Positions 1 through 64,000 of a stretch of 64,000 nucleotides of DNA are shown here, piece after piece. Position 1 is the stretch's first letter. Every line of letters starts with the position of its first letter. The translations under genes were made by a program, and so were the position numbers. The notes beneath the pieces are model-generated. The model was not told the DNA's origin. It searched no databases and saw only the letters and a list, made by a program, of their open reading frames with translations. The stretch is from Thiobacillus denitrificans (lineage in GTDB: Bacteria > Pseudomonadota > Gammaproteobacteria > Burkholderiales > Thiobacillaceae): the NCBI RefSeq assembly GCF_001530125.1, contig NZ_LDUG01000048.1:146047-210046 (forward strand), in the 5' to 3' direction.

Positions 1-1322
1 TGGTTGCTATCGGCATTCTGGTGGTAGTGCACGAATTCGGCCACTACCTCGCCGCAAGGCTGGCCGGCGTCAAGGTGCTGCGTTTTTCGGTCGGTTTCGG
101 CAAACCCTTGCTCAGCCGCCGCTTTGGCCGCGACCTGACCGAGTGGATGCTGTCCGCGCTGCCGTTAGGCGGCTACGTCAAGATGCTCGACGAGCGCGAA
201 GGCGAGGTCCCGGCGGCGGAGGCGCACCGCAGCTTCAACCGCGCCACCGTGTGGCGCCGCATCGGCATCGTCTCGGCAGGGCCAATCGCCAATTTTCTGC
301 TCGCTATCGTGTTTTACTGGGCGCTGTTCCTGCACGGCCTTCCGGCGATGAAGCCGATGATCGGCGAGCCGCCCGCCAACACCCCTGCGGCGCAGGCTGG
401 CCTGGTGGCGGGCGACGAAATCCGCCGCGTCAATGGCAACGACACGCCGTCGTTCCAGGATTTGCGACTGAATCTGTTGCGTGCGGGGGTGGCGGGTGAC
501 GCGCTTACGCTGGAACTGGCGGATGGCCGCAGCGTGCAGCTCGATGCCGCGCCGATGCAGACCGAGAACCTGGAACACGACATCCTGCGTCCTCTGGGCA
601 TCGTACGCTACGATCCGGTGCTCGACCCGGTGATCGGCAAGGTGTTGCCGGACGGTGCGGCCGCGCGCGCAGGTTTTCAGCCCGGCGACCGGCTGATCGC
701 CGCCAACGGCACCCCGCTGGCGAGCTGGCAGGACTGGGTGCAGCGGGTTCGCCAGCACCCGGCCAAGCCCTTGCGCATCGAATATGAGCGACAGGGGCAG
801 CATGGTGAGTTGACCGTCGTTCCCGAAGCGGTGGACGAAGCCGGCCAGCGCGTCGGCAAGATCGGCGCTGGTCCCCAAATTGATGAGGCGATGCTGGCCA
901 CGCTGATGACCGAAGTGCGCTACGGTCCGATCGATGCGCTGTGGCACGGCGCGGTCAAGACCTGGGACATGAGCGTGTTCACGCTGGAGATGATGGGGCG
1001 TATGGTGCTGGGTCAGGTGTCGTGGAAAAACCTGTCCGGTCCGCTGACCATTGCCGATTACGCAGGCCAGAGTGCCGCCCTCGGCTGGATCAGTTTTGTC
1101 GGCTTTCTGGCGCTGGTGAGCGTGAGTCTGGGGGTGCTCAATCTGCTGCCCATCCCGCTGCTGGATGGAGGGCACCTCATGTATTATGTGGCCGAAGTTT
1201 TCACCGGTCGCCCGGTGTCCGAACGCACCATGGAAATCGGCAGCCGAATCGGCATGATTCTCCTGCTGCTGCTGATGTCGTTTGCCCTGTTCAACGATTT
1301 GCAACGCCTGATAGGCGGATGA
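1..1322 (+). CDS. rseP: RseP site-2 metalloprotease (5' partial)
   Basis: Inner-membrane zinc protease that makes the intramembrane cut in the anti-sigma factor RseA and so releases sigma-E under envelope stress. The frame is open from base 3 and the first in-window start codon (GTG 21) sits only three codons before the zinc motif HEFGH, so the real start lies upstream of the window. Two PDZ domains follow (about visible residues 110-180 and 195-280), then the second active-site motif LLPIPLLDGGH and a last hydrophobic helix. The TGA stop overlaps the bamA start (ATGA), and the downstream order bamA-skp-lpxD-fabZ-lpxA-lpxB is the usual one for this gene. Confidence 0.96.
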   Translation, partial: VAIGILVVVHEFGHYLAARLAGVKVLRFSVGFGKPLLSRRFGRDLTEWMLSALPLGGYVKMLDEREGEVPAAEAHRSFNRATVWRRIGIVSAGPIANFLLAIVFYWALFLHGLPAMKPMIGEPPANTPAAQAGLVAGDEIRRVNGNDTPSFQDLRLNLLRAGVAGDALTLELADGRSVQLDAAPMQTENLEHDILRPLGIVRYDPVLDPVIGKVLPDGAAARAGFQPGDRLIAANGTPLASWQDWVQRVRQHPAKPLRIEYERQGQHGELTVVPEAVDEAGQRVGKIGAGPQIDEAMLATLMTEVRYGPIDALWHGAVKTWDMSVFTLEMMGRMVLGQVSWKNLSGPLTIADYAGQSAALGWISFVGFLALVSVSLGVLNLLPIPLLDGGHLMYYVAEVFTGRPVSERTMEIGSRIGMILLLLLMSFALFNDLQRLIGG

Positions 1323-3628
1323 ATACAACCATGACCCTGAGCCGTTTGACGCTTGCCCTTGCTGCCCTCTTCGCCGCGCAACCCGTGTTCGCCGAGGAGC
1401 CCTTCGTCGTCAAGGATATCCGGGTCGAGGGCATCCAGCGCACCGAGGCGGGCACGGTTTTCAGCTACCTGCCGGTCAAGGTCGGCGATGTGATGACCGA
1501 CGAGAAAACCGCGGCGGCGATCAAGGCGCTCTACGCCACCGGATTTTTCAAGGATGTGCGGCTGGAAGCGCGCGACGGCGTGGTGATCGTCACGGTTGAA
1601 GAGCGCCCCTCGATCGCCACGATCACCCTGTCCGGCATCAAGGAGTTTTCTGCGGACGACCTGAAGGCCGGCCTCAAGCAGACCGGCCTGGCCGAAGGCC
1701 GCGTGCTCGACCGCGCCATGCTGGACAAGGCCGAACAGGAGCTGCAGCGGCAGTATTTCAACCGCGGCAAGTACGCGGTGGAAATCAAGTCCACCCTGAC
1801 GCCGCTGGAGCGCAACCGGGTCGCCGTGCAGTTCGACGTGGTGGAAGGCGACAGCGCCAAGATCCAGCAGATCAACATCGTCGGCAACCAGGCCTTCAAG
1901 GAGAAGACCCTGCTGAAAGCGTTCGGCTCCACCACGCCGGGCTGGCTGACCTGGTACACCAAGAGCGACCAGTATTCCAAATCTCGTCTGGCGGGCGATA
2001 TCGAGGCCCTGCGCTCGTTCTACCTCAATCGCGGCTATCTCGAATTCAATGTCGACTCCACCCAGGTGTCGATTTCGCCCGACAAGCAGGGCATCTACAT
2101 CACCGTCAACGTCACCGAAGGCCCGCAATACAAGGTGTCTGACGTCAAACTGGCGGGGCAGATGCTGGTGCCGGAAGCGGAACTGCAGAAACTCATCACC
2201 ATCAAGCCAGGCGAGGTGTTCGTGCGCGACCGCCTGACCGAGACCACGAAAAAAATCGGCGACCGCCTCGGCAACGACGGCTATGCGTTTGCCAACGTCA
2301 ATGCGGTGCCAGAGCTCGACAAGGAAAAGGCCACGGTCGCCTTCACCCTGTTCATCGATCCTGGTCGTCGCGTCTACGTGAACCGCATCAACGTTGCGGG
2401 CAACACCAAGACCCAGGATGAAGTGGTGCGCCGCGAAATACGCCAAATGGAAGGCGCGTATTACGATGCCGAAAAGATCAACCGCTCGCGCGACCGCCTG
2501 AACCGGCTGGGCTATTTCAACGAAGTCAACATCGAAACGCCCGCTGTTTCAGGGACTACCGATCAGGTCGACGTCAACGTGAGCGTGGCCGAGAAATCGA
2601 CCGGCAACATCATGCTGGGTGCCGGTTTCTCGTCGTCCGAAGGCCTGGTGCTGTCGGGTTCGGTGTCGCAGAGCAACGTGTTCGGCACCGGCAACCGGCT
2701 ATCGGCGCAAATCAACTCGGGCAGCGTCAACACCGTGTATTCGCTGTCGTACACCAACCCCTACTACACCCTCGACGGCATCAGCCTGGGCTATGACCTG
2801 TACCGGCGCGATGTCGATGCCTCCTCACTTGACAACGTCGCCGATTACAAGACCTCCACCTATGGTGCGGGTATGCGCTTCGGCCTGCCGATCAACGAAC
2901 GCGACTTCATCTCGTTCGGACTGACCTACGAGCAGACTTCGCTCACCACCACGGCAACCAGTGGTGTGCAATACGATTTCGTCCAGGAATTTGGCGAAGA
3001 CAACGATACATTGCGTTTGGATACTTCCTGGGCGCGCGATACCCGTAATAGTTTCCTGTTCCCGACCAAGGGCGTGTTCCAGCGGGTGGCGGCGGAAATT
3101 GGCACCCCAGCCGGCAGTCTCCAATACTACAAACTGTCCTTCCAGCACCAGCAGTTCTTCCCGCTGAGCAATAACTTCACCCTCATGTTGAACGGTGAAG
3201 CAGGAATCGGCGATGGCCTGTCGGGCAAGCCATTGCCGTTCTTCAAGAACTTCTACGCTGGCGGTACCAGCTCAGTTCGGGGCTTCAAGAATGGCACGCT
3301 GGGGCCAAAAGATGTCAACAGCGACGCGCTCGGCGGCGACAAGCGCGTGATCGCCAACGCGGAACTCTTCTTCCCCCTGCCGGGACTCAAGGATGACCAA
3401 TCGCTGCGTATGTCGGCCTTTATCGATGCGGGTGCCACCTTTGGCCCTAGAGATAATGATGGCCTGTACAAAACATTTGCCTTCGGGGATTTGCGCTATT
3501 CGGCAGGGGTGGCGATTTTGTGGGTGTCGCCGCTCGGCCCGCTCAAATTCAGTTTGGCGCAACCGATTGTCAAGAAGGATGGCGACAAGACCGAAGTGTT
3601 CCAATTCACCCTGGGCAGTACGTTCTAG
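1319..3628 (+). CDS. bamA: BamA outer-membrane protein assembly factor
   Basis: Essential outer-membrane insertase of the BAM complex that folds beta-barrel proteins. Start taken at ATG 1319, overlapping the rseP stop; ATG 1331 is possible. The 769-residue product has a signal peptide (cut near residue 24, after VFA), five POTRA domains over about residues 25-345, and a C-terminal 16-strand barrel. The barrel carries the conserved VRGF loop motif (VRGFKNGTLG) and ends in Phe (LGSTF), as outer-membrane proteins do. Length is slightly under the 800 or so usual in enterics. Its lipoprotein partner bamD lies elsewhere in this window (17434-18279). Confidence 0.97.
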   Translation: MNTTMTLSRLTLALAALFAAQPVFAEEPFVVKDIRVEGIQRTEAGTVFSYLPVKVGDVMTDEKTAAAIKALYATGFFKDVRLEARDGVVIVTVEERPSIATITLSGIKEFSADDLKAGLKQTGLAEGRVLDRAMLDKAEQELQRQYFNRGKYAVEIKSTLTPLERNRVAVQFDVVEGDSAKIQQINIVGNQAFKEKTLLKAFGSTTPGWLTWYTKSDQYSKSRLAGDIEALRSFYLNRGYLEFNVDSTQVSISPDKQGIYITVNVTEGPQYKVSDVKLAGQMLVPEAELQKLITIKPGEVFVRDRLTETTKKIGDRLGNDGYAFANVNAVPELDKEKATVAFTLFIDPGRRVYVNRINVAGNTKTQDEVVRREIRQMEGAYYDAEKINRSRDRLNRLGYFNEVNIETPAVSGTTDQVDVNVSVAEKSTGNIMLGAGFSSSEGLVLSGSVSQSNVFGTGNRLSAQINSGSVNTVYSLSYTNPYYTLDGISLGYDLYRRDVDASSLDNVADYKTSTYGAGMRFGLPINERDFISFGLTYEQTSLTTTATSGVQYDFVQEFGEDNDTLRLDTSWARDTRNSFLFPTKGVFQRVAAEIGTPAGSLQYYKLSFQHQQFFPLSNNFTLMLNGEAGIGDGLSGKPLPFFKNFYAGGTSSVRGFKNGTLGPKDVNSDALGGDKRVIANAELFFPLPGLKDDQSLRMSAFIDAGATFGPRDNDGLYKTFAFGDLRYSAGVAILWVSPLGPLKFSLAQPIVKKDGDKTEVFQFTLGSTF

Positions 3629-3652
3629 GGTTAGCCGTAACCGGAGTATGTG

Positions 3653-4156
3653 ATGATGAAATTCAAGCAGCTAGTCGTTTCCCTGATTCTGGCGTCCGCC
3701 TTTGCGGCCGTCCCCGCCCTGGCCAACACCAAGATCGGTTTCGTCAACACCGAGCGCCTGTTGCGCGAAGCGCCGTTGTCGGTCGCCGCACAGAAAAAGC
3801 TCGAGCGCGAATTCGCCGCGCGCGATCAGGAATTGCAGAAACTCGCCAAGCAGGCGCGTGATCTGCAGGCGCAGCTCGACAAGGACGGCGTGACCATGTC
3901 GGACAGCGAGCGCAAGACGAAGGAACGCGACCTTGGCAATCTCAACCGCGACCTGCAGCGCCAGGGCCGCGAATTCCGCGAAGACCTCAACCTGCGCCGC
4001 AATGAAGAGCTGGGGCAGATACAGGAGCGCGCGCGCAAGGCGATTCAGGACATTGCCCGCGCTGAAAAATTCGACCTGGTCGTCGAGCAGGCAGTCTACG
4101 TCGATCCCAAGACCGACATCACCGATCGGGTGATGAAGGCACTCGGCGGAAAATAA
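3653..4156 (+). CDS. skp: Skp/OmpH periplasmic chaperone
   Basis: Periplasmic holdase for unfolded outer-membrane proteins on their way to BamA. The 167-residue protein has a signal peptide ending near PALA, a short beta core (KIGFVNTERLL) and a long charged alpha-helical arm rich in Glu, Lys, Arg and Gln, typical of the trimeric jellyfish fold. Three starts are possible (GTG 3650, ATG 3653, ATG 3656); ATG 3653 sits six bases after a GGAG ribosome site at 3643-3646. It lies 24 bases after bamA, as in most proteobacteria. Confidence 0.93.
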   Translation: MMKFKQLVVSLILASAFAAVPALANTKIGFVNTERLLREAPLSVAAQKKLEREFAARDQELQKLAKQARDLQAQLDKDGVTMSDSERKTKERDLGNLNRDLQRQGREFREDLNLRRNEELGQIQERARKAIQDIARAEKFDLVVEQAVYVDPKTDITDRVMKALGGK

Positions 4157-4202
4157 GCCCGCCGTCAAAACACAACTCGATTGCAGAAAATAAACCGATC
4201 CG

Positions 4203-5234
4203 ATGGCCGCAACCCTGACTGAGCTGGTCGCCCGCTTTGGCGGAGAGCTCGTGGGCGATGGCGCGCGGACGGTAAGCCAGGTGGCCCCGCTGGATCGCGC
4301 CACGCCTGACGAGATCGGTTTTATCTCGCAGGGCAAGTATCTGTCCCAACTGGCCGATACGCACGCCGGCGCGGTGATTCTGCCGGAGGACGCGCGCGAC
4401 GCCACCGATCTGCCGCGCATCCTCACCTCCAATCCCTACCTGTATTTCGCGCGCGTGTCGGCCCTGCTCAATCCGCCGCCGCGACCGCCTGCGGGGGTTC
4501 ATCCCGCGGCGACGGTCGCGCCGGATGCGGAGATCGCCGCCGACGCCAGCATCGCCGCTGGCGCGGTGGTCGGCAGCGGCGCGGTGATCGGCGCCCGCAC
4601 GGTGATCGGCCCCAACTGCGTTGTCGGCGACCATGTCCGCATCGGCATCGACTGCCTGCTGCACGCCAATGTCACCCTGTATCACCGCTGCGAAGTGGGC
4701 GACCGTGCCATCCTGCATTCCGGCTGCGTCATCGGCGCCGACGGCTTCGGCTTTGCGCCGAACGAGGGCTGTTGGGAGAAAATCCCGCAGATCGGCCGCG
4801 TGCTGATCGGCGACGATGTCGAGGTCGGTGCCTGCACCACCATCGACCGCGGTGCGCTGGAAGACACGGTGATCGAGGAAGGCGTCAAGCTCGACAACCT
4901 GATCCAGGTCGCGCACAACGTGGTGATCGGTGCGCATACCGTGATTGCCGCCTGCACCGGCATCGCCGGCAGCGCCAAAATCGGACGCCACTGCATGATC
5001 GGCGGGGCGGCGATGATCTTCGGCCACATCGAGATCGCCGACGGCACCCGCATCTCGACCAACACGCTGATCACCAAGTCGCTACCGAAGGCAGGCACCT
5101 ACACCTCGGCGCCGCCGTTCACCGAACACGAGGTCTGGCAGAAAAATGCCGTCCACATGCGCAACCTCGACAAGCTGGTGAACCGCATCAAGCAGCTTGA
5201 AAAACGAATCAACGAACTGGAAAGCAAATTATGA
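4203..5234 (+). CDS. lpxD: LpxD UDP-3-O-acylglucosamine N-acyltransferase
   Basis: Third enzyme of lipid A synthesis: adds the N-linked hydroxyacyl chain from acyl-ACP to UDP-3-O-acyl-glucosamine. The 343-residue protein has the N-terminal uridine-binding domain (about 1-100), then a left-handed beta-helix built from hexapeptide repeats (about 100-300; for example AEIAAD, GAVVGS) and a charged C-terminal helix. Length matches the family (about 340). It follows skp after 46 bases and its stop overlaps the fabZ start (ATGA), consistent with one lipid A operon. Confidence 0.96.
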
Positions 5235-5677
5235 GCGTGATGGACATCGAGCAGGTCATGCAGTACCTGCCGCACCGCTACCCCTTTCTGCTGATCGACA
5301 AGGTCATCGAACTCGAACTCGGCAAGACCATCACCGCGATCAAGAACGTCACCATCAACGAGCCGTTTTTCCCCGGCCATTTTCCCGTCTCACCGGTGAT
5401 GCCGGGCGTGCTGATTCTGGAAGCGATGGCGCAGGCGGCGGCGATCCTGTCGTTCAAGACCAAGAACTACACGCCGGAGGATATCGGCATCGTCTATTTC
5501 GCCGGCATCGACGGCGCGCGTTTCAAGAAGCCGGTCAAACCGGGCGATCAGCTGGTGCTCAAGGTCGATATCGTGCGCGAAATGCGCGGCATCTGGAAAT
5601 ACACCGCACGCGCCGAAGTGGATGGCGCGCTGGTCGCCGAGGCGGAACTCATGGCAACCCTGCGCGACAAGCCCTGA
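5231..5677 (+). CDS. fabZ: FabZ 3-hydroxyacyl-ACP dehydratase
   Basis: Dehydrates 3-hydroxyacyl-ACP in fatty acid elongation. It draws on the same hydroxyacyl-ACP pool used by LpxA and LpxD, which explains its place between their genes. The 148-residue single hot-dog-fold protein shows the catalytic His in FFPGHFP and the catalytic Glu in LILEAMAQ. The start ATG 5231 overlaps the lpxD stop by four bases, suggesting translational coupling. Confidence 0.97.
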
Positions 5678-5678
5678 C

Positions 5679-6455
5679 ATGGCGTTGATCCATCCCACCG
5701 CGCTGGTCGCCGCGGGTGCCCGGCTTGCCGACAACGTCGAGATCGGGCCTTACACGATCATCGGCGAACACGTCGAGATTGGTGCCGGCACCACGGTCGG
5801 CGCCCACGCCGTCATCACCGGCCACACCAAAATCGGCGCGCACAACCAGATATTCCATTTCGTCTCGCTCGGCGAGGCGCCGCAGGACAAGAAATATGCC
5901 GGCGAGCCCACCCGGCTGGAAATCGGCAACCACAATGTGATCCGCGAATTCTGCACCTTCAACACCGGCACCGTGCAGGACCGCGGCGTCACCACTATCG
6001 GCAATCACAACTGGATCATGGCCTACGTTCACATCGCGCACGATTGCGTGGTGGGCGACCATACGATCTTTGCCAACAACGCATCGCTGGCGGGTCACGC
6101 CGAAGTGGGCGACTGGGCGATTCTGGGCGGCTTCACCGGCGTGCACCAGTTCTGCAAGATCGGCGCCCACGTGATGACCGGCATCTCCAGCGTCGTGTTC
6201 AAGGATATCCCGCCCTTCATCATGGCCTCCGGCCAGCCTGCAGCGCCGCATGGCCTCAACAGCGAAGGCCTCAAGCGGCGCGGGTTTTCCGCCGAGGCGC
6301 TGGCCGCCCTGAAGCGCGCCTACAAGATTCTCTATCGCGAAGGCAACACGCTGGCCGAAGCCCAGGCCAAGCTCGCGCCCGAGGCGGCGCAGCACGCCGA
6401 AATACAGCAGCTGCTCGATTTCATCGCGCGCGCCGAGCGCGGCATCATCCGGTGA
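5679..6455 (+). CDS. lpxA: LpxA UDP-N-acetylglucosamine acyltransferase
   Basis: First enzyme of lipid A synthesis, acylating UDP-GlcNAc at O-3 from hydroxyacyl-ACP in the cytoplasm. The start ATG 5679 lies directly after the fabZ stop and gives MALIHPTALV, the normal N-terminus; an in-frame ATG at 5651 inside fabZ is less likely. The 258-residue product has hexapeptide repeats forming a left-handed beta-helix over about residues 1-190, the catalytic-loop His in AYVHIAHDC, and a helical C-terminal domain. Confidence 0.96.
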   Translation: MALIHPTALVAAGARLADNVEIGPYTIIGEHVEIGAGTTVGAHAVITGHTKIGAHNQIFHFVSLGEAPQDKKYAGEPTRLEIGNHNVIREFCTFNTGTVQDRGVTTIGNHNWIMAYVHIAHDCVVGDHTIFANNASLAGHAEVGDWAILGGFTGVHQFCKIGAHVMTGISSVVFKDIPPFIMASGQPAAPHGLNSEGLKRRGFSAEALAALKRAYKILYREGNTLAEAQAKLAPEAAQHAEIQQLLDFIARAERGIIR

Positions 6456-7582
6456 TGGACCTCGGTGTGGTCGCCGGCGAAGCGTCCGGCGACCTCCTCG
6501 GCGCGCACTTCATTGCCGCGCTGAAACAGCGGCATCCCGGTTTGCGCGCTGCCGGCATCGCCGGCCCACGCATGGTCGAAGCCGGCGTCGAAGCGGTCTA
6601 TCCGAGCGATAAACTGGCCGTCAACGGTTACGTCGAGGTGCTGCGCCACCTGCCCGAACTGCTGTGGATCCGCTCGCGCATCACCCGCTACTTCCTGCGC
6701 GAGCGGCCGCGCGTTTTTGTCGGCATCGATGCGCCGGATTTCAACTTCACCCTGGAAGCGAAGCTCAAGCAGGCCGGCATTCCAACCGTGCATTTCGTCA
6801 GCCCGTCGATCTGGGCGTGGCGTCCCGAACGCATCCACCGCATCAGGCAGGCGGTGTCGCACATGCTGGTGGTGTTTCCGTTCGAGGCGCAGATCTATCG
6901 CGACGCGGGCATCCCCGTCACCTACGTCGGCCATCCATTGGCAGACGTGATTCCTTTGCAACCCGATACCGCTGCAGCACGAATGACTTTGGGCCTGGCA
7001 GCCGGCCCGGTGATCGCACTGCTGCCGGGCAGCCGGCTCTCTGAAGTGACGCGTCATGCGCGGCTGATGCTCGACGCGGCGGTGCGCATTCGCCAGCGCC
7101 ATCCCGACGCGCAGTTCGTGCTGCCCGCCGCGAACGCGGCGGCTGCCCGGCTGGTCCGGCAGGCAATGCAGGGACTCGATCTGCCGCTGCGGGTTCTGGA
7201 TGGCCAGTCGCACACCGCGCTGGCGGCTTGCGACGTGGCGCTGGTGGCCTCCGGCACCGCCACGCTCGAAGCCGCGCTGTTCAAGAAACCCATGGTGATC
7301 ACCTATCGCGTGCCTGCGCTCACCGCGTACCTGATGCGGAAAAAGGCGCTGTTGCCGTGGATCGGGCTGCCGAATATCCTGGCGCGCGACTTCGTGGTGC
7401 CGGAACGGGTGCAGGAAGCCGCCACCCCCGAGAACCTGGCAAATGATGCACTGGCCTGGCTGGACGATGCGCCGCGCCGGGAAGCTGTCATCGAAACCTT
7501 TCGCGCCATGCACTTGAGCTTGCGGCAGGATGCCAGCGCCCGTATTGCCAAGGCGCTTGAGCCCTATCTGGAGCGCGCATGA
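6455..7582 (+). CDS. lpxB: LpxB lipid-A-disaccharide synthase
   Basis: GT19 glycosyltransferase that joins UDP-2,3-diacylglucosamine and lipid X to form the lipid A disaccharide at the inner membrane. The start ATG 6455 overlaps the lpxA stop (TGATG); GTG 6452 is one codon earlier. The 375-residue protein begins with [10 protein letters not shown], and carries [12 protein letters not shown] and the donor-site region [10 protein letters not shown] and [11 protein letters not shown]. Length agrees with the family (about 380). It completes the lpxD-fabZ-lpxA-lpxB block; rnhB follows with a four-base overlap. Confidence 0.96.
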
Positions 7583-8193
7583 CGCTTCGCCCGCCTGTCA
7601 TCCTGCATGTCGGCCCATGGGGGCTGTGCGGCGTCGACGAGGCCGGCCGCGGTCCGCTGGCGGGGCCGGTGATGGCAGCGGCAGTCATGCTCGACCCCGC
7701 TCAGCCGATCGATGGCCTACGCGACTCCAAGAAACTTTCCGCCGCCGCGCGCGAGCGCCTGGCCGGCGAGATTCGCCTGCGCGCCGCTGCCTGGTGTGTG
7801 GCCGAGGCCAGCGTCGCCGAAATCGACCGGCTGAACATTCTGCACGCCACCATGCTGGCGATGCAGCGCGCCGTGGCTGGGCTGGGACGTGCGCCGGACG
7901 AAGTCTGGGTGGACGGCAACCGCTGCCCCGACTGGGCGTGGCGCTCGCAGGCGGTGGTCAAGGGCGACGACAAGGTGGCCGCGATCGCCGCCGCCTCGAT
8001 TCTGGCCAAGACCGTGCGCGACCAGTTCATGGGCACGTTGCACGATGAATATCCGGCCTACGGATTTGCCCGCCACATGGGTTACGGCACAGCCGCGCAT
8101 CTGGCGGCCTTGCAGGAACACGGCGCCTGCCCCCAGCATCGGCGCAGCTTCGGCCCGGTTAAACTCGTTCTCGATCAAGCCACCTTATTCTGA
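7579..8193 (+). CDS. rnhB: Ribonuclease HII
   Basis: Cuts the RNA strand of RNA-DNA hybrids, including single ribonucleotides misincorporated in DNA. The 204-residue product carries the type 2 RNase H signature [14 protein letters not shown] near its N-terminus (metal-binding Asp and Glu), DSKKLS, and the later acidic and basic active-site region. The start ATG 7579 overlaps the lpxB stop (ATGA). rnhB at the end of the lpx operon is a conserved arrangement. Confidence 0.95.
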
Positions 8194-8211
8194 AATCAGA
8201 AAGGAAACTCC

Positions 8212-8664
8212 ATGGCCCTGTCTTTGTTTCTGCATGTATTGGGGGTCGTCGTCTGGGTCGGCGGCATGTTCTTCGCCTACATGGCGCTGCGCCCGGTGGC
8301 CGCCAGCGTGCTCGAACCGCCGCTGCGGCTCACCCTGTGGGCCGGCGTGTTCGGTAAGTTTTTCCCCTGGGTGTGGGCGTCGGTGGCGCTGATTCTGCTG
8401 ACCGGCCTGCACATGCTGGTGAAAGTCGGCGGCATGGCCGCGTCGCACTACGCCATGGCCATGCTGGTGCTGGGCGTGGTGATGATGCTGATTTTCGCGC
8501 ACGTGTTCTTCGCGCCCTACACGAAACTCAAGCGCGCGGTCGGCGAGCAGAACTGGAAAGCCGGCGGCGCCGCGCTGGCGCAGATTCGCATGCTGATCGG
8601 CATCAACCTCAGTCTGGGCCTGCTAACCATTGCCGTGGTGTTCCTTGGACGGGGGCTTGTTTAA
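8212..8664 (+). CDS. CopD-family small integral membrane protein
   Basis: A 150-residue protein with four predicted membrane helices (about residues 4-26, 48-72, 80-102, 127-149). It resembles the CopD / DUF2269-like group of small membrane proteins that often carry conserved histidines in helices (LHVLGVVVWVGG, GLHMLV, FAHVFF). A copper or haem role is only suggested by family resemblance. The start ATG 8212 has a GGAAA ribosome site and lies 18 bases after rnhB, so it may be the last gene of that operon. A GC-rich hairpin spans its stop codon. Confidence 0.7.
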   Translation: MALSLFLHVLGVVVWVGGMFFAYMALRPVAASVLEPPLRLTLWAGVFGKFFPWVWASVALILLTGLHMLVKVGGMAASHYAMAMLVLGVVMMLIFAHVFFAPYTKLKRAVGEQNWKAGGAALAQIRMLIGINLSLGLLTIAVVFLGRGLV

Positions 8665-8683
8665 GCCATACGCCCCCGTTCTT
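8649..8683 (+). terminator. Hairpin over the stop codon, likely terminator
   Basis: Perfect 8-bp inverted repeat ACGGGGGC (8649-8656) and GCCCCCGT (8672-8679) followed by TCTTGCTT. The stem encloses the TAA stop of the preceding membrane-protein gene. The T-run is weak, so this is a probable rather than certain intrinsic terminator for the envelope operon. Confidence 0.55.
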
Positions 8684-8717
8684 GCTTGGTGTGATGTGGA
8701 TCGGAACGAATTCGCGG

Positions 8718-8763
8718 CGAGGGCGCCGCTCCTACAAGCGACCTTGTAGGAGGCCCGCCCTCG
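8718..8763. repeat. GTAGGAGG-type palindromic repeat, single copy
   Basis: Long hairpin: outer stem CGAGGGCG / CGCCCTCG, a 3-base internal loop on each side, inner stem CTCCTACAA / TTGTAGGAG and a 6-base loop. The same building blocks recur at 32771-32995 and 55130-55424. It fills the gap between the CopD-like gene and the convergent thioredoxin-like gene. It resembles a REP-like dispersed palindrome; function unknown. Confidence 0.75.
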
Positions 8764-8811
8764 GGCCGATTGGTTTGTCAGTGCGATATACAAGGTACAC
8801 GGCAAGAATCT

Positions 8812-9207
8812 TCAGGGCTCCTCCTGCGGCGGCGCTGCCAGCAGGCTTTGAACAGCCTGCCTGATGGCGTCCGGCCGCGCCTCGCACTGCAGTTCGGCAT
8901 GGAAGTGGCCATCTCGAAAGAGGTATACCGTCGGCAGATGAAAGATGTCGAAGCAGCGCGCCACCCCGGTGGCTTCGCTGACATCGACCTCAAACAGCGC
9001 GTGAGCCAAACCGGATAGCGCATCCGGCAGCAGGCGTTTCCACGCCCGGCATGCCCCGCAGTGTGGCGCGCTGAACAGCACCACGGCGATGCCGGAAGAC
9101 GCGGCGAGACGGGCATGAAAGTCGCCCTCGGTCAGGCGTGAAAAAGCGGGTAGGACGGCGGCATCCGGGCTGCTAGAATCGCGGCTTTCCTCCTGGCTGG
9201 CGCTCAT
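8812..9207 (-). CDS. Thioredoxin-fold protein
   Basis: A 131-residue protein with a thioredoxin fold and active-site CGAC at about residues 50-53 (SAPHCGACRAW), preceded by VVLFSAP and followed by the cis-Pro region HLPTVYLFRDG. No signal peptide is visible, so it is probably cytoplasmic. The open frame extends upstream to 9648, but that part is antisense to the antiporter gene and is rejected. ATG 9207 is the best start; its codon overlaps the start of the divergent antiporter gene, so a later start is possible. Substrate unknown. Confidence 0.75.
   Translation of the reverse strand: MSASQEESRDSSSPDAAVLPAFSRLTEGDFHARLAASSGIAVVLFSAPHCGACRAWKRLLPDALSGLAHALFEVDVSEATGVARCFDIFHLPTVYLFRDGHFHAELQCEARPDAIRQAVQSLLAAPPQEEP
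9171..9179 (+). promoter_or_regulatory. Extended -10 promoter element (candidate)
   Basis: TGCTAGAAT fits an extended -10 (TG-n-TAGAAT) and lies 26 bases before the antiporter ATG. No good -35 is seen at the right distance. It lies inside the divergent thioredoxin-like gene. A similar extended -10 precedes aroC. Confidence 0.4.
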
Positions 9208-10207
9208 GCTGTTTCTCGAACTCTTCGGTTTTCTGCTGCTCATCCTGGTGGCGGCGGAAATCTTTGTCAACGCGCTCGAACACCTGGGCGAAAAACTCAA
9301 CATCTCGGAAGGCGTGACCGGTTCGCTGTTCGCCGCGGTCGGCACCGCTATGCCGGAAACCCTGGTGCCGCTGCTGGCGATCTTTGCCGGCACCGGCAAT
9401 ACAGCGGTCAACCAGGAAATCGGCGTCGGCGCGATTCTCGGCGCGCCGCTGATGCTGTCGACGCTGACGCTGTTCCTGATGAGCGTGGCGGTGGTGAAGC
9501 GTCGCGGCCTGCTGGGCCACTTCACCCCGGAGAAGACCGGCCTCAAGCGCGACCTGGACTTCTTCCTGATGGCGTTCCTGCTGGCGTTTGTCGCCATGTT
9601 CATCCCGCATGGCGAAGGCTGGGTACGTGCGGGCATCGCCTTTGTCATGGTGACGATCTACTTTGTCTACGTCATGCTGACCCTGCGCGCGTCGGCCGGG
9701 CTGGTGGAAGGCGGCCACGCCACCGAGGCGGGCTCGCCGATGCTGCTGACCCGCCTGGGTGTGCCGCAGAATCTGTTTTTCATCCTGGTGCAACTGGCAC
9801 TGGGCCTGGCGCTGCTAATCACCGGCGCCAAGGGCTTTATCCACGGCGTGGAAGCCGCTGCGCCCATCATCGGCATTTCCGCGCTGCTGCTGTCGCTTTT
9901 GATCATCCCGATCGCGACCGAGCTGCCGGAAAAGGTGAATTCGATTTTGTGGATCCGCAAACGCAAGGACACCCTGGCTTTCGGCAACATCACCGGCGCG
10001 ATGGTATTCCAGGGCACGCTGTTGCCCGCCATCGGCATTTCGCTGACGCCGTGGGCGCCGCAAAAGGAAGTGCTGCTGGGCGTGCTGATCACGCTGATCG
10101 CAGCATTCTGGCTGCGCTGGGCGGCGTTGAACGGTGGCCTGCGCGTGTGGCACCTGCTCGTCAACGGCGCCTTGTATGTAACCTATCTGACCGCCGTTCT
10201 GGTCTGA
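9206..10207 (+). CDS. Sodium/calcium exchanger family cation antiporter
   Basis: A 333-residue membrane protein with about ten hydrophobic segments. It has the two alpha-repeats of the CaCA superfamily: GSLFAAVGTAMPETLVP near residue 40 and LLSLLIIPIATELPEKVNS near residue 240, each with the conserved acidic P-E. This fits YrbG-type inner-membrane exchangers. The ion is not determined by sequence. Its ATG overlaps the ATG of the divergent thioredoxin-like gene, and it converges on the GNAT-like gene with only 10 bases between stops. Confidence 0.85.
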   Translation: MLFLELFGFLLLILVAAEIFVNALEHLGEKLNISEGVTGSLFAAVGTAMPETLVPLLAIFAGTGNTAVNQEIGVGAILGAPLMLSTLTLFLMSVAVVKRRGLLGHFTPEKTGLKRDLDFFLMAFLLAFVAMFIPHGEGWVRAGIAFVMVTIYFVYVMLTLRASAGLVEGGHATEAGSPMLLTRLGVPQNLFFILVQLALGLALLITGAKGFIHGVEAAAPIIGISALLLSLLIIPIATELPEKVNSILWIRKRKDTLAFGNITGAMVFQGTLLPAIGISLTPWAPQKEVLLGVLITLIAAFWLRWAALNGGLRVWHLLVNGALYVTYLTAVLV

Positions 10208-10217
10208 GCGATACCCC

Positions 10218-11405
10218 TTAGCCGGGCGGCTCGCGGCGGAACGGCCCGTCGAGTTCGTCCATGTAGTGGCTGATGGCGTCCGTTTCGCGTTCTAGGAAGC
10301 GGTCGACCGCCTCGCGGAATTCGGTGTTTTCCAGCCAGTGCCAGGAATGCGTGGCGGTCGGAACCAGCCCGCGCGCGAGCTTGTGTTCGCCCTGTGCGCC
10401 ACCTTCGAATACCTTCAGGCCGTGGACGATCGCGTATTCGATGCCCTGCTGATAGCAGGTCTCGAAGTGCAGGCCGGGCACGTATTCCAGCGTGCCCCAG
10501 TGGCGGCCATACAGCCGCTGGACATCCTTGATGCAGAACGAGCAGGCGATCGGCCCACGGTCTTTTTCGGCCACGATCAGCACCAGACTGTCCGGCATCG
10601 TCTCGCGCAGCGCCGCGAAGAAGGCGCGGTTGAGGTGCGGTTCGCTGCGGTGGCGGGCGTAGGTGTCGGCGTAGCAGCGGTAGAAATGGTCCCAGTCGGC
10701 GTCGGTGCTCTCCGCGCCTTCCACCCAGCGAAATGTCACCCCAAGCTTGTGCAGCTTCTTCCTTTCCTGGCGGATCTTCTTGCGCTTGTCGTGCGTCATC
10801 GCCGCGAGAAAATCGTCGAAGCTGCCATAGCCCGCGTTGTTCCAGTGGAACTGGAAGCCGCTGCGGTGCAAGAGAGGTGTGGCCTCGAGCGCAGCATGGT
10901 CGGGCTCGGTGGGGAACAGGATGTGGAACGACGAGCAGTTCAAGTCGCGGGTGAGCTTCAACGCGGACTGGATCAGCGTGGCGCGGTCGGCGTCGTTTTT
11001 CGCCAGCAGGCGCGGGCCGGGCACCGGCGAAAACGGCACACAGCACACCAGCTTGGGGTAATAGGCAAGGCCGTGGCGGCGGTAGGCGTCGGCCCACGCC
11101 CAGTCGAACACGAACTCGCCCCAGGAGTGGTGCTTGACGTAGAGCGGCATTGCGGCGTCGAGCCGGCCGCTCCTGAACAGCGCCAGATGCACAGGCTCCC
11201 AGCCGATGTGGGCGCCAACGCAATCGGTGGCTTCTAGCGCATGCAGAAAGGCGTGCTGCAGGAAGGGCGAATCGCCGGCCAGGGCGTCCCAGGCATCCGG
11301 ATCAAGGTCCGCCATGCGCGTAACGACGCGGACAACTGTTTCTGCGTCTTCGGCTTCCGTCGCGGGGGGCTTTGCTTCAAAATGCACGTTTTGGCGAGTT
11401 TCCAT
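10218..11405 (-). CDS. DUF482 / FemAB-like GNAT-fold protein
   Basis: A 395-residue protein of the family often annotated as peptidogalycan biosynthesis protein (DUF482), with an acyl-CoA N-acyltransferase-like double domain. Recognisable stretches are SPFLQHAFLHALE, WAWADAYRRHGL, RKKIRQERKK and FEGGAQGEHKLARG. The true substrate is unknown. The frame is open to 11444, but the first 13 residues would overlap sucC; ATG 11405 leaves a 9-base gap between the divergent start codons. It may share a regulatory region with sucC, although there is almost no room for two separate promoters. Confidence 0.75.
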   Translation of the reverse strand: METRQNVHFEAKPPATEAEDAETVVRVVTRMADLDPDAWDALAGDSPFLQHAFLHALEATDCVGAHIGWEPVHLALFRSGRLDAAMPLYVKHHSWGEFVFDWAWADAYRRHGLAYYPKLVCCVPFSPVPGPRLLAKNDADRATLIQSALKLTRDLNCSSFHILFPTEPDHAALEATPLLHRSGFQFHWNNAGYGSFDDFLAAMTHDKRKKIRQERKKLHKLGVTFRWVEGAESTDADWDHFYRCYADTYARHRSEPHLNRAFFAALRETMPDSLVLIVAEKDRGPIACSFCIKDVQRLYGRHWGTLEYVPGLHFETCYQQGIEYAIVHGLKVFEGGAQGEHKLARGLVPTATHSWHWLENTEFREAVDRFLERETDAISHYMDELDGPFRREPPG

Positions 11406-11414
11406 CGAAAAACA

Positions 11415-12575
11415 ATGAACCTGCATGAATATCAGGCCAAACAAATATTACGGTCGGGCAACATTACCACGCCGCGCGGCATCGCCGCAGCGAGTGCCGA
11501 TGCCGCAGTAGAGGCCGCCGGCGAACTGGGCGGCGACGCCTGGGTGGTGAAGGCGCAGATTCACGCCGGTGGGCGCGGCAAGGTGGGCGGGGTCAAGGTC
11601 GTCAAGCGCCTCGACGACGTGCGCGCCATGGCCGAATCACTGCTCGGCAAGCCGCTGCTGACCAATCAGAACGCGCCTGACGGCCAGCCGGTGAACCTGG
11701 TGCTGGTGGAAGAGACGCTGCCGATCGCCCGCGAGTTGTACCTGTCGCTGCTGGTCGACCGCGAAACCGAACGCGTCGCCATCGTGGCGTCCGCCGCAGG
11801 CGGCATGGATATCGAGGACGTGGCCCACGCCACCCCGGAAAAGGTCCTGACCGAAACCTGCGACCCGCTGCTGGGCGTGCAGGATTTCCAGTGCCGTGCG
11901 CTGGCCTTCGCGTTGGAACTGAAGGGCGAGGCGTACAAGGATTTCTGCCACCTGCTGCCGCAGCTGTATCGCGTGTTCATCGCCAACGATCTCTCCCTGC
12001 TCGAAATCAACCCGCTGGTGGTGACTGCCGACAACCGCGTGCTGCCGCTCGACTGCAAGATGAGCGTCGACGACAACGCGCTGTATCGCCGCAAGGCCCT
12101 GAGTGAGCTGCGCGACGACAGCCAGATCGACGCAAAGGAAGCGGCAGCCAACGCGGTCAACGTCAACTACGTCGCGCTTTCCGGCAACATCGGTTGCATG
12201 GTCAATGGCGCCGGCCTCGCGATGGCGACGATGGATCTCATTCAATTGGAGGGCGGCACGCCCGCCAACTTCCTCGACGTCGGCGGCGGCGCCACCCCCG
12301 AAACGGTGGCGCAGGGCTTCAAGATTATCCTGCTCGACCCCAATGTGCGCGCAGTGCTGATCAATATTTTCGGCGGCATCGTTCGCTGCGACGTGATCGC
12401 CGCGGGCATCATCCAGGCGGTGAAGGAAGTCGGCGTGAAGGTGCCGGTGGTGGTGCGGCTGGAGGGTACCAATGCCGAGCTGGGCCGCAAGCTGCTGGCC
12501 GAATCGGGGCTGGCGATCATTGCGGCGGCGAGCCTTACCGATGCCGCCAAACAGGCTGTGGTGGCGGCGCAATGA
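11415..12575 (+). CDS. sucC: Succinyl-CoA synthetase beta subunit
   Basis: TCA-cycle enzyme subunit: binds nucleotide through an ATP-grasp domain and forms succinyl-CoA or its reverse with SucD. The 386-residue product starts [10 protein letters not shown] as the family does (ATG 11415), has the ATP-grasp region ([14 protein letters not shown]) at about residues 45-60, and a C-terminal CoA-ligase domain with [10 protein letters not shown]. Length is near the norm (388). No clear ribosome site is visible before the start. sucD follows after an 85-base palindrome-bearing spacer. Confidence 0.97.
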
Positions 12576-12587
12576 ACAAAACAATTA

Positions 12588-12652
12588 ACCACAGAGGCAC
12601 AGAGACACAGAGTTTTTCTTTGGGTTTCTCCGTACCTCTGTGTCTCTGTGGT
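12588..12652. repeat. ACCACAGAG palindrome between sucC and sucD
   Basis: Imperfect inverted repeat: the left arm begins ACCACAGAGGCACAGAGACA (12588 on) and the right arm is CTCTGTGTCTCTGTGGT (12636-12652), with a T-rich loop. To my knowledge this sequence type recurs in many unrelated environmental bacterial genomes, where it is mistranslated as peptides such as HRGTE. It lies inside an operon, 8 bases before the sucD start, and could attenuate or process the sucCD message. Mobility is inferred, not shown. Confidence 0.8.
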
Positions 12653-12660
12653 GAAGATTT

Positions 12661-13536
12661 ATGAGCATTCTGGTTAACAAAGACACCCGCGTCATCTGCC
12701 AGGGCTTCACCGGTAAGCAGGGCAGCTTCCATTCCGAACAAGCGATCGCCTACGGCACGCGGATGGTCGGCGGCGTCACCCCCGGCAAGGGCGGGCAGAC
12801 GAACCTTGGCCTTCCCGTATTCAACACCGTGCGCGACGCAGTGCGCCAGACCGGCGCCAGCGCGACGATGATCTATGTGCCGGCCGCGTTTGCCGCCGAC
12901 TCGATTCTGGAAGCGGCCGATGCCGGCATCGAGGTGATCGTCTGCATCACCGAAGGCATCCCGGTGCTCGACATGCTGAACGTCAAGGCTGCGCTGCGTG
13001 CCAACGGCGCCATGCTGATCGGCCCCAACTGTCCCGGCATCATCACCTCGGGCGAATGCAAGATCGGCATCATGCCCGGCGTCATCCACCAGAAAGGCAA
13101 GATCGGCATCGTCTCGCGCTCAGGCACGCTGACCTACGAAGCGGTGCACCAGACCACGCAGTTGGGGCTGGGGCAGTCGACCTGCGTCGGCATCGGCGGC
13201 GACCCGATCAAGGGGCTGGATTTCATCGATTGCCTTGAAATGTTCGAGGACGACCCGCAGACCGAAGCGGTGATCCTCGTCGGCGAAATTGGCGGCAGCC
13301 GCGAGGAGGAAGCCGCCGAATACATCCGCTCGAGCATGAGGAAACCCGTCGCCGCCTACATCGCCGGGCGCACCGCGCCCAAGGGCAAGCGCATGGGGCA
13401 CGCGGGCGCGATCATCGCCGGCTCTGCCGGAACGGCTGATGCAAAAATTCGCGCGCTGGAGGTGGCGGGGGTGGTCGTCGCGCAAAGCCCGGCAGGGCTG
13501 GGCGAAGCGGTGCAGCAGGCGCTGGCGGCGCGATGA
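12661..13536 (+). CDS. sucD: Succinyl-CoA synthetase alpha subunit
   Basis: Partner of SucC; binds CoA and carries the phosphohistidine. The 291-residue product has the N-terminal CoA-binding Rossmann domain ([15 protein letters not shown]) and the phosphorylated His in [14 protein letters not shown] near residue 246. Length matches the family (about 290). It would be cotranscribed with sucC across the repeat-filled spacer. Confidence 0.97.
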
Positions 13537-13546
13537 AGCCCATCCG

Positions 13547-15510
<1,964 letters not shown>

Positions 15511-15511
15511 T

Positions 15512-15550
15512 CCGGAAGCGGGCCGGGCATGCCCGCCCCCGCTCTTCCGG
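15512..15550. terminator. Bidirectional hairpin between convergent glnB and GH13 gene
   Basis: CCGGAAGCGGG (15512-15522) pairs, with a small bulge, with CCCCGCTCTTCCGG (15537-15550), enclosing a second palindrome CGGGCATGCCCG. It lies in the 45-base gap between convergent genes, where a shared terminator is expected. There is no clear T-run. Confidence 0.5.
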
Positions 15551-15555
15551 CCGAT

Positions 15556-16998
15556 TCACCAGCGCATGGTTAGCCAGCGCTTGGACTTGACGTCGACGTA
15601 GCCGACGGTTGCCTTCTTGAAATTGAGGTCGACGAACAGTTCGCAGCGAAACTCGCCGTGACGCCAGCACATGGCCACGCTGCTGTCGTTGGAATACATC
15701 AGGTGGAAGACGCCATCGAAAGCGGGGTAGCTGCAACGGAATTCCATCAGTTTGAGCAGCCGCCGCACCACCGGCGCCTTGACCGCCTCGTCGACCTCAT
15801 CGAGGGTGTAGTGGTGGCGGTTGATGTCGCGCAACTCGCCGGTGGCTTCCATGAGTTCGATATCGTTGCAACCCGCCAGCAGGCCGACGTAGTAGACCTG
15901 CGGAATCCCCGGCGCGAAGAACTGGATCGCGCGCGCGGCGATATAGGCGTCGTCGCTGCGCTTGAGCGCGTCGTAATAAGTGCAGGTGAGCTGGTAGATC
16001 GCCCCCACGCTGTGCACGTTGGCGGCCGAGCGGCGCAGGATGGGATCGGCACTGCGCTGGCTGACGTTGTCGACCACCGCCTGGATTTCCGCCTTGGGCA
16101 GGATGCCTTCCACGTCCGGGATGCAGATGCCGTCGTGCGTGTCGAGCACGGTGAGCTGGTTGCGCGGGCACATGCGCAGCCACTGCTTGAGGTAAACGCT
16201 GTTGGCATCGAGCAGCGAGTAGAGCAGCAGTGGCGCGAGCGCGAAGCCATACGGATGCATGCCGTGCAGCGCGATGGCGTACTGGAAGCTGGAATGGTCG
16301 TGCACTTCCGGCAGCGTTTCGGCGCCGTTTTCGCGCGCCACGCCGTCGATCCACTTGAGGAGGTCGTAGACGTCCGGCTCGACGAGGAAGCAGCTGGTGC
16401 CGATCTTCTTGGTGGTGTAGCCGAAGGCATCGAGGCGAAACAGCTTCACCCCGCGCGCGGCGAGGAACTTGATGGTGTCCTCCATCAACGCATAGGTCTT
16501 GGGTGAGTTGAAGTTGAGATCGATCTGGTGTTCGGTGAAGGTGCACCAGACGCGGCCGGTGGTGCCGTCGGCGAAGGTCACCTCGCGGAAAGGCTCCTTT
16601 TCCTTGCGGATGTGGATGCGCGCCAGGTCGTCAGGTGAAATGGGGCCCAGCTGATCAACGTGCACGAACAGGTCGGCGTGCTCCGAATCGTAGCCCTTGG
16701 CGATGAAGTCCTTGAACTCCTCGGACTCGTCGGAGATGTGGTTCAGTGTCAGGTCCAGGCACAGATCGAAGCGGCTGGAGATTTTCTCGATGTCGGCCCA
16801 GGTGCCGTACTTGGGATCGATCTCCTTGTGGCTGAGCGGCGAGAAACCGCCATCGGCATTCGACGGGTAGGGCGGCAGGATGTGCACGCCGCCGATCACG
16901 CGCGAGAAGTGCCTGTCGATGATGGTGTACAGGTCTGCGAGATTGTTCCCCATGCGGTCGGGGTAGGCGATCAGCTGGATCTGGTTGCGTAGCGTCAT
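15556..16998 (-). CDS. Sucrose phosphorylase-like GH13 enzyme
   Basis: A 480-residue alpha-amylase-superfamily enzyme of the GH13_18 type, which phosphorolyses sucrose or a related alpha-glucoside to glucose 1-phosphate. It begins RNQIQLIAYPDRMG. The nucleophile Asp is in LFRLDAFGY, the acid/base Glu in LPEVHDH, the transition-state Asp in VLDTHDGI, and VYYVGLLAG is the usual C-terminal motif. Length matches bacterial sucrose phosphorylases (480-505). ATG 16998 has an AGGAA site upstream; the frame extends to 17178 without family match. No sucrose transporter or synthase gene lies nearby, so another substrate such as glucosylglycerate is possible. Confidence 0.85.
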   Translation of the reverse strand: MTLRNQIQLIAYPDRMGNNLADLYTIIDRHFSRVIGGVHILPPYPSNADGGFSPLSHKEIDPKYGTWADIEKISSRFDLCLDLTLNHISDESEEFKDFIAKGYDSEHADLFVHVDQLGPISPDDLARIHIRKEKEPFREVTFADGTTGRVWCTFTEHQIDLNFNSPKTYALMEDTIKFLAARGVKLFRLDAFGYTTKKIGTSCFLVEPDVYDLLKWIDGVARENGAETLPEVHDHSSFQYAIALHGMHPYGFALAPLLLYSLLDANSVYLKQWLRMCPRNQLTVLDTHDGICIPDVEGILPKAEIQAVVDNVSQRSADPILRRSAANVHSVGAIYQLTCTYYDALKRSDDAYIAARAIQFFAPGIPQVYYVGLLAGCNDIELMEATGELRDINRHHYTLDEVDEAVKAPVVRRLLKLMEFRCSYPAFDGVFHLMYSNDSSVAMCWRHGEFRCELFVDLNFKKATVGYVDVKSKRWLTMRW

Positions 16999-17314
16999 TG
17001 GTTTTGATGTGTTCCTGATTGGAAACCTGTGGCCGGAAGCGCCAGGCAAGCTTGGCAGTGGTCCATTGGTCCGCGTTTGAGCCGGAATGTTCCGATGCCG
17101 CACCAATGCGTCCACGCTGGAAAATCCGGCAGCGGATTCGATGGGCCTGGAAAGTGTGCGTACGGTAGGGTAACCCACTCAACCCGAGACCGCCTGACGG
17201 CATCCGGCAGAAGAGCGGCTGCCGTGGTCTCCCGGCACGTCGCACGTCGCCGCCCGGCGCGGTCTGCAGATCAACGATGCACACGGTGCGGCGGCGGCAG
17301 GCTCGCGCAGTTGG

Positions 17315-17336
17315 GCTGATGCGCGAGCGCATCAGC
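17315..17336. promoter_or_regulatory. 22-base palindrome, possible operator
   Basis: GCTGATGCGC and GCGCATCAGC separated by GA: a perfect 10-bp dyad. It lies about 320 bases upstream of the GH13 gene and is followed on the plus strand by AT-rich sequence (AAAATATTACG). The dyad could be a repressor site or a short cruciform; no cognate regulator gene lies in the window. Confidence 0.3.
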
Positions 17337-17370
17337 ACTGCGAAAATATTACGAAGAATCGAATGCGAAC

Positions 17371-17424
17371 CCAGCTCGCCAAGAGCTGGTTCCTATTGAA
17401 GCGGCAGCAGGATTCGGCTGCCGC
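17371..17424 (-). terminator. Tandem hairpins downstream of bamD
   Basis: On the minus strand after the bamD stop come GCGGCAGC / GCTGCCGC (17401-17424) and then CCAGCTC / GAGCTGG with a 5-base loop (17371-17389). Either could stop bamD transcription; T-runs are poor. Confidence 0.4.
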
Positions 17425-17433
17425 AGGGCGGAA

Positions 17434-18279
17434 TCACCAGAAGCGGTACCAGGCCTTGCCCTCGGTGCTGACGCCCTTGGCATACTTGCTACTGGGGAAG
17501 TTCAGCGTCAGCACGCGCTGCGCATCGTCGCGCAGGTCGGTGAGTTCCAGCTTGTCGTAGGCCACCACCATGATCGCCAGCGCCTCTTCCAGCGCGGGGG
17601 CTTCAGGGTAGGTTTTCAGCACTTCCTTGGCGCGGTTGGCGGCAGCCACCCAGGCTTTGCGTTTCAGGTAATACTTGGCGACGTGGACCTCGTTGCCGGC
17701 CAGCGCGTTGACCAGGTATTTCATGCGCGCGGTCGAGTCGTCGGCGTACTTGCTGTCGGGGAAGCGGGTGACCAGCTCCTTGAACGCCAGGAACGCATCG
17801 CGCGCGGCCCGGGGATCGCGCTCGCTCAGGTCCTGATTGACCAGATTGCCCAGCAGGCCGAGATCGTCGTTAAAATTCGCCAGGCCCTTGAGATAGTAGG
17901 CGTAATCGACGTTAGGATGATTGGGGTGCAGCTTGATGAAGCGGTCGCACGCGGCAATCGCGGAAATCGGCTCGTCGTCCTTGTAATACGCGTAGGCGAC
18001 TTCCAGTTGGGCCTGCTGCGCATAGCGGCCGAAGGGGTAACGCGACTCTAGCGTTTCGAAAAGCTTGACGGCGCGTTCGTAATTGCCGCTGTTGAGATTA
18101 TCCTTGGCTTCGGCATAGATCCTTTGTGCCGACCAGCCCGCGGTTTCATCCTTGATCTCGGGCAACAGGCCGCAGCCTCCGATGGTGAGTGCGGCGGCCA
18201 GCAGCAGGCTGCCCAGCACCCGATTGAGGCCAGGCGCCCGATTGAATATATTAAAACCGGAAGAACGTTGCTTAAGCAT
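17434..18279 (-). CDS. bamD: BamD outer-membrane assembly lipoprotein
   Basis: Essential lipoprotein of the BAM complex (also called ComL), partner of BamA. The 281-residue precursor has a lipoprotein signal with lipobox IGGC near residue 36, followed by tetratricopeptide-like repeats (YERAVKLFETLESRYPFGRY, AYAYYKDDEPISAIAACDRF, AFLAFKELVTRFPDSKYADD). ATG 18279 is preferred over GTG 18291. Its start codon overlaps that of the divergent rluD, the classic bamD/rluD arrangement. A perfect TATAAT on the minus strand lies 30 bases upstream. Confidence 0.94.
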   Translation of the reverse strand: MLKQRSSGFNIFNRAPGLNRVLGSLLLAAALTIGGCGLLPEIKDETAGWSAQRIYAEAKDNLNSGNYERAVKLFETLESRYPFGRYAQQAQLEVAYAYYKDDEPISAIAACDRFIKLHPNHPNVDYAYYLKGLANFNDDLGLLGNLVNQDLSERDPRAARDAFLAFKELVTRFPDSKYADDSTARMKYLVNALAGNEVHVAKYYLKRKAWVAAANRAKEVLKTYPEAPALEEALAIMVVAYDKLELTDLRDDAQRVLTLNFPSSKYAKGVSTEGKAWYRFW

Positions 18280-19255
18280 GGAAAAAGACACAGAAAATAT
18301 GTCGAGTGATTATAAGGGAAATCCAGAGGGCGACATCCGCAAGCTGGTGATCCCCGACGAGCAGGGCGGTCTGCGCCTTGACCAGGCGCTGTCCGCCTTG
18401 CTGCCCGAGTTTTCGCGCAACCGCATCCAGAACTGGATCCGCGCACGCAAGATCTCGGTGGACGACGCCTTTGGCACCACCCGGATGAAAGTCAGCGGCG
18501 GCGAATCGGTGCGGGTCGAAATCGAGCCTGATCCGAACGCCACTCCCGATGCGCCCGAGGCCATCCCACTCGATATCGTGTTCGAAGACCCGATGCTGCT
18601 GGTGATCAACAAGCCGGTCGGCCTGGTGGTGCACCCCGGCAGCGGCAACCGCCAAGGCACGATGCTGAACGCGCTGCTGCACTGGGTGCCACAGGTGGCC
18701 GAACTGCCGCGCGCCGGCATCGTGCATCGACTCGACAAGGACACCTCCGGCCTGCTGGTCGTTGCCAAAACGCTCATGTCGCACACCGATCTGGTGCGCC
18801 AGCTGCAGGCGCGCACCGTCAAGCGTGAATACCTCGCCCTGGTGTATGGCGAGGTCGACCACGCCGGTACCGTCGATGCGCCGCTGGCGCGCGACCCCCA
18901 CAACCGCACCAAGCGTACCGTGCACACCATGGGCAAGGAAGCGGTCACGCATTACGAAGTGGTCGAACGCTTTCCCGGACTCACCCTGCTGCGCTGCAAG
19001 CTGGAAACCGGGCGCACCCACCAGATCCGGGTTCACATGCAGCACATCGGCCATCCGCTGGTCGGCGAATCGGTCTACAGCGCCAGCCGCCGCAGCCACC
19101 TCAAGATCCCGTTCCCGCGCCAGGCGCTGCACGCCGAACGGCTGGGCCTGATCCACCCGGTCACGCAGGAATTCATGCAGTGGGAATGCCCGTTGCCGCC
19201 CGATTTCGCCTTACTCCTGCAAGCGCTGCGCGACGACATCGTCTGGGAAGCGTAA
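18278..19255 (+). CDS. rluD: Ribosomal large subunit pseudouridine synthase D
   Basis: Makes pseudouridines in helix 69 of 23S rRNA. The product is 325 residues from ATG 18278, or 318 from ATG 18299, which avoids overlap with bamD. An S4-like RNA-binding domain (about 25-85; LDQALSALLPEFSRNRIQNWI) precedes the RluA-type catalytic domain with the active Asp in GIVHRLDKDTSGLLVVAK and the motif GRTHQIRVHMQHIGHP. The divergent bamD and downstream pgeF are the usual neighbours. Confidence 0.94.
   Translation: MEKDTENMSSDYKGNPEGDIRKLVIPDEQGGLRLDQALSALLPEFSRNRIQNWIRARKISVDDAFGTTRMKVSGGESVRVEIEPDPNATPDAPEAIPLDIVFEDPMLLVINKPVGLVVHPGSGNRQGTMLNALLHWVPQVAELPRAGIVHRLDKDTSGLLVVAKTLMSHTDLVRQLQARTVKREYLALVYGEVDHAGTVDAPLARDPHNRTKRTVHTMGKEAVTHYEVVERFPGLTLLRCKLETGRTHQIRVHMQHIGHPLVGESVYSASRRSHLKIPFPRQALHAERLGLIHPVTQEFMQWECPLPPDFALLLQALRDDIVWEA
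18309..18314 (-). promoter_or_regulatory. -10 element for bamD (candidate)
   Basis: Minus-strand TATAAT, 29 bases before bamD ATG 18279. No convincing -35 is found 16-18 bases upstream. It lies within the 5' end of rluD, so the two divergent transcripts would overlap. Confidence 0.45.
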
Positions 19256-19259
19256 GCGG

Positions 19260-19982
19260 ATGATCCTGCCCGACTGGCCCGCGCCTGCCCGGGTAAAAAG
19301 TCTGATGACCACCCGCGCGGGCGGCGTGAGCCAGGCACCCTGGCGCAGCCTCAACCTCGGCGACCATGTCGGCGACGATCCCGCCCATGTCGCGGCCAAC
19401 CGCGCGCGCCTGCGCCGGCAGCTGCCCGCCGAGCCGGGCTGGCTCAAGCAGGTGCACAGCGCCCGCGTGGTCGAACTCGGGCGCGAGCCGAATCCGCAAG
19501 CCGACGCCGCATTTACCCGACAACCGGCGCAGGTCTGCGCCGTCCTCACCGCCGACTGTCTGCCGGTGCTGTTCTGCGACCGCGCCGGCAGCGTTGTCGC
19601 CGCCGCGCATGCCGGCTGGCGCGGGCTGGCGGGCGGCGTGCTGGAAGCCACCGTGGCCGCGATGCAGGTGCCGCCGGGTGAAGTCCTTGCCTGGATGGGC
19701 GCTGCCATCGGCCCGCAGGCGTTTGAAGTGGGCGATGAGGTGCGCGAGGCGTTTGTCGCACAGCATCCGGAGGCTGCTGTCGCCTTCCTCCCGCATCCTG
19801 CGTCAACCCCGGGGAAATGGCTTGCCGATATTTACCAGCTCGCGCGCATCCACCTCAATCACGCCGGGGTGCAGGCGATCCATGGGGACGGGCGCTGTAC
19901 CTTCAATGAGGCGAACAGCTTCTATTCCTATCGTCGCGACGGCGTCACCGGCCGCATGGCCTCGCTGATCTGGCTGACGTAA
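19260..19982 (+). CDS. pgeF: PgeF (YfiH) peptidoglycan editing factor, laccase domain
   Basis: Cytoplasmic YfiH/laccase-domain protein that removes wrongly incorporated amino acids from peptidoglycan precursors; family members also show purine nucleoside phosphorylase activity. The 240-residue product shows LTADCLPVLFCD, AAHAGWRGLAGG and the metal ligands of this fold (His in KQVHSARV, Cys in TADC, His in AAHAGW), plus the conserved C-terminus SYRRDGVTGRMA. It begins four bases after rluD, its normal operon partner. Confidence 0.93.
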   Translation: MILPDWPAPARVKSLMTTRAGGVSQAPWRSLNLGDHVGDDPAHVAANRARLRRQLPAEPGWLKQVHSARVVELGREPNPQADAAFTRQPAQVCAVLTADCLPVLFCDRAGSVVAAAHAGWRGLAGGVLEATVAAMQVPPGEVLAWMGAAIGPQAFEVGDEVREAFVAQHPEAAVAFLPHPASTPGKWLADIYQLARIHLNHAGVQAIHGDGRCTFNEANSFYSYRRDGVTGRMASLIWLT

Positions 19983-19986
19983 ACGC

Positions 19987-20121
19987 TAGGGCGACGCTGA
20001 TTAATTCGATATAGCCGTCATTGCGAGCGAAGCGCGGCAATCCAGCGCATTGATCAAGCAGGCATTTCTGGATTGCAGCGTCGCTGCGCTCCTCGCAATG
20101 ACGAATTAATCGTTTCCCTAG
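19987..20121. mobile_element. CTAG-flanked miniature element, copy 1
   Basis: A 135-bp palindromic element with CTAG at both ends and imperfect terminal inverted repeats GGGCGACGCTGATTAAT / ATTAATCGTTTCCC. The interior carries the inverted motif GTCATTGCGAGCGAAGCG... / ...CTCCTCGCAATGAC. It fills the space between pgeF and ligE; the TAG of ligE is part of the right-hand CTAG. It belongs to the same family as copies at 22340 and 50556 but is more diverged. Confidence 0.85.
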
Positions 20122-20978
20122 AAATCCTCGCGCACGCGCAGGTAGCGCGGAAAGCGCGGCAGGCCGTTTTTCGTCAGGTGCTGGTAGCGATACGTGATGC
20201 GCGTGCCGAGCGGCGGCGGCTGGCGGCGCAGCGCATCGGTGAGGCCGCTGCCGATGCGGAAGCGCTTGCCGTCCGGCATCTCCATGGTCAGCGCACCGGT
20301 CATCCCCTGATATTTCCCCTTGCCCGGCACATGGCCGACGATGACCGCCTCGGTGTCATGCCACGGCTTCAGCTTCAGCAGCGCATCGCTGCGGCCCGTC
20401 AGATAGGGCGCGTCGGCGCGGTGCAGCATCAAGCCTTCGCCGCCCGCGCGCACCACGGCGTCGAGCTGTTTCATCAGCGTGGCGCGATCGGTCACGCGCG
20501 CTTGTCCGACGGCCTGCAGCCAGGGCTGCTTCGCCTGCGCGACGAGTTGCTGCATCTGCGTAACCCGATCAGTGAAGCTGCCCGCCGCGCCGGGCAATTC
20601 AAAAATCAGATAGCGCACCTGCCGCCATTCGGCATCCAGCGGTTCGACTTTGCGCACCGTGCCCGACAGCGCATCGAACTGGTCGCGGCCGATCCACAAC
20701 TCGCCGTCCAGCGGCTGCGCCGGGAAACCGGCGGTAAACCACGCCGGTGCGGGAACGATGCCGCCGCCGCGAAAGCGCAGGCTGCGGCCGTCCCACTGGG
20801 CGCGCACGCCGTCGAATTTCTCGCTGACCCAATACTGGGTGACATCGACGTCGGCGGCGTACACCTCGGCCAGCAGCATGGCCGGGGCAGCCGGCGGCGA
20901 GTCGCTCCATGCCGGATGCGGCAGCCACGCGGCCCACGCCAGCGTCAGCGCGGCCAGTGCGTGCTTCAGGCCAGCCAT
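20118..20978 (-). CDS. Exported ATP-dependent DNA ligase (Lig E type)
   Basis: Minimal ATP-dependent DNA ligase with a signal peptide (residues 1-25, ending AWS), hence probably periplasmic. The 286-residue protein has the nucleotidyltransferase lysine in SEKFDGVRA (Lys 54), later motifs LIFELPG, EGLMLHR and LLKLKPW, and a C-terminal OB-fold (RIGSGLTD...YRYQHLTKNGLPRFPRYLRVRED). ATG 20978 overlaps the upstream GNAT gene by 13 bases. Family members occur in naturally competent proteobacteria and are suggested to repair incoming DNA. Its stop TAG lies in the end of a mobile repeat. Confidence 0.9.
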   Translation of the reverse strand: MAGLKHALAALTLAWAAWLPHPAWSDSPPAAPAMLLAEVYAADVDVTQYWVSEKFDGVRAQWDGRSLRFRGGGIVPAPAWFTAGFPAQPLDGELWIGRDQFDALSGTVRKVEPLDAEWRQVRYLIFELPGAAGSFTDRVTQMQQLVAQAKQPWLQAVGQARVTDRATLMKQLDAVVRAGGEGLMLHRADAPYLTGRSDALLKLKPWHDTEAVIVGHVPGKGKYQGMTGALTMEMPDGKRFRIGSGLTDALRRQPPPLGTRITYRYQHLTKNGLPRFPRYLRVREDF

Positions 20979-21448
20979 TTCTGCATGAACTGCGCATGGC
21001 CCATGGCGGGGTCGAGCCGGTAGGCGGCGAACCCCAGCCGCTGATAGAGCGCGCGGGCGGACGCATTGCCGGCCAGCACTTCGAGCGTGAGCTTGCAGGC
21101 ATCGCGTTCGCGGGCGATCGTCTCGACCTCGGCGAACAACTGCGTCGCAATGCCGCGGCCGCGATGGCTCACCGCGACCACCACGTCGTGCACGTTGACG
21201 AGCGGCTTGCAGGCAAAGGTGGAAAAGCCCTCGATGGCGTTGATGAGGCCGACCGGGGTGATACCGTCGAACGCCAGCACGCTGAAGATGAAGGGGCGTG
21301 CGGCAAGCGATGCGACCAGATTGCCGCGTGCGAAGTCGGACAGCGGTTCGCCGCCGCCGGCCGGGTCGCGCGCGTAGGCGTCCAGCAGATCGACCAGTGC
21401 GGCGGCATGCGCCGGGTTGTCGTAGCGGACGCGAACGCCCTTGATCAT
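20966..21448 (-). CDS. GNAT family N-acetyltransferase
   Basis: A 160-residue acetyl-CoA-dependent acyltransferase of unknown substrate. The acetyl-CoA-binding motif A is VVVAVSHRGRGIATQLFAEVE (R/Q-x-x-G-x-G/A type), followed by LEVLAGNASARALYQRLGF, a standard GNAT C-terminal motif. It overlaps nadC (four bases) upstream and the DNA ligase gene downstream, so the three form one minus-strand operon. Confidence 0.88.
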   Translation of the reverse strand: MIKGVRVRYDNPAHAAALVDLLDAYARDPAGGGEPLSDFARGNLVASLAARPFIFSVLAFDGITPVGLINAIEGFSTFACKPLVNVHDVVVAVSHRGRGIATQLFAEVETIARERDACKLTLEVLAGNASARALYQRLGFAAYRLDPAMGHAQFMQKWLA

Positions 21449-22287
21449 TGCGTGTCGATGCGCATCGACAAATCCACCGCGCGGATATGCTTGGTGAGGC
21501 TGCCGACGGAAATGCGGTCGACCCCGGTTTCGGCCACCGCGCGCACGGTGTCCAGCGTGATGTTGCCGGAGGCTTCGAGCAGGGCGCGGCCATGGGTGAC
21601 CTGCACCGCATGGCGCATGTCGGCGAGGCTGAAGTTGTCGAGCAGGATGAGCGGGGCGCCGGCACTCAGGGCCTGTTCGAGTTCGTGGATGTTTTCCACT
21701 TCGATCTGTACGCTGACCTTGCCCTCGGCCAGATGGAACGCGGCTTCCAGCACCTGCGCGATGCCGCCCGCTGCGGTGATGTGGTTTTCCTTGATCAGGA
21801 TGCCGTCGTAAAGGCCTGTGCGCTGGTTCTGCCCGCCGCCGATGCGCACCGCGTATTTTTCGGCGATGCGCAGGCCGGGCAGGGTCTTGCGGGTGTCGAG
21901 AATGGCGGCATGCGTGCCGCGCACGGCCTCGATATAGGGCCGGGTGGCGGTGGCCACCGCCGACAGGGTCTGCAGGAAATTCAGCGCCAGGCGCTCGGCG
22001 GTCAGCAGCGCACGCGCGTTGCCGCTGATCTCGACCAGCACGCTGCCGGCGGCGACGGCGTCACCCTCGTTCACCTGCCATTCGATGACACAACCGAGGT
22101 CGAGTGCCTGAAAACAGGCGTCGAACCATGGCCGGCCGGCGATCACGGCGGCCTCTCGGCTGATGACGCGCGCGCGCGCGGTTTGCGTCGCGGGGATGAG
22201 CCGGGCGGTGAGGTCGCCGCTGCCGACATCTTCCTCCAGCGCGCGCGCGACATCGGACAAAACCTGTTCTACATTCAATTCAGACAT
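21445..22287 (-). CDS. nadC: Nicotinate-nucleotide pyrophosphorylase (quinolinate PRTase)
   Basis: Converts quinolinate and PRPP into nicotinate mononucleotide in de novo NAD synthesis. The 280-residue product has the N-terminal domain with EEDVGSGDLTARLIP, the substrate-binding LNFLQTLSAVAT and DTRKTLPGLR, and the C-terminal barrel with ILIKENHI and LEASGNITLDTV. Length is typical. It leads an overlapping operon with a GNAT gene and the exported ligase. nadE, acting later in the pathway, is at 13547. Confidence 0.96.
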   Translation of the reverse strand: MSELNVEQVLSDVARALEEDVGSGDLTARLIPATQTARARVISREAAVIAGRPWFDACFQALDLGCVIEWQVNEGDAVAAGSVLVEISGNARALLTAERLALNFLQTLSAVATATRPYIEAVRGTHAAILDTRKTLPGLRIAEKYAVRIGGGQNQRTGLYDGILIKENHITAAGGIAQVLEAAFHLAEGKVSVQIEVENIHELEQALSAGAPLILLDNFSLADMRHAVQVTHGRALLEASGNITLDTVRAVAETGVDRISVGSLTKHIRAVDLSMRIDTQ

Positions 22288-22339
22288 GGCGGGTTGAAAT
22301 CGGCCGAAATGCCACTATTTGGAAAGCACTGAATATACC

Positions 22340-22478
22340 CTAGGGAGACGCTGATTAATCCGTCTTTGCGAGGAGCGAAGCGACGCGGCAATCCAGAAAT
22401 GCCCGCTTAATCAATGCGCTGGATTGCCGCGCTTCGCTCGCAATGACGGCTATATCGAATTAATCAGTGTTTCCCTAG
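22340..22478. mobile_element. CTAG-flanked miniature element, copy 2
   Basis: A 139-bp element with CTAG at both ends and near-identical terminal inverted repeats GGGAGACGCTGATTAAT / ATTAATCAGTGTTTCCC. It differs from copy 3 (50556-50694) at only two bases by eye. It carries no coding capacity. It is directly followed by the larger nested element at 22478-22743. Confidence 0.92.
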
Positions 22479-22743
22479 AGCCTATTTCAGCAGGAATCAT
22501 GCCCCGAGTTGAGACCAGGATCGGATGGATGCAAGGCGCAGTGCGCCGGCAATGGTCATCCATTGCCAAGCACTGCAACGCCGCAGACGCCGATCCTGGT
22601 CTCAACCCGAAGGGCCGGTTGCCTGCGGGCGCTTGGCCGCGTTGCGGGTCGCTTATTTGGAACGACCAAACTTCGCTCCCCGCGCCTTGCCCTGCATCCC
22701 GCAGGCAACCGGCTCGGGGTATGATTCCTACTGAAATAGGCTC
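22478..22743. mobile_element. 266-bp nested inverted-repeat element
   Basis: Outer arms 22478-22508 and 22713-22743 are 31-bp inverted repeats with 29 matches, beginning GAGCCTATTTCAG. Inside lie two perfect 16-bp inverted pairs: TTGAGACCAGGATCGG (22509-22524 with 22590-22605) and GCCGGTTGCCTGCGGG (22614-22629 with 22698-22713), plus a small GGCAATGG / CCATTGCC hairpin. The strand can fold into a cruciform with two side arms. It has no ORF of note and looks like a non-autonomous transposable element. It fills the region upstream of clpB. Confidence 0.85.
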
Positions 22744-22761
22744 TTAGACACGAGGCCACTT

Positions 22762-25353
<2,592 letters not shown>

Positions 25354-25410
25354 TCGGGCTGGGACGGTAATGCGAGAGGGTGGGGTTACCCACCTTGCAT
25401 TTATGCTGGA

Positions 25411-25444
25411 AACGACAAGGGCCGCGAATGCGGCCCTTGTCGTT
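25411..25444. terminator. Strong bidirectional terminator hairpin
   Basis: Perfect 15-bp stem AACGACAAGGGCCGC / GCGGCCCTTGTCGTT with a GAAT tetraloop, between the convergent clpB and E2-E3 fusion genes. The stem is exact and central to the gap, as expected for a shared terminator. Confidence 0.8.
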
Positions 25445-25459
25445 GGAGCTTGCGAAGGA

Positions 25460-28459
25460 TTATTTTTTCGCGGTGCGCCGCAGGCGGTTCAGCAGTCGGC
25501 GCGCCAGTTCGCCGAACAACTCGGTCTGCGTCGGGTGCGGGAAGATTGCCTTGGCGACCTGGGTCAGCGTCATCTCGCCCGCCACCATCATCACGCCGAT
25601 ACCGATCAGGGTGTCGGTGTGGTCGGCGAGGTAGTGCACGCCGATGATGCGGCCGGTGGCCTTGTCGGCCACCAGCTTGATCATGCCTTCAGTTTCGCCG
25701 GTGATCATCGCCTTGGCGTCGATGCTCATCGGCATCTTGGCCTCCACCGCGTCGATTCCCTTTGCCTTCGCCTGCGTCACGGACAGGCCGACGAAGCCGG
25801 CCTGTGGGCGCGAGAAGGTGACGCCGCAGTCGCGGTCCTGGTCGTATTCGGATGCGTGCCCCAGCAGGTTGTTTGCAGCGACGCGGCCCTGGGTGGCGGC
25901 GGTGTGGGCAAGCATGTATCCGCCGATCACGTCGCCCACTGCGTAGATGTTCGCCGCGCTGGTCTGGCAGCGCGCGTTGACCTTGATCGCCGCGCCGTCG
26001 AGCTCGACGCCGACCTTGTCCAGGTTCAGCTTGCTGGTGTCGGGGCGCTTGCCGGTGGCCATCAGGATGACGTCGCAGTCGAACACCGACTCGACGCCTT
26101 CCTTGTTGGCGTAGCGCAGCTTCATCGCGCCGGGCTTGCCGCTGGCTTCCTTGATGTCAGCGTTGGTAACGACGGTTATTTCCTTCTCCAGCGAGGCGAT
26201 CAGCGTTTTACCAATTTCCTCCTCGATTTCGGCGAGGATGCGCTCGTGGCGCTCCAGCATCAGCACTTCGGTGCCGAAGTCGCGGAAGATCTGCGCCATC
26301 TCGACACCGATGACGCCGCCGCCGACGATGCCGAGTTTCTTCGGCGGGCTGGCGAGGTTCCAGATGGTGTCGGAGGTGACCACGCCGCCGGTCGCCAGGT
26401 TTTCGCGCGCGCCGGGAATCGGCGGCATGAAGGAGGGGGCGCCCGTTGCAATAACCGCCGCGCCGAAGCTGACGGTGTACGGCTCGCCCTCGACCGGGGT
26501 GATCTTCAGCGTGTGGGCGTCGACGAATTCGCCGTAGCCTTCGCGCACGTCGATCTTCATGCCCTTGTCTGCCTTCAGCGCCATCTCGCCGCGGCTCGTC
26601 TGCACCCAGCGGCGGTGCTTCTCGACCTGTTCCCAGTTGAGCTTCGGCGTGTTGGTGCCGTCGACGCCCATCTCGGCATCGTGCGCGCGGTTGCGGATGA
26701 CGTCCGCCGCGGCGCGCCAGGCCTTGGACGGGATGCAGCCGCGCCACAGGCATTCGCCGCCGGGGAAGGGCTCATTGTTGACCATCATGACACGGACGCC
26801 ATGGTCGGCGAGGTCGCGCGCGCAGTCCTCGCCGCCAGGGCCGCCGCCGACGACGACGACCGGGAAGTCCCAATTACCCTCGGGGATGGGCGACAGCGGC
26901 GCGCTGGTGGTGGTTGCGCCGGCGACGGCTTCAGCTGCCGCCGCTCCACCCGACATCCAGGCTTCGGGCGCTTCGATGGTCTGCTTCAGCGTGGCCAGAT
27001 ACAGCGCCACGTCGGCACCGTTCAGCACGCGGTGGTCGCCGGTAATGGTGAAGGGTGTGCCCTGCGGGCCATTCGCTGCAATCGCCAGGATCGCGGCGAT
27101 GCCGGGGGTGGGGATCGCGGTGAAGTGCGACACGCCCAGCATGCCCATGTTGGAGATGGTGAAGGTGGGGTTGGAATATTCGGCGGGTGCCAGCTTGCGC
27201 ACGCGGGCGCGCTCGACCAGACCGGTCCAGTCGGCCTGCAGCGCTTCCAGCGGTTTCTTCTCGATGCCATGCAGGATCGGCACCACCAGGCCGCCGTCGT
27301 TCGACATCACGGCGACGCCGAAGTCGTGGTTCGTGCGCTCGACCAGCTTGTCGACCGGCTGGTAGGCCCAGTTCATGCGCGGGAATTTCGCCATCGCCAC
27401 TGAACAGGCCTTGGCGATCGCCACCGTGACCGAAACCTTCTTCGCCTTGGCGGCGGCGGTCAGTGCGGCGGTGTTGATGTTCATCGTGACGTTGAAGGTC
27501 GGCAGCGTGAGCGAGGCGGTCATCGCGTGGCTCACCGCCTTTTCCATTGAGGTCATTTTGCGACCCTGGCCCGGCACGTCGACCTGCGGCAACGAGTGCG
27601 CGACCTCCTGCATCGACGGGCGCGCGCGCGCCACATCGGCGGCGACGATCATGCCGGACGGGCCGGTGCCGGCGAGGCCGCTGAGGTTCACCCCCAGCTG
27701 CGCCGCCACCTTGCGCGCATAGGGGCTGGCCTGGCGGCCTTGCGGACGGCCCACCGGCGGCAGGGTGCCGGCGGCGGACACCTGTACGGGTGCGGCCTTC
27801 GGCATGGGGATGTGTGCCGGCCTGTCGGCCGCAGGCGGTGCGACCTTGTGCGTGTCCTTGACCTTGTGGTCGGCGCTGATGATGACGCCGGTGTCGTTGG
27901 CCTTGGAGGCGTCGTCGACGATGAAGCCCATCGGGTGGCCGACCTCGACCACGCTGCCGATGTCGGCGATGGGGCCGGAGAGGAAGCCGTCCTGGAATAC
28001 CTCGACGTCCATGATGGCCTTGTCGGTTTCCACCGTGGCGACGATGTCGCCGCGCTTGATCGCATCACCCGGCTGTTTTTCCCAGGTGACGACGACGCCT
28101 TCGGTCATGGTGTCCGACAGCTGCGGCATCACGATCGGCGTGCCGGCATGGTGCGGAATCATTTCGGTCTGCGCCTGTTCCGCCACCACTTCGTCGGCGG
28201 CGATTGCCACGTCGCCTGCGGTATCGGTGATGTAGCCGAGCGCGGCGCCGACGGCGATGGTCGCGCCGACGTCAGCCAGCGGGCCGGCCAGATAGCCGGC
28301 CTTGAACACTTCGACGTCCATGATGGCCTTGTCGGTCTCGACCGTGGCGACGATGTCGCCGCGCTCGACCTTATCGCCGGCCTGCTTTTCCCAGGTGACG
28401 ACCACGCCCTCGGTCATGGTGTCCGAGAGCTGCGGCATCGTGATGGCGTAATGATTCAT
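25460..28459 (-). CDS. Fused pyruvate dehydrogenase E2-E3 (acetyltransferase plus lipoamide dehydrogenase)
   Basis: A 999-residue fusion of two pyruvate dehydrogenase components. In order: lipoyl domain 1 (lipoyl Lys 44 in ETDKAIMD), lipoyl domain 2 (Lys 147), Ala/Pro linker, E1/E3-binding domain (ASPYARKVAAQLGV, about 245-278), acetyltransferase domain (about 300-500), Ala-rich linker (502-530), then a complete E3 flavoprotein (about 532-999) with VVVVGGGPGG, redox pair C570/C575 in GGECLWRGCIPSK, NAD site IVGGGVIGVE and C-terminal HPTQTE. The E2 motif reads HRVLNG instead of HRxxDG. One uninterrupted frame covers both parts. The start lacks a canonical ribosome site because a repeat occupies that place. 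E1 genes lie upstream. Confidence 0.93.
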   Translation of the reverse strand: MNHYAITMPQLSDTMTEGVVVTWEKQAGDKVERGDIVATVETDKAIMDVEVFKAGYLAGPLADVGATIAVGAALGYITDTAGDVAIAADEVVAEQAQTEMIPHHAGTPIVMPQLSDTMTEGVVVTWEKQPGDAIKRGDIVATVETDKAIMDVEVFQDGFLSGPIADIGSVVEVGHPMGFIVDDASKANDTGVIISADHKVKDTHKVAPPAADRPAHIPMPKAAPVQVSAAGTLPPVGRPQGRQASPYARKVAAQLGVNLSGLAGTGPSGMIVAADVARARPSMQEVAHSLPQVDVPGQGRKMTSMEKAVSHAMTASLTLPTFNVTMNINTAALTAAAKAKKVSVTVAIAKACSVAMAKFPRMNWAYQPVDKLVERTNHDFGVAVMSNDGGLVVPILHGIEKKPLEALQADWTGLVERARVRKLAPAEYSNPTFTISNMGMLGVSHFTAIPTPGIAAILAIAANGPQGTPFTITGDHRVLNGADVALYLATLKQTIEAPEAWMSGGAAAAEAVAGATTTSAPLSPIPEGNWDFPVVVVGGGPGGEDCARDLADHGVRVMMVNNEPFPGGECLWRGCIPSKAWRAAADVIRNRAHDAEMGVDGTNTPKLNWEQVEKHRRWVQTSRGEMALKADKGMKIDVREGYGEFVDAHTLKITPVEGEPYTVSFGAAVIATGAPSFMPPIPGARENLATGGVVTSDTIWNLASPPKKLGIVGGGVIGVEMAQIFRDFGTEVLMLERHERILAEIEEEIGKTLIASLEKEITVVTNADIKEASGKPGAMKLRYANKEGVESVFDCDVILMATGKRPDTSKLNLDKVGVELDGAAIKVNARCQTSAANIYAVGDVIGGYMLAHTAATQGRVAANNLLGHASEYDQDRDCGVTFSRPQAGFVGLSVTQAKAKGIDAVEAKMPMSIDAKAMITGETEGMIKLVADKATGRIIGVHYLADHTDTLIGIGVMMVAGEMTLTQVAKAIFPHPTQTELFGELARRLLNRLRRTAKK

Positions 28460-28488
28460 AGGATTCAGGGGTCAGGATTCAGGGGTCA
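28460..28488. repeat. TCAGGGG repeat, downstream flank of four-helix-bundle gene
   Basis: Two tandem units of GGATTCAGGGGTCA occupy the gap between the four-helix-bundle gene stop and the E2-E3 start. The TGA stop of the former lies within the repeat. A copy in opposite orientation lies at 28865-28890 on the other side of the gene. Confidence 0.75.
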
Positions 28489-28857
28489 GGGAGTTGGCGA
28501 TAGTTTGGCGGTCAGTGCGCTTCTCAGACCGTGCAACATACGGCCAACCTCGTTGGTCTGCTCAAGCAGACAAAGCAACACGGCTTGGGGGATGTAACCC
28601 AGCCGGTGCGCGAGTTCAAGCTGTGTTTCTGCTTCAGCAAGCGAACCCTGTGAAATCGATAGAAAACGCAAGTAATCCTTCGTCGAACTTCTTGCGTGAC
28701 CTTCGGCAATATTGGAGGGGATGGAAACGGCTGCACGCTGGAGTTGATTGGCCAGTGCATAGGTTTCCCTGAAAGGGAAGGATTCAGTAGTTCGGTAGAT
28801 GCTTTCTATCAGTTCCATTGCTATCTGCCAGACTTTCAGATCACGGTAGTTTTTCAC
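28486..28857 (-). CDS. Four-helix bundle protein (23S rRNA intervening-sequence protein family)
   Basis: A 123-residue protein starting at GTG 28857 (KNYRDLKVWQIAMELIESIY), with the family motifs FPFRETYALANQLQRAAVSI, PSNIAEGHAR, YLRFLSISQGSLAEAETQLE and a last helix. Homologues are encoded in 23S rRNA intervening sequences, near diversity-generating retroelements, and as dispersed single genes; their role is unclear. ATG 28893 overlaps the pdhB stop but would translate the flanking repeat. The gene sits inside the pyruvate dehydrogenase operon between inverted TCAGGGG-type repeats, suggesting insertion as a cassette. Confidence 0.85.
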   Translation of the reverse strand: MKNYRDLKVWQIAMELIESIYRTTESFPFRETYALANQLQRAAVSIPSNIAEGHARSSTKDYLRFLSISQGSLAEAETQLELAHRLGYIPQAVLLCLLEQTNEVGRMLHGLRSALTAKLSPTP

Positions 28858-28864
28858 GCCCTGC

Positions 28865-28890
28865 CCCCTGAATCCTGACTCCTGATCCCT
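28865..28890. repeat. TCAGGGG repeat, upstream flank of four-helix-bundle gene
   Basis: CCCCTGAATCCTGACTCCTG and following bases: inverted relative to the copy at 28460-28488. It lies between the pdhB stop and the four-helix-bundle start. Confidence 0.7.
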
Positions 28891-29873
28891 CATGCCTTGC
28901 CAAACAGCTTCAGAACGGCCTTCACCACATCCTCGTGATCCGGGATGGCCGCTTTTTCCAGCGTGTGGTTGTAGGGCTGCGGCACCAGCGCCGAGTGGAC
29001 GCGCACGGGGGCGGCATCCAGTTCGAAGAAGCACTCCTCATTGATGGTGGCGATCACTTCGGCGCCGACCCCGACCGGCGCTTCGTCTTCCTCGGCGATG
29101 ACGACGCGGTGGGTCTTGCTGACCGATTTCCTGATGCCGTCGCGATCCAGCGGCGAGAGCGAATACAGGTCGACGACCTCAGCCGAAATGCCATACTGCT
29201 TGTCGAGGATTTCGGCGGCCTTCAGGCACCAGTGCACCGAGATGTTGTAGCCGAAGAGCGTGACGTCGGTACCGGCGCGCGCGACGTCCGAGCCTTCCAG
29301 CGGATGGAAGTATTCGCCGTCGGGCACTTCGCCCTTCATGTTGTACATGAGTTCGTGTTCGTTGATGAACACCGGGTCGTCGCAGCGGATCGCCGACTTC
29401 AGCAGACCGTAGGCCTGCCTGGGGTTGGACGGCGTCACCACGCGCAGGCCGGCGATGCCCATGAACACCTTTTCCATGCGCGCCGAGTGCTGCGCGCCGA
29501 GCTGGTGCGCAGCACCACCGGCGGAGCGGAACACGCACGGCGCGGTCAGCTGGCCGCCCGACATGTAGCGAATCTTGGCGGCGGAGTTGAACATCTGGTC
29601 CATCGCCAGCCAGGCGAAGTTGACTGACATGATCTCGATGATCGGGCGCACGCCGAGGAAGGAAGCGCCGATGCCGAGACCGGTGAAGCCGCCTTCGGAA
29701 ATTGGCGTGTCCATCACGCGCAGCGGGCCGTATTTTTCGTACAGGCCCTTGGTGGCCTTGTAGGTGCCGCCGGCCACGCCGATGTCTTCGCCCATACAGA
29801 TGACCATCGGGTCACGCGACATTTCTTCGTCGTGGGCGCGTTGGATCGCTTCCCACAGCATGATTTGAGCCAT
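28890..29873 (-). CDS. pdhB: Pyruvate dehydrogenase E1 beta subunit
   Basis: Beta subunit of the heterotetrameric thiamine-diphosphate E1 component. The 327-residue product begins MAQIMLWEAIQRAHDEEM and carries GEDIGVAGGTYKATKGL, TPISEGGFTGLGIGAS and the C-terminal domain with VVDLYSLSPLD. It is close in style to the chloroplast/cyanobacterial type. A GGAAA ribosome site precedes ATG 29873. It lies 9 bases after pdhA. This alpha/beta E1 differs from the single-chain AceE of most gamma- and betaproteobacteria. Confidence 0.94.
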   Translation of the reverse strand: MAQIMLWEAIQRAHDEEMSRDPMVICMGEDIGVAGGTYKATKGLYEKYGPLRVMDTPISEGGFTGLGIGASFLGVRPIIEIMSVNFAWLAMDQMFNSAAKIRYMSGGQLTAPCVFRSAGGAAHQLGAQHSARMEKVFMGIAGLRVVTPSNPRQAYGLLKSAIRCDDPVFINEHELMYNMKGEVPDGEYFHPLEGSDVARAGTDVTLFGYNISVHWCLKAAEILDKQYGISAEVVDLYSLSPLDRDGIRKSVSKTHRVVIAEEDEAPVGVGAEVIATINEECFFELDAAPVRVHSALVPQPYNHTLEKAAIPDHEDVVKAVLKLFGKA

Positions 29874-29882
29874 GTTTTTTCC

Positions 29883-30884
29883 TTAAGCTGCTTTGCCGGT
29901 GAGCCAGGGTTGCTGGCTTTCACGGTCGGCTAGAACGTATTTTTCGAGGTCTTCGACGCGCGGTTCGGGCGATTCCTCGGCGAACTTGGTGACTTCGTTT
30001 TCGATGTAGGCGTCGGTTTCCTTTTCGATCGTCTCGTAGTCGGCCATGGTCATCGCGCCCGCCGTAATCAGACGGTCACGCAGCATGAGGATGGGATCGC
30101 GCTGCTTCCAGACTTCTTCCTCCTCGCGCGAGCGGTAGCCGCGCGAATCGGACATCGAGTGGCCGCGATAGCGGTAGGTCATCAGTTCGAGGAAGAAGGG
30201 GCCGTTGCCCGCGCGTACGTGGTCCACCGCTTTGCGCGCATGCTCGTACACGATGTCGATGTCCTGGCCGTCGCATTCGTCAGCCGGGATGTTGTAGGCG
30301 GCGACGCGCTTGTGCTGGTGCACCACGGCGGTGGAGCGCTCGATCGAGGTGCCGATGCCGTACAGGTTGTTTTCGCACACGAACAGCACCGGCAGTTTCC
30401 ACAGCGCGGCCATGTTCAGGGTTTCGTGGAACACGCCCTGGTTGTTGGCGGCGTCGCCGAGGAAGCAGATGGCGATCTCGTCGCCGCCTTTCAGCTGGAT
30501 CGCCTTGGCGATGCCGGCGGCCAGCGGGAAGGGGCCGCCGACCAGTGCATAGCCGCCCATGAAATGGTGTGCCGCATCAAAGATGTGCATCGAGCCGCCG
30601 CGCCCCTTGGAGGAACCGGTTTCCTTGCCGTACAGCTCGGCCATCACTTCCTTCGGGTCGGCGCCGCACTTGATCGCGTGGACGTGGTCGCGGTAGCCGG
30701 TGATCACGTAATCGTGGCCGGGACGCGCGGCTTCCATCACGCCGTTGCAGCAGGCTTCCTGGCCGGGGTAGAGGTGGAGAAAGCCGCCGATCTTGCGTTC
30801 GATATAGGCCTGATAGCAGCGCTCTTCAAAACGGCGGTGCAGCACCATTTCGCGCAGCACGCGTTTCTTGTCATCAATCTTCAT
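29883..30884 (-). CDS. pdhA: Pyruvate dehydrogenase E1 alpha subunit
   Basis: Alpha subunit of E1, binding thiamine diphosphate. The 333-residue protein has GGSMHIFD, the ThDP motif FLGDAANNQGVFHETLNMAA ending in the NN pair of CENNLYGIG, and the regulatory-loop region YRYRGHSMSDS. ATG 30884 follows an AGGGTAA site. It is the first gene of the pdhA-pdhB-(four-helix bundle)-E2/E3 operon and diverges from an aminopeptidase gene. Confidence 0.94.
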   Translation of the reverse strand: MKIDDKKRVLREMVLHRRFEERCYQAYIERKIGGFLHLYPGQEACCNGVMEAARPGHDYVITGYRDHVHAIKCGADPKEVMAELYGKETGSSKGRGGSMHIFDAAHHFMGGYALVGGPFPLAAGIAKAIQLKGGDEIAICFLGDAANNQGVFHETLNMAALWKLPVLFVCENNLYGIGTSIERSTAVVHQHKRVAAYNIPADECDGQDIDIVYEHARKAVDHVRAGNGPFFLELMTYRYRGHSMSDSRGYRSREEEEVWKQRDPILMLRDRLITAGAMTMADYETIEKETDAYIENEVTKFAEESPEPRVEDLEKYVLADRESQQPWLTGKAA

Positions 30885-30997
30885 TCGGTTACCCTTGTTG
30901 GATGGGGTCAGAAAATGCGCTGTAAAAAATCAAAAGCACGTAATTATCCGGTAAACCCCGCCAACCATCAAGAAAACGCCAGCCCCGAGGAACCATC

Positions 30998-32479
30998 ATG
31001 CTGCCTAAACTGACTGAAAACAAACATGAAATTACTGTAAAAATACTGCAGGCAGCGGGCCATGTGCTGCTGCTGTTGCCGGTTTCGAAATCCCTGCCCG
31101 ATGTGCCGGGCAGTGTTGAACTCAAAGCCACGATGAAGCGGCGCGACCTCAAAATCGACGCGCTGACCAAGTCGCCGGTGGCGGTTCAACTGCCCGGCGG
31201 CACGCTCGCGGTTTACGCCATGCTCAAGGCCGACGCCAGCACCTTCGAGACCCACGAACAGGTGCGCCGTGCACTGGCGCTGCTGCTGGCCGAGCATCCT
31301 AAGGCGCTGACGCTGGCCGTGTTCGGCGAGGCCGAGTTCACGACGCGCGCGGCGGAAGCCGCGGTCTACACCGCGCTGGTCAATGCCGTGCCGTTGCCGT
31401 CGAGAAAGTCCAAGACCGATGCGGTCCTTAAAACTGTACAGCTGTTTGGCCACCAGTCCGCCGACGGCTTCGCCCGCGTGCAGGCGCTGGCCGAAGGCAA
31501 CGTTCTCACCCGCAGCCTCACCGTGCAGGGGCCGGACGAACTCACGCCCGGCGTCTACCGCAAGCGCATCAAGGCGCTGGCCAAACAATACGGCTGGACG
31601 GTCGAGGAATACGGCTTCGACAAGCTGAAGAAGATGGGCGCCGGCGCGTTCTGCGCGGTGGCGCAGGGCTCGCCCGCGAAGGATGCGGCGATTGTTCGGA
31701 TCAGCTACAAGGGGCCAAAAGGCAAGGGGGCAGGCGTCAGGGGTCAGGGGTCAGAGAAGAAGGTGGCATTCGTTGGCAAGGGCATCTGCTTCGATACCGG
31801 CGGCCACAACCTCAAGCCCGCCAAGTACATGCAGGGCATGCACGAAGACATGAACGGCTCGGCGGTGGTGCTCGGCATCCTCGCCGCCACCTCGAAAATG
31901 AAACTGCCGGTCGTGCTGGAAGGCTGGGTTGCGCTCGCCGAAAACCACATCAGCCCGCAGGCCTACCGGCAGAATGAAGTGATCACCGCCTTGAACGGCA
32001 CCACCATCGAAGTCGTCCACACCGACGCCGAAGGCCGCATGGTGCTGGCCGATACGCTGACGCTGGCAGCCAAGGCCAAGCCCGACCTCATCGCCGATTT
32101 CGCCACGCTCACCGGCTCCATGCACTACGCGCTCGGCAGCCGCATGTCCGGCGTGTTCGCCACCTCCAGCGCACTCGCCCACCAGGCCTCGCGCGCCGCC
32201 ACTTCAAGCGGCGAGCGCATCGTCGTTTTCCCGTATCCCGAGGATTACGACAGCAGCCTCGATTCCACCGTGGCCGACGTCAAGCAGTGCAGCATGGAAG
32301 GCGAAGCCGACCACATCCTCGCCACCCGTTTCCTGTCGCGCTTTGTCGGCGACACGCCGTGGCTGCATATGGACCTGTCGGGCCATAGTTGCAAGGGCGG
32401 GCTGGGCGCGGTGATGAGCGACGCCAACGGGTTCGGGGTGGCGTGGGGGGTCGCGTTGCTGGAAGGCTTGCCGGGCTGA
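30998..32479 (+). CDS. M17 leucyl aminopeptidase family protein
   Basis: Two-metal aminopeptidase of the PepA family, 493 residues. The catalytic domain shows GKGICFDTGGHNLKP (metal Lys/Asp), MHEDMNGSAVVLG, HTDAEGRMVLADTL (metal Asp/Glu and active-site Arg) and FATLTGS. The N-terminal domain is diverged. ATG 30998 has a GAGGA site. At 31725-31755 a TCAGGGG-type repeat is read in frame as AGVRGQGSE just before the catalytic domain. Confidence 0.9.
   Translation: MLPKLTENKHEITVKILQAAGHVLLLLPVSKSLPDVPGSVELKATMKRRDLKIDALTKSPVAVQLPGGTLAVYAMLKADASTFETHEQVRRALALLLAEHPKALTLAVFGEAEFTTRAAEAAVYTALVNAVPLPSRKSKTDAVLKTVQLFGHQSADGFARVQALAEGNVLTRSLTVQGPDELTPGVYRKRIKALAKQYGWTVEEYGFDKLKKMGAGAFCAVAQGSPAKDAAIVRISYKGPKGKGAGVRGQGSEKKVAFVGKGICFDTGGHNLKPAKYMQGMHEDMNGSAVVLGILAATSKMKLPVVLEGWVALAENHISPQAYRQNEVITALNGTTIEVVHTDAEGRMVLADTLTLAAKAKPDLIADFATLTGSMHYALGSRMSGVFATSSALAHQASRAATSSGERIVVFPYPEDYDSSLDSTVADVKQCSMEGEADHILATRFLSRFVGDTPWLHMDLSGHSCKGGLGAVMSDANGFGVAWGVALLEGLPG
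31725..31755. repeat. TCAGGGG repeat inside the aminopeptidase gene
   Basis: GGCGTCAGGGGTCAGGGGTC: tandem 7-base units GGGGTCA inside a coding sequence, read as a Gly/Arg/Gln-rich linker between the domains. It is related to the repeats that flank the four-helix-bundle gene 3 kb away. Confidence 0.65.
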
Positions 32480-32683
32480 GACATCGCGGTTGATGCCGTT
32501 TGCCCTGAGCGAGTCGAAGGACGCCTGGTGCTCGCTCGGGGCTCCGCTTGACGCCATCTGCTTAGCCGGGGTGAGATGGACATGCAGCACGACATTCGAC
32601 TCCTCAGCCTGCAGGGCGGAGCAATGACCGCGTGTCTGCAGAACGCGTTGCCTGATGTGGGCTTCCCAGATACGGCCATTATT

Positions 32684-32765
32684 TTTTATGCCTATGTCAC
32701 TGCTAGTTGTTGAAGTCATGTCTTGTCCCCTCTGATGAGGCGCCTATCCTTCGGTCTCCTGCAGG
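32684..32765 (-). other. Conserved leader and truncated ORF start, copy 1
   Basis: Minus-strand segment with CCGAAGGATAGG, TCATCAG, a GGGGACAAGAC leader and ATG 32719 beginning MTSTTSSDIGI. It matches the plus-strand segment 55500-55583 (MTPTTNSDIAI) over about 80 bases at roughly 80% identity by eye, then diverges. The continuation KNNGRIWEAHIR is reminiscent of the N-terminus of IS66 accessory proteins, so it may be a transposase-related remnant. Low confidence in that identity. Confidence 0.45.
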
Positions 32766-32770
32766 GGTCT

Positions 32771-32995
32771 GCTGTTGTAGGAGGCCCGCCCCCGGGCCGA
32801 TGCCATGGCGGTTGCGACGGTGCGCAAATCGGGGCGAGGGCGCCCCGCCCACAGCGCTGGCCAATACCAAAAGGCCTCGCCGCCAGGGGTGTGCTGTTGT
32901 AGGAGGCCCGCCCTCGGGCCGATGCCGTGGCGGTTGCGACGGCGCGCAAATCGGGGTGAGGGCGCCCCGCCCACAGCGCTGGCCAACACCAGCAA
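32771..32995. repeat. Two tandem 122-bp GTAGGAGG repeats
   Basis: Units start at 32771 and 32893 (GCTGTTGTAGGAGGCCCGCC). Each contains a GGCCCG / CGGGCC hairpin and a GGGGCGAGGGCGCCCCGCCC palindrome. The second unit is truncated at the right. Related to 8718-8763 and 55130-55424. Confidence 0.85.
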
Positions 32996-33002
32996 ATAAC
33001 GA

Positions 33003-33025
33003 TGAAAGAGCTTTTTTTAGGCTCT
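33003..33025 (+). terminator. AAAGAGC hairpin
   Basis: AAAGAGC and GCTCTTT flank a T-rich loop (TTTTTTTAG). It lies beyond the repeat array, about 240 bases before the outer-membrane protein gene. It could terminate read-through transcription from the left. Confidence 0.35.
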
Positions 33026-33262
33026 TTAACCGTTACCTGTTGAACCCGACAATAAATTTAAGATTTCAATTTAAAAACAAGTGGTTATGACTAACAGCCA
33101 ACAACAATTTTCACAACAAATTTAATGGCCTGCATGAAACCAACAGCTAACGATATAAAGAGCCTTTCAAAAACCAGGCAAGCCTGGAAGCGAGTATGTT
33201 GTGTGGAGGCATAAGGCGGCGTCGAAGCGCCAAATATTTATCGAAATGATTAAGGGGTCGTC

Positions 33263-34405
33263 ATGTTTTGTTTTAAGAAATGGGTAAGTCCGGTGCTCTC
33301 GGTTTGTTGCCTGGCTTTGGCTGGCCCGGCTACGGCCGTTGAATTCGCTGTGAACGGCGATGTGCGAACGGGATTTTTCTCGCTGCACCGCGACGACCGT
33401 AACGGCACGGAAGACGCAACCGACGAACTTCGGTTGCGCGTGCGTCCCGGGGTCAGCGCCAAATTCAACGAGCAATGGCTGGCGCAGGTTCGCTTCGCCG
33501 GGCGTTATTCCACGGATGACCGCAACGAGTTGCACTTCGAGATTTTCAACAGCATTCCTGCTGATGACGGCTTGCGCCGCGGCGATTCCACGCTGGACGA
33601 GGTCTATGTCGAATATCGCCCGGATCCTGCCTGGCAAGTGCGCCTTGGCCGCTTCCAGAGCAAGGCCGAACTCGCTGGCGTGGCCAAGAAGTCGCTGGAC
33701 CGGAATGACAGCCCGAACACCGACATCACCTGGACCGATGGTGTTCAGGTCAAGCACACACCCGTGAGCGGCTGGGTCACGACTGCGATCGCCCAGTACA
33801 ACGACAGTGAGGGTGCAACCCAGGTGCGCCGTACTCCGCTTGATTTCAGGGACGATGGCAGCCGCGTGTCCTATTTTGTCGGTCTTGAAAACACGCAACA
33901 GGCCGGACCGCTCGTTCAGCGCGCGGTGGATGTCACCTGGCTGCCAGATGCCCTGCACAGCGGCGGCGTTGGCGTGGGCCCGGTTGACGACTACTGGGGC
34001 CTGGTCGGCCGACTCGCCGGGCAGTGGCCGATGCGTGGCAGCACGAAATTCATGCTGGCAGGCGAAGTGGGCTACGCCCCGAACACGCCGCTACGCAGCG
34101 TGGTGAGAACCGGCACGTCAGGTGACGCCGATGGACTCGCGGCACAGATCACGTTCAATTTTATTGATATTGTACCCAAACACAGCGCAGGGCTCGTGTT
34201 CGGCCGTGCGGGCGATGGCTGGCTCTTGTCTCCGGATTTTGGGCCCAATGCCAATCTCGTCGAGTTGCGCTACAAATGGGCCATCGACAAGAAACAGGCA
34301 TTAGAGGCGCGCGTCCGGAATCGTGAGGATATTCATCAGCGAGTCGGCAGTTTGCACAAGCGCGAGGATGTCGATTTCTATGTGCGTTACACGTTTAAAA
34401 TTTAA
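33263..34405 (+). CDS. Outer-membrane beta-barrel (porin-like) protein
   Basis: A 380-residue exported protein: signal peptide ending ATA/VEF near residue 26, then alternating amphipathic strands typical of a beta-barrel (ELRLRVRPGVSAKFNEQWLA, LDEVYVEYRPDPAWQVRLGR, VELRYKWAIDKKQALEARVR). It ends YVRYTFKI, an aromatic-rich last strand. It resembles alginate-export-like or phosphate-porin-like single barrels but I cannot name the substrate. It stands alone, with AT-rich DNA upstream. Confidence 0.65.
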   Translation: MFCFKKWVSPVLSVCCLALAGPATAVEFAVNGDVRTGFFSLHRDDRNGTEDATDELRLRVRPGVSAKFNEQWLAQVRFAGRYSTDDRNELHFEIFNSIPADDGLRRGDSTLDEVYVEYRPDPAWQVRLGRFQSKAELAGVAKKSLDRNDSPNTDITWTDGVQVKHTPVSGWVTTAIAQYNDSEGATQVRRTPLDFRDDGSRVSYFVGLENTQQAGPLVQRAVDVTWLPDALHSGGVGVGPVDDYWGLVGRLAGQWPMRGSTKFMLAGEVGYAPNTPLRSVVRTGTSGDADGLAAQITFNFIDIVPKHSAGLVFGRAGDGWLLSPDFGPNANLVELRYKWAIDKKQALEARVRNREDIHQRVGSLHKREDVDFYVRYTFKI

Positions 34406-34545
34406 TATCACTGGCCTGCCAATATTGATTTGACACATTGGGTTGCCCATAGGCAGGACGACGATATCCAGCAAAGCGAGCCTCCTTCCCGCGCATCGTT
34501 TTGAGGGCGGGACTTTCTTTGCATCCCCGACCATTCCCTTTCACT

Positions 34546-35178
34546 ATGGAACCCCTCTACACCGACGATACCCTGCTGGTGTTCGATAAGCCCAGCGGCC
34601 TGCTCGCGGTGCCGGGGCGCGGCGCCGACAAGCAGGATTGCCTGAGTGCACGGGTGCAGGCCCGCTATCCCGATGCGCTGATCGTGCACCGACTGGACAT
34701 GGCCACTTCCGGGCTGATGGTGATGGCGCGCGGCGCGGCGGCGCAGCGTGCGCTTTCCAGGGTATTCGCCGCGCGCGAGGTCAACAAGCGCTACATCGCG
34801 GTCGTGGCCGGCCGCCTGGAAGCGCCGCCGCAAGGCTGGGGCATCATCGATCTGCCCATCATCGTTGACTGGCCGAACCGACCCTTGCGGATCGTCGATC
34901 ACCCATTAGGAAAACCGAGCCTGACCCGCTGGCGCGTGCTGGGGCATGATGAAATCGGTTTGAGCACCCGTGTCGAACTCGAGCCCGTTACCGGCCGCTC
35001 GCACCAGCTGCGCGTCCACCTGCGCGAACTGGGTCATCCGATCCTGGGCGATGCTCTCTATGCGCCACCGGACGTGCAGGCCCTGGCCGGGCGGCTGCTG
35101 TTGCACGCCTGGTCGCTGCGCTTCGTCCATCCGCTGACGGGGGAGGCGCTTGCGTTTGAATCTGCGGCGCCATTTTGA
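34546..35178 (+). CDS. rluA: RluA-family pseudouridine synthase
   Basis: Pseudouridine synthase lacking the S4 domain, as in RluA (acts on 23S rRNA U746 and some tRNAs). The 210-residue protein starts MEPLYTDDTLLVFDKPSGLLAVPG, has the catalytic Asp in IVHRLDMATSGLMVMARG, and GRSHQLRVHLRELGHPILGD. ATG 34546 gives the family start; the frame extends 45 bases further without similarity. Assignment to RluA rather than another short member is probable. Confidence 0.87.
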   Translation: MEPLYTDDTLLVFDKPSGLLAVPGRGADKQDCLSARVQARYPDALIVHRLDMATSGLMVMARGAAAQRALSRVFAAREVNKRYIAVVAGRLEAPPQGWGIIDLPIIVDWPNRPLRIVDHPLGKPSLTRWRVLGHDEIGLSTRVELEPVTGRSHQLRVHLRELGHPILGDALYAPPDVQALAGRLLLHAWSLRFVHPLTGEALAFESAAPF

Positions 35179-35187
35179 CCGCGCGCG

Positions 35188-35694
35188 TCAGCGCGTTTTC
35201 AGCATCGCGGACCGGGGCACCACCAGCCGCACATAGTCGAGTGCTTCGTAGTTGCGGATTTGCGTCGGGCCGGTGGGTGCGACGTCGATGTAGGCCGGGA
35301 AATCCTCGGCTGCGAGCCCGCGCCTGCCGGCGTAGGTTTCGCAGACATGCACCGGAATGCCGTCGTCGCGGCTGAGGCTTTCCGCAATCTGGTGGATCGC
35401 CTGGTTGCCGGCGCGTTGTCCGGTCTGCAGGGCAAACATTTCCTGACCGTGCGTCACCAGCGCCATCGGCAGGCCGGGGTGGCGCGCTTTCAGGCGTTGT
35501 GCGGCCTGTTTCACCCAGGGCAGCGCCACCTCCAGCGCGCCCGGGTCGCGGTCGACGATTTCAAACACCACCCCGGGCGGCGCCACCGGGCGCGCCAATA
35601 GCTCGTCGAGCGTGGCGGGGGCGGCGACGGCTGGGCCGGACAGGGCAAGCAGGGCGATCCAGAGGGGCAATAAACGGTTGAGCAGGGAAGTCAT
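35188..35694 (-). CDS. Exported DsrE-like protein
   Basis: A 168-residue protein with a signal peptide (about residues 1-24, ending AVAA) and a DsrE/TusD-like sulfur-relay fold (VVFEIVDRDPGALEVALPWV, MALVTHGQEMFAL, IPVHVCETYAGRRGL). One Cys (VHVCETYA) is in the position of the reactive Cys of the family. Periplasmic DsrE-like proteins are common in sulfur oxidisers; their role is not settled. ATG 35694 chosen because the signal peptide starts there; the longer frame to 35820 is not plausible. A short TCAG-type repeat lies at its 5' end. Confidence 0.75.
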   Translation of the reverse strand: MTSLLNRLLPLWIALLALSGPAVAAPATLDELLARPVAPPGVVFEIVDRDPGALEVALPWVKQAAQRLKARHPGLPMALVTHGQEMFALQTGQRAGNQAIHQIAESLSRDDGIPVHVCETYAGRRGLAAEDFPAYIDVAPTGPTQIRNYEALDYVRLVVPRSAMLKTR

Positions 35695-35791
35695 GGGGTT
35701 CGGGGTCAGAGTGGGCTCTGCTGTAAGTGGCATGGGAAAGGGATTTGGTTCCGTGGTACGTGGGTGGAATGCTCGGCTTGTAGGGTGGATT

Positions 35792-37105
35792 TTATCGGTG
35801 TCCGGGATGCGCCGCCCCAAGGCCGATCACAAACCGGTGCTTGCCCGAAACCGTTCGCGGGATGTCGTCCAGGTAATTTACTTTCAACGCCGTCAGCACA
35901 TCCACATCCCTGCGGATGCTTGCTTCAAGTGACGCCAGCGTTTCGCTACCCAGCGGCTGTGGGGTGACCAGGTTCAGTTCGAGCTGGTCAAGGTCGCGCT
36001 GCACCCACTGGTATTGCCGGATCTGCGTCTGCCCGTACAGCAGGCGGTTGAAATACGAGGGGTGGACGGTCTTGCCGCTCGGGGTGCGGACGAGGTCGTT
36101 CTGCCGGCACAGGTCCATTTCCATCAGCGGAAACGGCAGGCCGCAACCGCATGCGCCGTCGAGCAGCCGGCCGGAATCGCCGATGTCGTAGCGGATCATC
36201 GGCATCAGGCGGTTGGTGAGCGAAGTGACCAATAGCCGGTTTTCATTCTCCAGTGGCACCGATTCGAGATACACCATGTCGGTGAAGACGTGCATCCTGC
36301 CGAGTCGGCATTCGCAGGCAATGTTGGGGATTTCGCGGCTACCGTACTGGTTGAACACTTTGCAGCCGAAAGCCTGCTGCATGCGCTGGCGTTGTTCGTC
36401 GGTGAGCACTTCCGCAGTGGAGTACACGCCTAGCAGGGTCTTCGGCATGGCGAGGCGGTTTTCAATTACCGCGTGCGCGATTTCCGCCAGTACTGACGCG
36501 TAGCCCTGTAGCAGCACCGGCCGGTAACGCTGGATGAAGCGCGCCCATTCGACGAGTTTTTCCTCGGTGTATTCGAATGCGGAAATGGTGTGCTCTGCTG
36601 CGATGAGGTCGCCGAGTTGCGCACCGAACACGCCGTCGGGGGCGACGTCCTGCCGCGCGCCCCAGAAGTTGAGGATTTTCTGCCCCGGCCGCCAGCCCGA
36701 CAGCCTATAGCTGCGCATCATGCCGGCGCGCATCAGCTCGTGCTTGGCGTTGTCGTACCAGAAGGCCAGCGGTTTTCCGGTGGAGCCGCCGGTGTGGCCG
36801 ACCTTGGCATGGCTTCGGTCGGCGGTGTCTGCCAGCAGGTCGTTCAGGCGCCGGATCACGTCGTTTTTTTTCAGGATGGGCAGGGCGTTGGGATCGAAGC
36901 GGCTGCCTTGCAGAAGGGGCGCCAGCGTTTCCGCGTAGTAGGGCGTGTGGGCGGCAGCGAACTCGACGATATCGGCCAGGTCGCGCTGCTGTTTGGCCAG
37001 CAGTTCGTCGCGGCGCAGCGCCTGCGTGTGCAGCAGGGGGCCGAGATGCGCATAGCGCAGCGGATGGCGGCGGCGGTGCAGCCAGTGGCGCAGGCGGGCG
37101 ATCAT
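35792..37105 (-). CDS. PaaK/CapK-like adenylate-forming ligase
   Basis: A 437-residue member of the phenylacetate-CoA ligase / CapK group of adenylating enzymes. It shows the phosphate-binding loop HTGGSTGKPLAFWYD, VYSTAEVLTDEQR, FNQYGSREIPNIACEC (Y-G-S-x-E), the MIRYDIGDSGRL region and C-terminal DDIPRTVSGKHRFV with the catalytic Lys. A Cys-rich stretch (ACGCGLPFP) recalls metal-binding members. Substrate unknown. It overlaps the upstream 582-residue gene by four bases and belongs to a three-gene minus-strand cluster with a ThDP enzyme. Confidence 0.85.
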   Translation of the reverse strand: MIARLRHWLHRRRHPLRYAHLGPLLHTQALRRDELLAKQQRDLADIVEFAAAHTPYYAETLAPLLQGSRFDPNALPILKKNDVIRRLNDLLADTADRSHAKVGHTGGSTGKPLAFWYDNAKHELMRAGMMRSYRLSGWRPGQKILNFWGARQDVAPDGVFGAQLGDLIAAEHTISAFEYTEEKLVEWARFIQRYRPVLLQGYASVLAEIAHAVIENRLAMPKTLLGVYSTAEVLTDEQRQRMQQAFGCKVFNQYGSREIPNIACECRLGRMHVFTDMVYLESVPLENENRLLVTSLTNRLMPMIRYDIGDSGRLLDGACGCGLPFPLMEMDLCRQNDLVRTPSGKTVHPSYFNRLLYGQTQIRQYQWVQRDLDQLELNLVTPQPLGSETLASLEASIRRDVDVLTALKVNYLDDIPRTVSGKHRFVIGLGAAHPGHR

Positions 37106-38850
37106 CCCTGTGCTGTGAGTGCCGCCAGCGCTTGGCTCCAGGCGCGTCGGTCTGCGTCAAACCGGGTGAGGGCGGCGAGCTGGCGTTGGCGCCAGCGTTG
37201 CCAATTCTCTTCCGAGGCGATGCACGCATGCCCCGGCGAATCCGCGCCGAAGTTGCGCTGCATGTTGTCAAGGAATACCCGGAACTGCGCGAGCGCTTGG
37301 CCATGTGCTCGCGCGTGCCACCAGTGCGCCGGCTCGTTCAGCATGCAGGTCAGCGCATCGAGATTTTTCACGATCCCGGCGTGCCGCGTGCGGTATTGCT
37401 GCGCCAGTTCGGCGTGCACAGCGTCGAGCGTGGCGGCAATGGTTTCACTGGACAGTGCCTGCTGCGGGAAGCCCAGCGCGGCCAGCCGCTCGACCGTGAA
37501 CAGCATCACGTCGCCGAAAAACTGTCGCTCGAATTCGTCGGACAGGTCGATCGCATCGGCCTCGGTGACGACACCAGGCCTGAATTCGGCCTCGCCGGTC
37601 GCGTCGAGTGTGCGGGTATGCAGCATCGGCAGGTTGGCGGAGATGAACTTGTCACCCAGCTCGGTCTTCATCAGCCGCCCGAGCGTGGGGCCGGACATGC
37701 GCAGGCGCAGCGGCGCGAAGGGGATGAACCAGCTCAATGCCCGCGGGCGGAAGACGTAATTGCCGGTGTAAACCGTGCGCGCGGGCTGGGCGCTGTCGAG
37801 TGCGGGCTGGTGGCGATACCAGGTGATGCGGGTGGGGTGCTCGCCGTGGAAGAAGCGCTTCAGCCGCTGCGCGAAGTCGCCGAAGCAGTCGGCGTTGTTC
37901 GGCGTGCCCATCAGGTTGCAGCGATAGCGATAGGCGTCGGCCGGGTTCTCAAAGCCGAACAGGCCGGCCATGTCGTGATACGCGGCGTCGGCATCGGGCG
38001 TGTTCGCGGCGTTCTGACGGTAAGGCCGAGCCGGATCACTTGCCGCCATCTCGCGCAGGAAACCGGCCACGTCGTCGAGGAAATTGCCGGCCATGACGGC
38101 GGGCGAGACGGGCGGGTCGCCGACGACCTTGCCGGTGAGCACGTCGGCGTCGGTCGCGCTGAAGATCGTGTCGAGCTGGGCGAAGAAATTGACCGCGCAG
38201 ACGTCGCTGTCCGCCGTTTCCACCTTCACCTTGAACTGCTGGTCGGCGTCGAGCGTGTAGAAGAGCAGCGGTGCGTCGGTTTCCTGCAACCGGGCCAGTT
38301 CCAGGTAGGCGATATTGCGCATCCTCGCCTGGCCCTTGTGGCCGAAGGCGTCGCGCGGCGCATCGCCTACGATGGTGCTGAGATCGGCCATGCCGGCGAG
38401 CGAATCCATCAGTTCAAGCTGTTCGGCCAGGCCGAAATAGTCGATAGCCAGGCCCTGGGCGTCGAATTCGCGGGCCATCGCCCGGTTTTCGGCGATGAGC
38501 CCGGCGTCCTCGCTGTCGTCGGCGAGGATGACTGAAACCTTGCGGAACCGGCCGTCCTGCATTCCGCCGTAGCCGTACAGACGGCACAGCTCAAGCAGGC
38601 TGGCGAGGCAGCGGCGCAGCTGCGTCGGGCTGTCAGCCACCGGGATGACGAGGACGAAGTGATGGCGGCGGTCGTCGCCGCGCGCGGCGATCAGCGCTTC
38701 CAGCCGCCGCCAGGCCGATTGATACGAAGCCAGCAGCGATGCGTTGAAGCCGCCTTCCCACAGCGCAGTTTCGAAGCGAATGATGACGGCGCGCTGCGCC
38801 GCGATCTGCTCGTCGGGGCTAGCGAGCCGACAGGTAGCGCGGGAAGGCAT
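37102..38850 (-). CDS. Unknown 582-residue protein with a GT-A-like N-terminal region
   Basis: I do not recognise this family. The N-terminal part has the look of a nucleotide-sugar glycosyltransferase fold: HFVLVIPVADSPTQLRRCLA, KVSVILADDSEDAG and LFYTLDADQQFKV (a D-x-D-like pair). The middle has VYTGNYVFRPRALSWFIPFA; the C-terminal third is helical. No signal peptide or membrane helix is evident. ATG 38850 lies 32 bases inside the upstream ThDP-enzyme gene, and the end overlaps the CapK-like gene, so the three are probably translated together and act in one pathway. Confidence 0.7.
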   Translation of the reverse strand: MPSRATCRLASPDEQIAAQRAVIIRFETALWEGGFNASLLASYQSAWRRLEALIAARGDDRRHHFVLVIPVADSPTQLRRCLASLLELCRLYGYGGMQDGRFRKVSVILADDSEDAGLIAENRAMAREFDAQGLAIDYFGLAEQLELMDSLAGMADLSTIVGDAPRDAFGHKGQARMRNIAYLELARLQETDAPLLFYTLDADQQFKVKVETADSDVCAVNFFAQLDTIFSATDADVLTGKVVGDPPVSPAVMAGNFLDDVAGFLREMAASDPARPYRQNAANTPDADAAYHDMAGLFGFENPADAYRYRCNLMGTPNNADCFGDFAQRLKRFFHGEHPTRITWYRHQPALDSAQPARTVYTGNYVFRPRALSWFIPFAPLRLRMSGPTLGRLMKTELGDKFISANLPMLHTRTLDATGEAEFRPGVVTEADAIDLSDEFERQFFGDVMLFTVERLAALGFPQQALSSETIAATLDAVHAELAQQYRTRHAGIVKNLDALTCMLNEPAHWWHARAHGQALAQFRVFLDNMQRNFGADSPGHACIASEENWQRWRQRQLAALTRFDADRRAWSQALAALTAQG

Positions 38851-40480
38851 GTTTGTCGAGCAGGATTTCGATGAGGTTGATCGTGCCGGTCAGGTCGGCC
38901 TCGGCAAACAGCCGGTCGAGGTCCGCCTCGGTTTCAATGCGATAGTGATTCACGCCGAACGACTGCGCGAGCAGGCCGAAGTCGGGGTTCGTGAAATCGC
39001 AGTCGATGTAGCGTTCGCCGTAGAGCTGGAACTGGTTCTTGCGGATGAGGCTGAGCGTGCCGTTGTTGATCACCACCACGTTGAGCGGGATGCCGTAGTT
39101 CACCGCCGTCATCATTTCCATGCAGCACATCTGGAAGCCGCCGTCGCCGAGGATGGCGAAGGTGGGGCTGTCCTTGGCGAAGCAGCGCGCGCCGATGGCG
39201 GCGGGAATCGCATGGCCGAGCGACGAGATGCCGGAATTGGGGAAGTAGTGGTTGCGGTCGGAGACGTCAAAGTAGCTCTGCGCAAAGATGATGTTGTCGT
39301 CGAACACCAGCGCGTTGTGCGGGAAGCGCTGGGCGAGCCCTCTGAAGAACGCCTGCATCAGGCGGAAGGGTTGCGCCTGCGCGGCGCTGTCGTCCGCGGG
39401 CTGCGAGACGGCGGCCTGGTGGCCATCGAGCAGGTCGCGGGACTTGGGCGGCATGTCGTCGGCTTCCAGCACGTCGAACACGTCTTCCATCACCGCGAGG
39501 ATGTCGCCGCAAATGGACACGTCTGGCTGGAACACGCGGCCGATCTGTGCAGCGTCGCGGTCCACCTGGGCGATTTTCTTGCCACGCAGCAGTTTCGCGT
39601 CCCACAGGTAGCTGGTGCGCTCGTTGAAGCCCGCACCGAGGAAAATCAGCAGGTCGGCGTGATCGACGAGATAGCGGTAGGCCTCGCCGTTGGACGTCAC
39701 GCCGAGGCAGCCGAGCGACAGCGGCGTGCCTTCGGCCACCACGCCCTTGGCCTTGAGACTGGTGGTGACCGGAATGTTGAACCGTTCGGAAAAGGCGGCA
39801 ACGACATCACGCGCGCCGGCCTGGATGCAGCCGTAACCGGCGACGATCACCGGATGATGCGCGGCGCGCAGCAGCTCGGTGAATTCGGCGGTGGGCGTTG
39901 TGTGTCGGATCGCCGCCTTGCCGGGGAAATGAATCTGCTCAATCACGTCTTCATCGATCATTTCCTTCTGCACGTTGTAGGGGATCGACAGCAGCACCGG
40001 GCCCGGCTCGCGCCCGAGCAGCGCCTGCGTGGCCTGGTTCAGTACCTGGCCGAGGTAGTCGGTGCGCTCGACCAGCTTGTGATAGCGGGTGATGCTGGCG
40101 AACAGCGCGCCCTGGTCGATGGCGCCGCCTTCGCCCGAGCTTTCCTGCAGCCCGCCGCGGCCGAAGATGTAGGTCGAGGTCTCGCCGGTGATCGCCAGCA
40201 CCGGCAGCCGTTCGGCGTAGGCGTTGGCGATGCCGGTGATGAGGTTGGTCGCGCCCGGCCCGGCGGTGGCGATGCAGGCGGCCGGCCGGTGTGACACACG
40301 CGCCAGGCCGCCCGCCATGAAGGCTGCGCCCTGTTCGTGCTTCACCAGCACGCTTTTCACCTTTGAATCATGCAGGCAGTCGTAGATCGGCAGCACGTGC
40401 GCACCCGGCATGCCGAAGATGTGGTCGATGCCCAGGCGCTCCAGATACCGGACGATCAGTTCGCTGACGGAAATATTCAT
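38819..40480 (-). CDS. Acetolactate-synthase-like ThDP enzyme
   Basis: A 553-residue thiamine-diphosphate enzyme of the IlvB group: catalytic Glu in VKHEQGAAFMAGG, PGATNLITGIANAYAERLPV, and the ThDP/Mg motif GDGGFQMCCMEMMTAVNYGI followed by VVINNGT. No regulatory subunit gene (ilvN type) is next to it and the downstream genes are not branched-chain amino acid genes, so it is unlikely to be the housekeeping acetolactate synthase. It may make or cleave a 2-keto acid for the product of the cluster. It leads the overlapping trio with the GT-A-like and CapK-like genes. Confidence 0.85.
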   Translation of the reverse strand: MNISVSELIVRYLERLGIDHIFGMPGAHVLPIYDCLHDSKVKSVLVKHEQGAAFMAGGLARVSHRPAACIATAGPGATNLITGIANAYAERLPVLAITGETSTYIFGRGGLQESSGEGGAIDQGALFASITRYHKLVERTDYLGQVLNQATQALLGREPGPVLLSIPYNVQKEMIDEDVIEQIHFPGKAAIRHTTPTAEFTELLRAAHHPVIVAGYGCIQAGARDVVAAFSERFNIPVTTSLKAKGVVAEGTPLSLGCLGVTSNGEAYRYLVDHADLLIFLGAGFNERTSYLWDAKLLRGKKIAQVDRDAAQIGRVFQPDVSICGDILAVMEDVFDVLEADDMPPKSRDLLDGHQAAVSQPADDSAAQAQPFRLMQAFFRGLAQRFPHNALVFDDNIIFAQSYFDVSDRNHYFPNSGISSLGHAIPAAIGARCFAKDSPTFAILGDGGFQMCCMEMMTAVNYGIPLNVVVINNGTLSLIRKNQFQLYGERYIDCDFTNPDFGLLAQSFGVNHYRIETEADLDRLFAEADLTGTINLIEILLDKHAFPRYLSAR

Positions 40481-40650
40481 GTGCTGTACTTGCTATCGTG
40501 TTCTGCAGGCGCGCGCGGGTGACGCGCCCGGAAGTCCGGGATTTGAGCACAAGAAGCCGTGCGGGAAAACCTTGGATGTTGCGTGAAGCCCGAACCGGCA
40601 CCGCAAGCCATGCGGGCGCTGCACCTGCGGGCAGCCGCAGGCGCGGCGGC

Positions 40651-41244
40651 TCAGGCGTGCGCGAGATGCTGCTCGATTTCGATGAAGGTGTTCGCCACTT
40701 CGGTGGTCTCGACGGTGACGCCCAGTTGCTTGCTCAGCTGCGACAGGGACAGCAGGCCGCGCACCATTTGCTGGCCGTCCACATTTTCGATTACCAGCGC
40801 GTGCTGACGGCCGCGTGCCTTGAGCGTTTCCAGCACGTGGCCGACGCGGCTGTGGATGATGTCGTCGAAGTCGACCGCTTCCAGGCGCTCCACCGGGGTC
40901 ATGATGTCGGCCACCAGCACTTCGTCGCGGCGGATGCCGTGGCTTTGCACCACCTGCATCGGTTTTTCCCCGTGAATGTCGGTGCTGGTGACCAGGCCGG
41001 CGACGCGATCCTCGCTATCCATGACGAACAGCAGGCGCACCTTGCGGCGGATCATGCGCTCTTCCGCCTGCTTGATGGTGTCGCCGGGGGTGGCGATGAA
41101 GGCGGTCAGGCGGCGGAAATCGGTCATCACGTCGAGCGCCGGATTATCCAGCCCGACTCGCTCCGGTAACACACAGGCGGGGCGAAGCAGGCCGGCGATC
41201 TTGTCGAGATTGCGGGAGGGCAGACGGGTATACGTTGTGGTCAT
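40651..41244 (-). CDS. CBS-domain protein
   Basis: A 197-residue protein made mainly of a tandem CBS pair (about 60-120 and 125-190): IATPGDTIKQAEERMIRRKV, LLFVMDSEDRVAGLVTSTDI, VADIMTP and ALVIENVDGQQMVRGLLSLS. Such pairs bind adenine nucleotides and regulate a partner. ATG 41244 has a strong GGAGA site. The frame extends upstream to 41499 without similarity. No obvious partner gene; the ThDP gene starts 170 bases downstream on the same strand. Confidence 0.85.
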   Translation of the reverse strand: MTTTYTRLPSRNLDKIAGLLRPACVLPERVGLDNPALDVMTDFRRLTAFIATPGDTIKQAEERMIRRKVRLLFVMDSEDRVAGLVTSTDIHGEKPMQVVQSHGIRRDEVLVADIMTPVERLEAVDFDDIIHSRVGHVLETLKARGRQHALVIENVDGQQMVRGLLSLSQLSKQLGVTVETTEVANTFIEIEQHLAHA

Positions 41245-41422
41245 GGCGGGTCTCCTTTCCATGGTTCCTGAATGCCACGCACACCTGATTCGTGGTGTGG
41301 ATGGGTAATAGAGTAATCGTGTTCCCGGCAACCCCGCCTGTCCACTCAAGATTTTTATGCGGGATATAAATTGTTCTTGCTTGATCCGGCGCGGTACCGG
41401 GCGTAGCGCCGTCGATCCGCTT

Positions 41423-42259
41423 TCACGACGCCATCGCCCGTGCATGAAACGCCAGATGCTCGCCGATGAAGGTGGCGATGAAGTGATAGCTGTGGTCATA
41501 GCCGTCCTGCATCCTCAGCGTGAGCGGAATGCCGCGCGCGGTGCAGGCGGCTTGCAGGTTCTGCGGAAACAGCTGTTCGGCCAGAAATTCGTCGGCGGTG
41601 CCATGGTCGATCAGCGCGGACGGCAACGGCGCACCGACCTTGATCAGGCAGGTGGCGTCCCAGGCTTCCCAGGCATTTTTGTCATCGCCGAGATAGGCGC
41701 CGAAGCAGCCCTGTCCCCACGAGCTGACCACCGGATTGCAGATGGGCGCGAAGGCCGAGACCGAGGCATACATGCCGGGGTTTTTCAGCGCGCAGATCAG
41801 CGCGCCGTGACCGCCCATCGAGTGGCCGCTGATGGCGCGCCTGCCGGGGATCACCGGGAAGCTTGCCTCGACCAGCGCAGGCAGTTCGCGAGTGACATAG
41901 TCGTACATCTGATAGTGCGTCGACCACGGCGCCTGGGTGGCGTTGACGTAGAAGCCGGCGCCCTGGCCGAGGTCGTAGCGCTCGGGCACGTCGGGCACGT
42001 CGCCGCCGCGCGGGCTGGTGTCGGGCATGACGAGGATCAGCCCCAGCTCGGCGCAGTAGCGCTGCGCGCCGGCCTTCACCCGCACGTTGTCGTCGGTGCA
42101 GGTGAGCCCCGACAGCCAGAACACCACCGGCAGCTTCTGCGTGGCCGCCTGCGGCGGCAGGTAGACCGAGAAGGTCATCGTGCAGTGGCAGGTTTCGGAT
42201 TCGTGTTGCCAGCGTTCGAGCCAGCCGCCGAATTCCTTGATTCTTTCAACTTGTCTCAT
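41423..42259 (-). CDS. fghA: S-formylglutathione hydrolase
   Basis: Second enzyme of glutathione-dependent formaldehyde oxidation: hydrolyses S-formylglutathione to formate. The 278-residue alpha/beta hydrolase has the nucleophile Ser in GHSMGGHGA, WLSGLTCTDDN near the oxyanion hole, Asp in LIDHGTADEFL and the His region GYDHSYHFI. ATG 42259 gives the normal length; the longer frame overlaps the upstream dehydrogenase. It follows that gene by 8 bases, forming the standard detoxification pair. Confidence 0.95.
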   Translation of the reverse strand: MRQVERIKEFGGWLERWQHESETCHCTMTFSVYLPPQAATQKLPVVFWLSGLTCTDDNVRVKAGAQRYCAELGLILVMPDTSPRGGDVPDVPERYDLGQGAGFYVNATQAPWSTHYQMYDYVTRELPALVEASFPVIPGRRAISGHSMGGHGALICALKNPGMYASVSAFAPICNPVVSSWGQGCFGAYLGDDKNAWEAWDATCLIKVGAPLPSALIDHGTADEFLAEQLFPQNLQAACTARGIPLTLRMQDGYDHSYHFIATFIGEHLAFHARAMAS

Positions 42260-42267
42260 CACCGACC

Positions 42268-43377
42268 TCAGAAAATGATGACCGAGCGAATGCTCTTGCC
42301 TTCGTGCATCAGGTCGAACGCGCGGTTGATGTCTTCCAGCGGCATGGTGTGGGTGACCAGCTTGTCCAGTTCGATCTTGCCGGCCAGGTAGTTGTCGACG
42401 TAGCCCGGCAGTTGGCTGCGGCCCTTGACGCCGCCGAACGCGGAGCCTTTCCAGGTTCGCCCCACCACCAGGTTGAACGGCCGGGTGCAGATTTCCTTGC
42501 CGGCGCCGGCGACGCCGATCACGGTCGACACCCCCCAGCCCATGTGCGTGCATTCGAGCGCGTCGCGCATCACGTTCACGTTGCCGATGCATTCGAACGA
42601 GTAGTCGACGCCGCCTTTCGTCAGGTCGCGGATGTATTCCGAGATCGAACCGTTGACCTCGCGCGGGTTGATGAAATCGGTCGCGCCGAGGGCTTTGGCC
42701 ATCTCGAACTTGTCGGAGTTGAGGTCAATGGCGAGGATGCGGCCGGCCTTCGCCATCACCGCGCCCTGGATCGCCGACAGGCCGATGCCGCCGAGGCCGA
42801 ACACGGCGACGGTCGAACCGGGTTCGACCCTGGCGGTGTTCAGCACCGCGCCGATGCCCGTTGTCACGCCGCAGCCGAGCAGGCACACCTTGTCCAGCGG
42901 CGCGGCGGGGTTGATCTTGGCGAGCGCGATTTCCGGCACCACCGTGTATTCGGCAAAGGTCGAGCAGCCCATGTAGTGGAAGATCGGCTTGCCGTTCTTC
43001 GAGAAGCGGCGGGTGCCGTCGGGCATGTAGCCGGTCCACACGGTGGACGCAATCGACTGGCACAGGTTGGTCTTGGGCGAGGCGCAGTATTCGCAGTGGC
43101 CGCATTCGGGGATGTAGAGCGGGATGACGTGATCGCCCGGCTTCAGCGTTTTCACGCCGGGGCCGCATTCCACCACGATGCAGCCGCCTTCGTGGCCGAG
43201 GATGCAGGGGAACGCCCCTTCCGGATCGTCGCCCGACAGGGTGAAGGCGTCGGTGTGGCAGACGCCGCTGGCGACGACCTGCAGCAGCACCTCGCCTTCG
43301 CGCGGACCCTCGACGTCGACTTCCTCGATCGACAGCGGTTTCTGGGCTTCCCAGGCAACGGCGGCACGAGCTTTCAT
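42268..43377 (-). CDS. frmA: S-(hydroxymethyl)glutathione dehydrogenase (class III alcohol dehydrogenase)
   Basis: Oxidises the formaldehyde-glutathione adduct with NAD. The 369-residue zinc enzyme has the catalytic zinc Cys in [16 protein letters not shown], the structural zinc cysteines in [17 protein letters not shown], and the NAD-binding [12 protein letters not shown]. It ends KSIRSVIIF as the family does. It is cotranscribed with fghA; together they turn formaldehyde into formate. Confidence 0.96.
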
Positions 43378-43472
43378 GGCGAATCCTTATTCTGACATGT
43401 GAACGGTAGCGGGTGCGAAGCCCCGGTTTCGATGATGCCGCATCGGCCGCGTGGCGACAACGCGCAACAGCC

Positions 43473-44552
43473 CTACGCGGTCTGTTCGAGCAATTGGGTA
43501 AACGACGCCTCGAAGCTGTCCACCCCGTCGACCTGCAGGCGTTCGCCGACGGTGTCCATGCTCACGCCCAGGTGCGCGAGCGCGGCAAGCTGCGCGGCGG
43601 CCTCGTCCGCTCCGGCTGCAAGGGTGAGCGCCGGCTTGCCATGCTCGACCAGCGCGGCGAGCGTCTTGTCGGGCAGGGTGTTGATGGTTTCGCCGCCGAT
43701 CAGCGGTTCGACGTACAGCAGGTCGGGGTAGTCCGGGTTTTTCACGCCGGTGCTTGCCCACAGCAGATATTGCGGCGTTGCGCCCTGTTGCGCCAGTGCG
43801 GCGAAGGCTTCGCCGTGGAAGGTTTGCAGATAAGCCTGATAGGCGAGCTTGGCCATCGCCACCGCGGCGCGGCCGCGCAGCGACAGCGCCTCCTGCGTGC
43901 CGATGGCGGCCAGCTGCTTGTCGACCAGGGTGTCGACGCGCGACAGGAACAGGCTTGCCACCGCCTTGCTGCGGCGCACGTCGCCACCGGCTGCGGCACG
44001 CGCGGTGAGGCCGCGGATATAGGCATCGAACACCGCCCGGGTCTGCGCAATCGAGAACAGCAGGGTCACGTTGACGTTGATGCCGAGCGTGGTCAGCGCC
44101 TCGAACGCATTGAGGCCCTCGGGCGTGCCCGGCACCTTGACCAGCAGGTTGCGGCGGTCGACCGCGGCGGACAGGCGCTGCGCTTCCTTCACCGTATGCG
44201 CAGCATCGTAGGCCCAGCGCGGCGCGACTTCCAGGCTGACGTAGCCGTCGTTGCCACCACTGGCTTCATAGGTGGGCAGCAGCAGGTCACAGGCGGCCTG
44301 GATGTCGGGGATGACCAGTGCTTCGTAGCGCTGCTCGGCGTCCAGCTCGCCGGCCTTCAGCCGAGCCAGGTCATCGGCGTAATAGGGGCTGCCGGCCAGC
44401 GCGTTCTGGAAAATCGACGGATTCGAGGTCACCCCCGACACGCCGCTCTCCGCAATCAGTCCGGCCAGCGTGCCGTCGCGTAGCAGGCTGCGCGACAGGT
44501 TGTCGAGCCAGAGGCTTTGACCGAGGGTGGTGACGTGCTGGGCGGCATTCAT
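43473..44552 (-). CDS. tal: Transaldolase
   Basis: Pentose phosphate pathway enzyme that moves a dihydroxyacetone unit between sugar phosphates. The 359-residue protein shows GVSGVTSNPSIFQNA, the Schiff-base Lys in LLVKVPGTPEGL and NVNVTLLFSIAQ. It is of the longer (about 360-residue) transaldolase type. ATG 44552 has an AGGA site; the frame runs 14 codons further. It lies upstream of frmA on the same strand with a 95-base gap, so cotranscription is uncertain. Confidence 0.93.
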   Translation of the reverse strand: MNAAQHVTTLGQSLWLDNLSRSLLRDGTLAGLIAESGVSGVTSNPSIFQNALAGSPYYADDLARLKAGELDAEQRYEALVIPDIQAACDLLLPTYEASGGNDGYVSLEVAPRWAYDAAHTVKEAQRLSAAVDRRNLLVKVPGTPEGLNAFEALTTLGINVNVTLLFSIAQTRAVFDAYIRGLTARAAAGGDVRRSKAVASLFLSRVDTLVDKQLAAIGTQEALSLRGRAAVAMAKLAYQAYLQTFHGEAFAALAQQGATPQYLLWASTGVKNPDYPDLLYVEPLIGGETINTLPDKTLAALVEHGKPALTLAAGADEAAAQLAALAHLGVSMDTVGERLQVDGVDSFEASFTQLLEQTA

Positions 44553-44659
44553 GGGCGGTCCTTTTTGTTGAGTTGGGTTCAGGGTAACAGTCAAGGATAG
44601 AACGGTCTTGTGACAGCAAGTTCAGCGACCCGCGCCGGCGGCGGCCAAAGCCACGCCTG

Positions 44660-44668
44660 TGCTAGACT
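44660..44668 (+). promoter_or_regulatory. Extended -10 promoter element for aroC (candidate)
   Basis: TGCTAGACT (TG-n-TAGACT) lies 38 bases before the aroC ATG, downstream of the divergent tal start. It closely resembles the element before the antiporter gene (9171-9179). No good -35 is evident. Confidence 0.4.
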
Positions 44669-44706
44669 TCGGCGCATTCTTTCGGCTCTTTTCGCGGCTT
44701 ATTCCC

Positions 44707-45798
44707 ATGTCTGGCAGCACCCTCGGCAAACTGTTCTGTGTCACCGTGTTCGGCGAATCGCACGGCCCCGCCATCGGCTGCGTGGTCGACGGCTGTCCGC
44801 CCGGGATGGCGCTCAATGAGTCCGACATCCAGCATGATCTCGATCGTCGCAAGCCGGGTACCTCGCGCCATGTCACCCAGCGCCGCGAATCCGACACTGC
44901 CGAAATCCTCTCCGGCCTGTACGAAGGCAAGACCACCGGCACGCCGATCGCGCTGCTGATCCGCAACGAGGACCAGCGCAGCAAGGACTACGGCAACATC
45001 GGCGAGACCTTCCGACCCGGCCACGCCGACTACACCTATACGCAGAAATACGGTTTCCGCGACCCGCGCGGCGGCGGCCGCTCATCGGCACGGCTGACCG
45101 CGCCCATCGTCGGCGCCGGCGCCATCGCCAGGAAATGGCTCAAGGAAAAATACGGCATCGTGATTCGCGGCTACATGAGCGCACTGGGCCCGGTCGACAT
45201 TCCCTTCGTATCGTGGGACGAAGTGAACAACAATGCCTTCTTCTCGCCCAATGCCGCGATCGTTCCCGAGCTCGAGGCCTACATGGACGCGCTCAGGAAA
45301 TCCGGCGACTCGGTCGGCGCCAGGATCAGCGTGGTGGCCGAGAACGTGCCGCCCGGCTGGGGCGAGCCGCTGTACGACAAGCTCGACGCCGACCTCGCTC
45401 ACGCGCTGATGGGACTGAACGCGGTGAAAGGCGTGGAAATAGGCGACGGCATGGACGCCGCGCGGCAGAAGGGTACCGAGCACCGCGACGAAATCACCCC
45501 CGAGGGTTTTTTGAGCAACCATTCCGGCGGCGTGCTCGGCGGCATTTCATCCGGCCAGGCCGTCGTCGCCCACATCGCGATCAAGCCCACTTCGTCGATG
45601 CGGCTGCCCGGCCGCTCGATCGACCTTAACGGCCAGCCGATCGAGGTCGTCACCCACGGCCGCCACGATCCCTGCGTCGGCATTCGCGCCACCCCCATCG
45701 CCGAGGCGCTGATGGCGATCGTGCTGATGGACCACGCACTGCGCCACCGCGCGCTGTGCGGCGGCGTCGCGAGCGCGACGCCGGTGGTGCCGGGCTGA
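44707..45798 (+). CDS. aroC: Chorismate synthase
   Basis: Last step of the shikimate pathway, forming chorismate from EPSP with reduced FMN. The 363-residue product begins [20 protein letters not shown] and carries the signature regions [25 protein letters not shown] and [17 protein letters not shown]. Length matches E. coli (361). ATG 44707 gives the family N-terminus. Monocistronic by context; the next gene converges. Confidence 0.97.
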
Positions 45799-45858
45799 CC
45801 CTACGCTACCCGCACGGGCAAACGGGGCTTGCGGCGGCTGAAGCCGCAACAAGCACGC

Positions 45859-46809
45859 TCAGTTCAGCGTCAAGGACAGCCCGAGCGATACCGCGTAGTC
45901 GTGGGTGAGCTGAATCCCGTTCACGTTCTGGTAGACCGGCAGTTCAAGCTGGCCGTAGACGGAGAGCTTCCTCGACCAGGCATAGGACAGGGCCGGAACC
46001 AGCGCCACTTCGGTGCGTCCGCTGTCGTCCGGCTCCGCATTGGCGCCGCGGTCGCGTCCCACATGAAGCAGGGTGCCCTGCAGGATCAGATCCAGTTTTC
46101 CGCCGACCGGGATCTGCCAGCCCGCCTGCACGCTGGCGCGCCAGCCCGGCCGGTAGCCGTCCCGTTGGTTGAGCGGCGCCTGCAGCGTCAGGTTGGTAAA
46201 CAGGCTGCCGGTCATCGACATCGGCGCGTAGGCCAGTCCGCCGCCCAGCAGCAGGTCGGTGGTGCCGCTACCAGGCTGAACGCTGCGCTCCGCCTCGTCG
46301 CCCTCCGCATTGCGGACATCGATTTTGCCGGTGGGCAGCTTCAGCCCGCCCTGCAGGCTCCACGACGTTTCGCTTGCATGCTGCGCGGCAGGCCGGTGAC
46401 GCAATGTCACGCGCGCATCGCCGATTTCGTCAAATCGCCAGGCTTCCGGAATCTGCGCCCCGTGATGGTGGTGAATGTGCAGGTGGTCGCGGTTCGAATA
46501 GGGCAGCACCAGGCCGGCGCTCCACTCGGGTGAAAACCCGACTTCCAGCCCGAGCAGTGCATTGCGGTTGACCGTTTTGGTTTCTACGTGATGTGAACTG
46601 ACCGTGTTTCCATCGATTTTTTTCGTGCCGGTTTTCAGCTGGTCCTGCTTGAGATATTCCATCTGGCCCCAGACGCGCCAGCCTTGCGTCACCCCCTGGG
46701 TCAGCGACAGCCAGTCGTTCGATGCGGAACAGAATGCAGCGCCGCAGCTCGCGTGCGCACCGGCGCTCACGCAGCATCCGGCGAGCACCAGCGCAGGTAA
46801 TGTCTTCAT
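45859..46809 (-). CDS. Exported beta-barrel (transporter-like) outer-membrane protein
   Basis: A 316-residue exported protein with signal peptide (ending AHA, about residue 20) and many amphipathic strands (WSLQGGLKLPTGKI, DLLLGGGLAYAPMSMTG, KLDLILQGTLLHVG), ending ...AVSLGLSLTLN. It resembles the phenol-degradation meta-pathway / transporter barrel group. A His-rich loop (HLHIHHHHGAQ, about residues 110-120) could bind a metal such as copper, zinc or nickel. ATG 46809 has a GGGGAGAC site; the longer frame to 47013 is rejected. Confidence 0.65.
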   Translation of the reverse strand: MKTLPALVLAGCCVSAGAHASCGAAFCSASNDWLSLTQGVTQGWRVWGQMEYLKQDQLKTGTKKIDGNTVSSHHVETKTVNRNALLGLEVGFSPEWSAGLVLPYSNRDHLHIHHHHGAQIPEAWRFDEIGDARVTLRHRPAAQHASETSWSLQGGLKLPTGKIDVRNAEGDEAERSVQPGSGTTDLLLGGGLAYAPMSMTGSLFTNLTLQAPLNQRDGYRPGWRASVQAGWQIPVGGKLDLILQGTLLHVGRDRGANAEPDDSGRTEVALVPALSYAWSRKLSVYGQLELPVYQNVNGIQLTHDYAVSLGLSLTLN

Positions 46810-47000
46810 CGGTGTCTCCCCCTTTTTTTGTCCGGCACATTGTAGGGATGCGGGCGAGGTCCGCCGTGCGGCATATTGCCGCGCGGGTGCGTGAGTACCA
46901 TGCGCTTGTATCGCTTCGTACCAGGCGAGTGCCGCTACAATCGCACCAGCGCGCGGTGCGCGATGGCGTCGCCGGACTGCGCATACCGGGGAGACACAAC

Positions 47001-48497
47001 ATGAACAGGGCAAAACGTTTCATCGCGGCCGGACTGCTGGCGCTGCTGCCGTGCGTATCCGGGCCGACCATGGCCGCCGCGTCGCCGATGGCCTTCATCG
47101 ACAAGCAGATCGCTGCACACCCGGGCGAGACGGGAATCTACGTGCTCGATACCGGCGCGTCGGCCCTGCTGGCGCGCGCCTGGCTGGCCGACCACGCGCA
47201 GCAGTCGATCGAGGTGCAATACTTCATCTGGAGCAGCGACAACATCGGCATCCTTGCCACCGAGGCGCTGTTGCGTGCGGCCGATCGCGGGGTGAAGGTG
47301 CGCGTCATCGTCGACGACCTGCTGATCGACGCGCCCGACAAGACGCTGCTTGCGCTGGCCAGACACCCCAATGTCGACATCCGCATCTACAACCCCAAGC
47401 ACCAGGTCGGCACGCCGTTCTACAAGCGCGCGCTCAACGTGGTGACGGACTTCCGCGGCGTCAACCAGCGCATGCACGACAAGACCTTCATCGTCGACGG
47501 CAAGGTCGGGATCACCGGTGGCCGCAACATGGCCGACGAGTACTTCGATTACGACCGCGAATACACCTTCCGCGACCGCGACGCGCTGGTGGTAGGCGCG
47601 GCGGCGCAGGCGATGCGGGCGAATTTCGAGGCCTTCTGGGCGAGCCCGCTCGCGGTGCCGGTGGAATCGCGCTTCGACGGCCTGGGCCTGATGAAAAAGA
47701 ACGTCAAGGTGGCCGATGCCGAGGTGCAGCAGGTCTACTGCGAGCTGCACGCCTATGCGCAGCACCCGGAAAACTTCGCGCCGGAAGTGCAGGCGGCCAT
47801 CGCGGCCACGCCCGCCGCCTTCGAGCGCCTGGCGCGCGACATGGCCTGGGGCCGGGTCGACTTCATTCACGACATGCCGGGCAAGAACGGCCGCCGCTGG
47901 AGCCTGGGCGGCGGCGGCCAGAGCACGGACGCGCTGGCGAAGCTGGTGTCCGGCGCGCAGGAGTCGATCGTGATCCAGTCGCCCTATCTGGTGATGTCGA
48001 ACAAGGCGAAGGCGCTGTTCAAGGACGCCGTCGCGCGCGGCGTCAAGGTGCGCATCCTCACCAACTCGCTCGCCTCCACCGACAACATGCAGGCCTTCTC
48101 CGGTTACCGCAACCAGCGCAAACAGCTGCTGAAAATGGGCCTCGATATCCGTGAATACAAACCCGACCCCGTCAACCGAAGCACCTTGATGTCGCGCGCC
48201 AACCCGCCCGAGACGCCGCCGCTGTTTGCGCTGCACGCCAAGAGCATGGTGGTCGACGGCATGACTGCCTACATCGGCACCTTCAACTTCGATCCCCGCT
48301 CGGAAAACCTCAACACCGAAGTCGGCGTGATCGTGCACCACGCCGGGCTGGCGCAGCGGCTGCGCGCGATCATGGAAGCCGATATGCACCCGGACAACAG
48401 CTGGAGCGCGGCGGAAGAACCCGACCAGTACGTGCCGCTGACCCAACGCGGGCGGGTGCGGTTGTGGCAGTTGCTACCGTTGAAGCCGCTGCTGTAG
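47001..48497 (+). CDS. Exported phospholipase D / cardiolipin synthase-like protein
   Basis: A 498-residue protein with a signal peptide (ending TMAAA, about residue 26) and two HKD motifs: HDKTFIVDGKVGITGGRN near residue 157 and HAKSMVVDGMTAYIGTFNFD near residue 413, each followed by the usual Gly/Ser-Asn. This is the phospholipase D fold, acting on phosphodiesters; export suggests action on periplasmic or outer-envelope phospholipids. ATG 47001 follows a GGGGAGA site; the longer frame upstream is not supported. Confidence 0.87.
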   Translation: MNRAKRFIAAGLLALLPCVSGPTMAAASPMAFIDKQIAAHPGETGIYVLDTGASALLARAWLADHAQQSIEVQYFIWSSDNIGILATEALLRAADRGVKVRVIVDDLLIDAPDKTLLALARHPNVDIRIYNPKHQVGTPFYKRALNVVTDFRGVNQRMHDKTFIVDGKVGITGGRNMADEYFDYDREYTFRDRDALVVGAAAQAMRANFEAFWASPLAVPVESRFDGLGLMKKNVKVADAEVQQVYCELHAYAQHPENFAPEVQAAIAATPAAFERLARDMAWGRVDFIHDMPGKNGRRWSLGGGGQSTDALAKLVSGAQESIVIQSPYLVMSNKAKALFKDAVARGVKVRILTNSLASTDNMQAFSGYRNQRKQLLKMGLDIREYKPDPVNRSTLMSRANPPETPPLFALHAKSMVVDGMTAYIGTFNFDPRSENLNTEVGVIVHHAGLAQRLRAIMEADMHPDNSWSAAEEPDQYVPLTQRGRVRLWQLLPLKPLL

Positions 48498-48510
48498 CGC
48501 ACGTGAAATC

Positions 48511-48615
48511 GTCATTTCGCGCACTCGAAGTACATAAACGCGGCGAAGCAATCTAGACTGCATGCGGAATGATTAAATTCTTGATCGCCACGGCGCTATG
48601 CGCCTCGCGATGACG
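48511..48615. repeat. Decayed relative of the CTAG miniature element
   Basis: GTCATTTCGCGCACTCGAAG at the left and GCCTCGCGATGACG at the right are inverted and match the interior of the CTAG elements; the CTGATTAAT ends are missing. It lies between the phospholipase D gene and the cyclase gene. Confidence 0.5.
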
Positions 48616-48640
48616 AGTCGGCGTTTTTGCGGAGAGCCCC

Positions 48641-50365
48641 ATGCGATTGCCCATCAGCTTGAAAATATTCAGCATCACCATGGCCCTGCTGGTGCTGATG
48701 GTGGTCGTCACCTGGCTGTCGGTGCTCAACTTCCGCCAGCTCAACAACCAGGTACGCGCGCTGTCCGACTGGTACCTGCCGCTGCAGCAGCAGGTGGCCA
48801 GCGTCGAAATCCTCATCCGCCAGCAGATCGTGCACATGGAGCGGGTGATGGCGGGCATGGAAGTGGCCAGGCCCGACCCGGAGTTTCTCGCCAACGAATC
48901 GAACGGCTTCGACATGCGCGGCGTCAACGCCGACCAGATCGTCGATTCCTCGCTGCGCATGCTGGGCGAGGCCCAAGCGCAAAAGGACATCGAACTCGAC
49001 CGCCCCACGCTCGCCGTGCTGGGCGAGCAGCTGCCCGCGATCCAGACCGCCCGCCAGCACTTTCACATGACCTTCCGCCTGTTCCAGATCGAAGCGCAGG
49101 AGGGCACCCCGCGTTCGCAAAAAATCGTCCGCGAAACCCTGCTGCGCGAGAAGGACACCGTCGACATCGAAATCGGCAAGACCATCGACATTCTCAACAA
49201 GCTGACCCAGGACACCGCTACCGAGGCCAAGAAAGAGGAGAAACGCGCCACCACGCTTAACTGGATCATCACCGCGCTCGCCACCGCGCTCGGCTTCCTC
49301 TCCGCGGTCTTTTTCACACGCTCGCTGGTCGGACCGATCAAGCGCCTGCTGGGCGGCACGCGCGCGGTGGAAGATGGCGACCTGGAGGTTGAAATCTAGG
49401 TCCAATCGCGCGACGAGATCGCCACGCTGGCCACGTCCTTCAACCACATGGTCGTCGGCCTGCGCGAGAAGGAGCGCATCCGCGCAACCTTCGGCCAGTA
49501 CGTCGACCCGCGCATCGTCAAGACCCTGCTGGAAAACCGCATCGGGGAGGACAAGGGCGAACGCCAGGTGATGACCGTGTTCTTCTCCGACCTGGAAGGC
49601 TTCACACGGATGTGCGAAGGCCTCACGCCGGACGCCGCGGTGCGCTTCCTCAACCGTTATTTCTCCATGATGTCCGAGGTCGTCCGCAGCCAGCAGGGCA
49701 TCGTCGACAAGTACATCGGCGACTCGGTCATGGCCTTCTGGGGCCCACCCTTCACCGACCCCGCCGACCACGCGCGCCTCGGCTGCATCGCAGCGCTCGA
49801 CCAGATGGCGCGGCTGGAAGCCTTCCGTGCCTGGCTGCCCGAAATGTTCGGCGTCCGCGACAACCTGCCCGTGGTCAACGTCCGCATGGGCATTGCCAGC
49901 GGCGAAGTCACCGTCGGCAACATCGGTTCCGAAACTTCGCGCGGCTACACCGTCATCGGCGACACCGTGAACCTCGCATCACGCCTGGAGCAGGCCAACA
50001 AATTCTACGGCACGCGCATCCTGGTCAGTGAGGCGACGCGTACCCTCGCCGGCGACACACTGGCCTTCCGCGAAATCGACAGCCTGCGCGTCGCCGGCAA
50101 GCAGGAAACGGTGCGGGTGTTCGAGTTGCTGGGGATGGCAGACGAATTGAGCGAAAGCGGCCGACAACGAATCCAGGCGTACGAAGCCGGGCTGGCGCGC
50201 TACCGCGCGCAGGACTGGGATGCGGCCGAAGCGGCGTTCCGCGAATGCCTGACGTATGCGCCGGACGATCGCCCCAGCCAGGTCATGCTGGCGCGGGTTG
50301 CGGTGTTTAGGCAGAAGCCGCCGGAGGCGGGGTGGGGTGGGGTTTGGGTGGCGGCGAGTAAGTAA
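48641..50365 (+). pseudogene. HAMP-domain adenylate/guanylate cyclase interrupted by an amber codon
   Basis: One frame of 575 codons broken only by TAG at codon 253 (49397-49399). Before it: membrane helix (about 8-30), periplasmic sensor region, second helix (about 212-232) and the start of HAMP (GPIKRLLGGTRAVEDGDLEVEI). After it, in the same frame: rest of HAMP (VQSRDEIATLATSFNHM) and a class III cyclase domain with FFSDLEGFTRM, KYIGDSVMAFWGPP and a TPR-like tail. A CAG to TAG transition would explain it. The downstream part could be expressed alone from GTG/ATG codons near 49448. A sequencing error or suppression cannot be excluded. Confidence 0.8.
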
Positions 50366-50391
50366 GTTGCGCCAGCTTGTTTTGTCTGACG

Positions 50392-51249
50392 TTAGCTGGC
50401 AGCATGAGACGACGCCCAGAATCCTTGGCTCGCCTTCGACAGTTGATCATCGAGCATGTCCCAAGCGAATCCAGTGTTACGAATAAGCAGACCAACCAGT
50501 TCTACCAGCCTCTGCATTCGTTCAATCGTGGCGCGCAGGTCACCCCACTTGATGCCTAGGGAGACGCTGATTAATCCGTCTTTGCGAGGAGCGAAGCGAC
50601 GCGGCAATCCAGAAATGCCTGCTTAATCAATGCGCTGGATTGCCGCGCTTCGCTCGCAATGACGGTTATATCGAATTAATCAGTGTTTCCCTAGTGTTCC
50701 AATATCAACGAACTGGTACTTGTCTATGGCGAACCTCACCTCGGTGTGCGCGGACACCTTGTCACGAACTGTTCGGAAGGCCTTGAGCGTCTTACTCGTT
50801 GATAGCTGAGCCCATAGCTCTGTCGCTTCGCAGTAGAGCTGGCCAAACTGGCTACGCCGCTCTGCCTCTTCGCGCTGTTCCATCCGACGAAGAGCTTCAA
50901 TTACTTCCGGCTCTGTTTCCTCTTCGATCGAAGGGATCTTCCATACGGCGAATCGCTCTCGAAGAACCGTTTGCACGGTCTCGTCCGTCAAGGCGCGTAC
51001 GAGATTGCTCAAACTCGGTGTTCTTTCGTCATCGTCGAGCGTCAGCTTTGCTATATCTTGAGCGCACGACAGAAAGAGAGAATGTTTGAGAACACGAAAA
51101 CCTCGCGCTTGTCGTCCCGAGCCTCGCTCACGGGTAACCGTTTTGCTGAATAGCATCGGCTCAAGCATTGCATATCTCTCGCGCAACTGGATGAATGCGT
51201 CAAGGAGGTGAACTGCATGAGCCTCAAGCTTATGAATCTGAGTTGGCAT
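50392..51249 (-). pseudogene. HEPN/AbiU2-like gene split by a miniature element
   Basis: The N-terminal part (51249 to 50695) has AbiU2-like features: HSLFLSCAQDIAKLTLDDDE and the HEPN catalytic motif R-x5-H in FRTVRDKVSAHTEVRF. The frame enters the element at VDIGTL and stops four codons on (TGA 50680-50682). The C-terminal part (GIKWGDLRATIERMQR to SSHAAS, stop 50392) resumes after the element in the same frame. Removing the element and one CTAG (135 bases) restores a 240-codon protein reading FVDIGTLGIKWGDL. AbiU2-like HEPN proteins are toxins or abortive-infection factors. The truncated form may still be made. Confidence 0.7.
50556..50694. mobile_element. CTAG-flanked miniature element, copy 3 (inserted in a gene)
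   Basis: A 139-bp element, only two differences from copy 2. Inverted ends GGGAGACGCTGATTAAT / ATTAATCAGTGTTTCCC are flanked by CTAG on both sides. The host gene reads through perfectly if one CTAG and the interior are removed, so CTAG is the duplicated target. A YTAR/CTAG target of 4 bp is typical of the IS5 group, so an IS5-like transposase elsewhere may move it (inference). Confidence 0.93.
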
Positions 51250-51309
51250 GAGGACTGAGTGGGCTACCCCGCGTGACCAATCAGGACATCACGGTTTCAC
51301 CGCCGATGA

Positions 51310-51618
51310 TCACGCCGCCCGCTCCATCGGCGAAACATCCTGCTTGATCCGTTCGCCGTTCTCGGTCAGGGCGATTTTCATGTCGTAGTCCGACTGCAGG
51401 CCCAGCCAGAATTCGGCGCTGGTGCCGAAGTAGCGGGCCAGGCGCAGGGCGGTGTCGGCGGAAACGGCGCGGCGCTCGCGCACGACATCGTTGATGCGCG
51501 GCGCGGGCACGCGCAGGGCGATGGCCAGCGCGCTGGCCGATAGCCCCATCGGAACCATGAACTCCTCGCGCAGGATTTCGCCCGGATGGATCGGGCGCAT
51601 ACCGTTCACAATCGACAT
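51310..51618 (-). CDS. higA: HigA-family antitoxin
   Basis: A 102-residue helix-turn-helix protein of the HigA/VapI type: MRPIHPGEILREEFMVPMGL, LSASALAIALRVPAPRINDV (recognition helix), RRAVSADTALRLARYFGTSA and EFWLGLQSDYDM. It binds and neutralises HigB and represses the operon. It starts 12 bases after the higB stop with a GGAG site. The toxin-first order is normal for hig systems. Confidence 0.93.
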   Translation of the reverse strand: MSIVNGMRPIHPGEILREEFMVPMGLSASALAIALRVPAPRINDVVRERRAVSADTALRLARYFGTSAEFWLGLQSDYDMKIALTENGERIKQDVSPMERAA

Positions 51619-51630
51619 CTTGGTCTCCTG

Positions 51631-51909
51631 TCAGTGGTAATCGACGATTTCCACGTCATAAGCGTTGCCGTTCTCGAACCGAAAGCCAATACGCCATTGA
51701 TCGTTGATGCGTATGCTCCAGGTTCCCTTCCTGTCGCCTTTGAGCTTTTCCAGCCTGTTCTGCGGGGGGACGCGCAAGTCTTCCAGCTGGGCGGCCCGGT
51801 GCAGCATCTGCAGCTTGCGTTCGGCGACAGTCCTGATATTCACGAAGCGTTTGACCGTAGTGCCAGCAAACAAGGCCTGGGTGTCTGCGCATTTGAATGA
51901 CAGAATCAT
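51631..51909 (-). CDS. higB: HigB-family toxin (RelE-like mRNA interferase)
   Basis: A 92-residue RelE/ParE-fold protein: LFAGTTVKRFVNIRTVAERK, LQMLHRAAQLEDLRVPPQNR, LEKLKGDRKGTWSIRINDQW and RIGFRFENGNAYDVEIVDYH, the standard HigB order. Such toxins cut mRNA on the ribosome. First gene of the higBA operon; an inverted repeat lies 13 bases upstream of its start. Confidence 0.92.
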   Translation of the reverse strand: MILSFKCADTQALFAGTTVKRFVNIRTVAERKLQMLHRAAQLEDLRVPPQNRLEKLKGDRKGTWSIRINDQWRIGFRFENGNAYDVEIVDYH

Positions 51910-51921
51910 GCATTCAACATA

Positions 51922-51936
51922 TAACGTATCGCGTTA
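51922..51936 (-). promoter_or_regulatory. Likely HigA operator
   Basis: TAACG / CGTTA inverted repeat with a 5-base centre in AT-rich DNA just upstream of higB, placed where a promoter/operator for autoregulation is expected. Confidence 0.45.
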
Positions 51937-51992
51937 AATGTAAATAGGTACAAGAGGCGCACAATCTGGTTTCGACGCGCGTAGCGGGCGTC

Positions 51993-52298
51993 TCAAGCCG
52001 CTTCCGCATGCAGCCTCACCCCCAGCGCTCGCGCAACCTCGAGCACGGTCGCAAAGCTCGGGTTGCCGTTTTCACTGAGCGCCTTGTGGAGACTTTCCCG
52101 ACTGAGTCCGGCGTCGCGTGCTACGTGCGACATATCTTTCAACTGTGCAATATCACTCAAGGCGCGGACAATGCTCGCGGCATCGTCAGCCGCTTCAGCA
52201 AGCCAGGCGTCGAGGTAGGCCGCAATTTCCTCGGGTGTGCGTAACTGCTCGGCCAGGCTGTAGGGCATGGTCTTGGTCTTGCCAGTTGTGTGCGCCAT
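51993..52298 (-). CDS. Addiction module antidote protein (HI1420-type), orphan
   Basis: A 101-residue protein with a C-terminal Xre-like helix-turn-helix (LSRESLHKALSENGNPSFAT, VLEVARALGVRL). This matches the 'probable addiction module antidote' family normally paired with a RelE-type toxin. ATG 52298 has a GGAGA site. No toxin gene adjoins it: higB downstream already has its own antitoxin, and upstream lies a Cys-rich exported protein. It may be an orphan or act as a second regulator of higBA. Confidence 0.8.
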   Translation of the reverse strand: MAHTTGKTKTMPYSLAEQLRTPEEIAAYLDAWLAEAADDAASIVRALSDIAQLKDMSHVARDAGLSRESLHKALSENGNPSFATVLEVARALGVRLHAEAA

Positions 52299-52319
52299 TT
52301 CGGTCTCCCGCAACACCTG

Positions 52320-52616
52320 CTATTCGACCACACCCTCATCCCCATGACACGTACACCCCGGATCATTGCTGGTGGAGTTGTCGCAGCACACGATCTTGCC
52401 GGCGCGGCAGCCGCAGATGCCTTTGTGGGCCTTGCAGCAGGCTGTCTGGATCTGGGCGAGTTGCATGCCCTTGGCATTCGCGAGGCAGGCTTCGGTTGAA
52501 ATCGGTTTTTGCTGCATAGCAGCAGGCGTGCGGTCGACGGCTGAATCGGCGGCGGCGGGGAGCAAAAAACAGGCTGGGACAAATGCCAGCAGGGCGAGCA
52601 GGGTACGGATGCGCAT
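52320..52616 (-). CDS. Cys-rich exported small protein
   Basis: A 98-residue protein with a signal peptide (residues 1-23, ending AAA) and a mature part with nine cysteines in a cluster: TACCKAHKGICGCRAGKIVC, then CD and PGCTCHGDEG. The pattern suggests disulfides or a metal/cluster site. I do not recognise the family. ATG 52616 has a strong AAGGAGA site. The long open frame upstream (to 53180) is antisense to the transporter gene and is rejected. Confidence 0.75.
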   Translation of the reverse strand: MRIRTLLALLAFVPACFLLPAAADSAVDRTPAAMQQKPISTEACLANAKGMQLAQIQTACCKAHKGICGCRAGKIVCCDNSTSNDPGCTCHGDEGVVE

Positions 52617-52702
52617 GGAAGTCTCCTTGGCAGAAAAGGGCTGCCTCACTATAGCCGACTGGGCCAGCTTGGTGTGTTCGGCGCCTGTGGATAAGCGAGC
52701 GT

Positions 52703-52735
52703 ACTGGATTGCTTCGCTTTGCTCGCAATGACCGG
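52703..52735. repeat. Fragment of a CTAG-type element
   Basis: ACTGGATTGCTTCGCTTTGC followed by TCGCAATGACCGG matches the right-hand interior of the CTAG elements; the ends are lost. It lies between the Cys-rich gene and the MFS gene. Confidence 0.5.
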
Positions 52736-52744
52736 CAGGTGGTA

Positions 52745-53908
52745 TTACGCGTCGCGCAGCAGCAGCCCCAGCATCAGCGCGGCCGTCACCAGGATCGCCG
52801 CCAGCAGGGTGAAGGCGCTGGCGTAGCCGGCGACGCCGACCATGAAGCCGGTGAGCACTGGGCCGATCGACTGGCCGACGTCCATCACCGTGCGCAGCAC
52901 GCCCATTGAACTCCCGTAGTGACCGTCTTTGGTGAGGTCGGCGACGAGCGCGGCGGTGGACGAGGTGACGGTGGCGAAGCCGAGGCCGAACGCGAGGCTC
53001 AGCACCGACAGGCCGACGAAACTGGGGAAATAGGGCAGCAGCACGACGCTCGCCGCGCCGATCAAGAGGCCCGGCAGGATGACGCGGCGGCGTCCCACGT
53101 GGTCGGACACCCGACCCATCAGCGGCTTGGCGAACACGATGCTGAGAAGCTGCGCACCGAGAATGATGCCGATCTGCCACGCGGGAATGCCGAGCGAGGC
53201 GGCGAACAGGGCGAGGAAGGCCTCGATCGCGCCGAACACCAGGTACTGCGCCGCCTCGACCAGACTCACCAGCATGATGCCGCGGTCGCGCAGCACCGTT
53301 CTCAGGCTGGCCCAGAAATGCGGCAGCTCCCGTTTCTTCGAGGTGGCTGGCGGCGTGTCGTCGCGCAGCAGCAGCCCCGCGCCCAGCGCCAGCACGCCGG
53401 CGATCGCGCAGGCGATGTACACCGCGCCGAAGCTCGCCAGCGAGATCAGGGTGCCGCCGAGAAACGGCGCGATCGAGCGGCCGACGATGGTGACCGAGGA
53501 ATAGGTGGACAGCCGCGCCGCGCGGTCGGCGCTGTAGCGCTCGGCAATCGCCGCGCTCGCCACCGTGCCAAAAATTGCGGTGGCGAAGCCGTGATAGAAG
53601 CGCACCGCCATCAGCTGCCAGGCGGTTTCGATCACCAGATACAGGAAGGGCGCGGTGGCGAACACGACCAAGGACGCCAGCAGCATGCGCCGCTTGCCCA
53701 GATGGTCGGACAGCGCGCCGGCGGGGTAGCTGATGAGAATGCCGGGGATCGTCGAGGCCATGACGATCCAGCCGATTTCCGCCGGCGTGGCGTTGAGCGA
53801 CAGCGCGAACAACGGCAGCACCGGGGTTTTCGACAGCGTGGAACTGAAGATGGCCAGCCCGCCGATGAGCGCGATGAGGACGAAGAACGAGGGATGGAAA
53901 GATTTCAT
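52745..53908 (-). CDS. MFS transporter
   Basis: A 387-residue major facilitator with twelve predicted helices. The motif-A loops are visible: GALSDHLGKRRML after helix 2 and GRVSDHVGRRRVI after helix 8. It resembles drug or multidrug efflux members (DHA1 type). ATG 53908 chosen because the first helix begins there. Substrate unknown; neighbours are unrelated. Confidence 0.9.
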   Translation of the reverse strand: MKSFHPSFFVLIALIGGLAIFSSTLSKTPVLPLFALSLNATPAEIGWIVMASTIPGILISYPAGALSDHLGKRRMLLASLVVFATAPFLYLVIETAWQLMAVRFYHGFATAIFGTVASAAIAERYSADRAARLSTYSSVTIVGRSIAPFLGGTLISLASFGAVYIACAIAGVLALGAGLLLRDDTPPATSKKRELPHFWASLRTVLRDRGIMLVSLVEAAQYLVFGAIEAFLALFAASLGIPAWQIGIILGAQLLSIVFAKPLMGRVSDHVGRRRVILPGLLIGAASVVLLPYFPSFVGLSVLSLAFGLGFATVTSSTAALVADLTKDGHYGSSMGVLRTVMDVGQSIGPVLTGFMVGVAGYASAFTLLAAILVTAALMLGLLLRDA

Positions 53909-54032
53909 CAGGCAGCGTGCGTGGGGTTTTTTAGGCGAATGTGGTGCGAAGTCGCGCCGCATGCGAAAAAATCATGCGCATGCTGAACCATTCATACGGG
54001 AAAACACTGAGCTTCCCGCAACGACGAATAAA

Positions 54033-54986
54033 TCAGCGTGTCCTTGGCCACTTGAGTATCCAGTCGGCACAGCGATCCGCTTCGGCCAGCGGGTGCGTGT
54101 TGGGGTGCAGGGTGCCGTGGGCGCACCAGTTTGCAAAGCGGGTAATGCGCTGCGCGTCGGCAAGGTGCGCAATCGCCCGGCCGACGCGGCTTCTCGGGTT
54201 GACCGGCAGATCGAACACGCCGACCTCGGCACCCGCCGACAGCGCCTCGAACACCATCGAGGCGCTGTCAGGCGTCACCCACACCGTGCTGCTTTGGGCC
54301 AGCTGCTCGGGCAGCCAGCCGGGTGAGGTGGCCGTGTGGGGGACGACGCTCAGATTGGAATGTTGCGGCAGCAGCGCCAGAAAATCCGCCGGGGTGCGGC
54401 GCGAAGTGGTCAGCGTCCAGTGCGTTTCCGGCGTGCGCGCGAGGATGCTTTTGATCTGCACCTGCACGGCGTCGCTGTCCCATTCGAAATGCGGCGACGT
54501 GCCGCCGATCAGGAACAGTCCATGGTTTGAATCACGGGTCATCGATGGGCGGATGCGGTTCAGCGCCCCCTCGCTCACCAGCGTGTGCGCATCCGCCGCA
54601 ACGCCATCGTGCTGGGGAAGAATGCACAGATCGAACCCGCGGCGCGGCAGGCTCGGCTTCATCAGCACCACGGCGCGTCCACCGTGCGCGTGGCGAGCGG
54701 CCAGCAGCGTCATATGGGTAGCGTGGCCCGCGCCGATGATCAGGTCGGGTTTGGGGAGCGTGTTGTCGGGTAAGCGTTTCAGCAGCAGCGACAGCCAGGC
54801 GCGCCAGGCCGGCAGGGCGGGGCGGGTATGAATCTCGGTCGGCGTCGCGCGCGCCAACGCCTCGGCCAGGCCCAGCGACTGGTTCACGTGGCCCGGCTTG
54901 CCATCACTGACGATCCAGATGACCAATGGCGGATGCACCCCGGTCGATTCAGACAAAGAACCGCCCCGTATCCTTGTATGGCTCAT
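54033..54986 (-). CDS. ELM1/GtrOC1-family protein (DUF1022)
   Basis: A 317-residue protein of the mitochondrial-fission-ELM1-like family, probably a GT-B-like glycosyltransferase: VSDGKPGHVNQSLGLAEAL at the N-terminus, GAGHATHMTLLAARH, LFLIGGTSPHFEWD and WVTPDSASMVFEALSAGAEV near the C-terminus. Bacterial members often lie near lipopolysaccharide genes; here there is no such context. Exact reaction unknown. Confidence 0.8.
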   Translation of the reverse strand: MSHTRIRGGSLSESTGVHPPLVIWIVSDGKPGHVNQSLGLAEALARATPTEIHTRPALPAWRAWLSLLLKRLPDNTLPKPDLIIGAGHATHMTLLAARHAHGGRAVVLMKPSLPRRGFDLCILPQHDGVAADAHTLVSEGALNRIRPSMTRDSNHGLFLIGGTSPHFEWDSDAVQVQIKSILARTPETHWTLTTSRRTPADFLALLPQHSNLSVVPHTATSPGWLPEQLAQSSTVWVTPDSASMVFEALSAGAEVGVFDLPVNPRSRVGRAIAHLADAQRITRFANWCAHGTLHPNTHPLAEADRCADWILKWPRTR

Positions 54987-55129
54987 CCCGTGTATGGGTC
55001 AGCTGCGCTTTGGACGAGCGAGCCAGATCGAACCCGGTATTGTGTTCATTAAGCGACAGACGGGCGAGAGCGTGGGGCATGAAGGCGCTACATGGACTTG
55101 GGTGGCGCAAAGTTTAAACCGAGATTGTT

Positions 55130-55424
55130 CATTATGGCGATGTGTAGGAGGGGCGCCCTCGCCCCGAATTTCGCACCGCTGAAATATCACGGCTTCGGCT
55201 CGGGAGCGGGCCTCCTACAACAGCGGGCATTATGGCGATGTGTAGGAGGGGCGCCCTCGCCCCGAATTTCGCACCGCTGAAATATCACGGCTTCGGTTCG
55301 GGAGCGGGCCTCCTACAACAGCGGGCATTATGGCGATGTGTAGGAGGGGCGCCCTCGCCCCGATTTGCGCACCGTCGCAACCTCCACGGCTTCGGCTCGG
55401 GAGCGGGCCTCCTACAACAGCCCC
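55130..55424. repeat. Three tandem 98-bp GTAGGAGG repeats
   Basis: Units begin at 55130, 55228 and 55326 (CATTATGGCGATGTGTAGGA). The first two are almost identical; the third diverges after GCACCG. Each unit begins and ends with the inverted pair TGTAGGAGG / CCTCCTACA and contains GGGGCG / CGCCCC. There are no variable spacers, so this is not a CRISPR array. Related to 8718-8763 and 32771-32995. Confidence 0.9.
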
Positions 55425-55499
55425 CTGGCGGCGAGGCCTTGTCGAGCACTTGCCCTTTGCGTCTTGCGGCGCATCGAGGCTGAAGCCGCTCCTACGGCG

Positions 55500-55583
55500 G
55501 CGCCTGCGGGATGCCGAAGGACAGGGGCTTCATCAGGGGGCAAGACATGACCCCAACAACCAACAGTGACATAGCCATATGGG
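55500..55583 (+). other. Conserved leader and truncated ORF start, copy 2
   Basis: GCCGAAGGACAGGGGCTTCA, then TCAGGGGGCAAGAC and ATG 55547 (MTPTTNSDIAI). It matches the minus-strand segment 32684-32765, which also lies beside GTAGGAGG repeats. The short reading frame (40 codons) continues into thiO antisense and is probably a remnant. Confidence 0.45.
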
Positions 55584-55620
55584 TTAAACATCTTGCGATG
55601 GCAGGATGCGTGGCGGCGCA

Positions 55621-56892
55621 CTATAGAGTTTCAGCCCACCTGCGTTCAAGCGCGGCCTGCCAGCGATAAGGCGCAGGGTCGAAGGCGGGTGTTCGGCCTT
55701 CCATCACGTCAACCAACAGTTCCGCCGAGGCGGGCGCCAGCGTCACCCCATAACGGTAATGCCCCGTGTTGACGAACACGTTCTCGAAATCCGGATGCCG
55801 GTCGATAACCGGGATATTGTCCGGCGAACCGGGGCGCAGCCCGGCCCAGTGCTGCACCGGCTGTATGGTGGCCAGCGCGGGCAGCAGTTCGGCGGCCTCA
55901 AGGTGCAGGCGTTGGCGCGTCGCGTCGTCGGTCGATTTATCGAAGCCGACGTCTTCCAGCGTGCTGCCCACCAGCACATGACCATCGCGGCGCGGAATCA
56001 GATACAGCCCGTTGCGATACAGAATCGTGTCCAGCACGCCCGGTTCCAGCTTGAACAGCAGCATCTGGCCGCGAATCGGGCGAATTTTTGGCATGGCCGC
56101 CAGCCCGGCCAGCCCCAGCCCAGCCCACGCCCCGGTGGCCAGCACCACGGCGTCCGCCGGGAACGTCTCCGCTGCCGTCTGCACTGCCGTCACCCGTCCG
56201 CCCTGCGTCAGCACCCCGGTGGCCGGGCACTGTTCGCGTATCACCCCGCCCAGTTGCACCACCGCCGCGCGCAATGCCGCCACCAGGCGCGGGTTGCGCA
56301 CCTGCGCGATGCCAGGCAGCCAGATGCAGTTTTCTTTAGGGACACACTGAACAATTCCGTCATCGCGAGGCGCGAAGCGACGTGGCGATCCAGAAGCCTT
56401 TGATTCCGCTGACACGCTGGGTAGCTTCCCGCTGCGGCCTTCGGCCTCGCGTCTAAAGGCAACAGCGTTCGCAATGACGGAAATTGAGTTGCACAATATT
56501 GCCTTCGGCACGGCGGGCGCCAGATGCGGCGTGTCCAGGCAGTCCCGCTCCGCCATCATCCCGTGCGCAGCACACCAGGCCAGCGCCTGCTCCGGATCAG
56601 CCACATCCAGCGCCAGCATGCCGCAGCGCCAAAACTCCGCATCGCGCCCCGATATCACCTCGATGTCCGCAACCCAGTCCGCATAGCCCGCCATCGACCG
56701 CAAGGCCAGCGAAGTAACCGGCTCCGCGTAATCCCACGGCAGCAGCGGCGACAAAATTCCGCCCCCCGCCCAAGAGGATTCGCTGCCCACAGCCCCGCGC
56801 TCAAGCAGCGTCACGCAATAGCCGCGCTGCAACAAAGCCAGTGCGGCGCTAAGGCCGGAGACGCCCGCACCGATAATTAGAGGGTTCGGCAT
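55621..56892 (-). CDS. thiO: ThiO-like glycine oxidase with an in-frame palindromic insertion
   Basis: FAD-dependent amine oxidase that makes iminoglycine for the thiazole ring of thiamine. The 423-residue frame starts with the FAD motif IIGAGVSGLSAALALLQRG and has SSWAGGGILSPLLPWDYAEP and C-terminal GLRPGSPDNIPVIDRHPDFE and NTGHYRYGVTLAPASA. Family length is about 365-370; the extra 56 or so residues (about 129-185, from AILCNS to QCVPK) come from a palindromic repeat read in frame. Whether the enzyme still folds is unknown. No other thi gene lies nearby. A decayed paralogous fragment is at 57421-57673. Confidence 0.85.
   Translation of the reverse strand: MPNPLIIGAGVSGLSAALALLQRGYCVTLLERGAVGSESSWAGGGILSPLLPWDYAEPVTSLALRSMAGYADWVADIEVISGRDAEFWRCGMLALDVADPEQALAWCAAHGMMAERDCLDTPHLAPAVPKAILCNSISVIANAVAFRREAEGRSGKLPSVSAESKASGSPRRFAPRDDGIVQCVPKENCIWLPGIAQVRNPRLVAALRAAVVQLGGVIREQCPATGVLTQGGRVTAVQTAAETFPADAVVLATGAWAGLGLAGLAAMPKIRPIRGQMLLFKLEPGVLDTILYRNGLYLIPRRDGHVLVGSTLEDVGFDKSTDDATRQRLHLEAAELLPALATIQPVQHWAGLRPGSPDNIPVIDRHPDFENVFVNTGHYRYGVTLAPASAELLVDVMEGRTPAFDPAPYRWQAALERRWAETL
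56340..56510. mobile_element. Palindromic element inserted within thiO
   Basis: Inverted ends ACAATTCCGTCATCGCGA and TCGCAATGACGGAAATTGAG match the GTCATTGCGAG core of the CTAG elements but lack the CTGATTAAT ends. It adds a multiple of three bases without a stop, so thiO stays open. The flanking residues AVPK and CVPK suggest a decayed duplication. Exact borders are uncertain by about 10 bases. Confidence 0.7.
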
Positions 56893-56920
56893 TCTTCAGT
56901 TACAGGCGTAATATTTGCGC

Positions 56921-57109
56921 ATGAAAGTATCTGAGTTATTGCGGTTGCTGGAAAAAGATGGCTGGCTCGTAGTGCGTCAACGCGGTAGCCATCGCCAATT
57001 ACACCACACTACGAAACCGGGTACCGTTACCGTTGCTGGCAAACCGAGCGTGGATGTCCCTCCCGGTACATTAAACAGTGCGCTCAACCAAGCTGGGTTA
57101 AAGGAGTAA
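56921..57109 (+). CDS. hicA: HicA-family mRNA interferase toxin
   Basis: A 62-residue double-stranded-RNA-binding-fold toxin: MKVSELLRLLEKDGWLVVRQ and the catalytic His in RGSHRQLHH, then VTVAGKPSVDVPPGTLNSAL. It starts at ATG 56921 (TTG 56915 is possible). Family length is about 60. It is followed by hicB after 4 bases and sits between thiO and a thiO fragment. Confidence 0.92.
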   Translation: MKVSELLRLLEKDGWLVVRQRGSHRQLHHTTKPGTVTVAGKPSVDVPPGTLNSALNQAGLKE

Positions 57110-57113
57110 TTCC

Positions 57114-57332
57114 ATGCGCTACATGGTCGTTATTGAAAAAGGCTCTTCTAGTTACGGTGCTTTTGTCCCGGATTTGCCTGGCTGCATCGCCGTAGGCGAA
57201 ACGGAAGCAGAAGCGCTTTCGCTTATTGAAGAAGCAATCCGGTTTCATCTTGAAGATATGAGAGCCGGCGGACTCCAAATCCCGCCGCCTGCATCAAAAA
57301 GCACTTATGTTGAAGTGGCGCAGGCTGCCTAA
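57114..57332 (+). CDS. hicB: HicB-family antitoxin
   Basis: A 72-residue antitoxin with the partial RNase H fold of HicB: MRYMVVIEKGSSSYGAFVPD, LPGCIAVGETEAEALSLIEE and AIRFHLEDMRAGG. It lacks a long C-terminal DNA-binding domain, like short HicB members. A GGAG site lies at the end of hicA. Its TAA stop coincides with the decayed end (CTAAGG) of a CTAG-type repeat. Confidence 0.92.
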   Translation: MRYMVVIEKGSSSYGAFVPDLPGCIAVGETEAEALSLIEEAIRFHLEDMRAGGLQIPPPASKSTYVEVAQAA

Positions 57333-57415
57333 GGAACCGCTGATTAATTTGTCATTGCGAGCGCAGCGAAGCAATCCAGCGTATTGATTAAGCGGGCATT
57401 TCTGGATTGCCATTT
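57329..57415. repeat. Half of a CTAG-type element after hicB
   Basis: CTAAGGAACCGCTGATTAAT followed by TTGTCATTGCGAGCGCAGCG and the AATCCAGCG interior matches the left part of the CTAG elements. The right end is missing and abuts the thiO fragment, so a deletion or rearrangement happened here. Confidence 0.75.
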
Positions 57416-57420
57416 TAGCG

Positions 57421-57673
57421 ATGTGTCCCGATACCGCCTCGATTCCCGCCACCCAGTCCGCATAGCCCGCTATCGACCGCAAGGCCAGCGCCGAAACCGC
57501 TCCGCGTAACCCCACGGCAGCAACGGCGAGAGAATGCCGCCCCTCGCCCACGACGACTCGCCGCCCACGATGCCGCGTTCCAGCATGGTCACCCGGTGGC
57601 CGCGTTGCAATAAAGCCAGCGCCACGCTCAAGCCCGAGACGCTAGCGCCGATAACAAGAATGTTTTGTGTCAA
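57421..57673 (-). pseudogene. Truncated, frameshifted thiO paralogue
   Basis: Minus-strand remnant matching residues 1 to about 84 of ThiO: MTQNILVIGASVSGLSVALA, SSWARGGILSPLLPWGYAE, then, after a one-base deletion near 57500, PVSALALRSIAGYADWVAGI and EAVSGH. It ends at the half repeat. It is about three-quarters identical to the intact thiO by eye, so the two are diverged paralogues rather than a recent duplicate. Confidence 0.85.
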
Positions 57674-57777
57674 TGAAAAAGCCCGAAATTGCCGTTCATT
57701 CTAACAAACAGGCCACCAGTCAGCAGACGCTGGTGTCTGTGCGGTTGAATGGATTAAGTTGGAGCGCATAAACAATC

Positions 57778-58305
57778 GTGAAAAACATGACGACCAAACT
57801 AACCGGATTCACGCTGATCGAGTTGATGGTCACCATTGCGGTGCTGGGCATTCTTCTGTCGATTGGTATCCCCAGTTACCAAAACATGGTGCTCAATAGC
57901 CGCATCACCGCGCAGGCCAATCAGGTGATAACTGCGCTCAACTACGCCCGTAGCGAGGCGGTCAAACGTGCCGCCCCCGCAACGGTCTGCTCCACCAATG
58001 GTGGGGCGGCCTGCGCCGGTTCCACGAATTGGTCCACCGGCTGGCTGGTGTTTGCCGATGCGAATGGAAACGGAGTGGTTAACGCTGGCGAGGCGGTTCT
58101 GCGAGTTTGGCCAGCGCTTAATAGCGGTAATACGCTCAACACTGGAAAAGACTTGCGGGTTACGTTCGCGGCCTCCGGGTTTGCAACAGGGTTTAACGAT
58201 ACGTTCAGGCTATGTGACAAGCGCGGAACGGCCGAGGCGCGCAGCATTGTGATCAATTCAATGGGCCGGTCTTATGTGCAAAAGGGGGCAACAGCGTGTC
58301 CATGA
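57778..58305 (+). CDS. fimT: FimT/GspH-type minor pseudopilin
   Basis: First gene of the minor pilin operon. The 175-residue prepilin has the class III signal with the peptidase site GFTLIELMVTIAVLGILLSI and the GspH/FimT domain (ALNYARSEAVKRAAPATVCS, GWLVFADANGNGVV, SSMGRSY-like C-terminus INSMGRSYVQKG). GTG 57778 or ATG 57787 could start it. FimT-like minor pilins take part in pilus assembly and, in some species, DNA uptake. It overlaps pilV by 10 bases. Confidence 0.88.
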   Translation: MKNMTTKLTGFTLIELMVTIAVLGILLSIGIPSYQNMVLNSRITAQANQVITALNYARSEAVKRAAPATVCSTNGGAACAGSTNWSTGWLVFADANGNGVVNAGEAVLRVWPALNSGNTLNTGKDLRVTFAASGFATGFNDTFRLCDKRGTAEARSIVINSMGRSYVQKGATACP

Positions 58306-58748
58306 TTAGTAGTCAAACCCGTGATGTCAGACATTCCATGCGAGGGTTTACCCTGCTTGAAGTGCTCGTGGCCGTCGTGGTGCTGTCCATCGGCCTGCTC
58401 GGATTGGCGGGTCTGATGGCATCGAGCCTGAAAAACTCGCATAGTGCCTACCAGCGCACCCAAGCAACCTGGCTGGCCTATGACGCGCTCGACCGGATGC
58501 GTGCGAATCGTCAGGTTGCGTTGGCAGGCGGCTATAACCTTGCCTTGAGCGCGGCCCCCGGCGGGAGCGCCCTGGCGAAGGACGATCTTGACGAGTGGGA
58601 TACCGCATTGACCAACACGCTGCCAGCAGGTGACGGTTCGATTGCAGTCGCGGCAGGTGGAGTCGTCAGGATCGTTGTCCAGTGGAACGACACGAGAGGC
58701 ACAGGCGGGATCGCTGCCGAACAATTCATTGTGGATTCGCAACTATGA
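58296..58748 (+). CDS. pilV: PilV minor pilin
   Basis: A 150-residue type IV prepilin-like protein with GFTLLEVLVAVVVLSIGLLG after a short leader, then LAYDALDRMRANRQVALAGG and a globular domain ending in EQFIVDSQL. GTG 58296 starts inside the end of fimT; ATG 58302 is an alternative. Part of the priming complex for pilus assembly. It overlaps pilW by four bases (ATGA). Confidence 0.9.
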   Translation: MSMISSQTRDVRHSMRGFTLLEVLVAVVVLSIGLLGLAGLMASSLKNSHSAYQRTQATWLAYDALDRMRANRQVALAGGYNLALSAAPGGSALAKDDLDEWDTALTNTLPAGDGSIAVAAGGVVRIVVQWNDTRGTGGIAAEQFIVDSQL

Positions 58749-59809
58749 AAACAGCCGCCCAGTTGATGCCGTATGAAAGACAGCGGGGTTTTTCGCTGGT
58801 GGAACTCATGATCGCCATGACGATCGGTTTCATCGTTCTGGCTGGAATCGGTTATCTGTATATCGAAAGTCGCCAGGCATTCCGCAGCATGGACAATCTG
58901 TCCCGCATGCAGGAAAGCGCGCGTTACACGCTGGAAATCATCGCGCGCGATATCCGCATGGCAGGCTATCGGGGGTGCGCGAGTTCGAGCGGTGATTTTC
59001 ACAATACCCTAAATAAGGGAACCGAATCCGCCTATAACTTTGGCCTTCCCATCAATGGTTACGATGGGGGAGCCGCAAGTTGGACGCCTGCCTTGCCAAC
59101 GGATGCGGGAGGGTTGAGCGGTTTAAGCCTCCTGGCAGGAACCGATGCCATCATCTTGCGCAGTGCGACCGGCAGCGGCACGACGGTAAGCAAGCAGCCC
59201 GGCAATTCATCTGCGGATCTCAAGGTAACAACGCCAAATGACCTGGCAATCAATGACATCGTCATGGTGACAAACTGCAAGGCCGCCACCGTATTCCAGA
59301 TCACCAACATGAACGTCAATGGCGCCGGTCAGAACGTTGTTCATAACACCGGTGCTGGTGTCGGTCCGGCTGCGCCGGGCAACTCCACCAAAGACCTGGT
59401 CGAGAATTATTCTGCAAGCGGTGGCGAAATCATCAAGATGCAGAGCAAGAGCTATTTCATTCGCGACGGCGCCAGCGGCAGGCCTGCATTGTGGCAGTTC
59501 GACAATTACAAACCCGCCGGCGGGGACAATCCCGCGGAGATCGCGGAAGGCGTAGAGAACATGCAAATCCTGTATGGCATCGATGCCGATTCGAACGGGA
59601 TCGTAGAAAGCTATTCGGCTGCGAACGCGGTCGCCAACTGGAGCCAGGTGGCAGCAGTGCGCATCAGCCTGCTGGTGGCCGGCAATGACGACAATGTCGC
59701 CACGTCCAAACAGAAATACAACTACAACGGCGCCCTGGTCGATGCACCGGATCAACGGCTGCGCCAGGTGTTCACCACCACCGTCAGTGTGCGTAACAGA
59801 ACGCAGTAG
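58745..59809 (+). CDS. pilW: PilW minor pilin
   Basis: A 354-residue minor pilin with prepilin motif GFSLVELMIAMTIGFIVLAG, the conserved ARYTLEIIARDIRMAGYRGC just after the helix, and a large C-terminal domain with VENMQILYGIDADSNG and VAAVRISLLVAG, typical of PilW. ATG 58745 overlaps the pilV stop; the longer frame upstream is within pilV. Confidence 0.92.
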   Translation: MKTAAQLMPYERQRGFSLVELMIAMTIGFIVLAGIGYLYIESRQAFRSMDNLSRMQESARYTLEIIARDIRMAGYRGCASSSGDFHNTLNKGTESAYNFGLPINGYDGGAASWTPALPTDAGGLSGLSLLAGTDAIILRSATGSGTTVSKQPGNSSADLKVTTPNDLAINDIVMVTNCKAATVFQITNMNVNGAGQNVVHNTGAGVGPAAPGNSTKDLVENYSASGGEIIKMQSKSYFIRDGASGRPALWQFDNYKPAGGDNPAEIAEGVENMQILYGIDADSNGIVESYSAANAVANWSQVAAVRISLLVAGNDDNVATSKQKYNYNGALVDAPDQRLRQVFTTTVSVRNRTQ

Positions 59810-59820
59810 GAGACAGTCCC

Positions 59821-60351
59821 ATGCGCATCAAACCATCAAAAAACGGAAAACAGCGCCAGGCTGGCGTGGCCCTCATCACCGGGCTGATTTTTCTGGTGAT
59901 GCTGACCCTGATCGCCGTCACCGCCATGCAGTCGACCACGCTGGAAGAACGCATGGCGGGCAATTCGCGCAGCCGCGATGCGGCTTTTCAGGGGGCGGAA
60001 GCGGCTGTGCGCGCGGCCGAAGTCGTGCTCAGCGGGGCGAGCCTGCCACCCTTTAACGGCAGCACGGTGGGCTACTACGCGCTACTGGACAATGGGGCTT
60101 CGGCCGACTACTGGAAAAGCACCCATAACTGGGCCGCGCAGTCGGTTGCATACAGCGGAAACCTCGCCGGTGTGAAGGAAGCGCGCTTTGTCGTCGAGGC
60201 GCTGCCGGCAGGATCGGGCAGTGGCGGCGACGATAGTCTGGTGGCGAAGCCACTCAGCGGCGGCGAGGTCTTTCGCATCACGACACGCGGCATCGGCACC
60301 GACGGCACCTCAAGCGTCATTTTGCAAACCACTTTCCGCAGAAGTATTTAA
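59821..60351 (+). CDS. pilX: PilX minor pilin
   Basis: A 176-residue protein with the PilX N-terminus QAGVALITGLIFLVMLTLIA, followed by VTAMQSTTLEERMAGNSRSR and DAAFQGAEAAVRAAE, the family hallmark. It lacks the classic GFTLIE site, as PilX proteins do (here G-V-A-L). It lies between pilW and pilY1 in the standard order. Confidence 0.92.
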   Translation: MRIKPSKNGKQRQAGVALITGLIFLVMLTLIAVTAMQSTTLEERMAGNSRSRDAAFQGAEAAVRAAEVVLSGASLPPFNGSTVGYYALLDNGASADYWKSTHNWAAQSVAYSGNLAGVKEARFVVEALPAGSGSGGDDSLVAKPLSGGEVFRITTRGIGTDGTSSVILQTTFRRSI

Positions 60352-60382
60352 GTAGCCAGGCAGCAATGCTCAAGGAGTTTTC

Positions 60383-63300
60383 ATGAAAACCCGCCATCCA
60401 ATCCAGTCTTTCAGCCTTGTGGCTGCCCTGCTTTTGCCCGCATTGCACGCCCAGGCAGTGGACCCGATTGCGCTGCCGTCCGCGCCCCTGTACCTGGCGG
60501 GAGGGGTCGCGCCCAACCTGGTGGTGACCCTGGATGACTCGGGTTCCATGGCATGGGGCTTCGTGCCGGACAAAATGGTTGAAAATGCGAAGGTAACCAG
60601 CGGATGCAGTTATCCACTTCTTTATAAATACGATGAGGACGGTCCTCTAACCAAGAGATATTTCCTGTCGGGCGATTACAACACCCAGTACTACAATCCG
60701 ACTACTACCTACCTGGTACCGTTGAAATACGACGGGACCCCGTACTCCACCACATTCAGCAGCGCCTATACCAATGGTTTTGATACGGGATCCACCCCGG
60801 TCAATCTGGCCAGCGCCTATCAGCCCACATTAGGATTCCAGCCCAAATCTAAGCAGTGCTATGCCAGGCACCCCGATATCGACAGTGGATCAAGTAAACA
60901 ATTCAGCAGCGATACGGTCAATGTGCCGGCCTACTATTACCGCTATGAGACGGGTGGGACAGCAGGGTGCACCGTGGCTTCAAAGACCAATGAAGCCTGC
61001 TACGTCTATACAGCGATCATCGGCGCGAGCGAGCAGCAGAATTTTGCCAACTGGTATTCCTTTTATCGCACACGCAACCTTGCCACCGTCAGCGCGGCCA
61101 CCCGCGCGTTTAACAACTTGCCCAGCACCATGCGTCTGGCATGGCAGGCGCTGAGCAGTTGCAATAACTTTACTTCCAGCAGTTGTAACGGCTGGGATAC
61201 CAACATTTCCACGGATCACCGCATACGCGCTTTGAGCGCCAGTAACCACAAAGAGAATTTCTACAAATGGCTGGAGAAGTTGCCTGCGAGTGGTAGCACG
61301 CCTTTGCGCGCGGCGTTGGGCCGGGTTGGGGCGTATTACAGCACAACGAGCGGAACCAATAACCCTTATGCAGAGGAGCCCCAGGTCAAAGAGGGAACGC
61401 AGCATTCCTGCCGCGCCAATTACACCATCATGATGACGGATGGGATATGGAATGGAAGCAATGCGAGCGGGGTGAGCGACAATGTGGATAACACAGCCAA
61501 GTCCTTGCCAGATGGCACCAGCTACTCTCCATCCGCGCCTTTTAAAGATGACAATTCAAATTCTCTGGCTGACGTTGCTTTTTATTACTGGGCCAACGAC
61601 CTGCGCACTGATCTGACCAATAACGTTCCGCGCAGCCCGCGTGCGCTGGACAAGTTGGTTGAAGATGGCAAAACCATCCCCACAGCAGATTATTTCAACC
61701 CCAAGAACGATCCTGCCAGTTGGCAGCACATGGTGACTTATACCGTTGGACTGGGCTTGACCACCACCTTACCCGAGTTGGACCCAGCACTGACTTGGGC
61801 AGGGAACACCTATACGGGAAGCTATGCTGACCTGGCTTCTGGCACACTAAACCCATTGTGGCCCGTCACCGGCACAGACAAGCCTGGGAACGTCGCCGAC
61901 CTCTGGCATGCCGCCCTGAATGGCCGCGGCCTGTTCTTCAGCGCCGAAGATCCCAAATCGCTCAGCGATGCCATGCAGGAAATGGTGAACAACATTATCA
62001 GCCGCAGCTCGTCGGCCGCGTCGATCGCCACCAACTCCAAAAAGCTCGATACCAGCACCGCCATTTATCAGGCAAGTTTCGACTCAGGCAACTGGACCGG
62101 CGAGTTGGAGGCCTTTGCGGTCAAGTCAGATGGTACTTTGGGCGACTCGCTGTGGAAGGCCAGCACCAAAATTCCGGCTGCAGCCAGCCGCAACATCAAG
62201 ACCTTTAATGGTTCGGTCGGCGTGGATTTCGCCTGGGGGAGCATCAGTGCCGATCAAAAGGCCCTGATTTCGGAAAATGAGCTGAATTACCTGCGCGGTG
62301 ACCAGAGCAAGGAGCAGAACAAGGTGAATGGCACGTTCCGCACCCGCACCTCCCTGCTGGGCGATATCGTCAACTCCGACCCGCTGTTCGTAAGCGAGGA
62401 AAATTTTGGCTATGACAAGTTGAGTGGTACGGAAGGAACAGAATACGTAACTTACATTGAAGGAAAAAGCAGCAAGACACCGGTGATCTACGTGGGGGCC
62501 AATGACGGCATGCTCCACGCGTTCAAGACCAGCGATGGCAGCGAGCTGTTTGCCTACGTGCCGGGGCTGATTTATGCCAATCTGCCCAGTCTGACGAAGC
62601 CGAACTACAGCCATAAGTATTACGTGGATGGCGCGCCGACCGTGGGCGACGTCTACTATGGCGGAAGCGCTTGGAAAACCGTACTGGTCACCCCGCTGGG
62701 CGCGGGTGGGCGCGGCGTGTTCGCACTCGATATCTCCACTCCCGACACGGCCTTCAGCGAGTCAAATGTGCTGTGGGAGTTTGACGGGACGAGTGCCAGT
62801 AGTACGCCCAACGACATGGGCTACCCCGTGGGCAGCGCGTCGGTCGGCCGTTTCAAGGACGGGAAATACTACGCGGTATTCGGCAACGGCTATGGCAGCG
62901 CGAACTGCAGGTCCGGCCTGTTCATGGTGCAGATCGACGCGCCTTCCAATGTGAAGTTCTTTGACACGGGGGTAGGCGCCTGCACGACCAGTGCCACTCA
63001 GAACGGCATGTCCACCCCCAGCCTCGTCGATTATGACGGCGACCGCATCACCGATGCGATCTATGCCGGTGACCTGCAAGGAAAGTTGTGGAAGTGGGAT
63101 GTCACCTCAGCAACGAACAGCGTTTGGGGTTTTGCAGCGGGTGGTAAACCCATGTTTACGACGGCGTCGGGGCAGCCCATTACCGCGCCGGTGGAGGTGG
63201 GCCCAGTGCCTTCTGATGCCTCGGGCAAGGCCATGGTCTATTTTGGTACCGGGCGCTACCTGCTTAACGGGGACGAGACCAACAAGACGGTGCAAACGTT

Positions 63301-63871
63301 TTACGGGTTGCTGGACGAAGACAAAGTAGTTACCAGCTTGAACAAGCAATCCATTGGTTATGAAGACGCGAATGCGCGTGTGGTCTTCGATGGTAATGAT
63401 GGGACTGTGAACTGGAAATCTCAACAGGGATGGTATCTGGACCTGCTTCCGCCTTCGGGAACGGCACAGGGCGAGCGAGTTCTGAGCGTTCCCTTGTTGC
63501 GCTTCGGACGGGTGATTTTCAACACCTCCATTCCGTCAGCCGATCCCTGTGTATTGGGTGGAACCGGCTGGTTGATGGAGTTGGACGCCGCAACCGGGGG
63601 CAATCTGACCTACAGCGCCCTGGATATGAACAGCGATGGATTGTTCAATGAAGGCGACTACGTCGTCATCGGCCAAGACAATAAGGGGAATGATATTAAA
63701 TCCCCTGTTGCAGGCAAGGCGTCGGGGTCGATGTCGCTCAACCAGCCTACCGTCATCACCGCGGGGGCCAAGGAGTACAAATTCAATTCTGATATCAAGA
63801 AGGGGATTAGCATCATCACTGAAAAATCCGGAACGAGCAATCCGCGTAGCTCCTGGCGGCAACTTCAGTAA
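60383..63871 (+). CDS. pilY1: PilY1 pilus-tip adhesin and biogenesis factor
   Basis: A 1162-residue exported protein (signal peptide ending AQA, about residue 26). The N-terminal half has a von Willebrand A-like MIDAS motif (VVTLDDSGSMAWG, about residue 50) and MMTDGIWNGS. The C-terminal half (about 640-1010) is the PilC/PilY1 beta-propeller with VIYVGANDGMLHAFKTSDGS and the calcium-binding loop DYDGDRITDAIYAGDL; a second Ca-like loop DMNSDGLFNEGD is near the end. It controls pilus extension/retraction and adhesion. A GGAG site precedes ATG 60383. Confidence 0.93.
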   Translation: MKTRHPIQSFSLVAALLLPALHAQAVDPIALPSAPLYLAGGVAPNLVVTLDDSGSMAWGFVPDKMVENAKVTSGCSYPLLYKYDEDGPLTKRYFLSGDYNTQYYNPTTTYLVPLKYDGTPYSTTFSSAYTNGFDTGSTPVNLASAYQPTLGFQPKSKQCYARHPDIDSGSSKQFSSDTVNVPAYYYRYETGGTAGCTVASKTNEACYVYTAIIGASEQQNFANWYSFYRTRNLATVSAATRAFNNLPSTMRLAWQALSSCNNFTSSSCNGWDTNISTDHRIRALSASNHKENFYKWLEKLPASGSTPLRAALGRVGAYYSTTSGTNNPYAEEPQVKEGTQHSCRANYTIMMTDGIWNGSNASGVSDNVDNTAKSLPDGTSYSPSAPFKDDNSNSLADVAFYYWANDLRTDLTNNVPRSPRALDKLVEDGKTIPTADYFNPKNDPASWQHMVTYTVGLGLTTTLPELDPALTWAGNTYTGSYADLASGTLNPLWPVTGTDKPGNVADLWHAALNGRGLFFSAEDPKSLSDAMQEMVNNIISRSSSAASIATNSKKLDTSTAIYQASFDSGNWTGELEAFAVKSDGTLGDSLWKASTKIPAAASRNIKTFNGSVGVDFAWGSISADQKALISENELNYLRGDQSKEQNKVNGTFRTRTSLLGDIVNSDPLFVSEENFGYDKLSGTEGTEYVTYIEGKSSKTPVIYVGANDGMLHAFKTSDGSELFAYVPGLIYANLPSLTKPNYSHKYYVDGAPTVGDVYYGGSAWKTVLVTPLGAGGRGVFALDISTPDTAFSESNVLWEFDGTSASSTPNDMGYPVGSASVGRFKDGKYYAVFGNGYGSANCRSGLFMVQIDAPSNVKFFDTGVGACTTSATQNGMSTPSLVDYDGDRITDAIYAGDLQGKLWKWDVTSATNSVWGFAAGGKPMFTTASGQPITAPVEVGPVPSDASGKAMVYFGTGRYLLNGDETNKTVQTFYGLLDEDKVVTSLNKQSIGYEDANARVVFDGNDGTVNWKSQQGWYLDLLPPSGTAQGERVLSVPLLRFGRVIFNTSIPSADPCVLGGTGWLMELDAATGGNLTYSALDMNSDGLFNEGDYVVIGQDNKGNDIKSPVAGKASGSMSLNQPTVITAGAKEYKFNSDIKKGISIITEKSGTSNPRSSWRQLQ

Positions 63872-63900
63872 TGGCCGATTCGATGATCGAAAGGACAGGC

Positions 63901-64000
63901 ATGAAAAACAAGAACGAGGGTCGCGCTTTTTGCGCGCGTAAACAGGCCTCCGGCTTCACGCTGATTGAGCTCATGATTGTGGTTGCGATCATCGGAATAC
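63901..64000 (+). CDS. pilE: PilE-like minor pilin (3' partial)
   Basis: The window ends inside this gene. The visible 33 codons start MKNKNEGRAFCARKQ and contain the prepilin cleavage site and helix GFTLIELMIVVAIIGI. Position after pilY1 fits the PilE/ComF-like minor pilin that closes this operon. A major pilin cannot be excluded from the visible part. Confidence 0.85.
   Translation, partial: MKNKNEGRAFCARKQASGFTLIELMIVVAIIGI

Follow-up and report, generated by a model that had tools for sequence, protein, structure and literature searches.

In 2-oxo acid dehydrogenases, different complexes share the lipoamide dehydrogenase component E3, a dimer that attaches reversibly to the trimer-based core formed by E2. 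The classical pyruvate dehydrogenase (PDH) with an alpha/beta-type E1 keeps its E3 as a separate protein. E3 proteins of the 5u25/P64K type, entries of which were found among the sequence matches, presumably carry an N-terminal lipoyl domain and to our knowledge contain neither an E3-binding domain (PSBD) nor an acetyltransferase. In Actinobacteria, OdhA is an E1o-E2o fusion within a hybrid PDH/ODH supercomplex, according to the available excerpts of PMC10415282 and PMC10581250. The eukaryotic 2-oxoglutarate dehydrogenase (OGDH) contains an E2o without PSBD and the adaptor MRPS36/KGD4, and prokaryotic E2o are said to preserve the PSBD (PMC9974300, excerpts).

The window, i.e. the whole stretch of 64,000 nucleotides of Thiobacillus denitrificans DNA analysed here, contains an E2p-E3 fusion gene on the minus strand (25460..28459), encoding 999 amino acids plus stop in a single ORF with an ATG start. 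The initial annotation had described one uninterrupted E2-E3 frame, and both this and its domain reading are confirmed by Pfam, where every domain match exceeds the curated cut-off. The stop-free frame leads from two lipoyl domains via the PSBD, the acetyltransferase and a linker to a complete E3 of the lipoamide dehydrogenase type. Lipoyl domain 1 (28232..28444, minus strand, like all features below; residues 6-76, PF00364, Biotin_lipoyl) shows an ETDK motif by eye, and in lipoyl domain 2 (27917..28135; residues ~109-181, a second PF00364 stretch with estimated limits) E144, T145, D146 and K147 are unchanged across 49 aligned sequences. The PSBD (27632..27733; residues 243-276, PF02817, E3_binding) and the acetyltransferase catalytic domain (CAT; 26954..27559; residues 301-502, PF00198, 2-oxoacid_dh) follow. 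This is the domain order of an E2p, with the lipoylation motif ETDK in both lipoyl domains, and the E2 part reaches 282.4 bits against TIGR01349, below the cut-off of 445. The catalytic motif of acetyltransferases is HxxxDG; here the motif reads DHRVLNG, with H476 and N480 unchanged in 49/49 aligned sequences, so that Asn occupies the Asp position in all of them, as also in an unfused relative, G507. The idea that the fusion shortened the E2 core is unsupported, the E2 match of unfused G507 being similarly short (profile positions 7-231 within residues 229-431).

The Ala-rich linker lies where the initial annotation had placed it (approximately 26867..26953; residues ~503-531). It ends in a conserved IPEGxWD and is predicted to be disordered, with AlphaFold pLDDT values below 50 for residues 505-520. 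The E3 part (25487..26866; residues 532-991) comprises Pyr_redox_2 (533-858) and Pyr_redox_dim (880-985). A fixed stoichiometry, as previously proposed, follows from the fusion, since E2 and E3 in one chain imply a 1:1 ratio. The genes for E1beta (28890..29873; NF006667, 359.3 vs 321 bits) and E1alpha (29883..30884; TIGR03182, 413.6 vs 393.85 bits) are located upstream, and both pass their cut-offs, in agreement with the alpha/beta assignment made earlier. The locus resembles a classical alpha/beta-E1 PDH in its upstream E1 genes and in its domain order through the acetyltransferase, but E3 is covalently attached, and no separate protein of this genome reaches the TIGR01350 cut-off for E3. It shares with the P64K-type proteins the presence of a lipoyl domain and E3 in one chain.

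The intact architecture, the catalytic residues unchanged in 49 sequences and the conserved IPEGxWD junction support what we consider the likely explanation: a working single-chain E2p-E3 of an alpha/beta-E1 PDH, whose E3 is probably lent in trans to OGDH. The lipoyl arms would pick up the acetyl group at E1, deliver it to the acetyltransferase and then be reoxidised by the E3 tethered ~25-30 residues behind the latter in the same chain. Given the trimeric E2 core and the dimeric E3, the chains would be expected to close into an assembly in which E2 trimers are bridged by E3 dimers, either a hexamer at the smallest, as for actinobacterial OdhA, or a cage. In OdhA, too, a dimeric and a trimeric component share one chain, as far as the excerpts of PMC10415282 and PMC10581250 describe it. 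By the same excerpts, one complex of the actinobacterial supercomplex relies in trans on a component of the other, which is probably also true here. There, however, the fusion partners are E1o and E2o and the E2p lipoyl group is what is borrowed, whereas here E2p is joined to E3, and the borrowed component is probably E3.

The uninterrupted fusion occurs in 27/300 genomes of the order (62-100% identity) and, at E=0, in at least 60/369 genomes of the class, the present genome being included in both counts, and its carriers include single-contig genomes. The match in G261 stops early, at residue 929. The initial annotation considered the fusion unusual, which holds at most for the literature; it had also allowed for the fusion being common and already described. 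The fusion is common in genomes, and no description of it was found in the literature searched, which was mostly open-access, including the available excerpts of PMC9974300, PMC5178258, PMC6067878, PMC10415282, PMC10581250, PMC10892978, PMC6270654 and PMC5264521.

Two observations go beyond the initial annotation: the genome lacks an E3 over the Lpd cut-off, and its E2o lacks a PSBD. An E3 over the TIGR01350 cut-off is absent from 27/27 fusion genomes of the order and present in 11/11 comparison genomes, and the same distribution is seen for AceE (absent in 27/27, present in 11/11), although in many genomes the scoring covered just some of the candidates. Apart from the fused E3, the present genome has a single full-length relative matching TIGR01350, namely MerA, which carries a C-terminal CC that we take to be the mercury motif. 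The fused protein seems to carry the sole E3 of this kind in the cell, so that a second complex of similar type probably has to borrow it. The L001 protein exceeds the E2o (SucB) cut-offs of both TIGR01347 (482.2 bits) and NF004309 (493.8 bits). No PF02817 match was detected between the lipoyl and CAT domains of the E2o of this genome, and a home-made HMM found no PSBD in the E2o of any of the 12 fusion genomes of the order that have one (three families, perhaps not independent). These proteins are exceptions to the published view on prokaryotic E2o (PMC9974300, excerpts). By eye, they contain an Ala/Pro-rich stretch in place of the PSBD, as described for eukaryotic E2o in the same source, but unlike eukaryotic OGDH with its MRPS36/KGD4 the bacterial case has no known adaptor. 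Since MerA is the only other full-length E3 relative in the genome and the E2o has no dock, the fused E3 probably also serves OGDH, and this E3, although bound to PDH, would most likely reoxidise the E2o lipoyl groups in trans. An E3 fused to one E2, next to a second complex with neither a dock nor an E3 gene of its own, constitutes a natural experiment on E3 sharing.

The fused E3 might instead work for PDH only, with the E2o of the order using another flavoprotein and the PSBD loss being unrelated drift. MerA, HPxxxE-type proteins of 463-491 aa and PRK06292-type proteins would be candidates, and E3-like flavoproteins other than MerA occur in 8/12 order genomes with E2o, only some of which were scanned; the protein in G057 even scores above NF004939, the NCBIfam model for dihydrolipoyl dehydrogenase (666.6 vs 435 bits). 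In addition, a PSBD-less E2o is present in the sister genus g3 together with AceE/AceF and a separate Lpd, which indicates that the fusion is not the only setting in which the PSBD is lost. Against this, G000, G043 (a single contig), G261 and G008 show only the fused E3 at E<=1e-60, accompanied by MerA in three of the four, and the mercury motif of MerA argues against its use as an E3. Restriction of the fused E3 to PDH is therefore rather unlikely, though to be reckoned with. A stronger version of E3 lending, in which the one E3 per cell is welded to the PDH E2 and the dockless OGDH runs on it inside a joint PDH-OGDH assembly, is put forward tentatively, its chances being somewhat below even. 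If true, the joint assembly, its E2 trimers linked by dimers of E3, would represent a second, independently evolved merger of PDH and OGDH and a mirror image of the actinobacterial one.

Of 79 class matches, 71 were analysed for E2o and Lpd, excluding the present genome and seven split or fragmentary matches (G332, G451, G542, G582, G603, G610 and G651). Among these 71, no Lpd of >=480 bits was found in the 33 genomes without E2o (G615 set apart), again with just some of the candidates scored in many genomes, and 38 keep a free Lpd, so that a general loss of Lpd wherever the fusion exists is wrong for the class. Where E2o is present in class genomes outside the order, the PSBD is kept in 36/36 assessable cases and a canonical lpd lies <=800 bp downstream in 36/36 mapped cases.

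The initial annotation asked why the E3-binding domain is kept. PSBDs bind E1 as well, according to excerpts of a review (PMC6270654), which offers a possible, if only suggestive, answer: tethering may have taken over from non-covalent docking, and the retained PSBD would mainly hold E1. Relevant positions are D344, E431, R135, K153, R156 and K159, labelled after 1EBD. The E431-equivalent is acidic in 0/39 fused E3s (S/A/T/N in all 39) vs 25/30 canonical Lpds, and the R156-equivalent is Arg in 1/39 fused PSBDs vs 26/29 class E2o, 5/5 other E2o and 3/3 AceF, in rows aligned with an HMM built from pattern-found rows (31/39 and 16/30). The R135-equivalent, however, is kept in 39/39 fused proteins, and the D344-equivalent is Asp in 24/39 fused E3s vs 6/30 canonical Lpds, which is the reverse of what a loss would give. 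The K153- and K159-equivalents separate fused PSBDs from E2o, but are not conserved in the three AceF controls either. The R156-equivalent Arg is also missing from the PSBD of 1w4i, presumably archaeal. It is missing as well from the E2 of G507, which is not fused, so that its absence may be a property of this type of E2. The argument is weakened by the AceF controls and by the D344-equivalent, and the residue evidence for a lost docking is suggestive, not strong. It is nevertheless improbable that the fused E3 and PSBD still dock as elsewhere, with the fusion only raising the local concentration and free E3 being recruitable.

The C-terminal part itself is called E3-like, working like an Lpd, on sequence grounds. 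TIGR01350 is its top-scoring model, but at 367.7 bits it remains under the equivalog cut-off of 408.8, and none of the 25 models listed passes its own cut-off. The redox motif is GECLWRGC in place of GVCLNVGC in 1ebd. Both features would fit another disulfide reductase fused by chance, which is nonetheless very unlikely: the closest PDB sequence is 1ebd, a dihydrolipoamide dehydrogenase, C570/C575 (CxxxxC) and H975/E980 (the HPTxxE dyad) are unchanged in 49/49 aligned sequences, and the 33 class genomes without E2o have no strong Lpd (>=480 bits) besides. Processing of a precursor, with a cut in the linker that releases an ordinary E2 and an ordinary E3, would be compatible with the predicted disorder and with the existence of relatives with separate E2 and E3, but the junction is conserved across wide distances and such processing is hardly to be expected. 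Sequencing error, frameshift or misassembly is excluded by the same fusion in 27/300 and 60/369 genomes.

In a quick tree calculated without L067 and one of the 27 free rows (no motif match), canonical Lpd is separated from a single clade that unites the fused E3s with their free-standing relatives (SH-aLRT 100). Since free-standing forms of the fused-type E3 are nested in this tree, tethering appears to be dispensable in some lineages. Repeated fusion of canonical Lpd is unsupported by the tree, in which several free rows, taken from short contigs, are possibly fragmentary. G582 was dropped as a case of split E2 and E3, its E2 piece containing a run of unknown residues. Databases label the fused protein unhelpfully, e.g. 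as 'FAD-dependent oxidoreductase', and the fusion accounts for such names.

The fused gene (25460-28459, reverse strand) is a frame of 999 codons without a stop. Pfam places two lipoyl domains, the peripheral subunit (E3)-binding domain (PSBD, residues 243-276), the acyltransferase domain (301-502) and the pyridine nucleotide-disulfide oxidoreductase and dimerisation domains (533-985) in it, which confirms the single-chain E2-E3 fusion of pyruvate dehydrogenase proposed in the initial annotation. The E1 had been called as the alpha/beta type, and genes for E1beta (28890-29873) and E1alpha (29883-30884) indeed lie upstream in the same direction, both over their NCBIfam pyruvate dehydrogenase cut-offs. 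The best models for the E3 part (TIGR01350, 367.7 bits, cut-off 408.8) and the E2 part (TIGR01349, 282.4 bits, cut-off 445) remain below their thresholds; the protein is predicted to work like these enzymes, though neither model certifies that. An alignment of 49 sequences (10 added to 39 chosen for diversity among 261 candidates) shows invariant E-T-D-K in lipoyl domain 2, H476 in E2, and C570/C575 and the dyad H975/E980 in E3. At the Asp position of the usual HxxxDG motif all 49 have Asn, as does the unfused E2 of one genome of the class, G507. By its residues, the fused protein looks active. The AlphaFold monomer (pLDDT 78.9, pTM 0.52) has folded domains and low-confidence stretches at 92-103, 196-226, 281-291, 295-298 and 505-520; the last of these is the E2-E3 linker. 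A 23S-rRNA-intervening-sequence-protein ORF (PF05635, 134.6 bits; 28460-28890, reverse strand) occupies the gap that separates E1beta from the fused gene, and has terminal inverted repeats of 35 nt that are 86% complementary. By motif, such an ORF is present in 9 of 64 related loci in which E1beta was found; among these 64, the gap is about 430 nt in several others and about 90 nt in many.

A search with the window protein recovered an uninterrupted fused frame in 27 of 300 genomes of the order Burkholderiales (own included; 62-100% identity), and the next-best long matches contain stop codons, as expected of separate genes. In the class Gammaproteobacteria, 79 of 369 genomes match at E<=1e-85; 60 of these (own included) do so at E=0 in a single frame of 893 aa or more without a stop. 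Among the remaining 19 are additional intact frames, genes truncated where a contig ends, and G507 with its unfused E2. The fusion is thus real and widespread in this class, and its description as unusual does not hold there (27/300 and 60/369); it holds at most for the literature searched, where no mention of an E2-E3 fusion was found. Common in genomes and apparently undescribed in that literature, the fusion varies a known machine in a new way. Another collection adds Thiobacillus thioparus DSM 505, Sulfuriferula multivorans and an Acidiferrobacter MAG; there is also an 884-aa form with apparently one lipoyl domain in Thermithiobacillus plumbiphilus and a partial record in Acidithiobacillus ferridurans. 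Names given to the protein in databases are 'FAD-dependent oxidoreductase', 'dihydrolipoamide dehydrogenase' or 'pyruvate dehydrogenase'.

More surprising than the fusion is an E2 of 2-oxoglutarate dehydrogenase (E2o, SucB) without a PSBD in the same genomes. Neither AceE nor an E3 over the TIGR01350 cut-off was detected in the 27 fusion genomes of the order, versus 11 of 11 hand-chosen comparison genomes for each. PF02817 has exactly one match in each of the 27, always inside the fused frame, yet 12 of them also encode E2o. In the window's genome SucB adjoins SucA and scores over both SucB cut-offs, and no PSBD was found in it. A home-made PSBD HMM matched none of these 12 E2o and none of 3 in a sister genus with AceE/AceF and separate canonical lipoamide dehydrogenase (Lpd), compared with 29 of 30 class E2o (the one missed is presumably L164, which a contig end truncates), all 5 other E2o and all 3 AceF. 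The E2o of G261, G043, G291, G088 and G201 (stretches L122, L125, L126, L128 and L130) carry a CPPCPPC motif in the region that a PSBD would occupy, possibly a metal or partner site.

Class genomes outside the order have either sucB with its dock together with lpd, or neither. Of the 79 matches, 71 were searched (excluding the own genome and seven whose match is split or fragmentary, and including unfused G507); by hand-typed sets, 37 have E2o, 38 have Lpd of at least 480 bits (a line of our own choice), 37 have both and 33 neither, the one Lpd without E2o being in a 79% complete genome (G615). Three of the 33 (G442, G554, G649) have weaker matches of 408-416 bits in frames of 714-719 aa, touching the 408.8 cut-off. 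A further one, G577, has the fused gene, no Lpd over the cut-off, and a second E2 of another sort (G577:C37:17188-17793; 144.2 bits, 442-aa frame, weak PSBD). The PSBD is retained in 36 of 36 assessable class E2o (G556 is cut), and in 36 of 36 mapped genomes (G561 is unmapped) lpd follows sucB at a distance of no more than 800 bp, whereas sucB lacks the dock in three families of the order (f1, f35, f9) and no lpd was seen beside it in the flanks of 8 of the 12 genomes, inspected by eye. Fisher's test on 36:0 versus 0:12 gives 1.4e-11, a value overstated because of kinship, as the losses may be a single event.

At E<=1e-60, MerA is the sole other match in G000, G008 and the single-contig G043, and G261 has no other E3-like match at that threshold. 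Because only MerA or nothing else matches there, it is a nearly forced prediction that the fused E3 serves E2o in trans in these 4 of the 12 genomes, the window's included; in the other 8 it may do so. Among the latter, a PRK06292-type protein of G057 passes an NCBIfam dihydrolipoyl dehydrogenase cut-off, a PRK06370-like flavoprotein in each of G167 and G231 stays below cut-off, and E3-like proteins of f35 genomes have HPxxxE-like ends (10 of 16 extra E3-like stretches scanned). E3-like flavoproteins in L224, L232 and L234 (f35) carry CLNRGCVPKK or CLNQGCIPKK, have ends of the NHPARTEE or SHPxxxE type, and at E<=1e-90 reached the cut-off of no NCBIfam family; they are candidate partners of E2o or of another lipoyl system. 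A dockless E2o in the same genome as a fused E3 makes E3 sharing directly testable.

E2o without PSBD is described for eukaryotes, with MRPS36 proposed as adaptor, and the PSBD is stated to be preserved across prokaryotic E2o (PMC9974300); the E2o of the order's fusion genomes are exceptions to that statement. A shared E3 was indicated for Sideroxydans, where E1 and E2 of the 2-oxoglutarate enzyme were noted together and E3 elsewhere (PMC5178258). The nearest parallel to the fusion is actinobacterial OdhA, an E1o-E2o chain that needs E2p lipoyl groups within a hybrid PDH/ODH complex and closes as a hexamer, having a dimeric and a trimeric domain on one chain (PMC10415282, PMC10581250). By analogy, the fused E2-E3 should face a similar symmetry problem.

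For docking, residues are labelled as in the 1EBD PSBD-E3 pair, which is held together by charges (E431, D344, R135, K153, R156, K159). A charge zipper between PSBD and E3 is mentioned in PMC9974300. Of 30 canonical Lpds of class genomes, 25 have an acidic residue at the E431-equivalent position, versus 0 of 39 fused E3s (HMMER puts a neighbouring, also non-acidic residue there); in the window protein a Glu follows two positions later. The R156-equivalent Arg occurs in 26 of 29 class E2o, 5 of 5 other E2o and 3 of 3 AceF versus 1 of 39 fused PSBDs, and the K153-/K159-equivalents distinguish fused PSBDs from E2o (Pro in 35/39, Lys in 0/39). Against a loss of docking count the D344-equivalent Asp in 24 of 39 fused but only 6 of 30 canonical proteins, the K153-/K159-equivalents, not conserved in the three AceF controls either, and the R156-equivalent Arg, also missing in the PDB PSBD 1w4i and in the E2 of G507, the only same-type unfused E2 compared; R135 is retained in 39 of 39 fused PSBDs. 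PSBDs also bind E1, according to a review (PMC6270654). Because the docking residues are mixed, they are only suggestive of a fused-protein PSBD that would now mainly serve E1. The G507 E2 (L144, 1584-2894, reverse strand) has one lipoyl domain and a PSBD match ending at position 27 of 36 (30.6 bits); E1alpha/beta ORFs lie nearby, by eye, and the Lpd of this genome adjoins sucB.

For 93 E3 sequences, of which 57 are fused, 26 are free-standing and 10 are canonical or MerA, a quick maximum-likelihood tree places all fused and free-standing members in one clade (SH-aLRT 100). The free-standing ones are nested among the fused, with 9 label changes and free clades of 13 (98) and 5 (96), for which one fusion followed by several splits would be the simplest reading. 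An outcome of this history is shown by G685 of the sister genus, which has a free fused-type E3 (L162, 4969-6444, reverse strand) less than 5 kb from AceF and, by eye, from an apparent AceE end, besides an Lpd of 502.8 bits, over the TIGR01350 cut-off. By the counts its E2o lacks the PSBD, and the free E3 was possibly kept for it.
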